From assembly GCF_030285925.1 (NCBI RefSeq), contig NZ_CP127251.1, positions 3,085,001-3,149,000 of the forward strand: DNA of 64,000 nt, in the 5' to 3' direction. Under the pieces are notes generated by a model, which was not told the DNA's origin, ran no database searches, and saw nothing but the letters and a program-made list of their open reading frames with translations. The translations under genes were made by a program, and so were the position numbers. This DNA is from Devosia sp. YIM 151766. Its GTDB lineage: Bacteria > Pseudomonadota > Alphaproteobacteria > Rhizobiales > Devosiaceae. Of the stretch, positions 1 to 64,000 are shown in pieces; the stretch's first letter is position 1; each line of letters opens with the position of its first letter.

Positions 1-2720
1 GCGATCGGCACACCGGTCCGCAGCCACAAATCGCGCACCGAGACATAGCCGGCCCCGCGTCGCGCCACGATGATATTGATGTCGTTTTCGGCGAGACCCT
101 CGATGAAGCGCAGGCCCAGCCTTATGGCCTTGTTCGAGAGGATGTCATCGGCCATCTCGGCATGACGCGGCCAGATATGGTCCCGGACCTGGCGATCGCC
201 GCCCGGCTCCAGCAAGCATTCGAGATCGGACAGATTGACATCCGCTTCCCGCACCTCGATCCCGTGCTCGCGCACGTCGCGGATGATCTGGCTGGGCGCA
301 TAGAACCCCATGGGCTGGGAATTGAGCAGCGCGCAGGCGAAAATATCGGGGTAATGGCATTTGAACCAGCAGGATGCATAGACCAGCAGCGCAAAGCTGG
401 CCGCGTGGCTTTCGGGAAAGCCATATTCGGCAAAGCCCTTGATCTGGGCGAAACAGCGCTCGGCGAATTGGCGCTCGTAATTATTGGCAATCATGCCGTC
501 AATGAACCGCTTCTCGAAAATCGCGATCTTGCCGGTGCGTCGCCAGGCCGCCATGGCCCGGCGCAATTGATCGGCTTCGCCCGGCGTGAAACCGGCTCCC
601 TTGATGGCCATCTGCATGGCCTGTTCCTGGAAAAGCGGAATGCCCAGGGTTTCCTTGAGCACATCATCGAGGGCGTCGCCGGGCTTGGGTTTCCATTTTT
701 CGATACCGTCACGGCGCTTGAGATAGGGATGCACCATGCCGCCCTGGATGGGGCCGGGACGCACGATGGCCACTTCGATGACGAGGTCGTAAAAGCGTTG
801 CGGGCGCAGGCGCGGCAGCATCGACATCTGTGCCCGGCTCTCGATCTGGAACACGCCGATCGTGTCGGCGCGATGGGTCATGGCATAGACGCGGGCCTTG
901 TCCAGCGGTCCCTTGCCGGTTTCCTCGGCAAGCAGATCCTCCAGCTCATAGCGCTTGCGGTAATGGACATGGAGCAGATCGAAAGCCTGCCGCAGACAGG
1001 ACAGCATGCCCAGAGCCAGAATGTCGACCTTGAGAATGCCCAGGGCATCGATATCGTCCTTGTTCCATTCGATGATCGCCCGGCTATCCATGGCCGACTG
1101 GCCGATGGGCACGAGGCTTTCGAGCGAATCCCGGGTAATGACGAAACCGCCCACATGCTGGGAAAGATGACGCGGGAAACCGCGCAGCACCTTCACCACC
1201 TCGAACATCTGCGCCATGACCGGATCGTCGGGATTGAGCCCGAGATGTTCGAGATCCTTGAGATTGAGAGAGCTGCCCCAGCCCCAATGCAATTGGTTGA
1301 AGGCGGCTATGATGTCGTCCGAAACACCGAACGCCTTGGCGGTTTCGCGGATCGCGCTGCGGGAACGATAGCAAATGACATTGGCGGTCAGCCCCGTGCG
1401 CTTGCCGCCATATTTATTATAAACATATTGCATCACCTCCTCGCGCCGCTCGTGCTCGAAATCGACGTCGATATCGGGCGGCTCGTCCCGCTCGGTGGAG
1501 ATGAAGCGGCCGAAGACCAGCGTATTCTTGGTCGGGTCGACCGCGGTAATGCCCAGGCAGAAACAGACGCTGGAATTAGCCGCCGAGCCGCGCCCCTGGC
1601 ATAGGATCCTGCGCTCATTGCGAGCATAGATGACGATGTCGTGCACAGTGAGAAAATAGGCGGCATAGCCCTTATAGGCGATGAGGCAGAGCTCCTTCCA
1701 AAGGCTCTCCTTGACCGCATTGTTGACGCCGCCGGGATAGCGCCGCGCCGCCCCTTCCCAAGTCAGGCGCTCCAGCGTCTGCTGCGCGGTTTCGCCATTG
1801 CCGATGGTTTCCTCGGGATAATTGTAGCGGAGCTGATCGAGCGAAAAGCCGATGCGGTCGATGAAAACCCGGGTCTGGGCCAGGGCATCGGGATATTCGG
1901 CAAAAAGCCGGGCCATTTCTTCCGCCGGCTTCAAGTGCCGCTCGGCATTGGCGCTGAGCCGGAAGCCGGCTTCCTCCAAGGTGACATGCTCGCGAATGCA
2001 GGTCACCACGTCGAAGAGAATGCGCCGGTCCGGCTCGTGATAATGGACATCATTGCTGGCGAGCATCCTGGCCTGGTGGCGTTTGGCCAGCGCGTCGATG
2101 CGGTTGAGGCGGGCCCGGTCCCGCCCGTCAAAGCGCGGCGTGCCGGCGACCCAGACACGGCCCGGCGCCTGCCGGCTCAGCCGATCCAGAATCTTTTCGC
2201 TCAATCCCCAATCGCTTTCGTCGGGCAGGAGAATGAAGAGCTGACCTTGGGAATAATCCTCGGGAGGCCCCTGCTCGGTTTCGGACCCCGGATCACCCGC
2301 GCCGAACAGATCCGCGAAGAACAATATCGGCTTGCCCTTCTCGCCGCGTCTATTGCCAAGGGTCAGCAGCTTGCACAGCCGCCCATAGGAAATCCGGTCG
2401 GTCGGATAAGCGACGATGTCGGGCGTGCCATCGGCAAAGCACAGTCGTACCCCGACCAGATAGCGGAAATCGGGAGCGATCGCCTGGTTGTCTCGCGCCG
2501 TCACATAGCCGCGCACCACCCCGGCAAAGCTGTTGCGGTCGCACAGGCCCAAGGCAGGGAGCCCCATATGCATGGCGGCGCTGACCAATTCCTCGGGATG
2601 CGAGCCGCTGCGCAGGAAGGAGAAATTGCTGGTGGTGACCAGCTCGGCATAGAAAGGCGCGGCCATGGGGGAAGGCGGCGGTGCCGTTTCCGGTCTTTTG
2701 AGTCCGACGATCCGGCTCAT
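1..2720 (-). CDS. dnaE2: Error-prone DNA polymerase DnaE2/ImuC (3' end outside window)
   Basis: C-family DNA polymerase III alpha subunit of the mutagenic type, which does translesion synthesis with ImuA and ImuB after DNA damage. The reading frame is open from the ATG at 2720 to the window edge, giving about 906 codons; the family is usually about 1,050-1,130 residues, so the C-terminus is missing. The N-terminus has the PHP-type start (FYAELVTTSNFSFLRSGSHP). The palm carries GRGSAANS at about residue 376 and the metal-binding PDIDVDF motif at about residue 416. The start ATG overlaps the imuB stop by four bases (ATGA), so the genes are translationally coupled and share the upstream LexA box. 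A replicative DnaE is less likely because of the imuAB context. Confidence 0.95.
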   Translation of the reverse strand, partial: MSRIVGLKRPETAPPPSPMAAPFYAELVTTSNFSFLRSGSHPEELVSAAMHMGLPALGLCDRNSFAGVVRGYVTARDNQAIAPDFRYLVGVRLCFADGTPDIVAYPTDRISYGRLCKLLTLGNRRGEKGKPILFFADLFGAGDPGSETEQGPPEDYSQGQLFILLPDESDWGLSEKILDRLSRQAPGRVWVAGTPRFDGRDRARLNRIDALAKRHQARMLASNDVHYHEPDRRILFDVVTCIREHVTLEEAGFRLSANAERHLKPAEEMARLFAEYPDALAQTRVFIDRIGFSLDQLRYNYPEETIGNGETAQQTLERLTWEGAARRYPGGVNNAVKESLWKELCLIAYKGYAAYFLTVHDIVIYARNERRILCQGRGSAANSSVCFCLGITAVDPTKNTLVFGRFISTERDEPPDIDVDFEHERREEVMQYVYNKYGGKRTGLTANVICYRSRSAIRETAKAFGVSDDIIAAFNQLHWGWGSSLNLKDLEHLGLNPDDPVMAQMFEVVKVLRGFPRHLSQHVGGFVITRDSLESLVPIGQSAMDSRAIIEWNKDDIDALGILKVDILALGMLSCLRQAFDLLHVHYRKRYELEDLLAEETGKGPLDKARVYAMTHRADTIGVFQIESRAQMSMLPRLRPQRFYDLVIEVAIVRPGPIQGGMVHPYLKRRDGIEKWKPKPGDALDDVLKETLGIPLFQEQAMQMAIKGAGFTPGEADQLRRAMAAWRRTGKIAIFEKRFIDGMIANNYERQFAERCFAQIKGFAEYGFPESHAASFALLVYASCWFKCHYPDIFACALLNSQPMGFYAPSQIIRDVREHGIEVREADVNLSDLECLLEPGGDRQVRDHIWPRHAEMADDILSNKAIRLGLRFIEGLAENDINIIVARRGAGYVSVRDLWLRTGVPI

Positions 2721-4384
2721 GGGAAAAATCCGTGCAGATACCAGCTCGGCAGGATTTCTCCGCCATAAAGGCCGAGGCGGAATAGCCAGAAACGGCGGCC
2801 TTCTTCGTCTTCCACCACGTAATAATCGCGCGTTCCGGCCTCGGGATCGAAAAGCGGCAGGTCGGCAATATAGGGTATTGGTTGGCTGGATTGCGGGTCC
2901 TTGTCCGGTTTCTCTTCCGGCACCAATGCCAGCCTTTGGCCGCTGCGCCACCATTCGGCGCCGATCCGTTCCGGCCCCGCCGCCTTGACCAGCCGGTAAA
3001 CCTGCCGCCGCCAGACCATCGAGCCGGGCAGGCCATCGGGCACTTCGGCATTGACCATCACCGGTTCGGGCTGCGGCAAAAGCCGCAAGGGCCGCATGAG
3101 GGGCGGCGGCTCGACCGGATTTTCCGCCGCCATCGCCACGGCCGGCACCAATCTTGCAGCCCGTTCGGGAACATGGCTGGCGATTGACTGGCTGCGCAAA
3201 ACCGCCTCACTGCCCAACCGGCTGCCCAGCCTGTCCAGCAGGCGATCGATATCCTCGAGCCCGCTGGGCGCCGCGAAAGCCCCTTTCTGCTCCGCATCGA
3301 GCCGATCGGTGGAACTGACCGCCAGCCGCACCATGTCGATGCCGAAGCCGGCATCGTATTCGCCTTGCAGCCGCTGGGCGCGATGGCGGAACAGCCCGGT
3401 AATATGGGCCGGGTCGCGGGTCAGCCGTGACGCATTGAGCGAAAGGGTCATGACCTTGTGGTCGACGCGATAGAGAAACAGATGAAAGCTCTGGGCGCCC
3501 AGCCCGTGCTGCTCGAGATGACAGGCCAGCTTGACGGCCAGGTCATGCGTGGCGGCCAGCACGTCGTCCAGCAGCGCTATCGGGTCGGCGAAGCGCCGTT
3601 CGACGGCATGCTCGACCATGGGCAGGCGCGGCGCCATCCTTTCCTCGATCAGCCCATAGGCCTGATCGAGCCGGGTGAGCAGGGACGCACCGAACCGCGC
3701 CTGCAGCGGCTTTCGCGGCCGATTGCGGAGCTGTCCGATATTGTCGAGGCCCATCTGCACCAGCGTGGCGACCTGCTTTTCGTCGAGCCGCAGGGCATGG
3801 ACCGGGAGGACATCGAGCCCGCTTTCCAGCGCCGCAAGCGGCAGAACCTGGCTGCGGGCGAAATGGCTCACAGCCCAGGCGGCGCCGATCGTGGGCGCGA
3901 TGGCGCCGGCCACGCTGTAATTCAATGCCCGGAGGCGCGTCAGCGCCAGACGCAGCATGGCGGCCTCGCCGCCGAAAAGATGGCTGACCCCGGTAATGTC
4001 GAGCATCAGGTCGCCATAGGGCGCGCTATCGGCCAGCACCGAAACCAGCGGGCTCAGATTGGAATGCCAGTCGGCAAAATCGGCAAAGCCGGCTTCCAGC
4101 AGGGGACGATCGAGTTCGAGAACGGTCAGAGATTGCACCAGAGCCCGCGCATCGGCCAGGTTCATGCCCTGCCGCAGTCCCAGCCGCATGCCCTCGGCAT
4201 CGATGGCCGCCAGGCGCAGTCCGCCCTTGATCCGCTCGTACAGCGCCAGGGGCGCCTTGAGATTGGCATCACGCCGTTTGAGATAGTCGGTCGGCCAATG
4301 CGGCAGGAACAGCCCGAGAAAGCGCCTTTCCGGCGCCGAGCCGATCCGGCCCATGGGACCGAGCAGGGAGACTTGCAAAGCCAT
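2717..4384 (-). CDS. imuB: ImuB, catalytically inactive Y-family polymerase-like protein
   Basis: Adaptor of the ImuA-ImuB-DnaE2 mutasome; in the family it bridges the beta clamp and DnaE2. The 555-residue product has the N-terminal Y-family palm/finger fold (RRFLGLFLPHWPTDYL near residue 20). The usual acidic catalytic residues are not visible: the SxDE-type motif is replaced by LMLDITGVSHLFGG, as expected for ImuB. The C-terminal part (after about residue 350) is the ImuB-specific region ending in GGEILPSWYLHGFFP. The ATG at 4384 follows a GGACGG-type ribosome site lying inside imuA, so the 116-base overlap with imuA looks real. It is coupled to dnaE2 by ATGA. Confidence 0.93.
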   Translation of the reverse strand: MALQVSLLGPMGRIGSAPERRFLGLFLPHWPTDYLKRRDANLKAPLALYERIKGGLRLAAIDAEGMRLGLRQGMNLADARALVQSLTVLELDRPLLEAGFADFADWHSNLSPLVSVLADSAPYGDLMLDITGVSHLFGGEAAMLRLALTRLRALNYSVAGAIAPTIGAAWAVSHFARSQVLPLAALESGLDVLPVHALRLDEKQVATLVQMGLDNIGQLRNRPRKPLQARFGASLLTRLDQAYGLIEERMAPRLPMVEHAVERRFADPIALLDDVLAATHDLAVKLACHLEQHGLGAQSFHLFLYRVDHKVMTLSLNASRLTRDPAHITGLFRHRAQRLQGEYDAGFGIDMVRLAVSSTDRLDAEQKGAFAAPSGLEDIDRLLDRLGSRLGSEAVLRSQSIASHVPERAARLVPAVAMAAENPVEPPPLMRPLRLLPQPEPVMVNAEVPDGLPGSMVWRRQVYRLVKAAGPERIGAEWWRSGQRLALVPEEKPDKDPQSSQPIPYIADLPLFDPEAGTRDYYVVEDEEGRRFWLFRLGLYGGEILPSWYLHGFFP

Positions 4385-5078
4385 TTTCCGTCCATTCCAG
4401 CAACCATTTACCCTGACGCCTGACCGTCACCCCGCGCTCCAGCCGCAAATGCCAGCGCGCCGCGCCGGGGGCGACGGGATCGTGGCGCTGGCGGGCGCTG
4501 CGTCCGGGCGCGAGATGCCAGCGCAAATGCGCCGCGCTGGCCTCGCGCCCGGTGCCGTAGCGCAGCAAAAACAGCGAGGTGCCGGTTTCGGCCGCCCGCA
4601 GGCTGAGGCGCCGGCTGGCGGTGAAATCAAGCGGAGCCGGCATTGCCCCGATTTCGGCGACGATGCCCGCCACGGCGGCACAGCCCAGGGCCTCCTCGGC
4701 CGCCCAGAGCAATTCTCCCATATCGGCAGGGCGCACGATGATCACCTGCGCCGGATCGACCCCGAAATGGCTCAGGCCCGGCCCATAGGGCAGCCCGAAG
4801 AACCGCCCGTCTCCGGCCAGTTGCAGGAAGATCAGGGCCGGACGCCGGGCGGTGAGCAGCCCCTTTCCCTGGCCCAGCGCAAAGGCCAGGCTGGCCCCGC
4901 CATTGCGCACCGCATCGGTGAACACTTCCTGCACCAGCCCGCCCGAAAAAGCCGGAAAAGCCCCGTCAGCCGCGGGCGAATCCGCATGGCGCGGCTCCAG
5001 CAAAGCCGGCTTGCGCTCGATATCGGCAATGACATCCCGCAGCGCGGCAAGGCGCTGCTGGCGGCTCGGGGTCTGCAT
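4269..5078 (-). CDS. imuA: ImuA, RecA/SulA-like SOS mutagenesis protein
   Basis: First gene of the imuABC damage-tolerance operon; family members are RecA-fold proteins that modulate RecA and the mutasome. The 269-residue product shows the ImuA layout: helical N-terminus (RQQRLAALRDVIADIER), a central RecA-like core with PALIFLQLAGDGRFFGLPYG and QVIIVRPADMGELLWAAEEA, and a C-terminal WLLEWTENGF stretch where many homologues end. About 38 further codons follow, overlapping imuB by 116 bases. This tail may be incidental to the overlap. A GTTC-N7-GTTC LexA box sits 18 bases before the ATG, so SOS induction is expected. Confidence 0.9.
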   Translation of the reverse strand: MQTPSRQQRLAALRDVIADIERKPALLEPRHADSPAADGAFPAFSGGLVQEVFTDAVRNGGASLAFALGQGKGLLTARRPALIFLQLAGDGRFFGLPYGPGLSHFGVDPAQVIIVRPADMGELLWAAEEALGCAAVAGIVAEIGAMPAPLDFTASRRLSLRAAETGTSLFLLRYGTGREASAAHLRWHLAPGRSARQRHDPVAPGAARWHLRLERGVTVRRQGKWLLEWTENGFASLPARSHGPDRLGAGKALSRAVPAALADRLSQTA

Positions 5079-5095
5079 GGCGCGACCGTCTTAGT

Positions 5096-5110
5096 GAACA
5101 AAACGGGAAC
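5096..5110 (-). promoter_or_regulatory. LexA (SOS) box upstream of imuA
   Basis: Read on the reverse strand the site is GTTCCCGTTTTGTTC, an exact match to the alphaproteobacterial LexA consensus GTTC-N7-GTTC. It ends 18 bases before the imuA ATG, where it would cover the core promoter or transcription start. The consensus is established knowledge; function here is inferred. Confidence 0.88.
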
Positions 5111-5292
5111 ATTTAGACTCCGATTCTGCCGAGAGTCGAGTCCCTTTTGCAGCACCCGCTGTGACATGGGCGCATCAGCAGCGCTCAAGACCGCGTGAAA
5201 ATCCGGCCAAGCCATTGAGCCGGCGCCACTTATGGCTAAGTCTCAAGCCGCCGGCCCGCGGCTATTCGAAACCCTATCCCGACGGAGCTCCC

Positions 5293-5748
5293 ATGTTCGA
5301 GGCCCTGAACCGCCTGTTCGGCAAGCCGGAAGCGCCGGTCGACCTTTCCGACCCCAAACTGGCGGTCGCCGCCCTGCTGGTGCATCTGGCCGCCGTGGAC
5401 GGGGTCATGCAGGAAGCGGAACGCGAGGCCATTCGCGTCGCGCTGATGGGCCATTATGATCTCGAAGAAGGCGCCGTGGACCGACTGATCCGCGACGCCG
5501 CCAAGCGCGATGCCGAAGCGGTGGATTTCTATAAATTCACCAAGGACTTGGCCCGACTCGACCTGGAGGATCGCATCGAGATCGTCCGCATGATGTGGGC
5601 CGTGGTCTTCGCCGACCGCAAGAACCATGAACTGGAAGACAACATGGTCTGGCGCGTCGCCGAACTGATCGGCGTGTCCGGCCGCGACCGCACCATTCTG
5701 CGCAATCAGGTCCGCGCCCAGACGAGCTTGGTCCGCCCCGAACAATGA
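5293..5748 (+). CDS. TerB family protein
   Basis: A 151-residue protein resembling the TerB (tellurite-resistance B) family: an all-helical domain with acidic motifs (AAVDGVMQEAEREAIR at about residue 36, and VFADRKNHELEDNMVWRVAELIGV in the second half) that in the family bind divalent metal. The role of stand-alone TerB proteins is poorly defined. The ATG at 5293 is preceded by GGAG; a longer in-frame extension back to 5161 lacks a ribosome site and is not used. It is divergent from imuA, sharing about 210 bases, and is not part of a ter operon here. Confidence 0.75.
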   Translation: MFEALNRLFGKPEAPVDLSDPKLAVAALLVHLAAVDGVMQEAEREAIRVALMGHYDLEEGAVDRLIRDAAKRDAEAVDFYKFTKDLARLDLEDRIEIVRMMWAVVFADRKNHELEDNMVWRVAELIGVSGRDRTILRNQVRAQTSLVRPEQ

Positions 5749-5961
5749 CGCCGACACCGATATGGTGAGCACATTGTTAACCTTGAGCCCTGCCGCCGCC
5801 ATCATCCGCCCACATCGGCCCGCATTCGGCTTCTCTCCGGAAAAACCTAAGCGCCGCGGGCCATCCCTATCGGGTGCGGCGGATTTGCGGCTTGCCTTTG
5901 ACAGTCTTTGTGGGCAGAACCTGCCTCCATTCCGTCCCCTCCCGGCGACCAAGGCTAGACC

Positions 5962-6492
5962 ATGAATATCGACGCGATCCCCACCGGCAAGAATGTGCCC
6001 GACGACCTCAATGTCATCATCGAAGTGCCGTTGGGTGGCGAGCCGATCAAATATGAGATCGACAAGGATTCCGGCGCGCTGTTCGTCGACCGCTTCCTCT
6101 ATACGCCCATGCGCTATCCGGGCAATTACGGCTTCGTGCCCCATACTTTGTGCGGCGACGGCGATCCGCTCGACGTCATCGTGATGAATTCCCGTCCGCT
6201 GGTGCCCGGCGCCGTGGTGCGCTCCCGCCCGGTCGGCGTGCTGTTCATGGAAGACGATGGCGGCCAGGACGAAAAAATCATCGCCGTGCCGATCTCCAAG
6301 CTGACCCGCATGTATGACAATATCGCCGATATCGCCGACCTGCCGGAAATTCAGCTCGAACGGGTGAAGCATTTCTTCACCCATTACAAGGATCTCGAAC
6401 CCGGCAAATGGGCCCGCATCGACCATATCGGGGGTATCGATGCGGCCCGCGAGGTGATCCTCAAATCCATCGACATGGCCAAGAACGGCTGA
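5962..6492 (+). CDS. ppa: Inorganic pyrophosphatase (soluble, family I)
   Basis: Hydrolyses pyrophosphate to two phosphates in the cytoplasm, driving biosynthetic reactions forward. The 176-residue length is normal for bacterial family I enzymes. The signature [11 protein letters not shown] with its three metal-binding aspartates is intact, and the [25 protein letters not shown] and C-terminal [10 protein letters not shown] motifs are present. The ATG at 5962 follows AAGG about 12 bases upstream. The 213 bases before it contain a TTGACA hexamer near 5899 but no convincing -10. A membrane proton-pumping pyrophosphatase is encoded 2 kb downstream on the other strand. Confidence 0.97.
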
Positions 6493-6559
6493 TTCCCGAT
6501 CCAATTCCGGCCTGCGGCGTTGTAGGGAGAAGATCCTTGCACTGCCGGAGGCCTTTTTC

Positions 6560-7933
6560 ATGCAGCCACTCGCCCCCCTGGCTCTTGCCGCCCTGCTCGC
6601 CACACCGGTCCTTGGCCAGGAGGCGGCCATGCCGTCCGATGCCGAGATCGCCCAGATTTTGAGCGACCGCATCGGCCGCGACCGGGCCAATGTGGGCATT
6701 GCCGTCGCCGTCATCGAGAACGGGGAAACCCGCTTCGTCTCCCATGGCACGCTCATCGCCGACAGCGCCGTGCCGGTGGACGAGCACACGCTGTTCGAAA
6801 CCGGCTCGCTCACCAAGGTCTTCACCAATCTGCTGCTGGCCCAATTGGTCGATGCCGGCCGCATCGATCTCGATGCGCCCATCGCCGATTATCTGCCCCC
6901 GGGCACCATCCTGCCGCAAGAGGGCGACAGGGCCATCACCGCCTTCGATCTGGCCACCCATAGCGCCGGTCTCTCCGGCCTGCCCGATGACCTGGCGGCC
7001 AATGGCCTCGAAAATCCCTATTCCGGCTATGGCGCCGAGGGCCTCCTGGCCTGGCTGGCTGATTACGACCTGCCCCGGCCGATCGGGGAGAGCTTCGAAT
7101 ATTCCAATGCCGGCACGGCCTTGCTGGCGCTGGCCATCGAACATGTCGGCAATGCCGATTATGCCCAATTGCTGGAGACGCAAATTCTCGCCCCGCTCGA
7201 CATGCGGGAATCCATGCTGGCGCTGACCGGCGCGGCACAGCCAGCCATGGCCAGCGGTCATAATGCCGCCGGCGAAATCGTGCCGCATTGGGATTTCGAC
7301 GTCTTCGCCCCGACCGGCGGCCTGTTGAGCACCAGCGCCGACATGGCCAAGTTCATCGCCGCCGCCAGCGGCGCGGTGGAGACGCCCCTGACCCCCGCCT
7401 TCCAGACCATGCTGGCGCGCACCCGGCCGGCCGGCGGCGATGCCATCGGGCTGGGCTGGTTCATCACCGATAGCGGCCAGGCCGACATCGTCTGGCACAA
7501 TGGCATTACCGCCGGTTTCCGCAGCTTTGCCGGCTTCGAGCGCCAGAGCGGCAATGGCGTCGTGGTGCTGTCCAACATGGTGACCGAGGCCGGCATCGAG
7601 GATATCGGCCTGCACCTGCTCGATCCGGCCCTGCCGCTGCGCCAGCAGCCCCAATTGCGCAGCGCCGTGGATATCGATCCGGCGATCCTGCCGATCTATG
7701 CCGGCGATTATCTGCTGGCTCCGGGGGTGGTCCTCTCCATCAGCAATGAGGATGACCGGCTGTTCGCGCAATTGACCGGACAGCAGCGTTTCGAGATTTT
7801 CCCGGAAAGCGAAACGGATTTCTTCTATCGCGTGGTGGACGCCCAGATCAGCTTCGAGGTGGAAGCGGGCAAGGCCAAGGCGCTGACCCTGCACCAGAAC
7901 GGGCAGGACATGCCGGCACTGCGGCTGGAATAG
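6560..7933 (+). CDS. Serine hydrolase of the beta-lactamase (class C/PBP) fold
   Basis: A 457-residue predicted secreted protein. The first 20 residues (MQPLAPLALAALLATPVLGQ) form a signal peptide. The catalytic SxxK motif is SLTK (residues about 80-83), the YxN motif is YSN in FEYSNAGTALL, and the third motif is HNG in WHNGITAGF. This matches the AmpC/esterase EstB/DD-peptidase superfamily. A C-terminal lipocalin-like segment (YAGDYLLAPGVVLSI onwards) is typical of the non-lactamase members. The substrate cannot be read from sequence; a true beta-lactamase is possible but not favoured. GGAGG lies about 10 bases before the ATG. Confidence 0.85.
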   Translation: MQPLAPLALAALLATPVLGQEAAMPSDAEIAQILSDRIGRDRANVGIAVAVIENGETRFVSHGTLIADSAVPVDEHTLFETGSLTKVFTNLLLAQLVDAGRIDLDAPIADYLPPGTILPQEGDRAITAFDLATHSAGLSGLPDDLAANGLENPYSGYGAEGLLAWLADYDLPRPIGESFEYSNAGTALLALAIEHVGNADYAQLLETQILAPLDMRESMLALTGAAQPAMASGHNAAGEIVPHWDFDVFAPTGGLLSTSADMAKFIAAASGAVETPLTPAFQTMLARTRPAGGDAIGLGWFITDSGQADIVWHNGITAGFRSFAGFERQSGNGVVVLSNMVTEAGIEDIGLHLLDPALPLRQQPQLRSAVDIDPAILPIYAGDYLLAPGVVLSISNEDDRLFAQLTGQQRFEIFPESETDFFYRVVDAQISFEVEAGKAKALTLHQNGQDMPALRLE

Positions 7934-7953
7934 GTCGGGTCATCGGGGCTCCC

Positions 7954-7986
7954 GACCTCGTGGTTCGACAAGTTCACCATGAGGTC
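7954..7986. repeat. 33-bp palindromic intergenic repeat, TGGT-type
   Basis: Outer arms GACCTC and GAGGTC, inner arms TGGTTCGACA and TTCACCA. The same unit recurs at 17317, 20236 and 33704, and a related TCCT-type unit at 17258, 20301, 33759 and 46765. A partial copy (GACCTCATGGTGAGCTTGTC) lies at 8068-8087. Confidence 0.8.
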
Positions 7987-8150
7987 TGCGATGGCTCGGG
8001 ATAAGGTCTTGATAGAGTCCGGAATGCCTAGCGAGCGCGATTCCCCTTGAGCCTCCGCCCTCTCATCGACCTCATGGTGAGCTTGTCCCCTCCCCCCTGA
8101 GTGGGAATGGGTGCTTGCTGCGGCGACAGGATCGGTGGCTCCTGCGCCTC

Positions 8151-8262
8151 CCTCCCCCTTGAGGGGAGGGAATGAGGGTGGGGGTGTCGGAGCCAGGGAC
8201 GAGGCTGCCGGATGTGTAGGAACCGCAGCACCCCCTCCCCTTCCCTCCCCTCAAGGGGGAGG
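8151..8262. repeat. Inverted pair of a 20-base C/G-rich element
   Basis: CCTCCCCCTTGAGGGGAGGG at 8151-8170 is exactly reverse-complementary to 8243-8262, and the flanks are similar for about 15 more bases. Each copy is also itself a near palindrome around TTGA/TCAA. This could fold into a large hairpin in RNA or single-stranded DNA. Confidence 0.75.
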
Positions 8263-8300
8263 GGGCTAAGGGTCTCACGTCCCGAGAAGCCGAAGCACTC

Positions 8301-8333
8301 TAAAAATAAAGGCCCGGAGCTTCCCCCGGGCCT
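8301..8333 (-). terminator. Rho-independent terminator of hppA
   Basis: On the reverse strand, AGGCCCGG and CCGGGCCT form an eight-pair stem with an eight-base loop, followed by TTATTTTTA. It lies 30 bases past the hppA stop. Confidence 0.85.
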
Positions 8334-8362
8334 GCTTCATGCCGATCCGGATCGGGTCCGGC

Positions 8363-10477
8363 CTACATGCCCCACTTCGCCAGCACCGCCAGCAGCAGCA
8401 GCGCCACGATATTGGTGATCTTGATCATCGGATTGACGGCGGGGCCCGCCGTGTCCTTGTAGGGGTCGCCGACCGTGTCGCCGGTGACCGAGGCCTTGTG
8501 GGCTTCCGATCCCTTTTGATGGGTGACGCCCTGGCTGTCGGTAAACCCGTCCTCGAAGCTCTTCTTGGCATTGTCCCAGGCCCCGCCGCCCGCCGTCATC
8601 GAGATGGCGACGAACAAGCCGGTGACGATGACGCCCATCAGCATGGCGCCCAGGGAGGAGAAGGCATTGGCCTGGCCGGCGATCCACAGGATGACGATAT
8701 AGACCAGGATGGGGCTGAGCACCGGCAGCAGGGAAGGCACGATCATTTCCTTGATCGCCGCCTTGGTCAGCATATCCACCGCCCGCGCATAATCGGGCTT
8801 CGACGTGCCGGCCATGATACCCGGATCGGCCTTGAACTGGCGGCGCACTTCCACCACCACCGATTGCGCGGCGCGGCCCACGGCAGTCATCGACATGCCG
8901 CCGAACAGGAAGGGCAGGAGGCCGCCGAACAACAGGCCGACCACGACATAGGGATTGGTGAGGTCGAAACTGACCGTGAGGTCGGTGAAATAGTGCTTCA
9001 GGTCCTCGGTATAGGCCGCGAACAGCACCAGCGCTCCAAGGCCCGCCGAGCCGATGGCATAGCCCTTGGTGACCGCCTTGGTCGTATTGCCCACCGCGTC
9101 GAGCGCGTCGGTATTGCGGCGCACTTCCTGGTCGAGACCGGCCATTTCGGCGATGCCGCCGGCATTGTCGGTGACCGGGCCGAAAGCGTCGAGCGCCACG
9201 ATCATGCCGGCCAGGGCCAGCATGGTAGCCACGGCCACGGCGATGCCGAACAGGCCGGCCAGCGAATAGGTGACGATGATGCCGGCAATGATGGTCAGCG
9301 CCGGCAGCGCCGTCGATTCCAGCGACACGGCGAGACCCTGGATGACATTGGTGCCATGGCCGGTGACCGAGGCTTCGGCGATGGAATTGACCGGGCGGCG
9401 GCCGGTGCCGGTATAATATTCGGTGATGACGATGATCAGCCCGGTAATGACCAGGCCGGTGGCGCCGCACCAGAACAGATGCCAGGGGGTAAAGGACTTG
9501 TCGGCGGTGTCGATGACGGCATTCATGTCGCCGAACATCAGCCACAGCACCGGCACCAGCGCCAGCAGCGACAGCACCCCGGAGGCGATGACGCCCTTAT
9601 AGAGCGCCCCCATGATATTGTTGTCGGCGCCCAGCTTGACGAAATAGGTGCCGATGATCGAGGTGACGACGCAGGCGCCGCCAATGGCCAGGGGCAGCAC
9701 CATGCCGATGAGCTTGAATGGCTCGGGCAGGATGATGGCGGCCAGCACCATGGTGGCGACGATGGTGACCACATAGGTCTCGAACAGGTCCGCCGCCATG
9801 CCGGCGCAATCGCCGACATTGTCGCCGACATTGTCGGCGATGGTGGCCGGATTGCGCGGATCGTCCTCGGGAATGCCGGCCTCGACCTTGCCTACCATGT
9901 CGCCGCCCACATCGGCGCCCTTGGTGAAGATGCCGCCGCCCAGCCGCGCGAAGATGGAAATCAGCGAGGCGCCGAAACCCAACGCCACCAGCGAATCGAT
10001 GATTGTGCGACTGGTGGGCGCGAAGCCCATGCCGGTCAGCACGATGAAATAGAGCGTCACCCCGAGCAGGCCCAGGCCCGCCACCAGCATGCCGGTGACC
10101 GCGCCGGACTTGAAGGCCAGGTCCAGCCCCTTGGCCAGCGAACCCACGGCCGCCTGGGCGACCCGCACATTGGCGCGCACCGAGACATTCATGCCGATAA
10201 AGCCGGCGGCGCCCGACAGCACCGCCCCGATCAGGAAGCCGATGGCGGCATAGATGCCCAGCAGCAGCCAGGCGAGGATCAGGATGACGATCCCGACAAT
10301 GCCGATGGTGATATATTGGCGTTTGAGATAGGCCGATGCGCCCTCGCGCACCGCCGCCGAAATCTCCTGCATGCGCGCCGACCCCGCATCGGCCTTGAGC
10401 AGGCCCTGAGTGGTCACCACGCCATAAACGATAGACAGACCGCCACAGGCGACGATCAGCCAAAGTGCCAGATCCAT
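8363..10477 (-). CDS. hppA: Membrane-bound H+-translocating pyrophosphatase, K+-independent type
   Basis: Integral membrane pump that couples pyrophosphate hydrolysis to proton export. The 704-residue product is highly hydrophobic with about 16 expected membrane segments. The catalytic core includes [19 protein letters not shown]. The diagnostic position reads [10 protein letters not shown]: the lysine, where K+-dependent enzymes have alanine (GNTTAA), marks the K+-independent proton-pumping subfamily. The ATG at 10477 is chosen because the product then begins [13 protein letters not shown] with the first membrane helix, and GGGA lies upstream; a 25-residue longer frame is unlikely. A terminator follows at 8301-8333. 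Confidence 0.95.
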
Positions 10478-10613
10478 AGGATTAGTCCCTTGAAACATTC
10501 TCCTCCGAGGGACCCACGCCGTCGCGCCCGGATCTTGCGCCCGGTCCGCCACAAGCCCTCCGACGGGCCCCTCCCGAGGGGGAGCTTACCGGGATTAATG
10601 GCGTAGGCAATCT

Positions 10614-10988
10614 CTATTGCGATGAATTGTCGCGGCTTTTGCGCAATTGCCCGGCGTGAGGCGCTGCCAGAAAATGCGCCCGTTCGGCCAGCGCCGTCGC
10701 CTCGCCCAGGACCGCCAGCACCTTCATCCGGCCGGTTTCTCCGCTCACCAGGGAAATCGTCGATCTGGGCACGTCCAGCGCCTTGGCCAGCAGCGCGATC
10801 ACCGCCGCATTGGCCTTGCCCTTGTCGGGCACGGCGCTGACCCGGACCCGCAGCACCCAATTGCCGTCATCGCGCCGCTCGGCGCCCATTATGGCGTCGC
10901 GCCCGGCATTGGGCGTGACGCGCAGATAAAGCAGCAGCCCGGTTTCGCTGGCGCGGCACCAGGCCGGCAGGGACGCGTCGCCCGGCAA
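10614..10988 (-). CDS. DUF167 (YggU) family protein
   Basis: Small 124-residue protein of the DUF167/YggU family, whose function is not established. Family features visible are LYLRVTPNAGRDAI, LRVRVSAVPDKGKANAAVI and the following LLAKALDVPRSTISLVSGETGRMK. The only suitable start is a TTG at 10988, three bases after the yggT stop codon; the ribosome site is weak. The YggT-DUF167 pair is common in proteobacteria, so cotranscription with yggT is likely. Confidence 0.85.
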   Translation of the reverse strand: MPGDASLPAWCRASETGLLLYLRVTPNAGRDAIMGAERRDDGNWVLRVRVSAVPDKGKANAAVIALLAKALDVPRSTISLVSGETGRMKVLAVLGEATALAERAHFLAAPHAGQLRKSRDNSSQ

Positions 10989-10991
10989 GGC

Positions 10992-11294
10992 CTAGATACC
11001 GGCCCGCATCACCGCCGGATAGATGTAATAGCCGATGATCGACTGGATGAAGAAAATGATGAGGAAGGCGATCAGCGGCGACAGGTCGAGGCCGGAAAAA
11101 TTCGGCATGAAGCGGCGGATCGGGTTCAGCACCGGCTCGGTCAACTGGTTCAGCACCCGCCAGATCGTGGCGACGAATTGATTGCGCGTATTGATGACAT
11201 TGAACGAGATCAGCCAGCTCATGATGATCATGATGAGCAGCACCCACCAATAGAGCTGCAGGAGGATGAGGATGATGTCGAGCACGGCGCGCAT
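10992..11294 (-). CDS. YggT family membrane protein
   Basis: A 100-residue integral membrane protein with two hydrophobic helices (ILILLQLYWWVLLIMIIMSW at residues about 8-27 and LIAFLIIFFIQSIIGYYI near the C-terminus) flanking the family motif RVLNQLTEPVLNPIRRFMP. In homologues it has been linked to osmotic tolerance and cell division, but a biochemical role is not known. It lies directly upstream of the DUF167 gene in the same direction, three bases apart. Confidence 0.88.
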   Translation of the reverse strand: MRAVLDIILILLQLYWWVLLIMIIMSWLISFNVINTRNQFVATIWRVLNQLTEPVLNPIRRFMPNFSGLDLSPLIAFLIIFFIQSIIGYYIYPAVMRAGI

Positions 11295-11394
11295 GGGCGT
11301 CTCCGGATGAAAGGTCGGCGAATTATCTAGTCACTAGCGGCGGAGGCGGCAAGGCCGAAGGCCCGCGCCGCGGCGCGGGTTTCCCGAAAGCATC

Positions 11395-11429
11395 GGGGTC
11401 CTGCACCGGATTACGCGATGCAGGACCCC
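11395..11429. repeat. Perfect 11-bp stem-loop
   Basis: GGGGTCCTGCA and TGCAGGACCCC pair perfectly around a 13-base loop. There is no T-run on either side, so it is not a classical terminator. It may be a structured leader element of yggT or a repetitive palindrome. Confidence 0.7.
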
Positions 11430-11480
11430 AAATGACTGACTTGTCCGGTACGCAGCACACTTCATCCGGACAGCCCTCCC

Positions 11481-11498
11481 AATGCAGGAAGCGTGCCA
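11481..11498 (-). promoter_or_regulatory. Possible sigma-54 promoter
   Basis: TGGCACGCTTCCTGCATT has GG and GC separated by the required ten bases and matches TGGCACG-N4-TTGCW except for one C in place of T. It points towards yggT, about 190 bases away. Chance matches occur in GC-rich DNA and no activator site was recognised. Confidence 0.3.
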
Positions 11499-11632
11499 GA
11501 CCCGAACGCCCCGCAAACCCGGGCCCAGAGATTAAGGCATTGTGAATATTCGTATTTCTCAGCCGGTCCTGCGAGGCAGAATGCGAAAGGAATTGCATTT
11601 TGCGAGGGGTCGGAGAACCGGGGCACCAAAGC

Positions 11633-12241
11633 CTATTGGCTGGTGCGGGCCGGTTTCCAGGTGACGACGCGGAAGAGGTAGATCAGCACCACCAGCGCCA
11701 GCACCACATAGCTCAGCGGATCCAGCACCACTTCGATGACGTGGTAATGCTCATGCAGGATATAGCCGGCTGAGGTGAGGAAGATATTCCAGATCAGCGC
11801 CCCGCTGGTCGAGGCCGCGAGGAATATCGGCAGCGGCATGCGCGACAGCCCGGCCGGGATGGAAATCAGCGTGCGGATCAGCGGCACCAGCCGCCCGAAC
11901 AACACGATGACCGGGCCATAGCGCTTGAACCAGGAGACGGCGATATCGATCTCGTCGGCATTCATCGCCATGAAGCGGCCGAAGCGGTCGGCGAGGAAGC
12001 GGACCCGGGCCAGGCCGAAAATCCGCCCGGCAAAATACCAGGGCAGCATGCCGGTGACCGCCCCGATCGTGGCGGCGGCCAGGACCCCGAAGAAATTGAG
12101 ATCGCCATTGGCGGCGGCGAAGCCGGCAAAGGGGATGATGAGCTCGGACGGAATCGGGGGAAACAGGCTCTCGGCCAGCATGACGAGGAAAATCCCGACA
12201 TAGCCCAATTCGGTTATGGTCTGGATGATCCAGTCGGTCAT
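11633..12241 (-). CDS. DedA family membrane protein
   Basis: Member of the DedA/SNARE-associated family; characterised relatives are undecaprenyl-phosphate or phospholipid flippases/transporters. The 202 residues show the family order: ELGYVGIFLVMLAESLFPPIPSE, then GAVTGMLPWYFAGRIFG, then the conserved RFGRFMAMNADEIDIAVSWF and GRLVPLIRTLISIPAGLSRM. The acidic E of AESLFPPIPSE and the arginines of GRLVPLIRT are retained. Four to five membrane helices are likely. It starts 95 bases downstream of typA, beyond a strong palindrome. Confidence 0.9.
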   Translation of the reverse strand: MTDWIIQTITELGYVGIFLVMLAESLFPPIPSELIIPFAGFAAANGDLNFFGVLAAATIGAVTGMLPWYFAGRIFGLARVRFLADRFGRFMAMNADEIDIAVSWFKRYGPVIVLFGRLVPLIRTLISIPAGLSRMPLPIFLAASTSGALIWNIFLTSAGYILHEHYHVIEVVLDPLSYVVLALVVLIYLFRVVTWKPARTSQ

Positions 12242-12263
12242 GCTGCGCTCCGCTCTTTCGTTT

Positions 12264-12300
12264 CATCGTCATTGCCCGGCTGACCCGGGCAATGACGATG
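12264..12300. repeat. 16-bp perfect inverted repeat between typA and dedA
   Basis: CATCGTCATTGCCCGG at 12264-12279 and its exact complement at 12285-12300 enclose a five-base spacer CTGAC. It has no T-run, so it is more likely a REP-like palindrome than a classical terminator, though it could end or process the typA transcript. Confidence 0.8.
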
Positions 12301-12335
12301 TGAAACTAGCGAGTGAGGACTAACGCGCCGTTAGC

Positions 12336-14150
<1,815 letters not shown>

Positions 14151-14423
14151 ATGGAGCTTAAGCCTTAGCTGGCACGATCCGTAAAACCGCCCCACGGGAG
14201 TGCTCTCGGGTGGGCTGGCAAGGACAAACCATGCGGTATGAATATGCCTGGGCCGAAATCCGGGGGCCCGGCAGGGTCGGGCGCTGCATATAACATGGGG
14301 CCCGATTTCACAAGGTTTCAATATGCAAGGGGGGTCTGCGTCAGGATGGCCACCCTCGGATCGTCACCCCCGCGCGCGACGCGCTTGTGACAGCGGGGTT
14401 GAGCCAGCCGGCCTATCCCGGCT

Positions 14424-16550
14424 TCACGACGCCCTTTGCCGGGTCTGGGCCTTGGCCGCTTCCGAATGCAGCAGATTGGCCAGGGTGGCCGGTTGCAGCG
14501 GCGGCGAGAACAGGAAGCCCTGCACTTCGGACACGCCATGCTCGCGCACCATGGCCAATTGTTCCTCGGTTTCGACGCCTTCGGCGGTGGTCAGCATGCC
14601 CAGCGACTGGCCCAGCCCGATCACCGCCTTGATGATGGCCTGGCTGTCATTGCGGGTGGTGAGGTCGCGCATGAAGGAGCGGTCGATCTTGATCTTGTCG
14701 AAGGGGAAACTGCGCAGATAGGAGAGCGAGGAATAGCCGGTGCCGAAATCGTCCATGCAGATGCGTACGCCCATGCCGCGCAATTCATGCAGGGCGGCGA
14801 TGGTCGCCTCATTGTCGGTGAGCAGCAGGCTTTCGGTGATTTCCAGCTCCAGCCGCGTCGGTTCGAGCCCGGCTTCGGTCAAGGCGGCCTTGACCTGGGC
14901 CACCAGACCCTTGTGGCGGAATTGCACCGGGGACAGATTGACGGCGACGCGCACATCGCCCGGCCAGCCGGCGGCCGCCAGGCAGGCCTGGTGCAGCACC
15001 CATTCCCCGATCGGCACGATGAGCCCGGTATCCTCGGCCACCGGCACGAATTCGGCCGGTGAAATGGTGCGGTCGTCGTGATCCCAGCGCAGCAGGGCCT
15101 CGACGCAGGTGACGCGGTTTTCGGCCAGATCCAGCAGCGGCTGGAACATCAGGCGCAATTCCGAGCGTGTCATGGCCAGGCGCAGGCCCGCCTCGATCGA
15201 GCGGCGCTGCTGCAATTCCGCGTCCATGCCGGTTTCGAAGAAATGATAGGTCGAGCGCCCTTCGGACTTGGCCTTGTAGAGCGCCAGATCGGCATTCTTG
15301 ACCAATTGGTCGGTGGAGGTGCCGTCGCCCGGGCCCACGGCAATGCCGACCGAGGCGCCGATCTCGATGCGCTGGCCGCCGATATTCATCGGCGCGCGCA
15401 TGGCCTTGACGATGCGGTCGGCGACCCGGGCCGCCATGTCGACCCCGTCGATGGGACGCAGCAGCAGCGCGAATTCGTCGCCGCCCAGCCGCGCCAGCAG
15501 GTCGGTTTCGCGCGTCGTGCCCCAGAGGCGCACCGCCGCCTGCTTGATCACCTCGTCGCCCACCGCATGGCCCAGCGTGTCGTTGACCGCCTTGAAATGG
15601 TCGAGGTCGATATAGAGCACGGCGGCCCGTTCGCCGCGCTTGAGCGCCGCCTCGGTCCGGGCCATCTGTTCGAGGAATTCGATGCGGTTGGGCAGATCGG
15701 TCAGCGCGTCGTGGCGGGCCAGGTGCTGGATGCGGGCCTCGGCCTGGCGCTGCTCGGTAATGTCCTCATGGGTCGACACCCAGCCGCCATCCTTCATCGG
15801 ATGGTGCTGCATCAGGATGGTGCGGTTGCTGAGCTCGTGGATATTCTTGCCATATTCGCGCTTGGCGATGACCTCGCGGCGCCAGGCGATATATTCGTCC
15901 CTGCTGCCATTGGAGCTCATGCCGCTGTCGAACAGGTGGCCGAGGATATCCTCGAGCTGGGTTCCGGGCCGCAGCAGCGTCACCGGCAGGTTGTAGATGC
16001 GGGCATAGGGCTCGTTGCAGATGACCAGCCGCCCGCGCGCATCCATCATGCACAGGCCGATGGAGATATTGTTCACCGCCGCGTCGAGGCGGATATTCTG
16101 CCGCTCCAGCTCCAGCTTGCGCTTCTGCTGGCTTTCGGCGCGGGCGATCTCGTCGGTGATGTCCTCATGGGTCACCACCCATCCGAGCTTGTCCGAATAG
16201 ATATGGGCGGTTTCGATGATGCGGCCGCCAGCGACCACTTCCTGGCTCTTGGCGCGGGCGCCATGGCGATTGGCCAGCAGATCGCTGGTATAATGCTCGT
16301 AAAAAGCCTCCGGGGCCTGGCCGGCATGATTGCCCAGCCGGGCCGAGAGATGGATAACGTCCTCCAGCGTCATGCCGCGATGGATGGCGTCCTTGGAAAA
16401 GCCATAAAAATCCCGGTAATGCTTGTTCCACAGCAGCAGCCGGAATTGCGGCGACCAGACGCAGAATCCATAGGGAATACTTTCCAGCGCCGCATCCAAG
16501 AGCAGCGCCTCGGCGACCTCCCCGACCTTGCCGGCATCCTCCGACCGCAT
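14424..16550 (-). CDS. PAS-PAS-GGDEF-EAL cyclic-di-GMP signalling protein
   Basis: A 708-residue soluble regulator that likely makes or degrades cyclic di-GMP. Two PAS-type sensor segments (about residues 22-140 and 155-270) precede a GGDEF domain with intact GGDEF at 356-360 and a product-inhibition RxxD motif (RETD, 347-350). The EAL domain (about 450-690) has EAL at 484-486 and the catalytic motifs NLSP, EITES, DDFGTGYSS, KIDRSF and EGVET, so both active sites look competent. No membrane segment is visible. The ATG at 16550 follows a GGGGG stretch; an in-frame TTG at 16568 is an alternative. It is a single gene, divergent from nothing obvious. Confidence 0.92.
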   Translation of the reverse strand: MRSEDAGKVGEVAEALLLDAALESIPYGFCVWSPQFRLLLWNKHYRDFYGFSKDAIHRGMTLEDVIHLSARLGNHAGQAPEAFYEHYTSDLLANRHGARAKSQEVVAGGRIIETAHIYSDKLGWVVTHEDITDEIARAESQQKRKLELERQNIRLDAAVNNISIGLCMMDARGRLVICNEPYARIYNLPVTLLRPGTQLEDILGHLFDSGMSSNGSRDEYIAWRREVIAKREYGKNIHELSNRTILMQHHPMKDGGWVSTHEDITEQRQAEARIQHLARHDALTDLPNRIEFLEQMARTEAALKRGERAAVLYIDLDHFKAVNDTLGHAVGDEVIKQAAVRLWGTTRETDLLARLGGDEFALLLRPIDGVDMAARVADRIVKAMRAPMNIGGQRIEIGASVGIAVGPGDGTSTDQLVKNADLALYKAKSEGRSTYHFFETGMDAELQQRRSIEAGLRLAMTRSELRLMFQPLLDLAENRVTCVEALLRWDHDDRTISPAEFVPVAEDTGLIVPIGEWVLHQACLAAAGWPGDVRVAVNLSPVQFRHKGLVAQVKAALTEAGLEPTRLELEITESLLLTDNEATIAALHELRGMGVRICMDDFGTGYSSLSYLRSFPFDKIKIDRSFMRDLTTRNDSQAIIKAVIGLGQSLGMLTTAEGVETEEQLAMVREHGVSEVQGFLFSPPLQPATLANLLHSEAAKAQTRQRAS

Positions 16551-16618
16551 CGAACCCCCAGTTCTCAAATATTATCCGACGCAGGCGCGAAGGCTAATGA
16601 GCCCGGCTTAACGGCGCC

Positions 16619-17212
16619 TTAAGCCGGGCTTACGCAATCGATTGGCGCGCTGCCGAGGAACCGGGCGAGACGGGCCGCCGCCGCTGCCGGCGTCAGCGAA
16701 CCCATATCGAGCCGCAAGTCGTATTCCTGGCCTGCATGCACCGCCTCCTGCCAGCGGGCGACGGGCGCCGGAATGCCGGGGCCGCTGGCATAGAAGCCAC
16801 CCCCGGGATCGGCATTGCGGCGGGCCATGATGATGTCGAGGGCGCAATCCACCCCCACCATGACCAGCGGCAAGCCGGCCAGCGACTGCCGGAGAATGCT
16901 CATCGGGTCGAGCGGGGCGGCATAATCGCGGTGCAGGCCCAGATCGGCGACGACATCGAAGCCCTGCCGCGCAAAGCCGGCCAGGGCGGCAAAATAGGCG
17001 GCATAGAGCGCCGCTACCTGCGGTTCGAGATCGGGTCGCTCGCCGCCGGGGCGCAGACCGATGCCGGGCAGGAGCACTGGCGGCAGCGTGGCATTGAAGG
17101 CGTCGACGCCCCAATTGATCCACCGGCCCGGAATTTCGGCCTGCACGGCATGGGCCAGCATCGACTTGCCGGCGCGGGGCGGGCCATTGAGGATGAGTAT
17201 GCGGCCGTGCAT
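16619..17212 (-). CDS. Chloramphenicol phosphotransferase-like P-loop kinase
   Basis: A 197-residue P-loop protein of the CPT family, whose founding member phosphorylates chloramphenicol. The Walker A motif GPPRAGKS lies at residues about 9-16, with GVDAFNATLPP next, and VVADLGLHR and VGVDCALDIIMARR further on, as in the family. Many chromosomal members do not confer resistance, so a small-molecule kinase of unknown substrate is the safest call. The ATG at 17212 follows GGAG at a good distance; an ATG five codons earlier is the alternative. It is separated from argG by repeats. Confidence 0.75.
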   Translation of the reverse strand: MHGRILILNGPPRAGKSMLAHAVQAEIPGRWINWGVDAFNATLPPVLLPGIGLRPGGERPDLEPQVAALYAAYFAALAGFARQGFDVVADLGLHRDYAAPLDPMSILRQSLAGLPLVMVGVDCALDIIMARRNADPGGGFYASGPGIPAPVARWQEAVHAGQEYDLRLDMGSLTPAAAAARLARFLGSAPIDCVSPA

Positions 17213-17257
17213 GGACGTGCTCCACATTACCGGTGCCGGATGCGCAGTTTTCCCACA

Positions 17258-17349
17258 GAGCTCATCCTGAGCCTGTCGACGGACGAGGTCGCGCCCGAAG
17301 GAGCTTCAGCGCTTGCGACCCCATGGTTCGGCAGGCCCACCATGAGGTC
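17258..17349. repeat. Pair of 33-bp palindromic repeats (TCCT-type then TGGT-type)
   Basis: Copy 1 at 17258-17290 has core ATCCTGAGCCTGTCGACGGA between GAGCTC and GAGGTC. Copy 2 at 17317-17349 has core ATGGTTCGGCAGGCCCACCA between GACCCC and GAGGTC. The two starts are 59 bases apart. They lie between argG and the CPT-like gene. Confidence 0.8.
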
Positions 17350-17400
17350 TATGAGAATTTCTCAAGCTATGGCTGCCCTCAGGTCGGCCCATCGCCGAAC

Positions 17401-18624
17401 TCAGCCGCGCGCCTTGGCGTTGCGGGCGGCCCAGGTCTTGAGGCGCAGGCCGTTGAGGCGGATAAAGCCCTCGGCATCCTTGTGGTCATAGGCCACGGCG
17501 CCTTCCTCGAAGGTGACGAGGTCTTCCGAATAAAGGCTATAGGGCGAGGTGCGGGCCACCACATTGGCGCTGCCCTTATAGAGCTTGACCGTGACCTCGC
17601 CGGCGACGAATTCCTGGCTCTTGTCGATCAGCGCCTGCAGCATTTCGCGCTCCGGCGAATACCAGAAGCCGTTATAGATCAGCTCGGCATATTTGGGCAT
17701 GATCTCGTCCTTGAGATGCGCCGCGCCGCGATCGAGCGTGATCGATTCGATGCCGCGATGCGCATGCCACAAAACGGTGCCGCCAGGCGTCTCGTAAATG
17801 CCGCGCGATTTCATGCCGACAAAGCGGTTCTCCACCAGGTCGAGCCGGCCGACGCCATGCTTGCCGCCCAGTTCGTTGAGCTTTTCCAGCAGCGAAGCGG
17901 GCGAGAGCCTGATGCCATCGACCGAGACGGCATCGCCCTTCTCGAAGCCGATCTTGACATATTCGGGCTGGTCCGGCGCCTGTTCCGGGGCGGTGGTGCG
18001 CTGATAGACATATTCGGGCGCCTCGACGCCGGGATCTTCCAGCACCCGCCCTTCCGAGGAGGTATGCAGCAGATTGGCATCGACCGAGAACGGGGCTTCG
18101 CCGCGCTTGTCCTTGGCGATGGGAATCTGGTTGGCCTCGGCATATTCGAGCAGCCTGGTGCGGCTGCGCAGGTCCCATTCGCGCCAGGGCGCGATGACCT
18201 TGATGGACGGATCGAGCGCATTGGCGGTCAATTCGAAGCGCACCTGGTCATTGCCCTTGCCGGTGGCGCCATGGGAAATGGCGTCCGCCCCGGTCTCATG
18301 GGCGATCTCCACCAGGCGCTTGGCGATCAGCGGCCGGGCAATGGAGGTGCCGAGCAGGTAAAGACCCTCATACATGGCATTGGCGCGGAACATCGGAAAG
18401 ACGAAATCGCGCACGAATTCCTCGCGCAGGTCCTCGATATAGATGTCCTTGATGCCGAAGATCTCGGCCTTCTGGCGCGCCGGCTCCAGCTCTTCGCCCT
18501 GGCCCAGATCGGCGGTGAAGGTCACCACCTCGCAGGAATAGGTTTCCTTCAGCCATTTGAGGATGATGGAGGTGTCCAGCCCGCCCGAATAGGCCAGCAC
18601 GACTTTCTTGATGTCATTCGCCAT
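17401..18624 (-). CDS. argG: Argininosuccinate synthase
   Basis: Joins citrulline and aspartate using ATP in the penultimate step of arginine synthesis. At 407 residues it has the normal length. It begins [20 protein letters not shown]; the AYSGGLDTS motif is the N-type ATP pyrophosphatase loop. TADLGQGEE, the substrate loop [13 protein letters not shown] and the C-terminal [12 protein letters not shown] segment are all present. It stands alone: the LysE-type exporter is divergent upstream and repeats lie downstream. Confidence 0.97.
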
Positions 18625-18729
18625 GATCTTGTCTCGATATTTTTGGCCCTGGGGCCGAATTCGGGCGCACCCTAGTCAGGAGCGGGCTTTGGTGCAATTG
18701 TCCGCCCCAAGATTCTTGAGCGCCCAGCG

Positions 18730-19377
18730 ATGCCCGCCTTCATTCCCGACCTGCCCGTCATCCTCGCCTTTGCCCTGACCACCATCGTGCTGGCCATCAC
18801 CCCCGGCCCGGACATGGCGCTGCAGATGTCGCGCGCCATCAATTATGGCCGTGAGCACGGGCTGGCCACGGCGGCCGGGGCGATGACCGGCATTCTGGTG
18901 CATACCTGCCTGGTGGCGCTGGGCATTTCGGTGCTGATCGTCGCGGCGCCGACGGCCTTTTTCGTGCTCAAGATCGCCGGCGCGCTCTATCTGCTCTATC
19001 TGGCCTGGCAGGCGATCACCCAGGGCGGCGGTCTGCGCCTCGCCCAGAAGGCGGCAAAGACCCCGAATGTGGCGCAGAGCTATCTCACCGGAATAGGCAT
19101 TAACCTGCTCAATCCCAAAGTCGTCCTGTTCTTCATGACCTTCCTGCCGCAATTCGTCGACAGCCACGATCCGGCGGCAGGGCAGAAGCTGTTATTCCTC
19201 GGCGCCGAATTCATCCTGGTGTCGATTCCGCTGGCGGTGCTGACGGTGTTTGCCGCCGAATGGTTGGCCGGGACGCTGGTGCGCAGCACCTGGGTGCAGC
19301 GGGCGCTGAACTGGAGCTTTGCCGCCGTGTTCACCGCCTTCGCGGCGACCATCCTATTCGCCGAAGGCCGCAAGTAA
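18730..19377 (+). CDS. LysE/RhtB family amino-acid exporter
   Basis: A 215-residue inner-membrane exporter with about six hydrophobic helices. The family hallmark TPGPDMALQMSRA lies near residue 24, followed by AGAMTGILVHTCLVALGIS and the later GIGINLLNPKVVLFFMTFLPQF. RhtB-type proteins export amino acids such as homoserine, threonine or lysine; the substrate cannot be assigned. Its promoter region is shared with argG, which is divergent. The rlmJ GTG follows one base after the stop, so the two are probably cotranscribed. Confidence 0.92.
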   Translation: MPAFIPDLPVILAFALTTIVLAITPGPDMALQMSRAINYGREHGLATAAGAMTGILVHTCLVALGISVLIVAAPTAFFVLKIAGALYLLYLAWQAITQGGGLRLAQKAAKTPNVAQSYLTGIGINLLNPKVVLFFMTFLPQFVDSHDPAAGQKLLFLGAEFILVSIPLAVLTVFAAEWLAGTLVRSTWVQRALNWSFAAVFTAFAATILFAEGRK

Positions 19378-19378
19378 G

Positions 19379-20224
19379 GTGAATTACCGCCACGCCTTTC
19401 ATGCCGGCAATTTCGCCGATGTGGTCAAGCACATCGTCCTGACCCGCATCCTCGCCTATCTCAGCCGCAAGCCGGCGGCGTTCCGCGTCATCGATACCCA
19501 TGCCGGCATCGGGCTCTACGACCTGTTCGGCGACAAGGCCGAACGGACCGGGGAATGGCTGGACGGGATCGGACGGCTGATCGAAAACGGCGTGGCCGAA
19601 CCGGCTGCCTCCTTGCTGGCGCCCTATATCGAGGCGGTCAGGGCCCGCAATCCTGATGGCGTGCTGCGCTTCTATCCCGGCTCGCCCTTCATCGCCCGCC
19701 ACCTGCTGCGGCCGCAGGACCGGCTGATGGCGCTCGAGCTGCATCCCGAGGACGCCGCGGCGCTGCGGGAAAATTTCGCCGGCGACATCCAGGCCCGGGT
19801 GACCCATCTCGACGGCTGGGCGGCATTCGGCACCCATCTGCCCCCCAAGGAAAAACGCGGCCTGGTGCTGGTCGACCCGCCCTTCGAGGAAAAGGGCGAA
19901 TTTGCCCGCATGGTCCACAGCCTCGAACGGGCGCAGCGCCGCTGGCCCGGCGGCATCTATGCCTATTGGTATCCGATCAAGGAGCCGGCAGCGGTCGAGG
20001 CTTATGTGAAGGCGCTCAAGGCGACGGGAATTCCAAAAATCCTGCGGCTGGAACTGACCATCAGGCCGCCCTCCATCCCGCCGAGACTGCACGGCACCGG
20101 CATGATCGTGGTCAATCCGCCCTATGTGCTGGGAGAGGAAATGCGGACGGTGCTGCCGGTTCTGGCGGAGCTGCTGGGCGAGGAGCGCGGAGGCTGGCTG
20201 GTCGATTGGGTCGCGGGGGAATAG
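19379..20224 (+). CDS. rlmJ: 23S rRNA (adenine2030-N6)-methyltransferase RlmJ
   Basis: Methylates A2030 of 23S rRNA using S-adenosylmethionine. The 281-residue product starts with the family hallmark (M)NYRHAFHAGNFADVVKH, encoded from a GTG at 19379; the longer frame reaching back into the lysE gene is discarded. DTHAGIGLYDLFG is the SAM-binding motif I, and VLVDPPFEEKGEF is the catalytic DPPF-type motif of N6-adenine methyltransferases. YWYPIKEP and the C-terminal GTGMIVVNPPY also match the family. It is coupled to the exporter gene (one base gap). Confidence 0.95.
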   Translation: MNYRHAFHAGNFADVVKHIVLTRILAYLSRKPAAFRVIDTHAGIGLYDLFGDKAERTGEWLDGIGRLIENGVAEPAASLLAPYIEAVRARNPDGVLRFYPGSPFIARHLLRPQDRLMALELHPEDAAALRENFAGDIQARVTHLDGWAAFGTHLPPKEKRGLVLVDPPFEEKGEFARMVHSLERAQRRWPGGIYAYWYPIKEPAAVEAYVKALKATGIPKILRLELTIRPPSIPPRLHGTGMIVVNPPYVLGEEMRTVLPVLAELLGEERGGWLVDWVAGE

Positions 20225-20235
20225 AGCTTCTGATA

Positions 20236-20333
20236 GACCCCATGGTGAGCTGCTGAGCTTGTCGAAGTACGAACCACGAGGTCGCGGGCCATCGTATATC
20301 GACCTCGTCCTTCGACGGGCTCAGGATGAGGTC
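20236..20333. repeat. Pair of palindromic repeats (TGGT-type then TCCT-type)
   Basis: Copy 1 (20236-20283) is a 48-base long version, with GACCCCATGGTGAGC and GAACCACGAGGTC as arms and a partly duplicated middle. Copy 2 (20301-20333) has GACCTCGTCCTTCGAC and GGATGAGGTC arms. They lie between the convergent rlmJ and rlmN genes. Confidence 0.8.
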
Positions 20334-20355
20334 TATTGAAGCTTTCGCGTTCTCG

Positions 20356-21564
20356 TCAGACCCCGGCCAACGCTTCGCGGTCCTTCTTGCTCAGCCGTTC
20401 GCTTTCGCTCTTCAATTGGCCGCAGGCGGCGAAGATGTCGCGGCCGCGCGGGGTACGGACGGGCGAGGCATATCCGGCCTTGTTGACGATATCGGCGAAG
20501 CGCTCGATGCGGCTCGAGGGCGAGGTGCCGTAATTGCTGCCCGGCCAGGGATTGAACGGGATGAGGTTGATCTTGGCCGGGATGCCGGCCAGCAGCCGCA
20601 CCAATTCGCGGGCTTCCGCATCGCTGTCATTGATGCCGTCGAGCATCACATATTCAAAGGTGATGCGGCGGGCATTGGATAGGCCCGGATAATTGCGGCA
20701 GGCGTCGAGCAGGTCCTTGAGCGGCCATTTCTTGTTGATCGGCACCAGCACATCGCGCAGATCGTCACGCACCGCATGCAGGGAAATGGCCAGCATGACC
20801 TCGATCTCGCGGCCGGTCGGCTCGATATAGGGCACGACGCCCGAGGTCGACAGCGTGATGCGGCGCTTGGAAATGCTCATGCCGTCGCCGGCCGACGCGA
20901 TGAGCAGAGCCTGTTTGACATTGTCGTAATTGTAGAGCGGCTCGCCCATGCCCATCATCACGATATTGGTGATGGCGCGAGTCTCGCCGCCCGGCACCAG
21001 GCCGCCATCGTCGGGGCGCGCGCCGCCGGGAAAATCGCCCAGGCGCTCGCGGGCCATCAGGATCTGGCCGAGGATTTCGCCGGCGGTGAGATTGCGCACC
21101 AGCTTCTGCGTGCCGGTATGGCAGAACGAGCAGGTCAGCGTGCAGCCCACCTGCGAGGAGACACAAAGCGTCCCGCGATCGCTTTCCGGAATATAGACGG
21201 TTTCCACCTCGACCGGCGGCAGGTTCGGATTGGCCGGGTCGCGGAAGCGGAACAGCCATTTGCGGGTGCCGTCGACCGAAACCTGCTCGGTGACGATTTC
21301 AGGGCGGTCGAGATTGAACGTATCGCTCAGCTTCTGGCGCACCGGCTTGGCCACATTGGTCATGCGCTCGAAATCGGTGACGCCATTGACATAGAGCCAG
21401 TTCCACAATTGGCTGGCGCGCATCCGGCCTTCCTTTTCCGCCACTATTTCATGGGCGGTGAGCGCTTCGGCCAGGCCAGCCTTGGATAGGCCGATCAGCG
21501 ATGGCCGGCCCGCGGCCACGGGACGGACGGCACTCGAATGGTCAAGGTTCAGCGCAATGCTCAT
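20356..21564 (-). CDS. rlmN: Dual-specificity RNA methyltransferase RlmN
   Basis: Radical-SAM enzyme that methylates C2 of A2503 in 23S rRNA and A37 in some tRNAs. The 402-residue product has the CTLTCSFC cluster-binding motif (CxxxCxxC), followed by [43 protein letters not shown] and NPWPGSNY are further conserved segments. The ATG at 21564 is chosen; a GTG three codons earlier is possible. The gene is convergent with rlmJ across a repeat pair. Confidence 0.96.
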
Positions 21565-21659
21565 GGCAGGCACGGGGGCTCGGAAATGCGGGAAAGTCCG
21601 CGGCCAATATCACAGGGCGTGCCAAAGCGCAAAGTCACGCTGGCGGGAGGCGGCCTGAC

Positions 21660-21782
21660 CTATTCGCCAGGCGCCGCATGGTTCGGCTTTTTCGTCCGGC
21701 TGAGGGTCAACGCCAAGACCGCGATTGCCGCAGCGCCAACAAACACGATTCCATAGCTGAGCAGAAATCCGAAATCCGTCAT
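21660..21782 (-). CDS. 40-residue single-span membrane peptide
   Basis: A short frame beginning ATG at 21782 after GGAAGA, a good ribosome site. It encodes 40 residues: MTDFGFLLSY at the N-terminus, a hydrophobic helix GIVFVGAAAIAVLALTL, and a charged tail SRTKKPNHAAPGE. This is the layout of a small membrane protein with the tail in the cytoplasm by the positive-inside rule. It follows the frameshifted small ORF by 13 bases and the IalB-like gene, apparently in one operon. No family is recognised. Confidence 0.55.
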   Translation of the reverse strand: MTDFGFLLSYGIVFVGAAAIAVLALTLSRTKKPNHAAPGE

Positions 21783-21795
21783 TCTTCCAACTCTT

Positions 21796-21998
21796 TCAGA
21801 GCCAGTCTCGCCAGTAAATGTGGGCCGCACTGGCCAGAATACAACCGAGCACCAGGAGGGGGATCAGGGGCGATGCGGGGCCGGACACGGCGCTGGCGAC
21901 CAACGGCGCGAACCCGCCAATGCCAAAAAAGCCATAGACAGGCCGTTCATATAGCTCGCCGTCAATTTCCGCTGTTCATTGCGGACGAGCTTGCTCAT
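21796..21998 (-). CDS. 67-residue two-span membrane protein requiring a -1 frameshift
   Basis: From the ATG at 21998, frame 0 reads MSKLVRNEQRKLTASYMNG, then ends after 44 codons in a Pro/Arg-rich tail. If the ribosome slips back one base at T-TTT-TTG (a six-T run after ATGGC), the frame continues FFGIGGFAPLVASAVSG, then PLIPLLVLGCILASAAHIYW, ending in RDWL at 21796. The shifted product is 67 residues with two hydrophobic helices and a charged N-terminus, much more protein-like than frame 0. It starts three bases after the IalB-like stop. Programmed slippage, transcript slippage, a real mutation or a sequencing error in the homopolymer are all possible. Confidence 0.55.
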
Positions 21999-22001
21999 GC
22001 C

Positions 22002-22508
22002 TCAGCATTCGGCGCCGCTGGCCTGTTGCGCGGCCGTGGCGCCGGACAGCGAATAGGACTGGGTGATCTGGCTGCCATCGGACGCGGTGCCGGTGACCGT
22101 CAGCGTCACGCCGGCGCGGATGGCGGCGGCGAGATTGGCGGCCTGGGCGCTGTCATCGAGCCAGGCGGCGTCGCCCTGGGTGAACAGCGCGAAATTCTGC
22201 CCGTCGACGCCGACACTGGCCATGGACCCGGTCTGGAACGTATAGCCGGCCACCACATTGAACTCGTTCAGCACGTCCTCGCCGGGACGATTGGTGACAT
22301 AGACATAGGCGTCGCCATAGCCGTCCGGAATCGGCTCGGTGCTTTTAGGCTTGGTCATGGCAAAACAGATCGTGCCGGTGCCGTCATCGGCCGCATAACT
22401 CGACCAGTCGCGAAAATCTCCCAGCACCCGCGCCGATTGCGCCTGCGCGGGCAGGATGGCGGTGGCGGCGAGGACAAGAGCGAGGGCGGCGGCTAGGGGT
22501 CGGATCAT
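22002..22508 (-). CDS. Invasion-associated locus B (IalB)-like secreted protein
   Basis: A 168-residue predicted periplasmic protein. An N-terminal signal peptide (IRPLAAALALVLAATAILPAQA) precedes the IalB-like domain: DWSSYAADDGTGTICFAMT, then YVYVTNRPGEDVLNE, and a C-terminal VTVTGTASDGSQITQSYSLSGATAA. The family is named after a Bartonella protein and is widespread in free-living relatives, where its function is unknown. The ATG at 22508 is used; a TTG one codon earlier is equivalent. A paralogue lies directly upstream, and two tiny membrane ORFs follow. Confidence 0.8.
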   Translation of the reverse strand: MIRPLAAALALVLAATAILPAQAQSARVLGDFRDWSSYAADDGTGTICFAMTKPKSTEPIPDGYGDAYVYVTNRPGEDVLNEFNVVAGYTFQTGSMASVGVDGQNFALFTQGDAAWLDDSAQAANLAAAIRAGVTLTVTGTASDGSQITQSYSLSGATAAQQASGAEC

Positions 22509-22596
22509 CAATAATCGGCTCTTGGAGAAAGCGACAGGCGACGGGCCAAGCGGTCCGGCGCCCAGTTACGGCCTTTCGGCCGCGAGGGGCAAGTGC

Positions 22597-23118
22597 TTAC
22601 TGGCAGGCGGCGTCGATGGCGTTCATCGCCGCCGTGGCGCCGGACAGCGAATAGGTGTCCACCGTATCGGTGCCGCGCTGGCTGGTGCCGCGCACCACCA
22701 TCTGATTGCCGGCCTTGAAGGCGGCAACGAAGCCGGCCTCGTCGCCGGACGAGGCGAGCCAGGCGGTCGAGCCGCGCGCCGCCATCACATAGCTCCTGCC
22801 GTCCACGGCGACGGAAGCCTTGGCGTCGGTGGTGTTATAAGGATAGCCGATCTGCGTCTGCGCCTCGTTCTTGGACCCCATGCCCTTGCGGTGCACAATG
22901 AGGAACTTGATCGGGTCGCGGTTGACGCCCGCCGGCTCGCTCCGTTGCGGCTCGCCGATAATGAAGCAGAGCTGCCCGCTTTGATCGCTGGCCGTATAGG
23001 CCGACCAGGCGTTGAAAGTGCCCAATTCAGTCGCCTGCTGCGCCTGTGCCGCTGGCGCCAGAGCCATGATCGCGGCCGCAGCCAGCCCGATTGCGAGGGC
23101 ACCGGGTTTCGTCGTCAT
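22597..23118 (-). CDS. Second IalB-like secreted protein (paralogue)
   Basis: A 173-residue paralogue of the gene downstream, with the same plan: signal peptide (ALAIGLAAAAIMALAPAAQAQ), then FNAWSAYTASDQSGQLCFI, FLIVHRKG, and a C-terminal TVDTYSLSGATAAMNAIDAAC. The shared YSLSGATAA end makes a tandem duplication likely. AGGAAG lies before the start; the ATG at 23118 is used, a TTG two codons earlier being possible. The 202 bases upstream presumably hold the promoter; no clear box was identified. Function unknown. Confidence 0.8.
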   Translation of the reverse strand: MTTKPGALAIGLAAAAIMALAPAAQAQQATELGTFNAWSAYTASDQSGQLCFIIGEPQRSEPAGVNRDPIKFLIVHRKGMGSKNEAQTQIGYPYNTTDAKASVAVDGRSYVMAARGSTAWLASSGDEAGFVAAFKAGNQMVVRGTSQRGTDTVDTYSLSGATAAMNAIDAACQ

Positions 23119-23320
23119 CGCCAATTCTTCCTCTTGTCTTACTGCAATTCGGGAACGTCCTGCCCGCCCAAAATGGCCCGAACATGGTTACCAAGGTGTC
23201 AAATCCGCCTGCATTTGACGCGTATTCGTTTCAAATGAAAGCCAAAGGCGGCGGCAATTTGACGGGTCGGCCCTCCAAGCCGGCTTTGCGGCCGAACGGT
23301 TAAGGAAACGCTAACGGCGC

Positions 23321-23860
23321 TCAAGCGGCCAGCGGATAGCTCTGTTCGACCAGATAGGGGCCGCCCCCGACCGAATCGCGGCTGGAGAACAGCACGAAAC
23401 GCGCCGGTACGAAGCTCAACGGCTCGAAGCGCGCCGCTTCGGCGAGAAATCGCGCCACGTCTGCGGCACTGGTGCCGCGCAGCCGCGCCAGGGTGACATG
23501 CGGCACGAATTTGCGTCCCTCGGGCGGCAATCCCACCAGCTGCAGCACCCGCTCATGCGCCGCCTGCAAGCGGCTGAGCGCTTCGGACGGCTCGACGCTG
23601 GCATATAATGTCCGCGGCTTGTCGCCGCCAAATACGCTCAACTGGGTCAGACGCACGGGAAATTGCGGCGAATTGCTCAGCCGGTCGAGGCTGTCGGCGA
23701 CCTCATTGGCGATCTGGCCATCGACATCGCCGATGAAACGCAGGGTGATGTGATAGTTTTCCGGATCGACCCAGCGGGCTCCGATCAATCCACCGCGCTT
23801 CAGCGACAGGGCGAAGCCCAGATCGGCGGGAATTTCGAGGCCAGTAAAGAGCCGGGGCAT
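23321..23860 (-). CDS. thpR: RNA 2',3'-cyclic phosphodiesterase (2H family)
   Basis: Member of the two-histidine phosphoesterase superfamily (LigT/ThpR), which opens RNA 2',3'-cyclic phosphates. Both catalytic HxT motifs are present in the 179-residue protein: NYHITLRFIG at about residue 36 and VPHVTLARLRG at about residue 127. RLFTGLEIPADL at the N-terminus and the GARWVDPENYH segment match the family. The biological substrate in bacteria is uncertain. It is divergent from the Bax-inhibitor-like gene. Confidence 0.92.
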   Translation of the reverse strand: MPRLFTGLEIPADLGFALSLKRGGLIGARWVDPENYHITLRFIGDVDGQIANEVADSLDRLSNSPQFPVRLTQLSVFGGDKPRTLYASVEPSEALSRLQAAHERVLQLVGLPPEGRKFVPHVTLARLRGTSAADVARFLAEAARFEPLSFVPARFVLFSSRDSVGGGPYLVEQSYPLAA

Positions 23861-24062
23861 GGCTGCCTCCCGGGCAAGCGGCGACGCGATTCTGGGATTG
23901 AGCCTAACACAATGATTTTATCGGGCCAGTCCCGATGCCGCAGCGCGCCATTTATCCTTGTCAATCAATGACGACATCCCCATATTCCCCTGCAAGTGGC
24001 ATGAGCCAATTGCCCCCGGCGGTGAAAAGACCGCATCGAAAATGGGAAAGGAAAACCTGAGA

Positions 24063-24788
24063 ATGGCTGAATATGACCGTCAGACCCTCAATGCGCGGGC
24101 CGGCTCGGCCTTGGCCATCGACGAGGGCCTGCGCAGCTATATGCTGCGTGTCTACAATTACATGGGCCTCGGCCTCGTCGTGACCGGGCTGGTCGCCTAT
24201 TTCACCAGCCAATGGGCGATGTCGAGCCAGGCCAATGCCGAGCTGCTCTATGGCAGCCCGCTGGCCTGGGTGCTGATGCTCTCGCCGCTGGCTTTCGTGC
24301 TGGTGCTGAGCTTCGGCATCAACAAGCTTTCCGTGCCGGCGGCGCAGGCGGTGTTCTGGGCTTTCGCCGCCGTGATGGGCCTGTCGCTCTCGTCGATCTT
24401 CCTGGTCTATACCGGCGCCTCGATCGCCAAGGTGTTCTTCATCACCGCCGCCACGTTCGGCGCCATGAGCCTTTACGGCTACACCACCAAGCGTGACCTG
24501 ACCGGCATGGGCAGCTTCCTGTTCATGGGCCTGATCGGCATCATCATCGCTTCCATCGTCAACATCTTCATGCAGTCCTCGATGATGGAATTCGTGATCT
24601 CGGTGGTCGGCGTGCTGATCTTCACCGGCCTCACCGCCTATGACACCCAGAAGATCAAGGAAAGCTATTCCGAGCATTACGGTGCCGACGTGATGGCCAA
24701 GAACGCCATTATGGGCGCGCTCTCGCTCTATCTCGACTTCATCAACCTGTTCCTGATGCTGCTGCGCCTGTTCGGCAATCGCGAATAG
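24063..24788 (+). CDS. Bax inhibitor-1/YccA family membrane protein
   Basis: A 241-residue integral membrane protein with about seven helices, of the BI-1/YccA family of calcium-leak or protease-modulating proteins. Conserved parts are SYMLRVYNYMGLGLVVTGL at residues about 23-41, AATFGAMSLYGYTTKRDLT, and the C-terminal IFTGLTAYDTQKIKESY with aspartates of the pH sensor region, ending in LYLDFINLFLMLLRLFG. The ATG at 24063 follows AAAGGAAAA; a 35-codon upstream extension is discarded. A strong terminator at 24840 ends the transcript. Confidence 0.93.
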   Translation: MAEYDRQTLNARAGSALAIDEGLRSYMLRVYNYMGLGLVVTGLVAYFTSQWAMSSQANAELLYGSPLAWVLMLSPLAFVLVLSFGINKLSVPAAQAVFWAFAAVMGLSLSSIFLVYTGASIAKVFFITAATFGAMSLYGYTTKRDLTGMGSFLFMGLIGIIIASIVNIFMQSSMMEFVISVVGVLIFTGLTAYDTQKIKESYSEHYGADVMAKNAIMGALSLYLDFINLFLMLLRLFGNRE

Positions 24789-24839
24789 GAGCACGGACCT
24801 CGATCACCTGGTCGAGGGATACGGTCGAACGACAATCCG

Positions 24840-24869
24840 GGCCGCGGCTTGCACAAGCCGCGGCCTTTT
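24840..24869 (+). terminator. Rho-independent terminator after the BI-1 gene
   Basis: GGCCGCGGCTT and AAGCCGCGGCC form an 11-pair stem with a four-base loop, followed by TTTT. Confidence 0.9.
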
Positions 24870-25017
24870 CTGTGCGGCCCCGTCAGGCCAAGCGGCGTGG
24901 ATAAATTCAAATCTTCTTCGAAAGCTTATGGAACCTTAACCCGGCTCGTTCGTTGTGTGGATCGGGCCTTCGGATCGCGGCCCGCATCGGCTTGGATCTT
25001 CTATAAGGAAATTGCTC

Positions 25018-26868
25018 ATGACTACGCGGCATATCGGGCGCGCGAGCGCGGCTTCGCTTGTGCGGACTTTGGCCGGGGGGGCGCTGGCCACGGCGCTGAT
25101 GCTGACTACGAGCCTGACCCTGGCTCAGGACAACCCCGTCGACATCGAAGCCGGCCAGGACAGTCTGTTTTCGGCGCGGGTGCTGACCTCGGGTCTGGCC
25201 AATCCCTGGGAAATCACCTGGGGTCCGGACGATCTGATCTGGGCGACCGAACGCTCCTCGGGCGAGGTGACCCGTATCGATCCCTTTACCGGCGCGCAGC
25301 AGACGCTGCTCACCCTGGACGATTTCAGCGTCGACGTGCAGCATCAGGGCCTGCTCGGCATGGCGCTGCATCCCGAATTGCTGACCGGCACCGGCAATGA
25401 TTACGTCTATCTGGTCCATACCTATGAGACCGGCACCGCCGATGCGCCTAGCCCCCGCGCCAAGCTGGTCCGCTACACCTATGACGTGGACAATCAGGAG
25501 CTGACCAACCCGGTTGAATTGCTGACCGGCGTTCCCGCCGGCAACGATCACAATGCCGGCCGGGTCAAGATCGGTCCCGACATGAAGCTCTATTATACCA
25601 TCGGCGAGCAGGGCGCCAATTTCGGCGGCAATTATCAGCTCCCCAACCATGCCCAATTGCTGCCCACCGCCGAGCAGGTCGCCGACGAGGACTGGACCGC
25701 TTATTCCGGCAAGGTGCTGCGGCTCAATCTCGACGGTTCCATCCCCGAGGACAATCCGGAAATCGACGGTGTGCGCAGCCACATCTTCACCTATGGCCAC
25801 CGCAATCCGCAGGGCATCGATTTCGGCCCCGACGGCACCATCTATGTCTCCGAGCACGGCCCGGATACCGACGATGAGCTCAACGTCTTGCAGCCGGGCG
25901 GCAATTACGGCTGGCCCAATGTCGCGGGCTTTGTCGATGACAAGGCCTATGTCTACGGCAATTGGAGCGAAGCGCCGCAGGACCTGCGCTATACCGGCCG
26001 CAACATTCCCGATACGGTGCCGCTCTATCCGGAAACCGAATTCGAGGCCGAGGTTGTCGATCCCATCGCCACCTATTGGACGGTCGACAATGACTTCGAC
26101 TTCGCCGGCGGCTGCGGCTGGATCTGCAACCCGACCGTCGCGCCGGGCTCAGTCGAATATTACGCCGCCGGGGACAATGGCATCGCCGAATGGGACAATT
26201 CGGTGCTGCTGCCGACCCTCAAGCACGGTCAGCTCTATGTCCAGCACCTGACCGAAGACGGCCAGCAGGCCGATGGCTTGCCGACGGCCTGGTTCAGCAC
26301 CCAGAACCGCTATCGCGACACCGCCATCTCCGCCGACAACAAGACGGTGTTCATCGCCACCGATGGCTTCGGCACCGCTGCCGAGAAGTTCGGCACGACC
26401 GGCTTCACCAATGTGCTGCACAATCCCGGCGCCATCCTGATGTTCACCTATATGGGCGAAGACGGCACCGCCGCGAATGAGGACAGCATCTCGCTGGCTC
26501 CGGCCGCCAGCGCCGATGAGGCTCCCGCCTCCGACGACGCGGCGGCCGCCGAAGCGGAGACGGAACAGACCTCCAGCGCCGAGTTCGACCTGTTCTTCAA
26601 TCAGGGCCGGACTTTATACGGCACCACCTGCGCCGCCTGCCACGGTCCGGCGGGCAAGGGCGCCCAGGGGCCGGCTTTTGTCGGCAACGAAGCGCTGGGC
26701 GACACGGCCTATCTGGCCACCACCCTCATCCATGGTTTCGGCTATATGCCGCCGTTCGGCAGCCAGCTGGACGACGAGCAGATCGCCTCGATCACCACCT
26801 ATATCCGCAATAGCTGGGGCAATGAATTCGGCCCGGTGACCACCGCGGAAGTCGCCGAGCAGCGCTAA
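25018..26868 (+). CDS. PQQ-dependent sugar dehydrogenase fused to cytochrome c
   Basis: A 616-residue predicted periplasmic oxidoreductase. After a signal peptide (about residues 1-38, ending TSLTLAQ) comes a six-bladed glucose/sorbosone-dehydrogenase domain (about 48-490) with LANPWEITWGPDDLIWATER, HQGLLGMALHP, GNDHNAGRVKIGPD and YGHRNPQGIDF. A flexible Ala/Glu-rich linker (about 500-525) leads to a monohaem cytochrome c domain: CAACH at 538-542 and a likely haem ligand Met577 in GYMPPFG. Electrons from sugar or aldehyde oxidation could thus pass directly to haem. The substrate is unknown. AAGGAA precedes the ATG at 25018; a terminator follows at 26913. Confidence 0.88.
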   Translation: MTTRHIGRASAASLVRTLAGGALATALMLTTSLTLAQDNPVDIEAGQDSLFSARVLTSGLANPWEITWGPDDLIWATERSSGEVTRIDPFTGAQQTLLTLDDFSVDVQHQGLLGMALHPELLTGTGNDYVYLVHTYETGTADAPSPRAKLVRYTYDVDNQELTNPVELLTGVPAGNDHNAGRVKIGPDMKLYYTIGEQGANFGGNYQLPNHAQLLPTAEQVADEDWTAYSGKVLRLNLDGSIPEDNPEIDGVRSHIFTYGHRNPQGIDFGPDGTIYVSEHGPDTDDELNVLQPGGNYGWPNVAGFVDDKAYVYGNWSEAPQDLRYTGRNIPDTVPLYPETEFEAEVVDPIATYWTVDNDFDFAGGCGWICNPTVAPGSVEYYAAGDNGIAEWDNSVLLPTLKHGQLYVQHLTEDGQQADGLPTAWFSTQNRYRDTAISADNKTVFIATDGFGTAAEKFGTTGFTNVLHNPGAILMFTYMGEDGTAANEDSISLAPAASADEAPASDDAAAAEAETEQTSSAEFDLFFNQGRTLYGTTCAACHGPAGKGAQGPAFVGNEALGDTAYLATTLIHGFGYMPPFGSQLDDEQIASITTYIRNSWGNEFGPVTTAEVAEQR

Positions 26869-26912
26869 GAACACGGCGCCTCCAGCCCGAAATTTGGTTG
26901 GACGACAAACCG

Positions 26913-26943
26913 GGCCGCAGCTTACAAAAGCTGCGGCCTTTTT
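26913..26943 (+). terminator. Rho-independent terminator of the sugar dehydrogenase gene
   Basis: GGCCGCAGCTT and AAGCTGCGGCC form an 11-pair stem around a four-base loop, followed by five T. The acetyltransferase ATG lies only 15 bases further on, so that gene probably has little own leader or relies on read-through. Confidence 0.88.
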
Positions 26944-26957
26944 CTGGTGCCCATCCG

Positions 26958-27455
26958 ATGACCGATCTTGTCCTGCGCAGCTTCTCCTGGTCCGATATCC
27001 CCGCCATCACGGCGCTCTATCGCCATTACGTCGAAAACAGCGCCATCACCTTCGACCTCGAGGCGCCGGACGAAGCGGCGATGGCCGAAAAAATCGCCAG
27101 GCTGAAACAGCTCGGCCATCCGCTCATCGTCTCCGAACGCCACAACAAGCTACTGGGCTATGCCTATGCCAGCTTCTACCGCCCCCGCGCCGCCTATCGC
27201 TTCACCTGTGAGGATTCGATCTATCTCGATCCCGGCGCCACCGGAAAGGGCCTGGGCAAGTTGATGCTGGGCGAGCTGCTGCTCCAGTCCCGGGCCGCCG
27301 GCTTCCGGCAGATGCTGGCGGTGATCACGGCGGGAACCGACAACTCGCTGCGCCTACACGAGAATTTCGGCTTCCAGCAGGTCGGCTATTTCCGCGATGT
27401 CGGCTTCAAATTCGACCGCTGGCACGATGTCGTGCATTTGCAGAAGACGCTATAG
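26958..27455 (+). CDS. GNAT acetyltransferase, phosphinothricin acetyltransferase type
   Basis: A 165-residue acetyl-CoA-dependent N-acetyltransferase. The PAT/BAR-type features are LRSFSWSDIPAITALYRHYV, the LEAPDEAAMAEKI segment, YAYASFYRPRAAYRFTCEDS, the acetyl-CoA loop GATGKGLGKLM, and VITAGTDNSLRLHENFGF. The close match to the PAT pattern suggests amino-acid-like substrates such as phosphinothricin or methionine sulfoximine; the true substrate is not known. The ATG at 26958 sits just after a terminator. It is convergent with another acetyltransferase gene. Confidence 0.88.
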   Translation: MTDLVLRSFSWSDIPAITALYRHYVENSAITFDLEAPDEAAMAEKIARLKQLGHPLIVSERHNKLLGYAYASFYRPRAAYRFTCEDSIYLDPGATGKGLGKLMLGELLLQSRAAGFRQMLAVITAGTDNSLRLHENFGFQQVGYFRDVGFKFDRWHDVVHLQKTL

Positions 27456-27456
27456 C

Positions 27457-27930
27457 TCAACCAAGCAGCTGCTTGCGCATCGGATAGCCATTGACCCCAC
27501 GTCCACTGGCCTGCGGCCCATCGGCAAGCCAGCCGGCGGCCTGATAGAAGCGGCGGGCCGTCGCCGTGCTCTCAAGCTGTGCTTCGGCAAAGCCCAGCGC
27601 CACCAGTTCGGCTTCGAGCCGCACCAGCATGGCCTTGCTGATACCCCCGAACCGCGCCTGCGGAGCGACATAGTTGAGCGCCACCTCGCCATCCAGGGTG
27701 ACCCCGCCAACGGCGAGCACTTCGCCATTCCGCTCCGCCACGAACAGTCGCAACTTCGCGTTTTCCAGCATGGAAGCGACGCCATTGACGGATTTGTTGG
27801 CAGTCCAGGCGGCCAGCGCTTCGGGCTCATTGCGGTGATCTGGGCCGCACAATTCCGTAATCGAGGCGATGAGGACGCGGCTCATTGCCGGCACGTCCTC
27901 CACCCGCGCCGAACGGATGCGCAAGCTCAT
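27457..27930 (-). CDS. GNAT family N-acetyltransferase
   Basis: A 157-residue acetyltransferase unlike its convergent neighbour. It begins MSLRIRSARVEDVPAMSRVL; FVAERNGEVLAVGGV and LNYVAPQARFGGISKAML supply the beta-4 strand and acetyl-CoA loop, and ARRFYQAAGWLADG is the C-terminal GNAT motif. The substrate is not identifiable. Its ATG overlaps the stop of the DUF2794 gene by four bases (ATGA), so they form an operon. Confidence 0.82.
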   Translation of the reverse strand: MSLRIRSARVEDVPAMSRVLIASITELCGPDHRNEPEALAAWTANKSVNGVASMLENAKLRLFVAERNGEVLAVGGVTLDGEVALNYVAPQARFGGISKAMLVRLEAELVALGFAEAQLESTATARRFYQAAGWLADGPQASGRGVNGYPMRKQLLG

Positions 27931-28331
27931 CCCACCAGCGTCAGGCCCGGGTCGAGCACCCGCAGGACCTGCACCAGGTCATGGCCGCGCTTGAGGATCA
28001 GCCCCTGCTGGTTGATGACCATGTATTGGCCCTGCCTGGCGCGCAGTTTGGGATTCTTCTCCACCACGAAGACCGGCCGCTCGGAAACCCTTGCATAGAT
28101 GGAGAACAGCGCCTGGTCCTTGAGGAAATCCATGGCGTAATCGCGCCATTCGCCGGCGGCGACCTTGCGGCCATAAAGGGTGAGAATCTGCATCAGCTCG
28201 CGCCGGTCGAACACCACGACGGGCTGCGCCGGGCGGGAATTGGCCACTTGCGGCTCGCCCACATGCACAAGGGAAATATTGTTCCGGGAAGTGTTACGGG
28301 GGCCCTGCACGCGACCTCGATACCCTGTCAT
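27927..28331 (-). CDS. DUF2794 family protein
   Basis: A 134-residue soluble protein of a family found mainly in alphaproteobacteria, with no known function. The conserved region starts at PVVVFDRRELMQILTLYGRKV and continues with EWRDYAMDFLKDQALFSIYA and RPVFVVEKNPKLRARQGQY, ending in LKRGHDLVQVLRVL. The ATG at 28331 is chosen; a frame extending 60 codons upstream shows no homology and would overlap the candidate small RNA. It is coupled to the downstream acetyltransferase. Confidence 0.82.
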   Translation of the reverse strand: MTGYRGRVQGPRNTSRNNISLVHVGEPQVANSRPAQPVVVFDRRELMQILTLYGRKVAAGEWRDYAMDFLKDQALFSIYARVSERPVFVVEKNPKLRARQGQYMVINQQGLILKRGHDLVQVLRVLDPGLTLVG

Positions 28332-28434
28332 CGCGCCGGCATGATCGACGCATTCGCCAGGCAAGGCAAGGGGTGAAAATTCCCCATTTCCGCCATGATC
28401 TATCCCTTTTGACGCCCCATTGAACCGGCATCGT

Positions 28435-28565
28435 CCAACCATTGCCTCCAGTGGTTGGCAATCGGACCGAACGAGCCCCCAAACCATGAGGTCCGGTTGC
28501 CAGCCCCCCAATTGAGTTGACCTAAGTCATTTCGCCCGCTCCTGCTTGCAGGGGCGGGCTTTTTT
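28435..28565 (+). ncRNA. Candidate structured small RNA with its own terminator
   Basis: Three consecutive stem-loops lie in an intergenic region on the forward strand: CCAACCA/TGGTTGG (28435-28458), CAATCGGACC/GGTCCGGTTG (28459-28499, ten pairs with one GU), and a GC-rich hairpin GCCCGC...GCGGGC followed by six T (28534-28565). No forward-strand gene precedes this terminator: DUF2794 diverges upstream and DUF1223 converges downstream. An unannotated small RNA is the simplest explanation. The 5' end and promoter were not located, and no known RNA family was recognised. Confidence 0.5.
28534..28565 (+). terminator. Rho-independent terminator of the candidate small RNA
   Basis: GCCCGCTCCTG pairs with CAGGGGCGGGC (one GU) around a four-base loop, followed by TTTTTT. 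It could also serve the DUF1223 gene weakly in the opposite direction, but the T-run supports forward transcription. Confidence 0.85.
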
Positions 28566-28612
28566 CACGGCGAAATGGAGGCGCGGTCGGCTCCCTCCGA
28601 AAGGGGGGAGCT

Positions 28613-29356
28613 CTAGAACCGGTATGTCGCCGCACCCAGGATCGGGCCGGGCAGGCCATTGCGTTCGTTCTGCACCAGCACGGCCAAGCCGTTATTGCCC
28701 GGCTCGCTGTTCGTCAGGCCGGCCAGCGGCAGCTTAATCTCGGCTCCGGTCCGCGCTTCCCACATTCCCAATATCTGCTTGTCGGTCACTACCTTGGTAT
28801 AGACCATGTTCTTGCCGGCATTCTCGCCTGCCGCGATCGCCACATCGGCCCGGTCGAGATAGCGCACCAGCCAGATCTGGGCATCGTCCAGCATCTCATC
28901 GGCCGGCACCTCGACCTTGAGCATGTCGCCCTGACGCGTGAGGCTGACCGCCAGCGGCAATTGCGCCGAGGCCAGGGCGTCCTGCACCTCCTCGCGCCGC
29001 GAGCCGACGACGCCCTCCGAACCATTGACCACCATTTGCGGGGTATAGATGCGCGAGGAACCCCAGCTCTTGGCATAGGCCCGCTGCCGGTCGGAAAAGC
29101 CCTTATGCGCAAAGGTGTCTTCCCAGCCGATATAGTCCCAGTAATCGACATGATAGGCCAGGGCCACGACATCGCCGCGTTCGGCCAGGCTGGTGAGCAA
29201 CGCATCGGCGGGCGGGCATTGCGAACAGCCCTGGCTGGTGAAGAGTTCCACCACCGCCCTGGACTGGCCCGGCATGCTTTCGGCGCCCGGCGCCACCACG
29301 AAGGCGAAGGACATGACGGAGCCGGTTATGAAGCCGAGGGCGAGATGCGGAAGCAT
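28613..29356 (-). CDS. DUF1223 secreted thioredoxin-fold protein
   Basis: A 247-residue protein with an N-terminal signal or anchor (HLALGFITGSVMSFAFVVAP). The DUF1223 domain follows: VVELFTSQGCSQCPPADALL, where CSQC is a thioredoxin-like CxxC pair, then VVALAYHVDYWDYIGWEDTF and IYTPQMVVNGSEGVVGS. The family's role is not established; a periplasmic redox or thiol function is an inference from the CxxC motif. It stands alone between the candidate small RNA and the aconitase gene. Confidence 0.85.
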   Translation of the reverse strand: MLPHLALGFITGSVMSFAFVVAPGAESMPGQSRAVVELFTSQGCSQCPPADALLTSLAERGDVVALAYHVDYWDYIGWEDTFAHKGFSDRQRAYAKSWGSSRIYTPQMVVNGSEGVVGSRREEVQDALASAQLPLAVSLTRQGDMLKVEVPADEMLDDAQIWLVRYLDRADVAIAAGENAGKNMVYTKVVTDKQILGMWEARTGAEIKLPLAGLTNSEPGNNGLAVLVQNERNGLPGPILGAATYRF

Positions 29357-29435
29357 GGCAAGGTTGTAAGCCGGGGCGGCGGCGGCTGCCTAGTCAAAAG
29401 CGGGTGAGAGCGGCAAGGATTCGACTCGCCGACAT

Positions 29436-29463
29436 GAAAAATGGCGGCCCGCAGGCCGCCATT
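29436..29463 (-). terminator. Rho-independent terminator of acnA
   Basis: On the reverse strand, AATGGCGGCC and GGCCGCCATT form a ten-pair stem with a short loop, followed by TTT. It begins about 30 bases after the acnA stop. Confidence 0.8.
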
Positions 29464-29491
29464 CGCAAAAAACCGTCGATGTAAACGCTGC

Positions 29492-32245
<2,754 letters not shown>

Positions 32246-32312
32246 GAGGCTCCGCCCTTCTTGCTGCTGACACGGTTTTCCGGGCAGGTGGGGCCGCCGA
32301 AAGTCCGGGTTT

Positions 32313-32329
32313 TCTGGAATGACTCTAAT
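32313..32329 (-). promoter_or_regulatory. Possible Irr-type iron-control box upstream of acnA
   Basis: Reverse strand ATTAGAGTCATTCCAGA resembles the rhizobial Irr (ICE) palindrome TTTAGAA-N3-TTCTAAA with about four mismatches in 14 positions. AcnA is a known Irr target in relatives. The match is weak, so this is suggestive only. Confidence 0.25.
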
Positions 32330-32398
32330 ATCAAGCCTTTATAATCAAACACTTTGGCCCTTGCCAGTACGAGTATGGGTTCAATACGAGATGGGGCC

Positions 32399-33025
32399 AT
32401 GACGCAACGGCAAGTCCATTCGCAGTTTTTCCTTAAGGCGGAGGGCCTTGCTTGCGGCCGGGGCGAGCAGGTGCTCGTCAGCGATATCGCACTCGACCTC
32501 GCCCCCGGTGCCGGGTTGTTGCTGCGTGGGCCCAATGGCGCCGGCAAGTCCACCCTGCTTCTGACCCTGGCGGGTCTGCTGCCGCCGCTCGCCGGCCGGG
32601 TGGATTATCGCGGCCATGATCCCGACGAGGCGCCGCCGCTGCATTATTGCGGCCACCGGAACGGCGTCAGGCCCCGGCTCACCACCGCCGAAACCCTCGA
32701 TTTCTGGGCCGCCATCAATGGCCGGACCGGCCTGCCGCCCTTAGAGGCGCTGGAAAAGGTGGGGTTGAGCAAAGCGGCAGCGCTCGATGCCGGCTATCTT
32801 TCCGCCGGGCAGCAGCGGCGGCTGGCCCTGGCCCGGCTGCTGGTATCGCGCCGGCCGCTCTGGCTGCTCGATGAGCCAACGGCCGCGCTGGATGCCGAGG
32901 GCCACAGACTCGTTGCCGATCTGGTCGGGGCGCATCTGGCCGCAGGCGGCATCGCGGTGATCGCCACCCATGACGATATCGCCGTATCCGGCCTCGTCAC
33001 CCTGACGCTGGGGACGCAGCCATGA
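32399..33025 (+). CDS. ccmA: Cytochrome c biogenesis ATP-binding protein CcmA
   Basis: ATPase of the CcmABCD complex that releases haem-loaded CcmE during cytochrome c maturation. The 208-residue product has Walker A GPNGAGKST, the signature SAGQQRRLALARLL and Walker B LWLLDEPTAALD. The ATG at 32399 is chosen because family proteins begin shortly before FFLKAEGLACGRG; an ATG eight codons earlier is possible. The stop overlaps the ccmB start (ATGA). It opens a ccmABCDG cluster; ccmE, ccmF and ccmH are not in the window. Confidence 0.94.
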   Translation: MTQRQVHSQFFLKAEGLACGRGEQVLVSDIALDLAPGAGLLLRGPNGAGKSTLLLTLAGLLPPLAGRVDYRGHDPDEAPPLHYCGHRNGVRPRLTTAETLDFWAAINGRTGLPPLEALEKVGLSKAAALDAGYLSAGQQRRLALARLLVSRRPLWLLDEPTAALDAEGHRLVADLVGAHLAAGGIAVIATHDDIAVSGLVTLTLGTQP

Positions 33026-33687
33026 GCGGCTTCCGCGCCATTCTGCGCCGCGAATTGCGGCTGGCGCTGACCGGCAGCGGCGAGATACTGACTTTGCTGC
33101 TGTTTTTCATCATCACCGGGGCGTTGGTGCCTTTCGCCGTCGGCCCGGACAAGGAATTGCTGGCCCGCATCGCGCCGGGCATCGTCTGGATCGCCGCATT
33201 CCTGTCGATGCTGCTCGGCCTCGACCGCCTGTTCCGCCCCGACCGCGAGGACGGCACGCTGGCGCTCTACCGCCTCGCCGACCTGCCGCTTGCGGCAGTC
33301 ATTGCCGCAAAAGTGATCAGTCATTGGCTGACCTGCGCCCTGCCCCTGATCATCGCCTCGCCGTTCCTGGCGCTGATCCTCGCCATGGATATGGAGACGT
33401 TCTGGCGCACGCTGCTGTCGCTGCTGCTCGGCACCCCGGCATTGGCCGCCTTCGGCACGTTCGGTGCTGCGGTCACCATGGCCATAAGGCGCGGCGGCCT
33501 GCTCGCCCCCATCCTTGTCGCCCCCCTCTCGGTGCCGGTGCTGATCTTCGGCGTCGGCGCCATCGCCCCCATGGGCGGCCCCGACCAGGCCGGCGCCGCC
33601 CTGCTCTTTCTTGCGGCACTCAGTCTCATCTCGGTCAGCCTGTCTCCCTTTGCCGCCGCTCTTGCGATAGATTGGGGGGAAGAGTAG
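33022..33687 (+). CDS. ccmB: Haem exporter membrane protein CcmB
   Basis: Membrane subunit of the CcmAB ABC module. The 221 residues form about six hydrophobic helices, and the family's N-terminal FRAILRRELRLAL and the FRPDREDGTLALYRLADLPL loop are present. It is translationally coupled to ccmA (four-base overlap). About 120 bases separate it from ccmC, an interval filled by two palindromic repeats, which is unusual within this operon. Confidence 0.93.
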   Translation: MSGFRAILRRELRLALTGSGEILTLLLFFIITGALVPFAVGPDKELLARIAPGIVWIAAFLSMLLGLDRLFRPDREDGTLALYRLADLPLAAVIAAKVISHWLTCALPLIIASPFLALILAMDMETFWRTLLSLLLGTPALAAFGTFGAAVTMAIRRGGLLAPILVAPLSVPVLIFGVGAIAPMGGPDQAGAALLFLAALSLISVSLSPFAAALAIDWGEE

Positions 33688-33703
33688 CGCCCCTACCCGC
33701 CAA

Positions 33704-33791
33704 GACTTCATGGTGAGTGTGTCGAACCATGAGGTCTTGGCGTGAGCACATTGAGTAAGACCTGGTCCTTCGACACGCCCGGGACGAGGTC
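33704..33791. repeat. Pair of 33-bp palindromic repeats inside the ccm cluster
   Basis: Copy 1 at 33704-33736 (arms GACTTCATGGTGAG and CGAACCATGAGGTC) is TGGT-type. Copy 2 at 33759-33791 (arms GACCTGGTCCTTCGAC and GGGACGAGGTC) is TCCT-type. The starts are 55 bases apart. The pair ends 16 bases before the ccmC ATG. Confidence 0.8.
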
Positions 33792-33807
33792 TATGGGAAA
33801 GGCCCCA

Positions 33808-34572
33808 ATGACGATCGAAAACGCCGCATCCAAAATGCGCTGGTGGGACAAGCTGGCCCATCCCGGCCAGTTCCTGACCTGGACCCGGCCGCTGGTCTGG
33901 CCGCTGGCGGTGCTGACAATCCTGCTCTTCGCGCTGGGCTTCTATTTCGCCTTCTTCAATTCCCCGGCCGATTACCAGATGGGCGACACCGTGCGCATCA
34001 TGTATGTGCATGTGCCCACCGCCTGGCTCAGCCAGTTCGTCTATGGCGCCATGGCCGTTTCGGCCTTGGGCACGCTGGTCTGGCGCCATCCTATGGCCGA
34101 TGTCTCCATGAAAGCCGCCGCCCCGCTTGGCGCCGCCTTCACCGCCATGGCCCTGTTCACCGGCTCGATGTGGGGCCGCCCCACCTGGGGCACGTTCTGG
34201 GAATGGGACGGGCGCATGACCTCGACCCTGATCCTGTTATTCATCTATCTCGGCATCGTGGCGCTGTGGCGCGCCTTCGACGACCAATTGCGCGCCGCCC
34301 GCGTCATTGCCATCTTCACCCTGGTGGGCGCGGTCAATGTGCCGATCATCAAGTTTTCCGTCGACTGGTGGAGTACGCTGCACCAGCCGGCCAGCGTCTT
34401 TCGCCCCGATGGCCCCACCATGCCCGGCTCGCTGCTGACCCCGCTTTTCCTTATGTTTTTCGCCTTCACATTCCTGTTCGTTACCCTGCAATTGGTGTCC
34501 ATGCGCACCGAAGTGCGCCGCCGCCGGATGATGACGCTGGAACGCAAGGCCGCGCGGGAGGCCGGGGCATGA
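33808..34572 (+). CDS. ccmC: Haem-handling membrane protein CcmC
   Basis: Delivers haem to CcmE in the periplasm. The 254-residue product has six membrane helices and the tryptophan-rich haem-binding WGTFWEWDGRMTS motif, preceded by MYVHVPTAWLSQFVYG; the conserved histidines of VHVPTAW and LHQPASVF are present. The ATG at 33808 follows GGGAAAGG; in-frame codons further upstream run into the repeat and are discarded. The stop overlaps the ccmD start by four bases. Confidence 0.95.
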   Translation: MTIENAASKMRWWDKLAHPGQFLTWTRPLVWPLAVLTILLFALGFYFAFFNSPADYQMGDTVRIMYVHVPTAWLSQFVYGAMAVSALGTLVWRHPMADVSMKAAAPLGAAFTAMALFTGSMWGRPTWGTFWEWDGRMTSTLILLFIYLGIVALWRAFDDQLRAARVIAIFTLVGAVNVPIIKFSVDWWSTLHQPASVFRPDGPTMPGSLLTPLFLMFFAFTFLFVTLQLVSMRTEVRRRRMMTLERKAAREAGA

Positions 34573-34715
34573 TCGAATTGGGTCAACACGCCACCTTCAT
34601 CGCCGCCGCCTATATCGGGGTCTTTGCCGGCATTGCCGCGCTGATCCTGTGGACCATCCTCGACAGCCGCCGCGTCTCGGCCCGGCTGGAGCAATTGGGG
34701 GACAAGCGCGGCTGA
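34569..34715 (+). CDS. ccmD: Haem exporter small subunit CcmD
   Basis: A 48-residue single-span membrane protein, the usual size for CcmD, which is needed to release haem-CcmE from CcmABC. It reads MIELGQHATFIAAAYIGVFA, then a hydrophobic GIAALILWTI stretch and the charged DSRRVSARLEQLGDKRG tail; the early HATFIAAAY pattern with the tyrosine is typical. ATGA overlap with ccmC and TGATG overlap with ccmG show tight coupling. Confidence 0.93.
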   Translation: MIELGQHATFIAAAYIGVFAGIAALILWTILDSRRVSARLEQLGDKRG

Positions 34716-35248
34716 TGCGGTATGTCTTCTTCGTCCTGCCGCTGGTGGCCCTGGTGGCCTTGGTCGCCATCTTCGCCTTGTCCATCGACCGCGACGCCAA
34801 TCTCGTCCGCTCGGTGCTGATCGACAAGCCGGTGCCGCAATTCGCCTTGGCGGCGGTGGACGGCCTCGACATGCCCGGTTTCGACAATGCCGCGCTGACC
34901 GGCGAGCCGACCGTGGTCAACGTCTTCGCCTCCTGGTGCATTCCCTGCCGCGACGAGCACCCGCTGCTCGAAAGCCTGAAGGCCGAAACCGGCATCCGTC
35001 TTTTCGGCATCAACCATTCCGACGCGCCCGAAAATGCCCGCGCCTTCCTCGCCGAACTGGGCAATCCCTATGATGCGGTGGGCGCCGATCGCGACCGCCG
35101 CACCTCCATCGATTGGGGCGTCTATGGCGTGCCCGAGACTTTTCTCGTCGATGCGGCGGGCATCATCGTCTACAAGCATGTCGGCCCGCTGACCCCCCTG
35201 GCCATCGAAACCGAGCTGCTTCCCGCCATTGCCGGGCTCAAAGGCTGA
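34715..35248 (+). CDS. ccmG: Thiol:disulfide interchange protein CcmG/DsbE
   Basis: Membrane-anchored periplasmic thioredoxin that keeps apocytochrome c cysteines reduced. The 177-residue product begins with an anchor helix (YVFFVLPLVALVALVAIFAL), then the thioredoxin fold with the active site FASWCIPCRDEHP and the cis-proline loop YGVPETFLVDAAG. The ATG at 34715 shares bases with the ccmD stop. It closes the ccm cluster here. Confidence 0.95.
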   Translation: MRYVFFVLPLVALVALVAIFALSIDRDANLVRSVLIDKPVPQFALAAVDGLDMPGFDNAALTGEPTVVNVFASWCIPCRDEHPLLESLKAETGIRLFGINHSDAPENARAFLAELGNPYDAVGADRDRRTSIDWGVYGVPETFLVDAAGIIVYKHVGPLTPLAIETELLPAIAGLKG

Positions 35249-35252
35249 GCCG

Positions 35253-35272
35253 TTCAGCTTTCATTCAGCTTT
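35253..35272 (+). promoter_or_regulatory. 11-base-period direct repeat upstream of the flp gene
   Basis: TTCAGCTTT occurs twice, at 35253-35261 and 35264-35272, a spacing of one helical turn. Such 11-base tandem repeats are typical binding sites of OmpR/PhoB-type regulators. It ends 45 bases before the pilin start, a suitable promoter position. Which regulator binds is not known. Confidence 0.4.
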
Positions 35273-35317
35273 GTCGCGCCATTTTGCCGATATCGGGTTT
35301 GTTGAAGAGATATTGTT

Positions 35318-35458
35318 TTGCGTTTGTTGAAGAATTTCATCCGCGACCAGCGGGGCGTCAGCGTCATCGAATATGGTCTGATTGCCGCCATTCTGACGGT
35401 CGCCACCACTTTCGCCGTCTCCGCAGCCGGCTACAATATTACCGACATTCTGGGCTAG
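35318..35458 (+). CDS. Flp/Fap-type pilin subunit (type IVb)
   Basis: A short 46-codon gene. From a TTG start (with AAGAGA upstream) it encodes LRLLKNFIRDQRG, then VSVIEYGLIAAILTVATTFA and a short tail ending in NITDILG. The G-VSVIEY junction is the type IVb prepilin cleavage and Glu+5 motif, followed by the hydrophobic pilin helix. Flp pilins build Tad adhesion pili. No tad/cpa secretion genes are in the window, so this is an orphan subunit gene here. The TTG start is uncertain; a TTG three codons later is the alternative. Confidence 0.82.
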   Translation: MRLLKNFIRDQRGVSVIEYGLIAAILTVATTFAVSAAGYNITDILG

Positions 35459-35522
35459 CGCCCTCTCCGCTCGTCACCCTCGTGCGCTTGACGCGAGGGC
35501 TCTTGCGGCAGCCTCGCCGCTC

Positions 35523-35744
35523 TCAGAAATCGCTGGTCAGGCCCTTGATCTCCCAATCGCCATAGCGGCCCGGCTCCAGTCCGCCGCGGCCGCCTTTTTC
35601 CTTGGGCGCCATGGCACTGGCGGCGTCGATGGCCTGGCGGCGGGCTTCCGCCTCGGCCAAAGCCCGCTGCGCCGCCGGCGACAGGACCTTGATTTCCGGC
35701 GCTTCGATCCCGGTTTCCTTCTCGTCCATATCCGTTTCCGACAT
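35523..35744 (-). CDS. DUF1674/SDHAF4-like succinate dehydrogenase assembly factor
   Basis: A 73-residue protein whose C-terminus carries the hallmark [20 protein letters not shown], preceded by an Ala/Glu-rich helix [16 protein letters not shown]. This is the DUF1674 family, homologous to mitochondrial SDHAF4, which protects flavinylated SdhA during complex II assembly. The ATG at 35744 gives the expected size; a longer frame overlapping htpX is discarded. It is divergent from htpX. Confidence 0.88.
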
Positions 35745-35826
35745 TACACTTCGTTCATCCGCTTGCGTGGAACCTTGCGACACCCAACATAAGTGGTCGA
35801 AAGATCCAACCCAAGGGGTTCGACCA

Positions 35827-36810
35827 ATGTTCAATGCCTTTCGCACCTTTGTCCTGCTCGCGGGAATGACCGCGCTCTTCATGGTGGTGGGCTATTTCCT
35901 CGGCGGCACCGGCGGCATGATGATCGCGCTGGCCTTCGCCGCCGTCACCAATCTCTTCGCCTATTGGAATTCCGACAAGATGGTGCTGCGCATGCAGAAT
36001 GCCGTCCCGGTCGAACGCTCCCGTGCCCCCGAACTGCATGACATGGTGGACGTGCTGTCCCGGCGCGCCGGCATTCCCACGCCTGCCGTCTATGTCATCG
36101 AGACCGACCAACCCAATGCCTTCGCCACTGGCCGCGACCCCAACAATGCCGCCGTGGCCGTGTCCTCGGGCCTGTTGCGCCAGCTCGATCCGCGCGAGGT
36201 CGCCGGCGTCGTCGCCCATGAACTGGCCCATATCAGGAACCGCGATACCCTGACCATGACCATCACCGCCACCCTGGCCGGCGCCATTTCCGCCCTGGCC
36301 CAGTTCGGGCTGTTGTTTGGCGGCGGCAACAGGCGCGACAATCCGTTGGGCGGCATCGGTGCCTTGCTGATGGTGTTCCTGGCCCCGGTCGCCGCCATGG
36401 TCGTGCAGATGGCGGTGAGCCGCACCCGCGAATACGAGGCCGACAAGGACGGCGCCGTAATTGCCGGCGATCCGCTGGCCCTGGCCTCGGCGCTGCACAA
36501 GATCGCCGCCCTGACCGGGCGGCAGGTCAATGTCGCGGCCGAACGCAATCCCGCCATGGCCCATATGTATATCGTCAATCCGCTGAGCGGCGCGCGGATG
36601 GACAATCTGTTCTCCACCCATCCGGATACCGGCAACCGCATCGCCGCGCTGCAAAAGCTTGCAGGCGAGATGCGCCTGGAGGATAAGGGGCCCGACCCCC
36701 AGCCCCGTCCCCGCCCCGCCTCCGGCGGCCGCGATATCGGCGGCGGCTGGCGCGTACCGACCGTGGGGCGCACCGGCGACGATGGCGGTGCGCGCGGTCC
36801 CTGGGGATAG
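35827..36810 (+). CDS. htpX: Membrane zinc metalloprotease HtpX
   Basis: Inner-membrane M48 protease that degrades misfolded membrane proteins. In the 327-residue product two N-terminal helices ([18 protein letters not shown] and [17 protein letters not shown]) precede the catalytic [15 protein letters not shown] (HExxH) and the third ligand in [13 protein letters not shown]. Two further hydrophobic segments lie between them. The C-terminal tail after [12 protein letters not shown] is proline- and glycine-rich. The ATG at 35827 is chosen from homology; a longer frame overlaps the divergent gene. Confidence 0.95.
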
Positions 36811-36819
36811 AATTTCATC

Positions 36820-38121
36820 GTGGCGCATAAACCCGATCCGGCGGGGCTCAAGCTTCGTCTCATTGCCGCCCGACGGTTGAAAGCCGTGCTGGGCGGCGAG
36901 CATTTTTCGCCTTTCAACGCCGCCGACCTGCCGGACGGCCGCGACCGGGCGCTGGCCAATCGGCTGATCACCACCGCCCTGCGGCGCCATGGCCAGATCG
37001 ACGCCATGCTGGCCGAATTGCTGGAAAAGGGCCTGCCGCCGCGCTCGGGCAGTTTCGAGGCGATATTGCGCCTGTCGCTGGCGCAATTGGTATTCCTGCC
37101 CGATCTCGGGGCCCATAGCGCCCTGTTCCTCGCCGTCGAGGCGGTCAAGCGCGACAACAAGGCCCGCCATCTCTCCGGCCTGATGAACGCGGTCCTGCGC
37201 CGGGCCCAGGCCAATTCGGCCCGTTACGGGCTGATGGACGAGGCCCTGTTGCTGCCCGAAGCCGTGCGGCAGCGCTGGACCGAGATTTACGGCAGCGCCG
37301 CGGTCTCGCGCTTTGCCGAGGCGCTGATCGCCGGGGCGCCGCTCGACCTGACCCTGCGCGACGACGACCAAGACCTGATCGAGGCTCTGGCCGCCGAACC
37401 GCTCCTGGCCGATTCGGTGCGGCTCGAAAACCGCGACCGCCCGGTCGAGGCCCTGCCCGGCTATGATGCAGGCCGATTCTGGGTGCAGGACGCCGCCTCC
37501 GCCATTCCGGCGCGCCTTCTTGGCCTCGAGCCCGGCAGCAACGTGCTCGACCTCTGCGCCGCTCCCGGCGGCAAGACGGCGCAATTGCTCAAGGCGGGCT
37601 ACAAGGTCACGGCGCTGGACAATGACAGGGCGCGGCTGGACCGCCTGCGCGCCAATATGGAGCGGCTCGGCTATGCGCCTCATATGGTCGAGGCCGATGC
37701 CGGCAATTACGCTCCTTCCAGCACGTTCAAGGGCGTCCTGCTCGACGCCCCCTGTTCGGCCACCGGCACTTTCCGCCGCCATCCCGAAGTGCTCTGGCGC
37801 CGCTCTGCCAGCGACATTGCCAGCCGGGTCCGGCTGCAGCAAGGGCTGCTCACCAATGCCTTCCGCTGCCTCGAACCGGGCGGCACGCTGCTCTATTGCA
37901 CCTGCTCGCTGGAACCGGAAGAAGGCGAATCGCAGGTGGATTGGGCGCTCAATGCCTTGCCCGGGCTCGAACTTTTCCCCATAAGGCCGCAAGAACTGCC
38001 CGGCCTCCCCCAGGCGGTGACCTCAGGCGGGCTCGTCCGCACCCATCCGGGCATGACGCCCGGCAGCGGAAATGCCGGCATGGACGGGTTCTTCGTAGCG
38101 CGATTCAGCCGGACAGGCTAA
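36820..38121 (+). CDS. RsmB/NOP family rRNA (cytosine-5) methyltransferase
   Basis: A 433-residue methyltransferase with an N-terminal NusB-like RNA-binding domain (about residues 5-135, including RDRALANRLITTALRRHGQI) and a C-terminal SAM domain. Motifs are DLCAAPGGKTAQLL (SAM loop), LLDAPCSATGTFRRHPEVLW (motif IV cysteine) and LLYCTCSLEPEEGE (motif VI catalytic cysteine). This architecture fits RsmB, which modifies C967 of 16S rRNA. A GTG at 36820 is used, nine bases after the htpX stop, with GGGGAT upstream, so the two are probably cotranscribed. Confidence 0.92.
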   Translation: MAHKPDPAGLKLRLIAARRLKAVLGGEHFSPFNAADLPDGRDRALANRLITTALRRHGQIDAMLAELLEKGLPPRSGSFEAILRLSLAQLVFLPDLGAHSALFLAVEAVKRDNKARHLSGLMNAVLRRAQANSARYGLMDEALLLPEAVRQRWTEIYGSAAVSRFAEALIAGAPLDLTLRDDDQDLIEALAAEPLLADSVRLENRDRPVEALPGYDAGRFWVQDAASAIPARLLGLEPGSNVLDLCAAPGGKTAQLLKAGYKVTALDNDRARLDRLRANMERLGYAPHMVEADAGNYAPSSTFKGVLLDAPCSATGTFRRHPEVLWRRSASDIASRVRLQQGLLTNAFRCLEPGGTLLYCTCSLEPEEGESQVDWALNALPGLELFPIRPQELPGLPQAVTSGGLVRTHPGMTPGSGNAGMDGFFVARFSRTG

Positions 38122-38228
38122 ATGCTAGGCAAGGGCCGTCGAGGGGCGACGACGGCAGATATCGAACGGATGAGATTGGCCTTCATGTGCAGCAATGCCT
38201 CCGCACCGGATTCGGTGGAGCGCGAAAC

Positions 38229-39833
38229 ATGAGCGGGCGGTTGATCGGAACCGGACGTCAATTGGCGTTCGGCCTGGCCGACCAATTGGTTACCATGCCG
38301 CTGCTGCGCTGGACCTGGCGCGGCCAGGGCGACATTGCCTTTGCCGGGGACCTGCCCGATTTCCGCCCCTCCGACCGCGAGGCGGTGCGCGACATGATGT
38401 CGGGCCGCTATCTGCTGGCCTCCAAGCTGTTCGAGACCGGGGGCGCTTCGCCCTTCTCGCTCGATGTCGACCATCCCGACTGGTGGAACAATCTGCACGC
38501 CTTTTCCTGGCTGCGGCATTTCCGCGACGTGCGCGATCCCGGCGAAAAGCTGTTCGCCCGCACCCTGGTGCTGGACTGGATCGGCCGCGAGGGCCAGTTC
38601 GAGCATGACAGCTGGACCTTGACCCTGACCGCACAACGCGTGCTCAACTGGCTCCGGCACCTGTCGCTGCTGCTCGATGGCGCCACGCCCGACCAGGCCC
38701 GCACCATCCAGCGCAGCCTCGGCACCCAGGTGCAGAGCCTGCGGGTGCGCGGGTCCCTGGCCGCCGATCCGGTGGAAACCCTCTTTGCCGCCATCGGCCT
38801 GCTCGGCGCCGAATTATGCAATGTCGCCGACGTGCCCGATATCGACCCGGCCGTCGCCCGGCTCGATGCCGCTCTGGCCCGGCAGCTCGACCATGACGGC
38901 CTGCACCTGTCGCGCAATCCGAAATTGCAGCTGTCGCTGCTGACCGAGCTGACCAGCCTCAAGCGCGCCCTGGGCCGGCATGGCAGCCCGGTCATGGCGG
39001 AATTGGCCAATCGCATCGACCGCATGCATGAGGCCCTGGATGCCCTGACGCTGTCGAGCGGCGAGCCGGCCTATTTCAACAATGGCGGCCAGGTGCCCCA
39101 CGACATTCTGGTGGCGGTGCAGGCCAATGGTCCCAATCCCTCCCGGCACTCGCAGCTTCTGGGCGGCTATGGCATCGTTCGCGCCGGCAACAGCGTGATC
39201 GTCGCCGATTCCGGCCTGCTGCCGCCCCATGGCTTCGACCATGACGCCCATGCCGGGGCGCTGGCCTTCGAATTCTCCCATGGCAGCGAATTGATCCTGG
39301 GCTCCTGCGGCCCGGCGCCTTCCGACATGCCCGAAAGCCGCGACCTGTTCCGCCAGGGTATCGCTCATTCGGCCCCCACCATCGATGCCGAGGATGCCGT
39401 CGCCCGGGGGCGCAAGACGCCGCCCATGATCCTCGACAATGCCGAGCACATGCTGGCCATGACCAGCGCCGGCTATGCCAATGCCTTCGGCGCCGAGATC
39501 GAACGGCGGCTGACGCTGCTGTCGGAAGGCACTACCCTGGTCGGCCAGGACCGCATCGTCTCTGCAAGCGATACGCCCAGCGGACGGCTGGCCATCCGTT
39601 TCCATCTCGGGCCCGGCATCATGGTGCGGCGCAGCGGCAGCGAGGGCATGGCCCGGCTGGTCCTGTCCAATGGCATGGTCTGGAGCTTTCTCTGGGAAGG
39701 CGCCGAATTCCACGAGGAGGACAGCGTGCGCCAATCCTCCTATGTCGGCTTTCACCGCACCCGCCAATTGGTGCTGGAAACCGACGTCCTGCCCGGCGCC
39801 GAAGTCGCCTGGATCTTCACGCTCGAACAGTAA
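38229..39833 (+). CDS. Heparinase II/III family protein
   Basis: A 534-residue protein of the alphaproteobacterial heparinase II/III-like family. The N-terminal helical toroid (about residues 60-300) includes [20 protein letters not shown] and [20 protein letters not shown]; the C-terminal beta domain includes [40 protein letters not shown] and [14 protein letters not shown]. No signal peptide is evident. It presumably acts on a uronic-acid-containing polysaccharide, but neither substrate nor activity is established for these homologues. It lies between the RsmB-type gene and purH, an arrangement seen in relatives. Confidence 0.85.
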
Positions 39834-39835
39834 AG

Positions 39836-39860
39836 CGGGCCTGCCGAGCGGCCAGGCCCG
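39836..39860 (+). other. Hairpin directly after the heparinase-like gene
   Basis: CGGGCCTG and CAGGCCCG form an eight-pair stem with a nine-base loop beginning three bases after the stop codon. No T-run follows (AAAAACC does), so it is a processing or pausing element rather than a clear terminator. Confidence 0.5.
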
Positions 39861-39937
39861 AAAAACCATTGGCCTTCGGGTCTCTTCATGCTAGCGAGCC
39901 GGCCAAATCCTCCTCAATTGACGGCGAGACACATCCC

Positions 39938-41521
39938 ATGGGCAAGACGGTAACGGTCGGGCGGGCGCTGCTTTCGGTTTTCGACAAATCCGGCATGGCG
40001 GATTTCGCCCGGGGACTGGCCGAAGCCGGGGTGGAACTGGTTTCGACCGGCGGCACCCAGCGGCTGATTGCCGAAGCAGGCCTGCCGGTCCGTGAAATCG
40101 CCGATCTCACCGGCTTTCCCGAGATGATGGATGGCCGCGTCAAGACGCTGCACCCCAAAGTGCATGGCGGCCTGCTCGCCGTGCGCGACAATGCCGAGCA
40201 CCGGGCGGCGATGCAGGCCCACGATATCGGTCCCATCGACCTGGTCGCGGTCAACCTTTACCCTTTCGAAAAGACGGTCGCCTCCGGCGCGTCTTACGAC
40301 GAGATCATCGAGAATATCGATATTGGCGGTCCGGCAATGGTGCGCTCGGCGGCCAAGAACCACGCCTATGTCACGATCGTCGTCGATCCGGCCGATTATC
40401 CCGCCATTCTCGAGGCCATCAGATCAGGCGGCATTCCCTTCGCGCTGCGCCAGAAGCTCGCGGCCAAGGCCTATGCCCGCACCGCCGCCTATGACAGCTT
40501 TATTTCCGCCTGGTTCGCCAGGGAAATCGGCTTTGACGACGCCACCTATCGCAGCTTTGCCGGCACGCTCAGCGAAGTTATGCGCTATGGCGAAAACCCG
40601 CATCAATGGGCCGCCTTCTACAAGAATGGCGACATGCGCCCCGGCGTGGCCACCGCCATTCAGGTGCAGGGCAAGACGCTCTCCTACAACAATATCAACG
40701 ATACCGACGCCGCTTTCGAGCTGGTCAGCGAATTCGACCCCGCCGAGAGTGCCGCCGTCGCCATCATCAAGCACGCCAATCCCTGCGGCGTGGCATTGGC
40801 CGGCGATCTGAAGAGCGCCTATCAGAAGGCGCTGCGCACCGACCCGGTCTCGGCCTTTGGCGGCATCGTCGCCTGCAATCGCGAAATCGACGCCGCAACC
40901 GCCACGGAAATCGTCAAGGTCTTCACCGAGGTGATCGTCGCGCCCGCTGCCACCCAGGAAGCCCAGAACATCATTGCCGCCAAGAAGAACCTGCGCCTCT
41001 TGCTGACCGGCGGCGTCGCCGATGCCAAGGCCGAGGGGCTGACGGTGAAATCGGTGGCCGGGGGCCTGCTGGTGCAGGGCCGCGACAACCGCAATGTCGA
41101 CGATTGCGAGCTGAAGGTCGTCACCAGGCGCCAGCCGACCGAACAGGAACTGATCGACCTCAAGCTCGCCGCCAAGGTGGCCAAGCACGTCAAGTCCAAT
41201 GCCATCATCTATGTCAAGGACGGCGCCACCGCCGGCATCGGCGCCGGGCAGATGTCCCGGGTGGATTCCGCCCGCGTCGCCCATCGCAAATCGATCGATG
41301 CCGCCGAAGCAGCCGGCCTCGACGCCGCCTTGACCCTGGGCTCGGTCGTCGCCTCCGACGCCTTTTTTCCCTTCGCCGATGGCCTCGAAGCCCTGGTGGC
41401 CGCCGGCGCGACGGCGGTGATCCAGCCGGGCGGCTCCATGCGCGACGATGAAGTGATTGCCGCCGCCGACGCGGCCGGCATCGCCATGGTCATGACCGGG
41501 ATGCGCCATTTCCGGCACTGA
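39938..41521 (+). CDS. purH: Bifunctional AICAR transformylase/IMP cyclohydrolase
   Basis: Catalyses the last two steps of IMP synthesis. In the 527-residue protein the N-terminal IMP cyclohydrolase (about 1-200) has [36 protein letters not shown] and [18 protein letters not shown]. The C-terminal formyltransferase has [13 protein letters not shown], the catalytic [11 protein letters not shown] with Lys-His, and the terminal [11 protein letters not shown] and [12 protein letters not shown] motifs. The ATG at 39938 gives the standard length; a TTG 23 codons upstream is discarded. A GC-rich hairpin follows at 41528-41545. Confidence 0.97.
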
Positions 41522-41527
41522 TGGCTC

Positions 41528-41545
41528 CCCGGCGCGGGCGCCGGG
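41528..41545 (+). terminator. GC-rich hairpin after purH (weak terminator candidate)
   Basis: CCCGGCGC and GCGCCGGG form a perfect eight-pair stem six bases after the purH stop. There is no T-run, so termination would depend on Rho. Confidence 0.4.
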
Positions 41546-41652
41546 TTACCGAAATGTAATCTGCGCTCCGCCGGACGGTAAGAGCTTCTTGAGCATCATC
41601 ATGCCAGTATGGATTGCCGCGCCTGGATTCCGACGGCAGACGAGGCTGGTCG

Positions 41653-42996
41653 ATGCGGCTCGAAATTCCCCATGATCTCAATGAATTGCTCCGCTCGGGC
41701 CTGTGGCGCTCGATCGGGTCGCTGGGCATCAAGGTGGCGACGGCTGGCCTGACCTATCTCACCTATGTCGTGCTCGCCCGTACGCAGACCCCCGACGAAT
41801 ATGGCCATTTTGCCTTCGGCCTGGCCTTGGCGACGGTGCTGGCCATCCTGGCCGGCGCCGGACAGCCGCTGACGGTGATGCGGCTCTGGGCGCAATTGCG
41901 CAGCCGGGGCGATGCGACTGGCGCCAGAAAGGCCGTGGCGGCGGGCTCGGCCCTGACCATCGGCGCCAGCCTGGCCGTATCGGCGCTGCTCTGTCTGGCG
42001 ACGCTCCTCTATCTGCCCTTCGTGCCGCCGGGCGAGACGGCCAACCATTTCTTTGCCGCCGCCATCATCATCCTGCCCCTGGCGCTGGCCGAATATAATT
42101 CCGCCGCCCTGCGGGCCCAGGGCTCGCTCTGGACCGCTTTGTTGCCGCGCGACATTTTCTGGCGGCTGGCTTTGCCGGCGGCGATCCTGGGACTGTTCTG
42201 GATTGGGCAGGTGCTGAGCGGGCCCGACGCGCTGGCGCTGGCGGCGGCGCTGCTGCTGTTCATACTGGCGCTGCAAATGCTGACGGCGGCGCGCCAGGAC
42301 TATGCCATCTGGCCGGCTTTGACGCCGCTAAGGCCGCATTGGCGCAATTGGGGCGGCCTCAGCTTCTGGCTGCTGCTGGGCGCGCTTATCGAAACGGTGG
42401 CGCTCAACGCCGATATCATCCTGGTCGGGCTGATGCTGGATCTGGAAAGTGCGGGCCTCTATTTCAACGCCTTCCGCACCGCCGGATTGATGACGCTCTT
42501 CACCTTCGCCATGGAACTGGTCATCGCCCCCATGGTCGCCGAACATTATCATATGGGCAATATGCGCAAGGCCCAGGCCATCACCGCGCTCTGCGCCTGG
42601 GCCGGCTTCGCCTTTTCACTGGCCATCTTTGCCGGCTTCGCCCTGTTCGGCGACGTCATTCTCGGCCTGTTCGGGCCGAGCTATGAAGGGGGCTGGCTGA
42701 TCCTGCTGCTCCTGTCCTTCGGCCTGCTCTTCGATGCCCTGACCGGCCCCTCCAAGATCGTCATGATGATGACCGGCCACGAGCGCGCCTATGTGGCGAT
42801 TTTCGGGGCCGTCACCCTCCTGGGCCTCTTGGTACAAATCGCCGTGATCCCCGGCTTCGGCATATTGGGCGCCGCCCTCGCCAATATGGGGGCCCGCATA
42901 CTCGCCCAGGTCAGCATTGCGCTCTGGTGCCGCTTCCGCATCGGCCTCGATACCAGCCTATTGGGGATCTTCGCTCTGCCCAAGGCTGCCGGCTGA
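41653..42996 (+). CDS. Polysaccharide flippase (MOP/Wzx-like) membrane protein
   Basis: A 447-residue integral membrane protein with about 12 hydrophobic helices. It begins MRLEIPHDLNELLRSGLWRS, a cytoplasmic amphipathic stretch, then GIKVATAGLTYLTYVVLARTQ as first helix, and DEYGHFAFGLALATVLAIL as in Wzx-type lipid-linked oligosaccharide flippases. The later GLFGPSYEGGWLILLLL with its G-x-x-Y-x-x-G pattern is also typical of the family. The transported glycolipid is unknown, and no glycosyltransferase genes are nearby. GAGG precedes the ATG at 41653. Confidence 0.8.
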   Translation: MRLEIPHDLNELLRSGLWRSIGSLGIKVATAGLTYLTYVVLARTQTPDEYGHFAFGLALATVLAILAGAGQPLTVMRLWAQLRSRGDATGARKAVAAGSALTIGASLAVSALLCLATLLYLPFVPPGETANHFFAAAIIILPLALAEYNSAALRAQGSLWTALLPRDIFWRLALPAAILGLFWIGQVLSGPDALALAAALLLFILALQMLTAARQDYAIWPALTPLRPHWRNWGGLSFWLLLGALIETVALNADIILVGLMLDLESAGLYFNAFRTAGLMTLFTFAMELVIAPMVAEHYHMGNMRKAQAITALCAWAGFAFSLAIFAGFALFGDVILGLFGPSYEGGWLILLLLSFGLLFDALTGPSKIVMMMTGHERAYVAIFGAVTLLGLLVQIAVIPGFGILGAALANMGARILAQVSIALWCRFRIGLDTSLLGIFALPKAAG

Positions 42997-43099
42997 GCCA
43001 GGCCGTGCAGCCGTACCCATGAGTACGCTTATGCTTGACCCCCGCCATGGCTTCGCATTAGAACCAATCCAAACTTCATTCCTGCTCGGACACCCGTAA

Positions 43100-44506
43100 A
43101 TGACCAAGCCCCGCACGCTCTACGACAAAATCTGGGACGACCATCTGGTCCAGAACAACGAGGACGGGACCAGCCTGCTCTATATCGACCGGCATCTGGT
43201 GCATGAAGTGACCAGTCCGCAGGCCTTCGAGGGCCTGCGCCTGAACAACCGCAAGGTGCGCCATCCCGAGCGTACGCTGGCCGTGGTCGACCACAATGTG
43301 CCCACCACCGACCGCTCGCTGCCCAATCCCGACCCGGAAAGCGCCATCCAGATTGCCGCGCTGGCGGAAAACACCCGGGATTTCGGCATCGAATATTACG
43401 ACCCGTTCGATCACCGCCAGGGCATCGTGCATATTGTGGGTCCCGAGCAGGGCTTCACGCTGCCGGGCATGACCATCGTTTGCGGCGACAGCCATACCTC
43501 CACCCATGGCGCTTTTGGCGCCCTGGCCCATGGCATCGGCACTTCGGAAGTGGAGCACGTGCTGGCGACGCAGACGCTGATCCAGCAAAAGGCCAAGAAC
43601 ATGCTGGTCCGCGTCGACGGGCAATTGCCCGAAGGCGTCACCGCCAAGGACATCATCCTGGCCATTATCGGCGAGATCGGCACGGCCGGCGGCAATGGCC
43701 ATGTCATCGAATTCGCCGGCGAAGCCATCCGTTCGCTATCGATGGAAGGCCGCATGACCGTCTGCAACATGACCATCGAGGGCGGCGCCCGCGCCGGCCT
43801 GATCGCGCCCGACGAAAAAACCTTCGCCTATGTCAAGGATCGTCCCCGCGCCCCCAAGGGCGAGGCCTTCGACATGGCCGTCGACTATTGGAAGACCCTC
43901 TATACCGACGAGGGCGCCCATTACGACAAGGTCGTGGTGCTCGACGCCGCCAAGCTGCCGCCCATCGTGTCCTGGGGCTCCTCGCCCGAAGACGTGATCT
44001 CGGTCCAGGGCATCGTGCCCAATCCCGACGACATCGCCGACGAAACCAAGCGCGCCTCCAAGTGGCGGGCGTTGGAATATATGGGCCTGCAGCCCGGTAC
44101 CCCGATCACAGACATCAAGCTCGATCGCGTCTTTGTCGGCTCCTGCACCAATGGCCGCATCGAAGACCTGCGCGCTGCCGCCGCCGTGATCAAGGGCCGC
44201 AAAGTGGCCAGCCACGTCTCGGCCATGGTGGTTCCTGGTTCGGGCCTGGTGAAGGCACAGGCCGAGCAGGAAGGCCTCGACGTGTTGTTCAAGGAGGCCG
44301 GTTTCGAATGGCGCGAACCGGGCTGTTCCATGTGCCTGGCGATGAACCCGGACAAGCTGGCGCCGGGCGAACGCTGCGCCTCGACCTCCAACCGCAATTT
44401 CGAGGGCCGCCAGGGTTTCAAGGGCCGCACCCATCTGGTATCGCCGGCCATGGCCAGCGCCGCCGCCATTGCCGGCCACTTCGTCGACATTCGCGAGTGG
44501 CAGTAA
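43100..44506 (+). CDS. leuC: 3-isopropylmalate dehydratase large subunit
   Basis: Iron-sulfur enzyme of leucine synthesis, acting with LeuD. The 468-residue protein begins [38 protein letters not shown] is the substrate region, and the cluster cysteines lie in [14 protein letters not shown] and [15 protein letters not shown]. leuD is not adjacent here. No attenuator with runs of leucine codons was seen upstream. The stop is overlapped by the downstream zincin start. Confidence 0.97.
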
Positions 44507-44934
44507 CCGGCACGGACTGGTCGGGGCAGCGCGCCCCCTCCCTCGACGATTTCGAGGCCTTGGCGAGCCATGCGCTCGCCAACCTCCCCGAGCCCTTCAA
44601 GTCGCTCGCCGCCGATGTCACCTGCTCGGTGGCCGAATTTGCCGAGGACGACGTGCTGGAGGGCTTCGGCATGGACAGCCCGTTCGAACTGATGGGCCTG
44701 TTCTCCGGCGTCGGCATGACCGAGGACGGCGCCGTGCCCCAGACCGGGCAATTGCCCAATAATGTTTTGCTCTATCGCCGCGCCATTCTCGATTACTGGG
44801 CCGAGCACGATGACAATTCGCTGGGCGAGATCGTCACCCATGTGCTGATCCATGAGCTTGGCCACCATTTCGGCTTTTCCGACGAGGAAATGGAAGCCAT
44901 CGAAGTGGCGGCGGAAGCCGGGGACGGCGGTTAG
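44497..44934 (+). CDS. Zincin-like metallopeptidase (DUF1025 family)
   Basis: A 145-residue soluble protein with the metalloprotease motif [16 protein letters not shown] (HExxH plus downstream acidic residues), characteristic of the small DUF1025/zincin_1 family. The N-terminal [20 protein letters not shown] and central [20 protein letters not shown] also match. No substrate is known. The likely start is a GTG at 44497, ten bases inside leuC, implying translational coupling. Its 3' end overlaps the convergent hypothetical gene by four bases. Confidence 0.85.
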
Positions 44935-45311
44935 AAGCCGCGATTTTCTGGCTTTGGCCCTTCGGTGACGATACTGGCCGGCTTCTTGGCGGCATCCGTG
45001 GTCTCGCCGGCGCCGTCGCGCGCCACGAACTCGAATTCCGCCTCATTGCCGCCGGAAGGATCGTCCGAGACCCGGAGGGCCAGCTTGCCCTCTTCAAGCG
45101 CCGCGAACCATTCCTCCCAGCTCACCAGCCGGAAGCCGCCGACCCGGTCGGGGCCTTCATTACCATCCGAATTCAGCGCATGCTGGCCGAAGGTGAGTTG
45201 CAGGATGGTGCGGTTCTGTGTGCCATCGGGCACATCCATCAGCAGGGGATTGCCGCCGCGGGCTTCCACCCATTGGCGGATGGCGTCGTGGTCGGTGAGA
45301 ATCTGGGACAT
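44931..45311 (-). CDS. Small hypothetical protein
   Basis: A 126-residue acidic protein beginning MSQILTDHDAIRQWVEARGG; ILQLTFGQHAL and RLVSWEEWFAALEEGKLALRV follow, then a charged, probably disordered tail. It resembles small alphaproteobacterial proteins often mislabelled as glucan branching enzyme fragments, with the same DHDxIRxWxExRGG start and WEEWF-type centre. No catalytic motif is visible and no function is assigned. It is convergent with the zincin gene. Confidence 0.6.
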   Translation of the reverse strand: MSQILTDHDAIRQWVEARGGNPLLMDVPDGTQNRTILQLTFGQHALNSDGNEGPDRVGGFRLVSWEEWFAALEEGKLALRVSDDPSGGNEAEFEFVARDGAGETTDAAKKPASIVTEGPKPENRGF

Positions 45312-45530
45312 GGCAGGCTCCATTGCACGTGCTGGAGAAAGCGCGCAGGGCGTGCAAGGTTCCGTGACCGAACCAGGAAGAATGCCATGCCCAAGCCGGG
45401 AGCGGGTCTGTCCATGTCATGCCGGCCGTTCCCAAAGGCGTCATCGGCCCGGCGCCAGGAAGCGAGCCCTATTTGCGCGCCGTGCCGGGACTGGTAAGGA
45501 GCGGCAAGGCTCTTTGGCAAAGGCATTTCC

Positions 45531-46070
45531 ATGACCGGAAAAACCAACCGCATCCTCCTGGGCAAGATCGGCGCCGCCCATGGCATCAAGGGCGAGGTCC
45601 GCATCGCCTCGCACACCCAGAATCCCGAAGCCATCGCCGCCTATGGCCCGCTCGAAACCGACCGGCCGGGCCTGACCGTCACTATCGAAAATGCGCGGCT
45701 CAGCAAGACTGTCCTCATCGCCCGCATCAGGGACGTGCGCGACCGCAACGCCGCCGAGGCGCTTAACGGCGTTTCGCTGTTCATCGCCCGCGACCGGCTG
45801 CCCGAAACCGAGGATGAGGACGATTTTTACCATGCCGACCTGATCGGGCTCGATGCCCGGCTCGTCGATAGCGGCACCTCTATCGGGGAAGTGCTCGCCC
45901 TGCACAATTACGGCGCCGGCGACCTCATCGAGGTGCGCGACCCGCGCTCCGGCGACACCTTCCTTTACCCGTTCACCCGGGCGGTGGTGCCCGATATCCG
46001 CATTGCAGAGGGCTATCTGACCATTGCTCCGCCCCTCGATGCCGATCCGGGCGCGGAAGAACCGCCCTGA
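45531..46070 (+). CDS. rimM: Ribosome maturation factor RimM
   Basis: Binds protein S19 and helps mature the 30S head. The 179-residue product has the N-terminal [17 protein letters not shown] motif, and the PRC-barrel C-terminal half includes [15 protein letters not shown] and [16 protein letters not shown] at 45531; the stop overlaps the trmD start by one base (TGATG). In many relatives rpsP and ffh precede rimM; here a convergent hypothetical gene does, so the cluster is shortened. Confidence 0.95.
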
Positions 46071-46765
46071 TGTTCGCCGCCGATATCATCACGCTGTTTC
46101 CCGAACTGTTTCCCGGCCCGCTTGGCGCCTCGGTGCTGGGGCGCGGGCTCGATGACGGGCTTTGGCGCCTGCGGGCGACCCAATTGCGGGACTTTGCCGA
46201 GGATCGGCACCGCACCGTCGACGACACGCCCTCGGGCGGCGGCGCCGGCATGGTGCTGAAGTCCGATATCCTCGCCCGGGCCATCGATGCCATCGCGCCA
46301 CAAGCCGACCCGCGCCCCCGCATCCTGATGTCGCCGCGCGGCACCCCGCTGACGCAGCACCGCGCCCGCCAGCTGGCCGAAGGCCCCGGCGCCGTCCTAA
46401 TCTGCGGCCGTTTCGAGGGCGTCGACCAGCGCGTCATCGAGGCCCGCAATCTCGAGGAAATCTCCATCGGCGATTATGTACTGGCCGGCGGCGAAACCGC
46501 CGCCATGGTGCTGCTGGAAGCCGTGGTGCGGCTGATCCCCGGCGTACTCGGGGCGCTCGACAGCCGCGACGAGGAAAGCTTTGAAAACGGCCTGCTCGAA
46601 TATCCGCAATATACCAGGCCGCAAATGTTCGAGGGCCGCGAAATCCCGCCTGTCCTGGTCTCGGGCGACCATGGGCGGATCGCCAAATGGCGGCACGAAC
46701 AATCTCTGGCACTGACCCGGGCGCGGCGGCCGGATCTGTTGAGGAAGAACGACGATCTCCCATAG
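46070..46765 (+). CDS. trmD: tRNA (guanine37-N1)-methyltransferase
   Basis: Methylates G37 of tRNAs to prevent frameshifting. The 231-residue product shows the SPOUT trefoil-knot motifs [32 protein letters not shown] and [20 protein letters not shown], then the C-terminal [19 protein letters not shown]. It is coupled to rimM. A palindromic repeat begins right at its stop codon and about 230 bases separate it from rplS. Confidence 0.97.
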
Positions 46766-46793
46766 ACCTCATCGACAGGCTCGGGATGAGGTC
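46765..46793. repeat. Palindromic repeat, TCCT-type variant, single copy
   Basis: GACCTC and GAGGTC arms enclose ATCGACAGGCTCGGGAT; at 29 bases it is a shortened member of the dispersed family. It starts at the last base of trmD. Confidence 0.7.
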
Positions 46794-46994
46794 CTCGGGA
46801 TAAGCGCAAACGCCAACTAACACTGGACTCTTGCCCCGTTTTCTCCTATGAGCCGCCCATTCGCGAGGCTGGCGTTTCGGACCGCCGCGCGGCAAGACCA
46901 AGAAGACTGCCCTTCCGTTACCAACCAAGACCGGGCGACGGGGCCGCAAGGCCCGCACAGAGTCGCTCCATTGAAAAGATCGAACGGATCGAAC

Positions 46995-47561
46995 ATGACC
47001 AATATTATCCAACAGCTCGAAGCCGAGCAGGTCGCCGAACTGGCCGCCAAGCGCGAACTTCCCGAATTCACCCATGGCGACACCGTCAAGGTGTGGGTCA
47101 AGATTCGCGAAGGCGAAAAGGAACGCCTGCAGGCCTATGAAGGCGTGGTGATCGCCCGCTCCGGCGGCGGCATCATGGAAAGCTTCACCGTCCGCAAGAT
47201 TTCCTACGGCGAAGGCGTGGAACGCGTATTCCCGATCTACTCGCCCAATGTCGCCTCCGTGGAAGTGATCAAGCGCGGCAAGGTCCGGCGCGCCAAGCTC
47301 TATTACCTGCGCGACCGTCGCGGCAAGTCGGCTCGTATCTTCGAATCGACCAATTCGCGCACCAAAAAGATCGAAGCCTCCGAGCGCAGCGCCGCTCAGG
47401 CCGCCAAGGAAGCCCGCGAAGCTGAAAAGATCGCCGCCGCCGAGGCCTTTGCCGCCGAACAGGCCGCCAAGGACGCGGAAGCCGCAGCCGCAGCCGCTGC
47501 TGCCGAGCAGGAAGCCGCCGCGACTGAAGCTGCCACCGAAGGCGAAGCCAAGAGCGAATAA
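46995..47561 (+). CDS. rplS: 50S ribosomal protein L19 with long alanine-rich tail
   Basis: Sits at the 30S-50S interface. The core (residues 1 to about 128) has [52 protein letters not shown] and [17 protein letters not shown]. Residues about 131-188 form an Ala/Glu-rich helical extension ([19 protein letters not shown] and similar), much longer than the 115-residue E. coli protein. Alphaproteobacterial L19 proteins often carry such tails; its role is unknown. A terminator follows at 47583. Confidence 0.97.
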
Positions 47562-47582
47562 ACCGCTCGGCATCTGGAATGG

Positions 47583-47612
47583 AAAAGCCCGGCCGTCGCG
47601 CCGGGCTTTTTG
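47583..47612 (+). terminator. Rho-independent terminator of rplS
   Basis: AGCCCGGC and GCCGGGCT form the stem (flanked by further A/T pairs) with a short loop, followed by TTTTTG. Confidence 0.9.
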
Positions 47613-47746
47613 TTTGAACCGGATTGACGCGGCGCCATGACGCATCTGCCGACGCACCCTGCGCCAGCCGGCATTTCCGGCTTTACCCCCGCCGCCGGCT
47701 TGGCGATAACAGGCCTGCCCGCCTAACGATTCCCCCGGATGCCGCC

Positions 47747-48559
47747 ATGACCCATTCCATCGTCACCTGGAACATCAATTCAGTCCGCCTGCGTCTGGGC
47801 ATGGTTCTGGACTTCCTGCAGCAATATCAGCCCGACGTGCTGATGCTGCAGGAGATCAAATGCACCAATGATCAATTCCCCGCCAATGCCTTCAGCGAGG
47901 CCGGCTATCCGCACCAGGCGGTGCATGGACAGAAGGGCTATCACGGCGTCGCCATCATCTCGAAATTTCCGCTGACCGACATTTCGAGCCGCGTCTTCTG
48001 CGAAATTCCCGAATCGCGCCACGTCTCCGCCCTGGTGGATCTGGGCCATGGCCCCTTCACCTTGCACAATTTCTACATTCCCGCCGGCGGCGACGAGCCC
48101 GATCCGCTGATCAACCCCAAATTCAAGCACAAACTGGGTTTCCTCGACGAGCTCAAGACCTGGTTCACTGAGCCCCTGTTCCAGCGCGGCCATCTCATTG
48201 CCGGCGATTTCAACATCGCCCCGCATGAAAACGACGTCTGGAGCCACAAGCAGTTGCTCAAAGTGGTCAGCCATACGCCGATCGAAACCGAAGCGCTTAA
48301 CGCCCTGCTCGCCGGCGGCCATGGCTGGGTCGACCTGGTGCGCAAGCACGTGCCCTACGATCAGAAACTCTATTCCTGGTGGAGCTATCGCAGCCCCGAT
48401 TGGAACAATGCCGACAAGGGACGGCGCCTCGACCATATCTGGTCCACCGCCGACATTGCCGAGCGCTCCATCGGCGCCGAAATCATCCGCCCCGCCCGCG
48501 GCTGGACCGACAAGCCATCGGACCACGTCCCGGTCATCGCCAGATTCGTGCGGCCGTAG
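47747..48559 (+). CDS. xthA: Exonuclease III
   Basis: AP endonuclease and 3'-5' exonuclease of base excision repair. The 270-residue protein has WNINSVRLRL, LMLQEIKCTNDQFP (metal ligand Glu), GYHGVAIISKFP, LIAGDFNIAPHENDVW (catalytic Asp and Asn) and WSYRSPDWNNADKGRRLDHI, and ends with DKPSDHVPVIARF (catalytic Asp-His). The ATG at 47747 is chosen from homology; the longer frame overlapping the rplS terminator is discarded. Confidence 0.96.
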   Translation: MTHSIVTWNINSVRLRLGMVLDFLQQYQPDVLMLQEIKCTNDQFPANAFSEAGYPHQAVHGQKGYHGVAIISKFPLTDISSRVFCEIPESRHVSALVDLGHGPFTLHNFYIPAGGDEPDPLINPKFKHKLGFLDELKTWFTEPLFQRGHLIAGDFNIAPHENDVWSHKQLLKVVSHTPIETEALNALLAGGHGWVDLVRKHVPYDQKLYSWWSYRSPDWNNADKGRRLDHIWSTADIAERSIGAEIIRPARGWTDKPSDHVPVIARFVRP

Positions 48560-48631
48560 CACGCCAAACGGAAATCCTCGGAACATGGCCTTGGTATCGG
48601 CAGGCGCGAATACGGGCGTTGGCCGGCGGTC

Positions 48632-49090
48632 CTAAGCGCCCTTCATCTTCCGCTTCAGCGGCTCCAGCGCATGCATATAGCGTCCGAGCTCCTGCTCGAT
48701 CCGTTGCGCGGCGCGGGCGGCCAGTTCGGGATATTGCCGGGCGAGCTTGAGGAAAGCCGAACGCGGCACGAACAGCATTTCGCAATCGGTGACGGCGGTG
48801 AAGGTCACCGGACGCGGCTTGTCGATGATGAGGGAGGTCGGCGAGATGACGCTGCCGGCTTCACTCAGGGCATAGGGCTTGCCGGCTTCCGCGCCTTCAT
48901 GCCGGGCCCTGATCGTGCCCTCGATCAGCACATAGGCGCCTTGCGGCACCTCTCCGGCTTGGTAGATGACGGCATCGGCCGCGAAATGCCGGCGGTCGCC
49001 GGCAAAGCCGAGCATGCGCAATTGCTCGTCATCGCAGATGTCGAAGAAATCGGCCTGGGCCAGAACCAAGGCCGCATCGTCCATTCTCAT
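48632..49090 (-). CDS. Stand-alone cyclic-nucleotide-binding-domain protein
   Basis: A 152-residue protein made of a single cNMP-binding beta-roll: FFDICDDEQLRMLGFAGDRR, VIYQAGEVPQGAYVLIEGTI, then a C-terminal helix ending PLKRKMKGA. There is no helix-turn-helix, so it is not a CRP-type transcription factor. The phosphate-binding cassette is altered: where CRP has GE-L it reads AGSVISPTSLIID, while the arginine is kept (KPRPVTF). It may therefore not bind cAMP. It lies downstream of a response-regulator gene in the same direction, about 100 bases away. ATG at 49090; one at 49084 is also possible. Confidence 0.75.
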   Translation of the reverse strand: MRMDDAALVLAQADFFDICDDEQLRMLGFAGDRRHFAADAVIYQAGEVPQGAYVLIEGTIRARHEGAEAGKPYALSEAGSVISPTSLIIDKPRPVTFTAVTDCEMLFVPRSAFLKLARQYPELAARAAQRIEQELGRYMHALEPLKRKMKGA

Positions 49091-49191
49091 GAGAACCAGA
49101 CCCGGATGCGCCACAGCCGCCCTGCGGGAAGCGGGCGACTGTGCAAGCTATAAGTCAGTTCTTGCCGGAAATGAACACGCCCATCCCTTTA

Positions 49192-49875
49192 TCAGGGGAC
49201 AAGCCGATAGCCGCCATCCTCGGTCACCAGCAGCCGTGCATTGGACGGGTCGCGCTCGATCTTCTGCCGTAGCCGGTAGATATGGGTTTCGAGGGTGTGG
49301 GTGGTGACGCGGTTATTATAGCCCCAAACCTCCTTGAGCAGAATATCGCGGGTAATGGTCTTGGGGCCCTGCCGGTAAAGATATTTCAAAATCGAAGTTT
49401 CCTTGTCGGTCAGGCGCACCTTGATGCCGTCATTGGTCTCCAGCAGCTTGGCCGCCGGCTGGAAGCTGTATTGCCCGATGGTGAACACCGCGTCCTCGCT
49501 CTGGTCGCGCTGTCGCAGCGCGGCATTGATCCGCGCCAGCAAGACCGGATAGCGGAAGGGCTTGGTGAGATAATCGTTGGCCCCGGCTTCGAAGCCCTTG
49601 ATCTCGTCGGCATCGGTATCGTGGCCGGTCAGCATCAGTACCGGGCTCTTATAGCCTTCCTGACGCATTATCTTGATCGCCTCGCGACCATCCATATCCG
49701 GTAGCCCGACATCGAGAATGGTCAGTTCCACATTGTTTTCGCGCACCGCTTGCAGCGCGTCATTGGCCGTTGCAGCCTGAAGCACGTCAAATTCCGGTTC
49801 GGCCTTGAGCTGCTCCACCAAGGTCTGGCGCAGATCCGCGTCGTCGTCCACGACAAGGATGCGTCGCTTGTTCAT
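49192..49875 (-). CDS. OmpR-family response regulator, CenR-like
   Basis: A 227-residue two-component regulator. The receiver has VVDDDADLR, phospho-acceptor Asp55 in ILDVGLPDMDGRE, and LTGHDTDADEIKGFEAGAND with TKPF lysine; the winged-helix output has LTDKETSILKYLYRQGPK, EVWGYNNRVTTHTLETHIYR and LVTEDGGYRLVP. From memory this closely resembles CenR, the alphaproteobacterial cell-envelope regulator, but I could not compare directly, so the symbol is left blank. No histidine kinase is adjacent, which is usual for cenR. GGAG precedes the ATG at 49875. Confidence 0.88.
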   Translation of the reverse strand: MNKRRILVVDDDADLRQTLVEQLKAEPEFDVLQAATANDALQAVRENNVELTILDVGLPDMDGREAIKIMRQEGYKSPVLMLTGHDTDADEIKGFEAGANDYLTKPFRYPVLLARINAALRQRDQSEDAVFTIGQYSFQPAAKLLETNDGIKVRLTDKETSILKYLYRQGPKTITRDILLKEVWGYNNRVTTHTLETHIYRLRQKIERDPSNARLLVTEDGGYRLVP

Positions 49876-50062
49876 TGTTTTCTCCGGTCTTTTCCGTCGT
49901 GACCGACCAAGGTCACATTATTGCGACCGGTTTTTGGCCAGCCAATCACATCGACGTTATTCAACGGCGGCAACGCGCGACCGGGGGCAAAAGTTGCAGC
50001 GTCGAACTGTGTCGGAGGGCAAATCGCTCCAGTAGCGCGATTGGAAGCCGGAGGGCTGAGCG

Positions 50063-50764
50063 CTATGCCCGAATGGCGCTCGCCTCCACCGCCCGCTGCC
50101 CGAACAGCGCCGATCCCACTCTTACATGAGTGGCGCCCATGGCAATGGCGGTTTCGAAGTCGCCGCTCATGCCCATCGACAACTGCTCGACCGCCGCCGC
50201 CCGGCCGAGCCTGGCCAGATGCGCGAAATACGGCCCAGGCGGTTGGCCATCGGGCGGAATGCACATCAGCCCGACGATTTCGAGCCCATGCAGGTCGCGG
50301 CAGCGGCGGACGAAATCCAGGGTCTCCGCAACCGGAATCCCCGCCTTTTGCTCCTCGCCGCCGATATTGACCTGCACGAAACAGGGCAGGCTCTTACCCG
50401 CCCGCTGCATTTCCTGGGCAAGAATGCTGGCGAGCCTGTCGCGATCGACTGATTCGATCACATCGAACAAAGCCACCGCCTCCCGCGCCTTGTTGGTTTG
50501 CAGCGGGCCGATGAGATGGAGCTCGATATCCGGATAGGCCGCCCGGAGCGCCGGCCATTTGACCTTGGCCTCCTGCACCCGGTTTTCCCCGAAGACCCGT
50601 TGGCCGGCCTGTAGAAACGGCTCGATGGCCACCGCCGGAAAGGTCTTGGACACCGCGACCAGTTGGACCGATTCGGGCGGCGCGCCGAAACGGCGGCGGG
50701 CCTTTTCCATGCGATTGGCAATATCGTCGAGCGCGGTTTGGGCGCTTGCGGCGCTCTCGGCCAT
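50063..50764 (-). CDS. yggS: YggS/PLPBP family pyridoxal-phosphate homeostasis protein
   Basis: A 233-residue TIM-barrel PLP-binding protein that buffers free PLP and affects amino-acid metabolism. The PLP lysine is in LVAVSKTFP near residue 38; FGENRVQEAKVKWPAL, LHLIGPLQTNKAREAV, FVQVNIGGEEQKAGI, LMCIPP and LSMGMSGDFETAIAMGATHV follow in family order, with THVRVGSALFGQR at the end. The ATG at 50764 is chosen; a 33-codon extension upstream overlaps the leuS promoter region. It is divergent from leuS. Confidence 0.95.
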   Translation of the reverse strand: MAESAASAQTALDDIANRMEKARRRFGAPPESVQLVAVSKTFPAVAIEPFLQAGQRVFGENRVQEAKVKWPALRAAYPDIELHLIGPLQTNKAREAVALFDVIESVDRDRLASILAQEMQRAGKSLPCFVQVNIGGEEQKAGIPVAETLDFVRRCRDLHGLEIVGLMCIPPDGQPPGPYFAHLARLGRAAAVEQLSMGMSGDFETAIAMGATHVRVGSALFGQRAVEASAIRA

Positions 50765-50896
50765 GAGACGGCCCCGTTTCTGTTGACCTGATAGGGGATT
50801 TCTGATGATGGTCCGGTAACCAAAATCCCCTGAAAACGCAAGCTGCGCCGCCCTTTGCGGCAAGCCCCGGCGTTACATCTTGCAAGGACGACACCA

Positions 50897-53509
50897 GTGA
50901 GCGGCGAACGCTACAATCCGCGTGAAAGCGAACCGAAATGGCAGAAGGTCTGGGACGAGCGGCAGAGCTTCGTCACTGCCAATGATGACCCGCGCGAGCC
51001 CTATTACGTCCTCGAGATGTTCCCCTATCCTTCCGGCCGCATCCATATGGGCCATGTGCGCAATTATTCCATGGGCGACGTGGTCGCCCGCTATCACCGC
51101 GCCAAGGGCAAGAATGTGCTGCACCCCATGGGCTGGGACGCTTTCGGCCTGCCGGCGGAAAATGCTGCCATCGAGCGCAATATCCATCCCGGCACCTGGA
51201 CCTATTCCAATATCGAGGCGATGAAGAAGCAGCTCAAGTCGATGGGCCTGTCCATCGACTGGACCCGCGAAATCGCCACCTGCTCGCCCGATTATTACCG
51301 GCATCAGCAGGCCATGTTCATTGATATGCTGGAAGCTGGGCTGGCTACCCGCAAAAGCTCCAAGGTCAATTGGGACCCGGTCGACATGACCGTCCTGGCC
51401 AATGAACAGGTGATCGACGGCAAGGGCTGGCGCTCCGGCGCCCCCGTCGAACAGCGCGAGCTGACCCAATGGTTCTTCAAGATCGCCGATTTCGCCGAAG
51501 AGCTGCTGAGCGCTCTCGACGGCCTCACCGATTGGCCGGAAAAGGTGCGCCTGATGCAGCGCAACTGGATCGGCAAGTCGGAAGGCTTGCGCATCCTGTT
51601 CGAAATCCTGCCCAACGGGAAGAACGACGCCAATTCGGTCGAGGTCTTCACCACCCGGCCGGACACCATTTTCGGCGCCTCGTTCATCGCGCTGTCGCCC
51701 GACCACAAGCTGAGCGCCGCTTTGGCGGCCGGCAATCCTGAACTGGCTGAATTCATTGCCGAATTCCACCGTCAGGGCACGGCGACGGAGACGCTGGAAA
51801 AGGCCGAAAAGAAGGGCATCTTCACCGGGCTGACTGTCAAGCATCCGGTCATCGAGGGCGCCACCCTGCCAATTTATGTCGCCAATTTCGTGCTGATGGA
51901 TTACGGCACCGGCGCCATTTTCGGCTGCCCGGCCCATGACCAGCGCGATCTCGACTTCGCGCGCAAATATGACCTGCCGGTCATCCCGGTCGTATTGCCG
52001 CCCGGCGCCGATCCCGCCAGTTTTACGGTGGCGGACGAGGCCTATATGGAGGCCGGCACCATCTTCAATTCCGCTTTTCTCGATGGTCTTTCCATCGACG
52101 AGGCCAAGCGCGAGATCGGTGAATATTTCGGCGCCCGCCTTGTCGAGGGTAAACCGCAAGGCGCGGTGGAGATCAATTACCGTCTGCGTGACTGGGGCAT
52201 TTCGCGCCAGCGCTATTGGGGCTGTCCCATTCCGGTGATCCATTGCCAGGTCTGCGGCACCATTCCCGTGCCCAAGAAGGACCTGCCGGTCGTGCTGCCC
52301 GACGATGTCAGCTTCGACAAGCCGGGCAATGCGCTGGACCACCACCCGACCTGGAAGCATGTCGACTGCCCGCAATGCGGCGGCGCGGCGCGGCGCGAAA
52401 CCGACACCATGGACACATTCGTGGATTCGTCCTGGTATTTCGTCCGCTTCACTGCCCCCGATGCCGATACGCCCACCATTCCCGGGATTGCCGACCGCTG
52501 GCTGCCGGTGGACCAATATATCGGCGGCATCGAGCACGCCATTCTGCACCTGCTCTATTCGCGCTACTTCACCCGCGCCATGAAGGCCACCGGCCATGTC
52601 GGCCTGGACGAGCCCTTCAAGGGCCTGTTCACCCAGGGCATGGTGACCCATGAGACCTATAAGTCCGAGACCGGCGAATGGGTGGCGCCGGTGGATATCG
52701 TCTTCGACACCAATGGCGAGCAGCGCCTCGCCCGCCACGCCGCCAATGGCGCGCCGATCACCATCGGCTCGGTCGAAAAGATGAGCAAATCCAAGAAGAA
52801 CGTCGTCGATCCCGACGAGATTGTCGCCGGTTACGGCGCCGACACCGCGCGCTGGTTCATGTTGTCGGATTCTCCGCCGGAACGCGATGTGCAATGGACC
52901 GAAGCCGGCGTCGAAGGCGCCAGCCGCTTCCAGCAGCGCGTCTGGCGCCTGGTTCAGGACATTGTCGGAATTGCCAAACAGTCTCCAGACGTTGTTGCTG
53001 AAAATGACGCCAATGCTCTGGGCTTGCGCAAGATCATTCACCGAGCGATCGCCGGTGTTGGCGAGGATATCGAAGATCTCAGCTTCAACCGCGCCGTGGC
53101 GCGCATCTACGAGCTGACCAATGCCTTGGCCAAGGCCAAGGATAGCGGGGCGAACGATCCGGCAATGGCCATGGCTCTGACCGAAGGCATTACTGCTTTG
53201 ATCTTGTTGATCAATCCGATGATGCCACATCTGGCGGAAAGCTGCTGGGAGGCGCTGGGCAAGCAGGGATTGGTCGCCGATGCAAGTTGGCCGGAGGTCG
53301 ATCCGGCTCTGCTGGTCGATGACGCGGTTACCCTGCCGATCCAGATCAATGGCAAGCGCCGCGCCGAGATCAATGTCGCCAAGGGCCTGCCCGCCCCCGA
53401 GGTGGAAGCCCTGGTCCTGGCATTGGAGCCGGTACAAAAGGCTTTGGCCGGGTCGACGCCGAAAAAGATCGTGGTCGTGCCCGACCGCATCGTCAATATC
53501 GTCGTCTAG
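50897..53509 (+). CDS. leuS: Leucyl-tRNA synthetase
   Basis: Class I aminoacyl-tRNA synthetase charging tRNA-Leu. The 870-residue protein has the HIGH-type motif in [14 protein letters not shown] (about residue 50), the CP1 editing domain with [12 protein letters not shown], and [13 protein letters not shown] as KMSKS motif. A GTG at 50897, after AAGGAC, is the start that matches family length. It is divergent from yggS and is followed after five bases by holA; lptE, often found between them in relatives, is absent. Confidence 0.97.
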
Positions 53510-53514
53510 CCCCG

Positions 53515-54537
53515 ATGACCGCGCTCAAGGCCCATGAGGTCGCCCGCTATCTGGCGCGCCCCGATCTGGACGAGGGTATTTTCCTCGCCTATGGGCCCGA
53601 TAGCGGCCTGGTTCGCGAGACGGCCCAGCGCCTGATCCGAAAATTGACCGGCGACGATCCCGCTTCGGCCAATATCACCATCTTTGACGGGCCGGAGCTG
53701 GCATCCGACCCGTCGCAATTGCTCCTGGAAGCCCGCTCCGACTCGCTTTTCGGCGGCAAGCGCATTATCAGGGTGCGCAACGCCACCAAGGCCCTAGTCC
53801 TGCCGCTGACCGAGCTGCGCGACGATCCCGGCGGCACCGCCATCGTGCTGGAAGCCGACAATCTGCCGCCCCGCGACGCCCTGCGTGCGCTGATCGAGGC
53901 CGCCAAGCTGGGTCGCGCCCTGCCCTGCTATCCCGATTCCGACGAGACCCTGATGGCCTTGATGCGGGAGACCTTCAATCAGGCCGGCATTCGCGCCGAT
54001 GCTGATGTCGCTCCCACCCTGCGCGAGATCCTCGGCAACGACCGCGAGGTGACCCGCAGGGAGCTGGAAAAGCTGACCCTATATGCCGCAGCCAGCAAGA
54101 CGCTGACCCGCGACGATGTGCTGCTGCTCTGCGCCGACAATGGCGCCTTGGCTGTGGATGCCATTCTGGACGCCACCGGCGGCGGCCATGCCGAAAAACT
54201 GGAACTGGCCCTCAACCGGGCCCTTGCCGCCAATATAAATCCGCAGCAATTGCTGGCGATGCTGACCAATCATTTCGCCAATCTCCGCCGCTGGCGCACC
54301 GAAGTGGATGCCGGAAAGCCAGCTCGCGCCGTGCTCGACGGGTTGAGACCCAAACCGCATTTTTCTCGAATCGGGGCGCTGGAGCAGCAATTGCGGCTCT
54401 GGACCGATGCCGCCCTGACGACAGCCAGCGAAAGGCTTCTGCAAGCCACATCCGATACCAGACGGCGTCCGGCCTTGTCAGAGACCATGCTTCGCCGAAC
54501 CACGCTGGCCCTCTGCATGCTCGCCGCGGCGCATTAA
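53515..54537 (+). CDS. holA: DNA polymerase III delta subunit
   Basis: Clamp-loader subunit that opens the beta ring. The 340-residue product has the HolA layout: N-terminal VARYLARPDLDEGIFLAYGP, with PDSGLVRETAQRLIRKL, the FDGPELASDPSQLLLEARS segment, LGNDREVTRRELEKLTLYA and C-terminal helical NINPQQLLAMLTNHFANLRRW. It follows leuS by five bases, so the two are cotranscribed. It is convergent with parB, a parS-like site lying between. Confidence 0.93.
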   Translation: MTALKAHEVARYLARPDLDEGIFLAYGPDSGLVRETAQRLIRKLTGDDPASANITIFDGPELASDPSQLLLEARSDSLFGGKRIIRVRNATKALVLPLTELRDDPGGTAIVLEADNLPPRDALRALIEAAKLGRALPCYPDSDETLMALMRETFNQAGIRADADVAPTLREILGNDREVTRRELEKLTLYAAASKTLTRDDVLLLCADNGALAVDAILDATGGGHAEKLELALNRALAANINPQQLLAMLTNHFANLRRWRTEVDAGKPARAVLDGLRPKPHFSRIGALEQQLRLWTDAALTTASERLLQATSDTRRRPALSETMLRRTTLALCMLAAAH

Positions 54538-54555
54538 CACCGCGTTTTTCTGCGC

Positions 54556-54571
54556 GGTTTCACGTGGAACA
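54556..54571. promoter_or_regulatory. parS-like ParB site 1 (holA-parB intergenic)
   Basis: GGTTTCACGTGGAACA matches the parS palindrome TGTTTCACGTGAAACA at 14 of 16 positions. It lies between the convergent holA and parB genes. Confidence 0.75.
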
Positions 54572-54588
54572 GCAGATAATTCAGGCGC

Positions 54589-55467
54589 TTACCTGGTTCT
54601 GCCCGTCAAACGCAGGCAGAGATCGTCCAATTGTTCGAGCGTCCTATAGCGGATTTCGAGCTTGCCACCGCGTTCGGAATGGTTGAGCGCCACGCTCAGG
54701 CCCAAAGTGTCGGCGAGACGCCGTTCCAGCGCCAACGTATCGGCATCGCGCTGCTCATCATTGTCAGATAAAGGTTTGCGCCGAGGCAGGTCACGCTGCT
54801 GGCTGAGAGCTTCGGCCTCGCGCACCGACAAACCCTTATCGACGATCTGGCGCGCCAGGCCCGCCGGGTCCTCGACGGTGATCAGGGTCCGTGCATGCCC
54901 GGCCGTCAACGTGCCGCTGGCCACCATGCCCCGCACATCCTCCGGCAGGCGCAGCAGCCGAAGCGTATTGGCGACATGCGAGCGGCTCTTGCCGATGACC
55001 TGCGCCAGGTCCTGTTGCGTATATTCGAATTGCTCGATCAACTGGCCATAACCCATGGCCTCTTCCAGCGGGTTGAGGTCGGCGCGCTGCACATTCTCGA
55101 TAATGGCGAGCTCCAGCGCCTCCTTGTCGTCGACCTCACGAATAATGACCGGAACGTCATGCAAGCCGGCCTTCTGCGCCGCCCGCCAGCGCCGTTCGCC
55201 GGCGATCAGCTCGAAAATATTCGGGTCCTCGCTCGGGCGCACCAATAAAGGTGACATCACGCCCTTTTCCCGGATCGAATTGGTCAGCTCTTCCAGCTGC
55301 TCGGCATCGAAAGAGCGGCGCGGATTGGCGCGATTGGCGATGATGAAATCGACCGGCAGTCTTTTGCTGCCCGATCCCGATTCGGTGACCCTGGCACCTT
55401 CCATCACGGCCATATCGCCGATCAATGCCGCCAGGCCCCGCCCCAGTCGCGTCGGTTTGTCGGTCAT
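54589..55467 (-). CDS. parB: Chromosome-partitioning protein ParB
   Basis: CTP-dependent DNA clamp that loads at parS and organises the origin for segregation. In the 292-residue protein the N-terminal RGLAALIGDM is the ParA-contact region. The CTPase/parS-binding part has LLVRPSEDPNIFELIAGERR with the arginine patch GERRWRAAQ, NVQRADLNPLEEAMGY and the helix-turn-helix TQQDLAQVIGKSRSHVAN. The C-terminal dimerisation domain ends LDDLCLRLTGRTR. It follows parA by nine bases in the same direction. Confidence 0.97.
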   Translation of the reverse strand: MTDKPTRLGRGLAALIGDMAVMEGARVTESGSGSKRLPVDFIIANRANPRRSFDAEQLEELTNSIREKGVMSPLLVRPSEDPNIFELIAGERRWRAAQKAGLHDVPVIIREVDDKEALELAIIENVQRADLNPLEEAMGYGQLIEQFEYTQQDLAQVIGKSRSHVANTLRLLRLPEDVRGMVASGTLTAGHARTLITVEDPAGLARQIVDKGLSVREAEALSQQRDLPRRKPLSDNDEQRDADTLALERRLADTLGLSVALNHSERGGKLEIRYRTLEQLDDLCLRLTGRTR

Positions 55468-55476
55468 TATCGGCTC

Positions 55477-56277
55477 CTAGGCTGCATTCAGCCGCCGTTC
55501 GCGGCGGATCACTTCGGTGGCAAGGCGCAGATAGGCCTGGCTGCCGGCACATTTGAGGTCATAAAGCAGCGCCGGCTTGCCATAGGATGGCGCTTCCGAC
55601 AGCCGCACATTGCGCGGGATCACCGTATCATAGACCAGCTCGCCCATTTCGCTGCGCACATCGGCCAGCACCTGTTCGGACAGATTGTTGCGCTTGTCGA
55701 ACATGGTCATGACCACGCCCTGAATGGAGAGCCGCGGATTGAGCGTCGAGCGAATCTGCTCGATGGTCTGCAGCAATTGGCTGAGCCCCTCCAGCGCGAA
55801 GAATTCGCATTGCAGCGGCACCAGCACCGCATCGGCGGCCACTAATGAATTGACCGTCAGCAAGTTCAGCGATGGCGGGCAATCGATCAGAATATAGCTG
55901 ACCGGCTGATCGTTGATACGCAATGCGCTCATATCCTTGACGGCATTGCGTAATTTGAACGCGCGATCAGCATGGCCGGCAATGGTCAGCTCGACGCCGA
56001 GCAGGTCCATGGTCGAGGGAACGATCGCCACATTGGGCACGCTGGTCATGATGGCCGCTTCCGGCACGCTGGCCTCGCCGACCAGCACATCATAGGCCGA
56101 GACAGCCCGCTCGGTCCGGGAAATGCCGAGCCCGGTGGAGGCATTGCCCTGCGGATCGAGATCGATAATGAGCACGCGCTCACCGATTGCCGCCAGGGCG
56201 GTGGCGAGATTGATCGCCGTCGTGGTTTTGCCCACGCCACCCTTCTGATTGGCCAAAGTCAAAATCCGGGGTGCCAA
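55477..56277 (-). CDS. parA: Chromosome-partitioning ATPase ParA
   Basis: Walker-type ATPase that moves ParB-parS complexes. The 266-residue protein opens with RILTLANQKGGVGKTTTAIN, containing the deviant Walker A KGGVGKTT, then IDLDPQGNASTGLG and VLIDCPPSLNLLTVNSL (here read YILIDCPPSLNLLT). The start is a TTG at 56277, supported by GGAGG seven bases before it. It lies between rsmG (18-base gap) and parB, forming the conserved mnmG-rsmG-parA-parB operon. Confidence 0.97.
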   Translation of the reverse strand: MAPRILTLANQKGGVGKTTTAINLATALAAIGERVLIIDLDPQGNASTGLGISRTERAVSAYDVLVGEASVPEAAIMTSVPNVAIVPSTMDLLGVELTIAGHADRAFKLRNAVKDMSALRINDQPVSYILIDCPPSLNLLTVNSLVAADAVLVPLQCEFFALEGLSQLLQTIEQIRSTLNPRLSIQGVVMTMFDKRNNLSEQVLADVRSEMGELVYDTVIPRNVRLSEAPSYGKPALLYDLKCAGSQAYLRLATEVIRRERRLNAA

Positions 56278-56295
56278 ATTGGCCTCCGTATGCCG

Positions 56296-56943
56296 CTAAC
56301 GCTCTGATTTCCGTCGCAGATTTGTGACCGTAAGGATCACGCCGCTCGGATCGATGTCACTGGGCTTTATTAACACATCGTGAACCCAATGCGCACCCGA
56401 TTCGGTGAGCTCTTCAACATGTTCCCGTCCTTTATGCAATAAGGCGCGGCTTTTCACGCCAAAGAACGGTTCCATCCATGCACAAAGCTGCGGCATAGCC
56501 GCCAAGGCGCGCGAGGTGATGACGTCGGGAACGCCTGTTTCACGTGAATCAATATCCTCACTGCGGCGCCCGATCACCGTAACATCGAGGGCCAGCTCCC
56601 GGGCCACCGTCCGCAGAAAGCTTACTTTGCGGGCCGTCGGCTCGACCAGCACGAAGCGTCTGCGGCTGCCTTTGCTGGCAATGGCCAGCGGCAGAGCCGG
56701 GAAACCGCCGCCACTCCCCAAATCGAGAAAGAGCACATCTTCGGGCGAGGTCAGCGGCAATATTTGCAGGCTATCGGCGAAATGCCGTATCCAGATCTGC
56801 GCCAATGTTTCACGTGAAACCAGATTCTGTACCGACTGCCATGTTCGCAGCAGCGTGGCATAGGATTCCAGATCCGTGCCCACCGCCTCGATGGAGCGAG
56901 AAAAATAGGCGGCGTAAGGCGCTATTGCGGTGAAGTCAGCCAT
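56296..56943 (-). CDS. rsmG: 16S rRNA (guanine527-N7)-methyltransferase
   Basis: Methylates G527 in the 530 loop of 16S rRNA. The 215-residue product has SRETLAQIWIRHFADSLQIL, the SAM-binding FLDLGSGGGFPALPLAI and VITSRALAAMPQLCAWMEPF. The start ATG at 56943 shares a base with the mnmG stop (TAATG). Two parS-like sites lie inside the coding sequence, at 56536 and 56806. Confidence 0.96.
   Translation of the reverse strand: MADFTAIAPYAAYFSRSIEAVGTDLESYATLLRTWQSVQNLVSRETLAQIWIRHFADSLQILPLTSPEDVLFLDLGSGGGFPALPLAIASKGSRRRFVLVEPTARKVSFLRTVARELALDVTVIGRRSEDIDSRETGVPDVITSRALAAMPQLCAWMEPFFGVKSRALLHKGREHVEELTESGAHWVHDVLIKPSDIDPSGVILTVTNLRRKSER
56536..56551. promoter_or_regulatory. parS-like ParB site 2 (within rsmG)
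   Basis: TGTTTCACGTGAATCA matches the parS consensus at 15 of 16 positions. It lies in the rsmG coding sequence. Confidence 0.85.
56806..56821. promoter_or_regulatory. parS-like ParB site 3 (within rsmG)
   Basis: TGTTTCACGTGAAACC matches the parS consensus at 15 of 16 positions; only the last base differs. It lies in the rsmG coding sequence. Confidence 0.88.
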
Positions 56944-58805
56944 TAGCCGACCTGGCGCCACGCGCCCCGCCGAATCACCGCCAGCAATAAGGTGATGGCC
57001 GCTGGCGTCATACCGTCCACCGCTTGCGCCTGCGCAATGGTCTGAGGCTGTTGCTGGCTCAGTTTCTGGCGCAACTCGATCGACAGGCCCGATATCCCCA
57101 TATAATCGAGACCGTCTGGAATGGCGCGTTGTTCGTCGCGGCGCATGCTCTCGATATCGGCCTTCTGACGGTCGAGATAGACCGCATATTGCGCGTCTAT
57201 GCCCACCTGCGCCAGCACCGATGCATCGATATCCGCAACCTCGGGCCAGAGTTTGGTCAGATCCTCGGGCGTCAGGCTTGGATAGGAAAGCAGATCGAAA
57301 GCGCTGCGGCGCTTGCCATCCTCATTCACCGCCAACCCGGCCTTGCGGGCTTCGCTCGGTGAGGCCGAGAGCGAATGCAACAGCGCCCGGCAACCGTCCA
57401 GCGCGACGATTTTTTGCCGATAGGCGGCCTCGCGTTTTTCACCCACAAGCCCCGCTTGCAGGCCCAGGGCGGTCAGGCGCTGATCGGCATTATCGGCGCG
57501 CAGATGCAGGCGGAATTCCGCCCGCGACGTGAACATGCGATAAGGCTCGCTGACCCCGCGCCGCACCAGATCGTCGATCATGACGCCAAGATAGCTTTCG
57601 GTACGCGACAATATGATGGGATCGGCACCCTTGCTGGCCCGGGCGGCGTTGGCGCCGGCCAGCAGGCCTTGGGCGCCGGCCTCTTCATAACCGGTGGTGC
57701 CGTTGATCTGGCCTGCCAGGTAAAGGCCCGGCTGCCGCTTCAACTCCAGCGTGGGCCGCAATTCGCGTGGATCGACGTGATCATATTCGATGGCATAGCC
57801 GTGCTGCAGGATGCGCACATTTTCGAGCCCGGGCAAGGTGCGGAGGAAGGTGTCCTGCACCTCTGGCGGCAGCGAGCTGGAGACGCCATTGGGATAGATA
57901 GTGTTATCGTCCAGCCCCTCCGGTTCCAGAAAAATCTGGTGGCTGTCGCGATCGGCGAAACGGACCACCTTATCCTCGATGGATGGGCAATAGCGCGGAC
58001 CGCGGCTCTGGATGCGGCCGGAATACATCGGTGAGCGATGCACGTTGGCGGCAATGATCGCATGGGTTTCCGCATTGGTACGGGTAATGTGGCAGGACAC
58101 CTGCGGCGTGGTGATTTTTTCCGTCAGCGCCGAGAACGGTTCCGGCGCGTCGTCGCCCTTTTGTTCGTCAAGGATAGAATAATCGATGGAATCGCGCGCC
58201 AGCCGCGCCGGAGTGCCGGTCTTGAGCCGGCCCAATTGCAGGCCCAGTTTCTCGAGCCGCGTGGAGAGGCCAAGCACCGGATTCTCACCAATTCGCCCTG
58301 CCGGAAAGCTGATCTCGCCTTTATGGATCAAGCCACGCAGGAACGTGCCGGTGGTGAGCACCACGGCCTTGGCGCCGATAGAGGTACCGTCGAGCAGGCG
58401 GACCCCGCTGACCGCACCATTGCGCACCTCGATATCGTCAACCTCGGCCTCGATCACGTCGAGATTCGGCTGCGCAGAAATCGCCGCCTGCATGGCTTGC
58501 CGGTATAATTTGCGGTCGGCCTGGGCGCGTGGACCGCGCACGGCCGGGCCCTTGCGCCGATTGAGAACCCGAAACTGGATACCCGCCTGATCGGCCACCC
58601 GGGCCATCAATCCGTCCAGCGCATCGATTTCGCGCACCAGATGACCCTTGCCCAGACCACCGATCGCCGGATTGCAGCTCATCTCGCCAATCGTGGCGAA
58701 GCGATGGGTGATGAGTGCGGTCGGGACGCCCAGGCGCGCCGAAGCGGCAGCAGCCTCGGTGCCGGCATGCCCACCCCCGACAACGATGACGGCATAATCA
58801 TTCAT
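56943..58805 (-). CDS. mnmG: tRNA uridine-5-carboxymethylaminomethyl modification enzyme MnmG
   Basis: FAD-dependent partner of MnmE that modifies U34 of certain tRNAs. The 620-residue protein begins [20 protein letters not shown], an FAD Rossmann motif; [33 protein letters not shown] and [15 protein letters not shown] follow, and [20 protein letters not shown] lies near residue 360. The C-terminal helical domain binds MnmE and tRNA. mnmE is directly upstream, across 81 bases holding two parS-like sites. Confidence 0.97.
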
Positions 58806-58837
58806 GACAGGTCTCCAGGACCCCCGACATAGGTCAA

Positions 58838-58853
58838 TGTTTCACGTGAATCA
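58838..58853. promoter_or_regulatory. parS-like ParB site 4 (mnmE-mnmG gap)
   Basis: TGTTTCACGTGAATCA, identical to site 2, matches the parS consensus at 15 of 16 positions. It is in the 81-base intergenic gap, upstream of mnmG. Confidence 0.87.
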
Positions 58854-58873
58854 ATTCACGGCTCAGTATCCAC

Positions 58874-58889
58874 GGTTTCACGTGAATCA
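58874..58889. promoter_or_regulatory. parS-like ParB site 5 (mnmE 3' end)
   Basis: GGTTTCACGTGAATCA matches the consensus at 14 of 16 positions. It covers the last bases of mnmE, 36 bases from site 4. Confidence 0.8.
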
Positions 58890-60179
58890 TTTGCCGATGC
58901 AGAAGCTGGAAAACAACCGGTCCAGGATGTGCTCGGCATCAAGGCGGCCAATCAGCCGCTCCAGCGCCGATGAGGCCAGGCGCAGCGATTCGGCCGCCAG
59001 TTCCCAATCACCCAGCGCCTCCCGCGCTTCGATCAAGGCCGCTAACGCATCGGTCAGGCTCGTACGATCCCGCTCATGACTGACCAGGGCCGGCTCACCG
59101 CCGGCCAAAGCCTCGCCCAGCGCCGCGAGCTTGTCGATCAAGATATCCAGCCCTGAACCGTTATAGACGGAAAGGGTCAGGTCGACATCGTCCATCATGC
59201 CGAGATCGGCCTTGGTGCCGATGGTCAGAACCTGTGCTGCGGTGGCGGGCCGCTCCGCCTCCTCCACATCCGGCGCTTTCAGCCATAGGACGATATCGGC
59301 GCCGGCAATAGCATCCTGGGCCCGTCGCACCCCTTCCGCTTCCGCTCGGCTATCGGTAGCGCGCAGGCCAGCCAGATCCAGCAGAATGAATAACTGGCCA
59401 GCGATATCGAGCGGCGTTTCGCGTACATCGCGGGTCGTGCCGGCTTCATCGGAAACGATGGCGATGTCGGATTTCGCCAACGCGTTGAGCAGGCTGGATT
59501 TACCGGTATTGGGCGCTCCCGCCAAGGCCACGCGAATGCCTTCCCGGACGATGCGGCCGCTATCGACCGAGGCCAGTGCCGTGGCAATGGCGCTTTCGAG
59601 TTCGGCCAGCTCTCGCAGCCATTCAGGAGGCAGGTCCTCGGCGACGTCGCCCTCGTCGGAAAAGTCGAGCCGCGCCTCGATTTCCGCTCGCAGATCGAGC
59701 AAGGCTTCTCGCCATTGCTCGATTTCTCGGGTCAGGCGCCCATCATAGCGGGCCAGCGCCTGCTGACGCTGCTTTTCGGTATCGGCATTGAGCAGATCGC
59801 CGAGCCCCTCAACGGAAACCAGGTCGAGCTTGCCGTTTTCAAAGGCGCGGCGGGTGAATTCACCGGCTTCCGCCAGCCGCAAACCCTGCTGCTCCAGCGC
59901 CGCCAGGATCGCCTTGACCGCGGCTACCGAGCCATGGACATGCAGTTCGGCGCAATCCTCGCCGGTAAAGCTGTGGGGTGCCGGAAAGAACACCACCAGG
60001 CCCTGATCCAGCCGGCGCTCCGAGCCAATATGGCGCAGCGCCAGTTTTCGCGGAGTGGGCACACCACCGGCAATGGCGGCCAGACTGGCCTGGACCAATG
60101 GCCCGGACAGCCGGATAACCGCCACTCCGGCCGGCAGGGAGCCGGAGGAGAGCGCCATGATCGTGTCGCCCGCCTGCAT
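58887..60179 (-). CDS. mnmE: tRNA modification GTPase MnmE
   Basis: Works with MnmG on the tRNA wobble uridine. The 430-residue protein has an N-terminal formyl-THF-binding domain (DTIMALSSGSLPAGVAVIRL, HSFTGEDCAELHVHG), helical segments and an inserted G domain with P-loop GAPNTGKSSLLNALA and DEAGTTRDVRETPLD, and the C-terminal FCIGK motif with the conserved cysteine. It lies 21 bases downstream of rho in the same direction. Confidence 0.97.
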   Translation of the reverse strand: MQAGDTIMALSSGSLPAGVAVIRLSGPLVQASLAAIAGGVPTPRKLALRHIGSERRLDQGLVVFFPAPHSFTGEDCAELHVHGSVAAVKAILAALEQQGLRLAEAGEFTRRAFENGKLDLVSVEGLGDLLNADTEKQRQQALARYDGRLTREIEQWREALLDLRAEIEARLDFSDEGDVAEDLPPEWLRELAELESAIATALASVDSGRIVREGIRVALAGAPNTGKSSLLNALAKSDIAIVSDEAGTTRDVRETPLDIAGQLFILLDLAGLRATDSRAEAEGVRRAQDAIAGADIVLWLKAPDVEEAERPATAAQVLTIGTKADLGMMDDVDLTLSVYNGSGLDILIDKLAALGEALAGGEPALVSHERDRTSLTDALAALIEAREALGDWELAAESLRLASSALERLIGRLDAEHILDRLFSSFCIGK

Positions 60180-60200
60180 GAAGACTCCCGGCCGCTGGCC

Positions 60201-61466
60201 TCAAGTGTTCATCGAATCGAAGAAATCGGAATTGGTCTTGGTCTGGCGCACCTTGTCCATGAGGAATTCCATGGCATCGATCGTCCCCATTGGATTGAGG
60301 ATGCGGCGCAGCACATACATCTTTTTGAGGATGTCCGGCTCGACCAGCAATTCTTCCTTGCGGGTGCCCGACTTGGTGATGTCCAGAGCCGGGAAGATCC
60401 GCTTGTCGGCGACCTTGCGATCGAGAATGATTTCCGAATTACCCGTGCCCTTGAACTCTTCGAAGATGACTTCGTCCATGCGGCTGCCGGTATCGATCAG
60501 CGCCGTGGAGATGATGGTCAGCGACCCGCCACCCTCGATATTGCGGGCGGCACCGAAAAAGCGCTTGGGGCGTTGCAGGGCATTAGCGTCGACGCCGCCG
60601 GTCAGCACCTTGCCGGAACTGGGCACGACGGTGTTATAGGCCCGGCCCAGACGGGTGATCGAATCCAGCAGGATGACCACATCCCGCTTGTGCTCGACCA
60701 GGCGCTTGGCCTTTTCGATCACCATTTCGGCAACCTGCACGTGGCGGCTGGCCGGCTCGTCGAAGGTCGAGGAAATAACCTCGCCGCGCACCGAGCGCTG
60801 CATATCGGTCACTTCTTCAGGACGCTCATCGATCAAGAGCACGATGAGATAGCATTCCGGGTGATTGGTGGCGATAGATTGTGCGATATTTTGCAACAAT
60901 ACCGTTTTACCGGTACGTGGAGGCGCAACAATCAAGGCGCGCTGTCCCTTGCCCAGCGGCGCGACCAGATCGAGCAAGCGCGCCGAGCGATCCTTGAGCG
61001 TCGGGTCCGGCAGTTCCATATGCAACCGCTCTTCGGGATAAAGCGGAGTAAGGTTATCGAAATTGACCTTGTGCCGGACCGCTTCGGGGTCTTCGAAATT
61101 GATGGTCGAAACCTTGACCAGGGCGAAATAGCGTTCGCCCTCCTTGGGAGAGCGGATTTCGCCCTCGACCGTGTCGCCGGTCCGCAGCCCGAACCGCCTG
61201 ATCTGGCTGGGGCTGACATAGATATCGTCCGGGCCGGGGAGATAATTGGCGTCGGGGGAGCGCAGGAAACCGAAACCGTCAGGCAGCACCTCGACGACGC
61301 CTTCGCCGACAATATTGATGTCCTGAGCCGCCAATTCCTTGAGAATGGCGAACATCAATTCCTGCTTGCGCATAGTGGAGGCGTTTTCGACCTCCGATTC
61401 CTCGGCAAAGGCCAAGAGTTCGGCCGGCGATTTGGCCTTGAGCTCACTGAGCTTGATATTCTGCAT
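60201..61466 (-). CDS. rho: Transcription termination factor Rho
   Basis: Hexameric RNA helicase ending transcription. The 421-residue product starts [20 protein letters not shown]; the RNA-binding domain has [20 protein letters not shown], and the ATPase has [15 protein letters not shown] (Walker A), [12 protein letters not shown] and [20 protein letters not shown]. The ATG at 61466 gives the standard length; a 46-codon extension is discarded. Its 291-base upstream interval contains no gene: it holds the leader and a parS-like site, and no known autoregulatory element was identified. Confidence 0.97.
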
Positions 61467-61704
61467 GTATGCGACGGACCCTTGAGGGATTATCGGTAGA
61501 TGAAAGTCAAAATGGGGAAAGTTCGGCACCGCGCAGCAACCAGGGCGGTCGCGCAGAAAGGGGATGCCTTGACCCCACATAGCGCGATCCAGCGCGTGTT
61601 TCAAGATTTAAACAGGTGGAATCGCGTGCCGCGCCGCAAAAATCTCGTGGCGAAAAGATTTCAAGCGCGAGGTCGGGCAAGCCCAACCTGCCCCGGCTGT
61701 CCCT

Positions 61705-61720
61705 GGATTCACGTGAAACT
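61705..61720. promoter_or_regulatory. parS-like ParB site 6 (rho-hemJ interval)
   Basis: GGATTCACGTGAAACT matches the parS consensus at 13 of 16 positions, with the TTCACGTGAAAC core intact. It is the copy nearest to the presumed origin. Confidence 0.65.
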
Positions 61721-61757
61721 TCTCACCGGAAGCATTCAGGCCAGAAGCGTCTCCAAC

Positions 61758-62183
61758 CTAAAACGGCCGCACGATTACCATGATCACGATGCCCACCATC
61801 AATACCGTCGGCACCTCGTTGATCATGCGGAAATATTTTTGTGGCTTGTCATTTTCATCCCTGGCAAACGCCTTGAGATGCCGGGCCAGCAAGCCGTGAT
61901 AACCGCTCAATGCCAGAACCAGAGCGGCCTTGGCCCAGGGCCAGAACGAGCTCCAGTCGACGATGCCGTGACCGATCATGGCGAGGCCGAAAATCCAGGT
62001 GGCGATCATGGCCGGGGTGGTGATGGCGCGAAACAGCCGCCGCTCCATCACCTTGAAAGTCTCCGATTGCGCCGAGCCGGCTTCAGACACCGAATGATAG
62101 ACGAACAGGCGCGGCAGATAGAGCAAACCGGCCATCCAGGCGATGACCGAAATCACATGCAGGGCCTTGAACCATTCGATCAT
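61758..62183 (-). CDS. hemJ: Protoporphyrinogen oxidase HemJ
   Basis: Oxidises protoporphyrinogen IX in haem synthesis; a membrane protein of about four helices. The 141-residue product has MIEWFKALHVISVIAWMAGL with a likely haem-ligand histidine, LYLPRLFVYH, KVMERRLFRAITTPAM, and the C-terminal KYFRMINEVPTVLM motif. The ATG at 62183 is chosen; the longer frame reaches into hemE. It follows hemE by ten bases, a functional pairing in the haem pathway, and hemE-hemJ-rho-mnmE is a conserved order. Confidence 0.93.
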   Translation of the reverse strand: MIEWFKALHVISVIAWMAGLLYLPRLFVYHSVSEAGSAQSETFKVMERRLFRAITTPAMIATWIFGLAMIGHGIVDWSSFWPWAKAALVLALSGYHGLLARHLKAFARDENDKPQKYFRMINEVPTVLMVGIVIMVIVRPF

Positions 62184-62193
62184 CTTCCAGCTC

Positions 62194-63228
62194 CTAACCG
62201 TGCTTGACCAGTTCCACCAGCCGCTCGACATGAGCAATCGGCGTTTCCGGCACGATACCGTGGCCAAGATTGAAAATATGCGGGCGATCCGCAAAGGCGG
62301 CGATAATGGCCTCGACCTGCTTTTCCATCGCTTCGCCGCCGACCACAAGCCGCAAGGGATCGAGATTGCCCTGCACCGGCAGGTCGGCCGGCAGATGCGA
62401 GCGGACGAAATCCAGCGGCGTCGCATAATCGACGCCCAGGGCATTCACGCCGGTCATCTGGGCATAGCGCGCCATATTGCCGGCGCCGCCGCGCGGAAAG
62501 CCGATGATCGGAGCATTGGGAATGCGCTGGCGCAGGCCTTCGACGATGCGCCTGTTCGGGTCGATGACCTGGCGGACAAAGGAAGCATCGTCCAGATTAA
62601 GCGCCCAGCTCTCGAAAATCTGCACCACATCGGCCCCGGCTTCGAGCTGGGCCGCCAGGTAATCGATGCTGGTCTCGACCAGCATGTCCATCAGACGATC
62701 GAAAGCCGCTGGCTGCTCCAGGGCGAAGCGTCGCGCCACCCATTGGTCCGGCGAGCCGCGGCCATTGAGCATATAGGTCGCCACCGTCCAGGGCGCGCCG
62801 CAAAAGCCGATCAGCGTCTTGTCAGCCGGCAATGTAGCGCGTAGCCGGCGGATGGTTTCGAGAACCGGCGCCAGATGCGCGCTGGCCCGAGCCGGCTCGA
62901 GCCTGTCGATGCCTTTGACATCAAGCGGCTCGAGGATCGGACCTTCACCGGTTTCAAAGCGGACCGACTGGCCCAGCGCGTCGGGAATGACCAGGATATC
63001 GGAGAACAGGATCGCCGCATCCAGGTCGAAGCGGCGCAGCGGTTGCAGCGTCACCTCGGCCGCCAGTTCGGGATTGTAGCAGAGATCGAGGAAGGTTCCC
63101 GCCTGCTTCCTGGTCTCGCGATATTCAGGCAGGTAACGGCCGGCCTGCCGCATGATCCACATTGGCGGTCGGTCCTGGCGCTGCCCCAGCACCGTCGCCA
63201 GCAGAGGTTTATGTACCACCGGATTCAT
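62194..63228 (-). CDS. hemE: Uroporphyrinogen decarboxylase
   Basis: Converts uroporphyrinogen III to coproporphyrinogen III. The 344-residue protein has RPPMWIMRQAGRYLPEYRET at residues about 20-39, AAILFSDILVIPDALGQ, and GFCGAPWTVATYML; GVDYATPLDFVRSHLP and VQGNLDPLRLV follow. The ATG at 63228 is used. In alphaproteobacteria hemE is the classical neighbour of the chromosomal origin, and the interval upstream fits this. Confidence 0.97.
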   Translation of the reverse strand: MNPVVHKPLLATVLGQRQDRPPMWIMRQAGRYLPEYRETRKQAGTFLDLCYNPELAAEVTLQPLRRFDLDAAILFSDILVIPDALGQSVRFETGEGPILEPLDVKGIDRLEPARASAHLAPVLETIRRLRATLPADKTLIGFCGAPWTVATYMLNGRGSPDQWVARRFALEQPAAFDRLMDMLVETSIDYLAAQLEAGADVVQIFESWALNLDDASFVRQVIDPNRRIVEGLRQRIPNAPIIGFPRGGAGNMARYAQMTGVNALGVDYATPLDFVRSHLPADLPVQGNLDPLRLVVGGEAMEKQVEAIIAAFADRPHIFNLGHGIVPETPIAHVERLVELVKHG

Positions 63229-63416
63229 GTTTTCGACCCTTCCAAATCCCAAAAGGAATCTTTCTTTCTTAGTTTCTTTATCATCATGACGGTGTTTTGC
63301 GGCAATTCCGTCCGCTCCACAATCGCCACCCATGGTGACACTTGCGCGCAGCGTCATGGTTAACAGAGTGTGAATTGCTTTCTGGCGCGCTGTCCCGACG
63401 TCGCCGCCTCAATCCT

Positions 63417-63432
63417 TAACAAAAGCTTAACC
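63417..63432 (+). promoter_or_regulatory. CtrA binding site consensus in candidate oriC
   Basis: TTAACAAAAGCTTAAC is a perfect match to the full CtrA motif TTAA-N7-TTAAC. In Caulobacter such sites in the origin let CtrA repress replication. A weaker copy (TTAA-N7-TTAG) is at 63560-63574. Confidence 0.65.
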
Positions 63433-63437
63433 GGCGG

Positions 63438-63462
63438 ACTCCCGAGTCAACGATTCGATTCT
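63438..63462. other. Cluster of four CcrM (GANTC) methylation sites
   Basis: GACTC at 63438, GAGTC at 63445, GATTC at 63453 and GATTC at 63458 lie within 25 bases, immediately after the CtrA-type site. GANTC is the CcrM target in alphaproteobacteria and its methylation state reports replication. Confidence 0.6.
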
Positions 63463-63559
63463 GCCTGTGGACGCGGCAGAGAATATCGCGGCGCGCCGCC
63501 TTGGCCTTATCCCCAGACCTATCCCATGCCTCCACCGGCCAGCCGGCCGGGTCGAGTTG

Positions 63560-63574
63560 TTAATGTTTTATTAG
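63560..63574 (+). promoter_or_regulatory. Second, imperfect CtrA-type site
   Basis: TTAATGTTTTATTAG is TTAA-N7-TTAG, one mismatch from the CtrA motif, within an AT-rich stretch of the candidate origin. Confidence 0.35.
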
Positions 63575-63650
63575 CCAAGTCGAACAAACCGGCCGCTGCG
63601 GGAAAGTTACGAGTCTTGCCCACAGATGGCGCTTGAGCTGGGGATGAGTG

Positions 63651-63659
63651 TGTGGAAAA
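63651..63659 (-). promoter_or_regulatory. DnaA-box-like site before maf
   Basis: The reverse strand reads TTTTCCACA, which fits the relaxed DnaA box TTWTNCACA. It lies ten bases before the maf ATG. TTATCCCCA at 63507-63515 on the forward strand is one mismatch from TTATCCACA. Confidence 0.55.
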
Positions 63660-63668
63660 CATGGTTTC

Positions 63669-64000
63669 ATGCTGATCCTTGCATCCACCAGCGCCACCCG
63701 CAAAGCCTTGCTGGACAAGGCCGGATTGCGCTTCGAAGCCATCCCGGCGGCAATCGACGAGCGGGGCATCGAAGGCGAAGCCATGGCGATCGGCGCCGAT
63801 GGCGGCGACCTGGCGCTGCTCTTGGCGCAGCGCAAGGCCGAATCGGTTTCGCGCCTGCACCCGGGCGCTTTGGTGATCGGAGCGGACCAGACTTTGACCC
63901 TGGGTCGGGAGTTTTTACACAAGCCCGGAAGCCGCGCCGCCGCTGCCGCCCAGCTCGACCGCCTGCGTGGCCGGACCCATCGCCTCCATGCCGCCGTCAC
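63669..64000 (+). CDS. maf: Maf family nucleotide pyrophosphatase (3' end outside window)
   Basis: Maf proteins hydrolyse non-canonical nucleoside triphosphates and can affect septation. The visible 110 codons begin MLILASTSATRKALLDKAGL, the signature S-x-S-x-x-R start, followed by AIPAAIDERGIEGEAM, LLLAQRKAESV and VIGADQTLTLG with the catalytic Asp (GADQ). The gene is cut by the window edge at about half its usual length of about 200 residues. It begins directly after the candidate origin; the ppsR gene often found between is absent. Confidence 0.93.
   Translation, partial: MLILASTSATRKALLDKAGLRFEAIPAAIDERGIEGEAMAIGADGGDLALLLAQRKAESVSRLHPGALVIGADQTLTLGREFLHKPGSRAAAAAQLDRLRGRTHRLHAAV

Follow-up and report, generated by a model that had tools for sequence, protein, structure and literature searches.

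The hemE-maf interval of Devosia sp. YIM 151766 raises two questions: whether the chromosome of this bacterium begins its replication there, and whether CtrA acts directly at that place. Sinorhizobium meliloti, which also has CtrA, belongs to the same order. According to the available part of PMC4433202, the S. meliloti origin has neither a CtrA motif nor bound CtrA, whereas the interval studied here carries CtrA boxes; the same text holds that, if CtrA governs initiation in S. meliloti, it does so by an indirect and unknown mechanism. CtrA without binding at the origin is likewise recounted for B. abortus in an excerpt of PMC2877005. For Caulobacter, the accessible text of PMC4468827 gives the exclusion of DnaA as the presumed action of CtrA at the origin. 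A sequence-only reading of the DNA considered here had proposed a candidate oriC with Caulobacter-like initiation control in this lineage. Throughout, the window is the whole stretch of 64,000 nucleotides that was analysed, i.e., bases 3085001-3149000 of one 3,292,759-bp contig.

Position and neighbourhood of the hemE-maf gap

Gene ends and Pfam matches placed the gap at 63229-63668, which is exactly the interval that had been named beforehand. HemE starts on its left, with a minus-strand start codon at 63228, and Maf on its right, with a plus-strand ATG at 63669. The gap and its surroundings comprise the following features.

54556..58889, no strand: five parS-like sites, at 54556, 56536, 56806, 58838 and 58874, with 1 or 2 mismatches (expected 0.01)
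54589-55467, minus strand: parB (PF02195/PF17762)
55477-56277, minus strand: parA (PF13614)
62194..63228, minus strand: hemE (uroporphyrinogen decarboxylase), left boundary (PF01208, E=3.8e-111)
63229..63668, no strand: predicted oriC, the hemE-maf gap (440 bp; 431-442 bp in 25/25 genus members, all of which keep hemE and maf)
63669..64000, plus strand: maf, right boundary, running beyond the window end (PF02545, E=4.2e-41; locus L001)

Leftward from hemE, Pfam identified hemJ (UPF0093), rho, mnmE, mnmG, rsmG, parA and parB, and aroE was the next gene after maf. Apart from the absence of ppsR, the order of these genes is the usual one around alphaproteobacterial origins. The parAB genes and the five parS-like sites, which were called with what we take to be the parS consensus, lay 4.3-8.7 kb from the gap. 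No match to ppsR (PF03618; COG1806) was found anywhere in the window genome, maf being the other boundary gene. In 90 bounded loci from outside the family (described below) the first gene past the gap was ppsR in 84 and maf in six; since maf came first in those six, and since COG1253 occupies that place in Wolbachia according to the passages of PMC1914354 on its origin, a ppsR boundary was not taken as defining a hemE-linked oriC. In the family, hemE was one boundary gene in all 31 genomes fetched, and the gap lay between hemE and maf in 31/31.

The conserved gap, its boxes, the parS-like sites and the hemE-linked origins already described (PMC1914354, as far as its available text goes) together make the case for an origin. 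The candidate oriC of the sequence-only reading is well supported by its position, by conserved DnaA-like boxes, by parAB/parS and by the alignment of 25 genomes, and we regard the gap as a well supported prediction of the chromosomal oriC.

Motifs in the gap and their conservation in the family

Inspection of the gap gave the following motifs.

63249..63288, no strand: AT-rich stretch, candidate unwinding element (70% AT; genus mean 67%)
63256: recurring GANTC inside the AT-rich stretch
63334..63351, no strand: GGTGACACTTGCGCGCAG, with the last five bases, CGCAG, invariant in 25/25 genus members
63360..63374, no strand: CtrA-like box 1, TTAACAGAGTGTGAA, one half-site mismatch
63416..63430, no strand: CtrA box 2 (central), TTAACAAAAGCTTAA, perfect TTAA-N7-TTAA
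63437..63461, no strand: four GANTC (CcrM) sites in 25 bp, at 63437, 63444, 63452 and 63457
63507..63515, plus strand: DnaA-box-like TTATCCCCA, motif match
63560..63574, no strand: CtrA-like box 3, TTAATGTTTTATTAG, one half-site mismatch
63611..63615, no strand: GANTC recurring ~195 bp 3' of box 2
63639..63647, minus strand: DnaA-box-like TCATCCCCA, motif match
63651..63659, minus strand: DnaA-box-like TTTTCCACA, motif match

The exact full CtrA motif that had been pointed out, TTAACAAAAGCTTAAC at 63416-63431, was recovered with zero mismatches. This perfect site had been described as a single one, and on this point the description has to be widened: three CtrA-like boxes, one perfect and two with one mismatch, span 215 bp of the gap, and their conservation differs by box. 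The exact TTAA-N7-TTAA motif was counted 19 times over the genome of 3.29 Mb, as compared to 23 times for a reversed control pattern, so that it is rare, yet without genome-wide enrichment. We then scanned 16,911 overlapping 450-bp windows, covering 0.86 Mb (26% of the window genome). Three CtrA-like boxes (at most one mismatch) were found only in those on the gap, which also gave the GANTC maximum (7), and with three DnaA-like boxes the gap tied with one other place for the maximum.

The GANTC cluster was also as reported, its first site lying 5 bases past the box 2 16-mer. The window as a whole avoids GANTC (89 observed as compared to 284 expected from shuffles), so the cluster is not a product of chance. 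In contrast, AT-rich DNA had been placed after this cluster, and this was not borne out: the richest stretch is at 63249-63288, on the hemE side, whereas 63469-63548 is 30-33% AT; a further AT-rich patch was present at 63549-63588. The DnaA-box-like sequences were found as three sequence matches, clustered within 153 bp, and TCATCCCCA and TTTTCCACA belong to one block (CTTGAGCTGGGGATGA..GTGTGGAAAA) whose conservation is high and ranks with the best in the gap. The consensus DnaA box nearest to any CtrA box was 44 bp away, from box 3, a distance that leaves aside weaker DnaA cores, as these escape consensus calling. With what we take to be the IHF consensus, the gap had no strict match and two one-mismatch matches, at 63417 and 63448. 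GGTGACACTTGCGCGCAG matched none of the motifs tested. A small ORF in the gap was rejected owing to one-base indels in the genus alignment. Elsewhere in the window, four GANTC sites are again clustered, within 27 bp at 5116-5142; as judged by eye, this cluster adjoins a GAAC-N7-GAAC (SOS-box-like) sequence and an apparent ImuA-like ORF on the minus strand.

A HemE search returned 25 genus members, the window genome included, and six further family genomes (two of the same genus) were added, giving 31. For each box we scored the closest match lying no more than 4 bp from the position given by the alignment. Box 2 was perfect in 28/31 genomes and had one mismatch in the other three; box 1 was perfect in 14, had one mismatch in 13 and four or more in 4; and box 3 was perfect in none, with one mismatch in 22/31 and two or more in 9/31. 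At least two GANTC sites lay 10-60 bp beyond box 2 in 24/31 genomes, and were missing or single in 7/31. Hence the conservation on which the earlier proposal had been staked holds for box 2, which is within one mismatch in 31/31, and for the most part for the GANTC cluster. Within the genus, identity was 99.5% in the box 2 half-site columns, 59% in the box 2 spacer and 70% over the whole gap, and this difference between half-sites and spacer is the pattern expected of a bound box with two half-sites. Furthermore, when the spacer was varied from 3 to 13 in the 31 family gaps, the counts of perfect boxes were 2, 1, 0, 5, 44, 1, 0, 0, 0, 0 and 3, i.e., 44 at N7 as compared to 0-5 at any other length.

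Recurrence of the boxes in the order

In the order, hemE was present in 195 of the 199 genomes drawn. Outside the family there were 109 loci, and in 90 of these, covering 37 families, the gap was bounded by ppsR or maf; the other 19 were left out, no boundary gene being recognised within 700 bp. Twenty-three loci had first been dropped for want of a boundary, and four of these, all family members, were recovered from BLAST coordinates. An exact TTAA-N7-TTAA box was present in the gap of 37/90 genomes and in 16/37 families outside that of the window, counts in which genomes of one family are not independent. They exclude the 6 of the 19 unbounded loci that have a perfect box at most 500 bp from hemE, and include the boxes of family f27 (two genomes that are nearly identical, with the box 2 bp away from the hemE start), which may be due to chance. 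Counting the window's own family, at least one box-positive genome was found in 17 of the 38 families with a bounded gap. Thus, the restriction of the proposal to this lineage was too narrow.

The spacer control, which is the strict one, gave the same picture outside the family: for spacers 3 to 13 the 90 gaps held 3, 1, 4, 3, 45, 1, 0, 2, 5, 0 and 0 perfect boxes. In the flank control, 121 pooled gaps had 89 perfect boxes in 55.4 kb as compared to 0 in 346.5 kb of flanking DNA, a comparison that is lenient because much of the flank is coding. A GANTC inside the spacer of the CtrA box was considered as a further shared feature and discarded, since it occurred in only 4/45 boxes outside the family and 0/44 within it.

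A scan of named genomes covered at least 80 alphaproteobacterial loci, 33/80 of them bounded within 1000 bp and the others read as the first 500 bp. Seven of the 80 listed loci had a perfect box: both Cohaesibacter, Methylobacterium J-088, a Methylobacteriaceae MAG, the Hyphomicrobiales MAG RYN_502, and two of the three Hyphomonadaceae loci fetched (at most 500 bp upstream of hemE). No perfect box was found among the listed loci of Rhizobium, Mesorhizobium, Shinella, Aminobacter, Aquamicrobium, Bradyrhizobium, Roseibium and Chelatococcus, nor among those of sphingomonads, Rhodobacteraceae and one Caulobacteraceae MAG. The latter (L222, the sole one fetched from that family) lacked a perfect box in the 500 bp upstream of hemE, which indicates that even in the home group of the motif either the test misses boxes or boxes are lacking. 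One record, L213, titled as a Devosia equisanguinis MAG, had a HemE only 56% identical to that of the window and grouped beside family f2, so that its label may be wrong.

Box presence was then placed on a tree of 116 rows, built by a quick method from HemE fragments and PpsR, in which 35/112 inner branches were open; 38 rows without a usable PpsR, among them the whole family of the window, are absent from it. Box presence required 19 changes, as compared to a mean of 31.5 (minimum 25) in 200 shuffles, which points to a character that is inherited but gained or lost often. The Rhizobium/Mesorhizobium clade had a perfect box in 0/18 rows, in agreement with the published Sinorhizobium results. 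On balance, we favour the view that CtrA boxes in the hemE-linked origin are widespread and possibly ancestral in Hyphomicrobiales, and that the Sinorhizobium/Brucella state, on which the general statement that rhizobial origins are free of CtrA action was built, is a derived loss in one clade. The word ancestral is our own reading here, as the tree cannot separate gain from loss.

In Bradyrhizobium and family f34 (loci L269-L272, L274, L275 and L278) hemE is not beside ppsR, yet upstream of ppsR there are still 3 or 4 GANTC sites within 45 bp, which looks as though the cluster of methylation sites belonged to the origin side.

Proposed control of initiation and competing explanations

The window genome encodes a CtrA that is 95% identical to the query sequence, as well as GcrA, a CcrM-like methylase and RcdA. 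The 500 bp upstream of gcrA (L184) hold five GANTC sites and two one-mismatch CtrA-like boxes, and those upstream of ctrA (L081) four and two, respectively. The location, the motifs, their conservation, the preference for the exact spacing and the presence of these four proteins are read from the DNA itself; from them we infer DnaA binding, CtrA binding, repression and a role of methylation. DnaA would assemble on TTATCCCCA and on the TTTTCCACA/TCATCCCCA boxes and open the AT-rich stretch beside hemE. Phosphorylated CtrA would bind the boxes across the gap, foremost the central box 2, and bound CtrA might hold the origin closed in one type or stage of cell, with release upon its dephosphorylation or degradation. 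The GANTC sites next to box 2 would be hemimethylated after copying until CcrM acts, and could mark an origin that has just fired. Such a mark is plausible by analogy with Caulobacter, where GANTC near the origin is hemimethylated in ~80% of the cells (PMC3973325, from the text at hand); caution is advised by Agrobacterium, in which depleting CcrM had no obvious effect at ori1 according to the accessible portion of PMC11514494. We put the probability of the whole reading, in which the gap is oriC and CtrA gates initiation there, at roughly 0.7. Weighing against it are the lack of a GC-skew switch (see below), the separation of the consensus DnaA boxes from the CtrA boxes, the incomplete conservation of boxes 1 and 3 and of the GANTC cluster, and the absence of a perfect box in the Caulobacteraceae MAG. 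CtrA probably does gate initiation. It need not be a strong gate, since in Caulobacter the weakening of all five CtrA sites did little harm unless cells met nutrients together with antibiotics, as the available text of PMC4468827 relates. The sequence-only reading is therefore partly supported: what it observed was confirmed and enlarged, and its Caulobacter-like initiation control appears right in kind for a role that is putative, while its lineage was drawn too narrowly.

Among the known systems, the Caulobacter crescentus origin, Cori, is alike in having hemE on one side, several spread TTAA-N7-TTAA boxes, an AT-rich element, and DnaA boxes that mostly fall short of the full consensus. Cori has five CtrA boxes, whereas the gap studied here has three, one of them perfect; here, moreover, the right neighbour is maf, PF03618 being absent, and a possible further difference is the tight group of GANTC sites directly beside the central box. 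Hyphomonas neptunium belongs to a different order from the window genome. A CtrA ChIP peak adjoins its origin (PMC7200025, in the part consulted), so that binding was seen there, whereas in our case boxes were found by sequence. Two G-boxes lie near or over CtrA sites in Caulobacter, as described in the accessible text of PMC4468827, whereas the consensus DnaA boxes of the gap do not overlap CtrA boxes. The Rickettsia and Wolbachia origins are also hemE-linked with predicted CtrA-like motifs, and their number varies even within Wolbachia, where one strain has none and the others have two to seven, as given in the available passages of PMC1914354; unlike the window genome, these are obligate intracellular bacteria. 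The available passages of the 2015 review (PMC4468827) state that CtrA sites had not been seen in other origins, with R. prowazekii as a possible exception, and that some marine Caulobacter use CtrA, probably independently. The accessible part of PMC8116508 treats the position of the CtrA gene and has nothing on boxes at origins, and listings of the open-licence literature showed no paper describing CtrA boxes at the origins of the window's family or order.

The main competing explanation accepts the gap as oriC and assigns the boxes to transcription, of hemE, of maf or of a small RNA like Caulobacter CcnA, so that replication would be affected indirectly. A promoter element would suit the observation that a box lies 140-245 bp from hemE (a range chosen post hoc) in 11/16 of the box-positive families outside that of the window, but the three boxes are spread over 215 bp, the gap has no Rfam match, and its RNA folding is unremarkable on either strand (z -1.72 and -0.83). 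Where hemE lies apart from ppsR (10 of the 12 genomes searched), the upstream regions of both genes lacked an exact box (0/10), so both sides are alike and the comparison favours neither explanation. A role of the boxes confined to transcription is, in our judgement, unlikely, though it deserves to be taken seriously.

Much less credible is the explanation that places the origin elsewhere, e.g., near dnaA, and takes the gap for a divergent promoter region of the usual kind. In its favour, GC skew showed no clean switch at the gap or elsewhere among 44 sampled stretches, being negative in 34/44; it was positive in 9/25 right-arm stretches as compared to 1/18 left-arm ones, a weak lean in the expected direction. 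(Negative skew in so many stretches, on both arms, seems unusual for a closed circular chromosome.) The KOPS-like octamer GGGNAGGG, which resembles FtsK-orienting sequences, was counted 54/21 times (+/-) in 9 stretches at 0.18-1.52 Mb and 17/73 times in 18 stretches at 1.56-3.149 Mb, which places a terminus switch at ~1.53-1.56 Mb, with arms of ~1.60 and 1.69 Mb from the gap, and the gap within ~60 kb of the antipode of this terminus. Polarity was mixed (24/28) over ~0.32 Mb to the right of the gap, up to 0.18 Mb, so the origin is not placed exactly but bracketed between ~3.13 Mb and 0.18 Mb. The contig begins at dnaA (base 37), which falls within this bracket, and polarity cannot part it from the gap. 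A search with an E. coli-like 21-mer dif query gave no match. Against this explanation, no CtrA-like (at most one mismatch) or DnaA-like box was found in the 3.8 kb before or the 3 kb after base 1, whereas the gap has the highest CtrA and GANTC and the joint highest DnaA-box density of the sampled DNA, with parAB/parS beside it and with hemE, which borders known alphaproteobacterial origins (PMC1914354, within its available text). Finally, it is most improbable that the boxes are bound by another regulator preferring TTAA-N7-TTAA, the GANTC cluster being only a GcrA-type promoter mark: the CtrA assignment does rest on a motif match, and GANTC groups also occur upstream of gcrA and at 5116-5142, but the CtrA consensus published for the Caulobacter origin reads TTAA-N7-TTAA (PMC1914354, in the excerpt available), the encoded CtrA is close to the query, and enrichment was confined to spacer 7.

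With oriC in the gap and CtrA gating initiation as the preferred reading, conserved CtrA boxes at an origin in the order of S. meliloti make direct control testable there. The pattern suggests that the best-studied rhizobia may be the exception regarding CtrA at the origin, and natural box-positive and box-negative origins are available for asking what purpose CtrA serves at origins. Rhizobium-like bacteria were thought to lack this control, which is best known from Caulobacter, but it may operate in them too.
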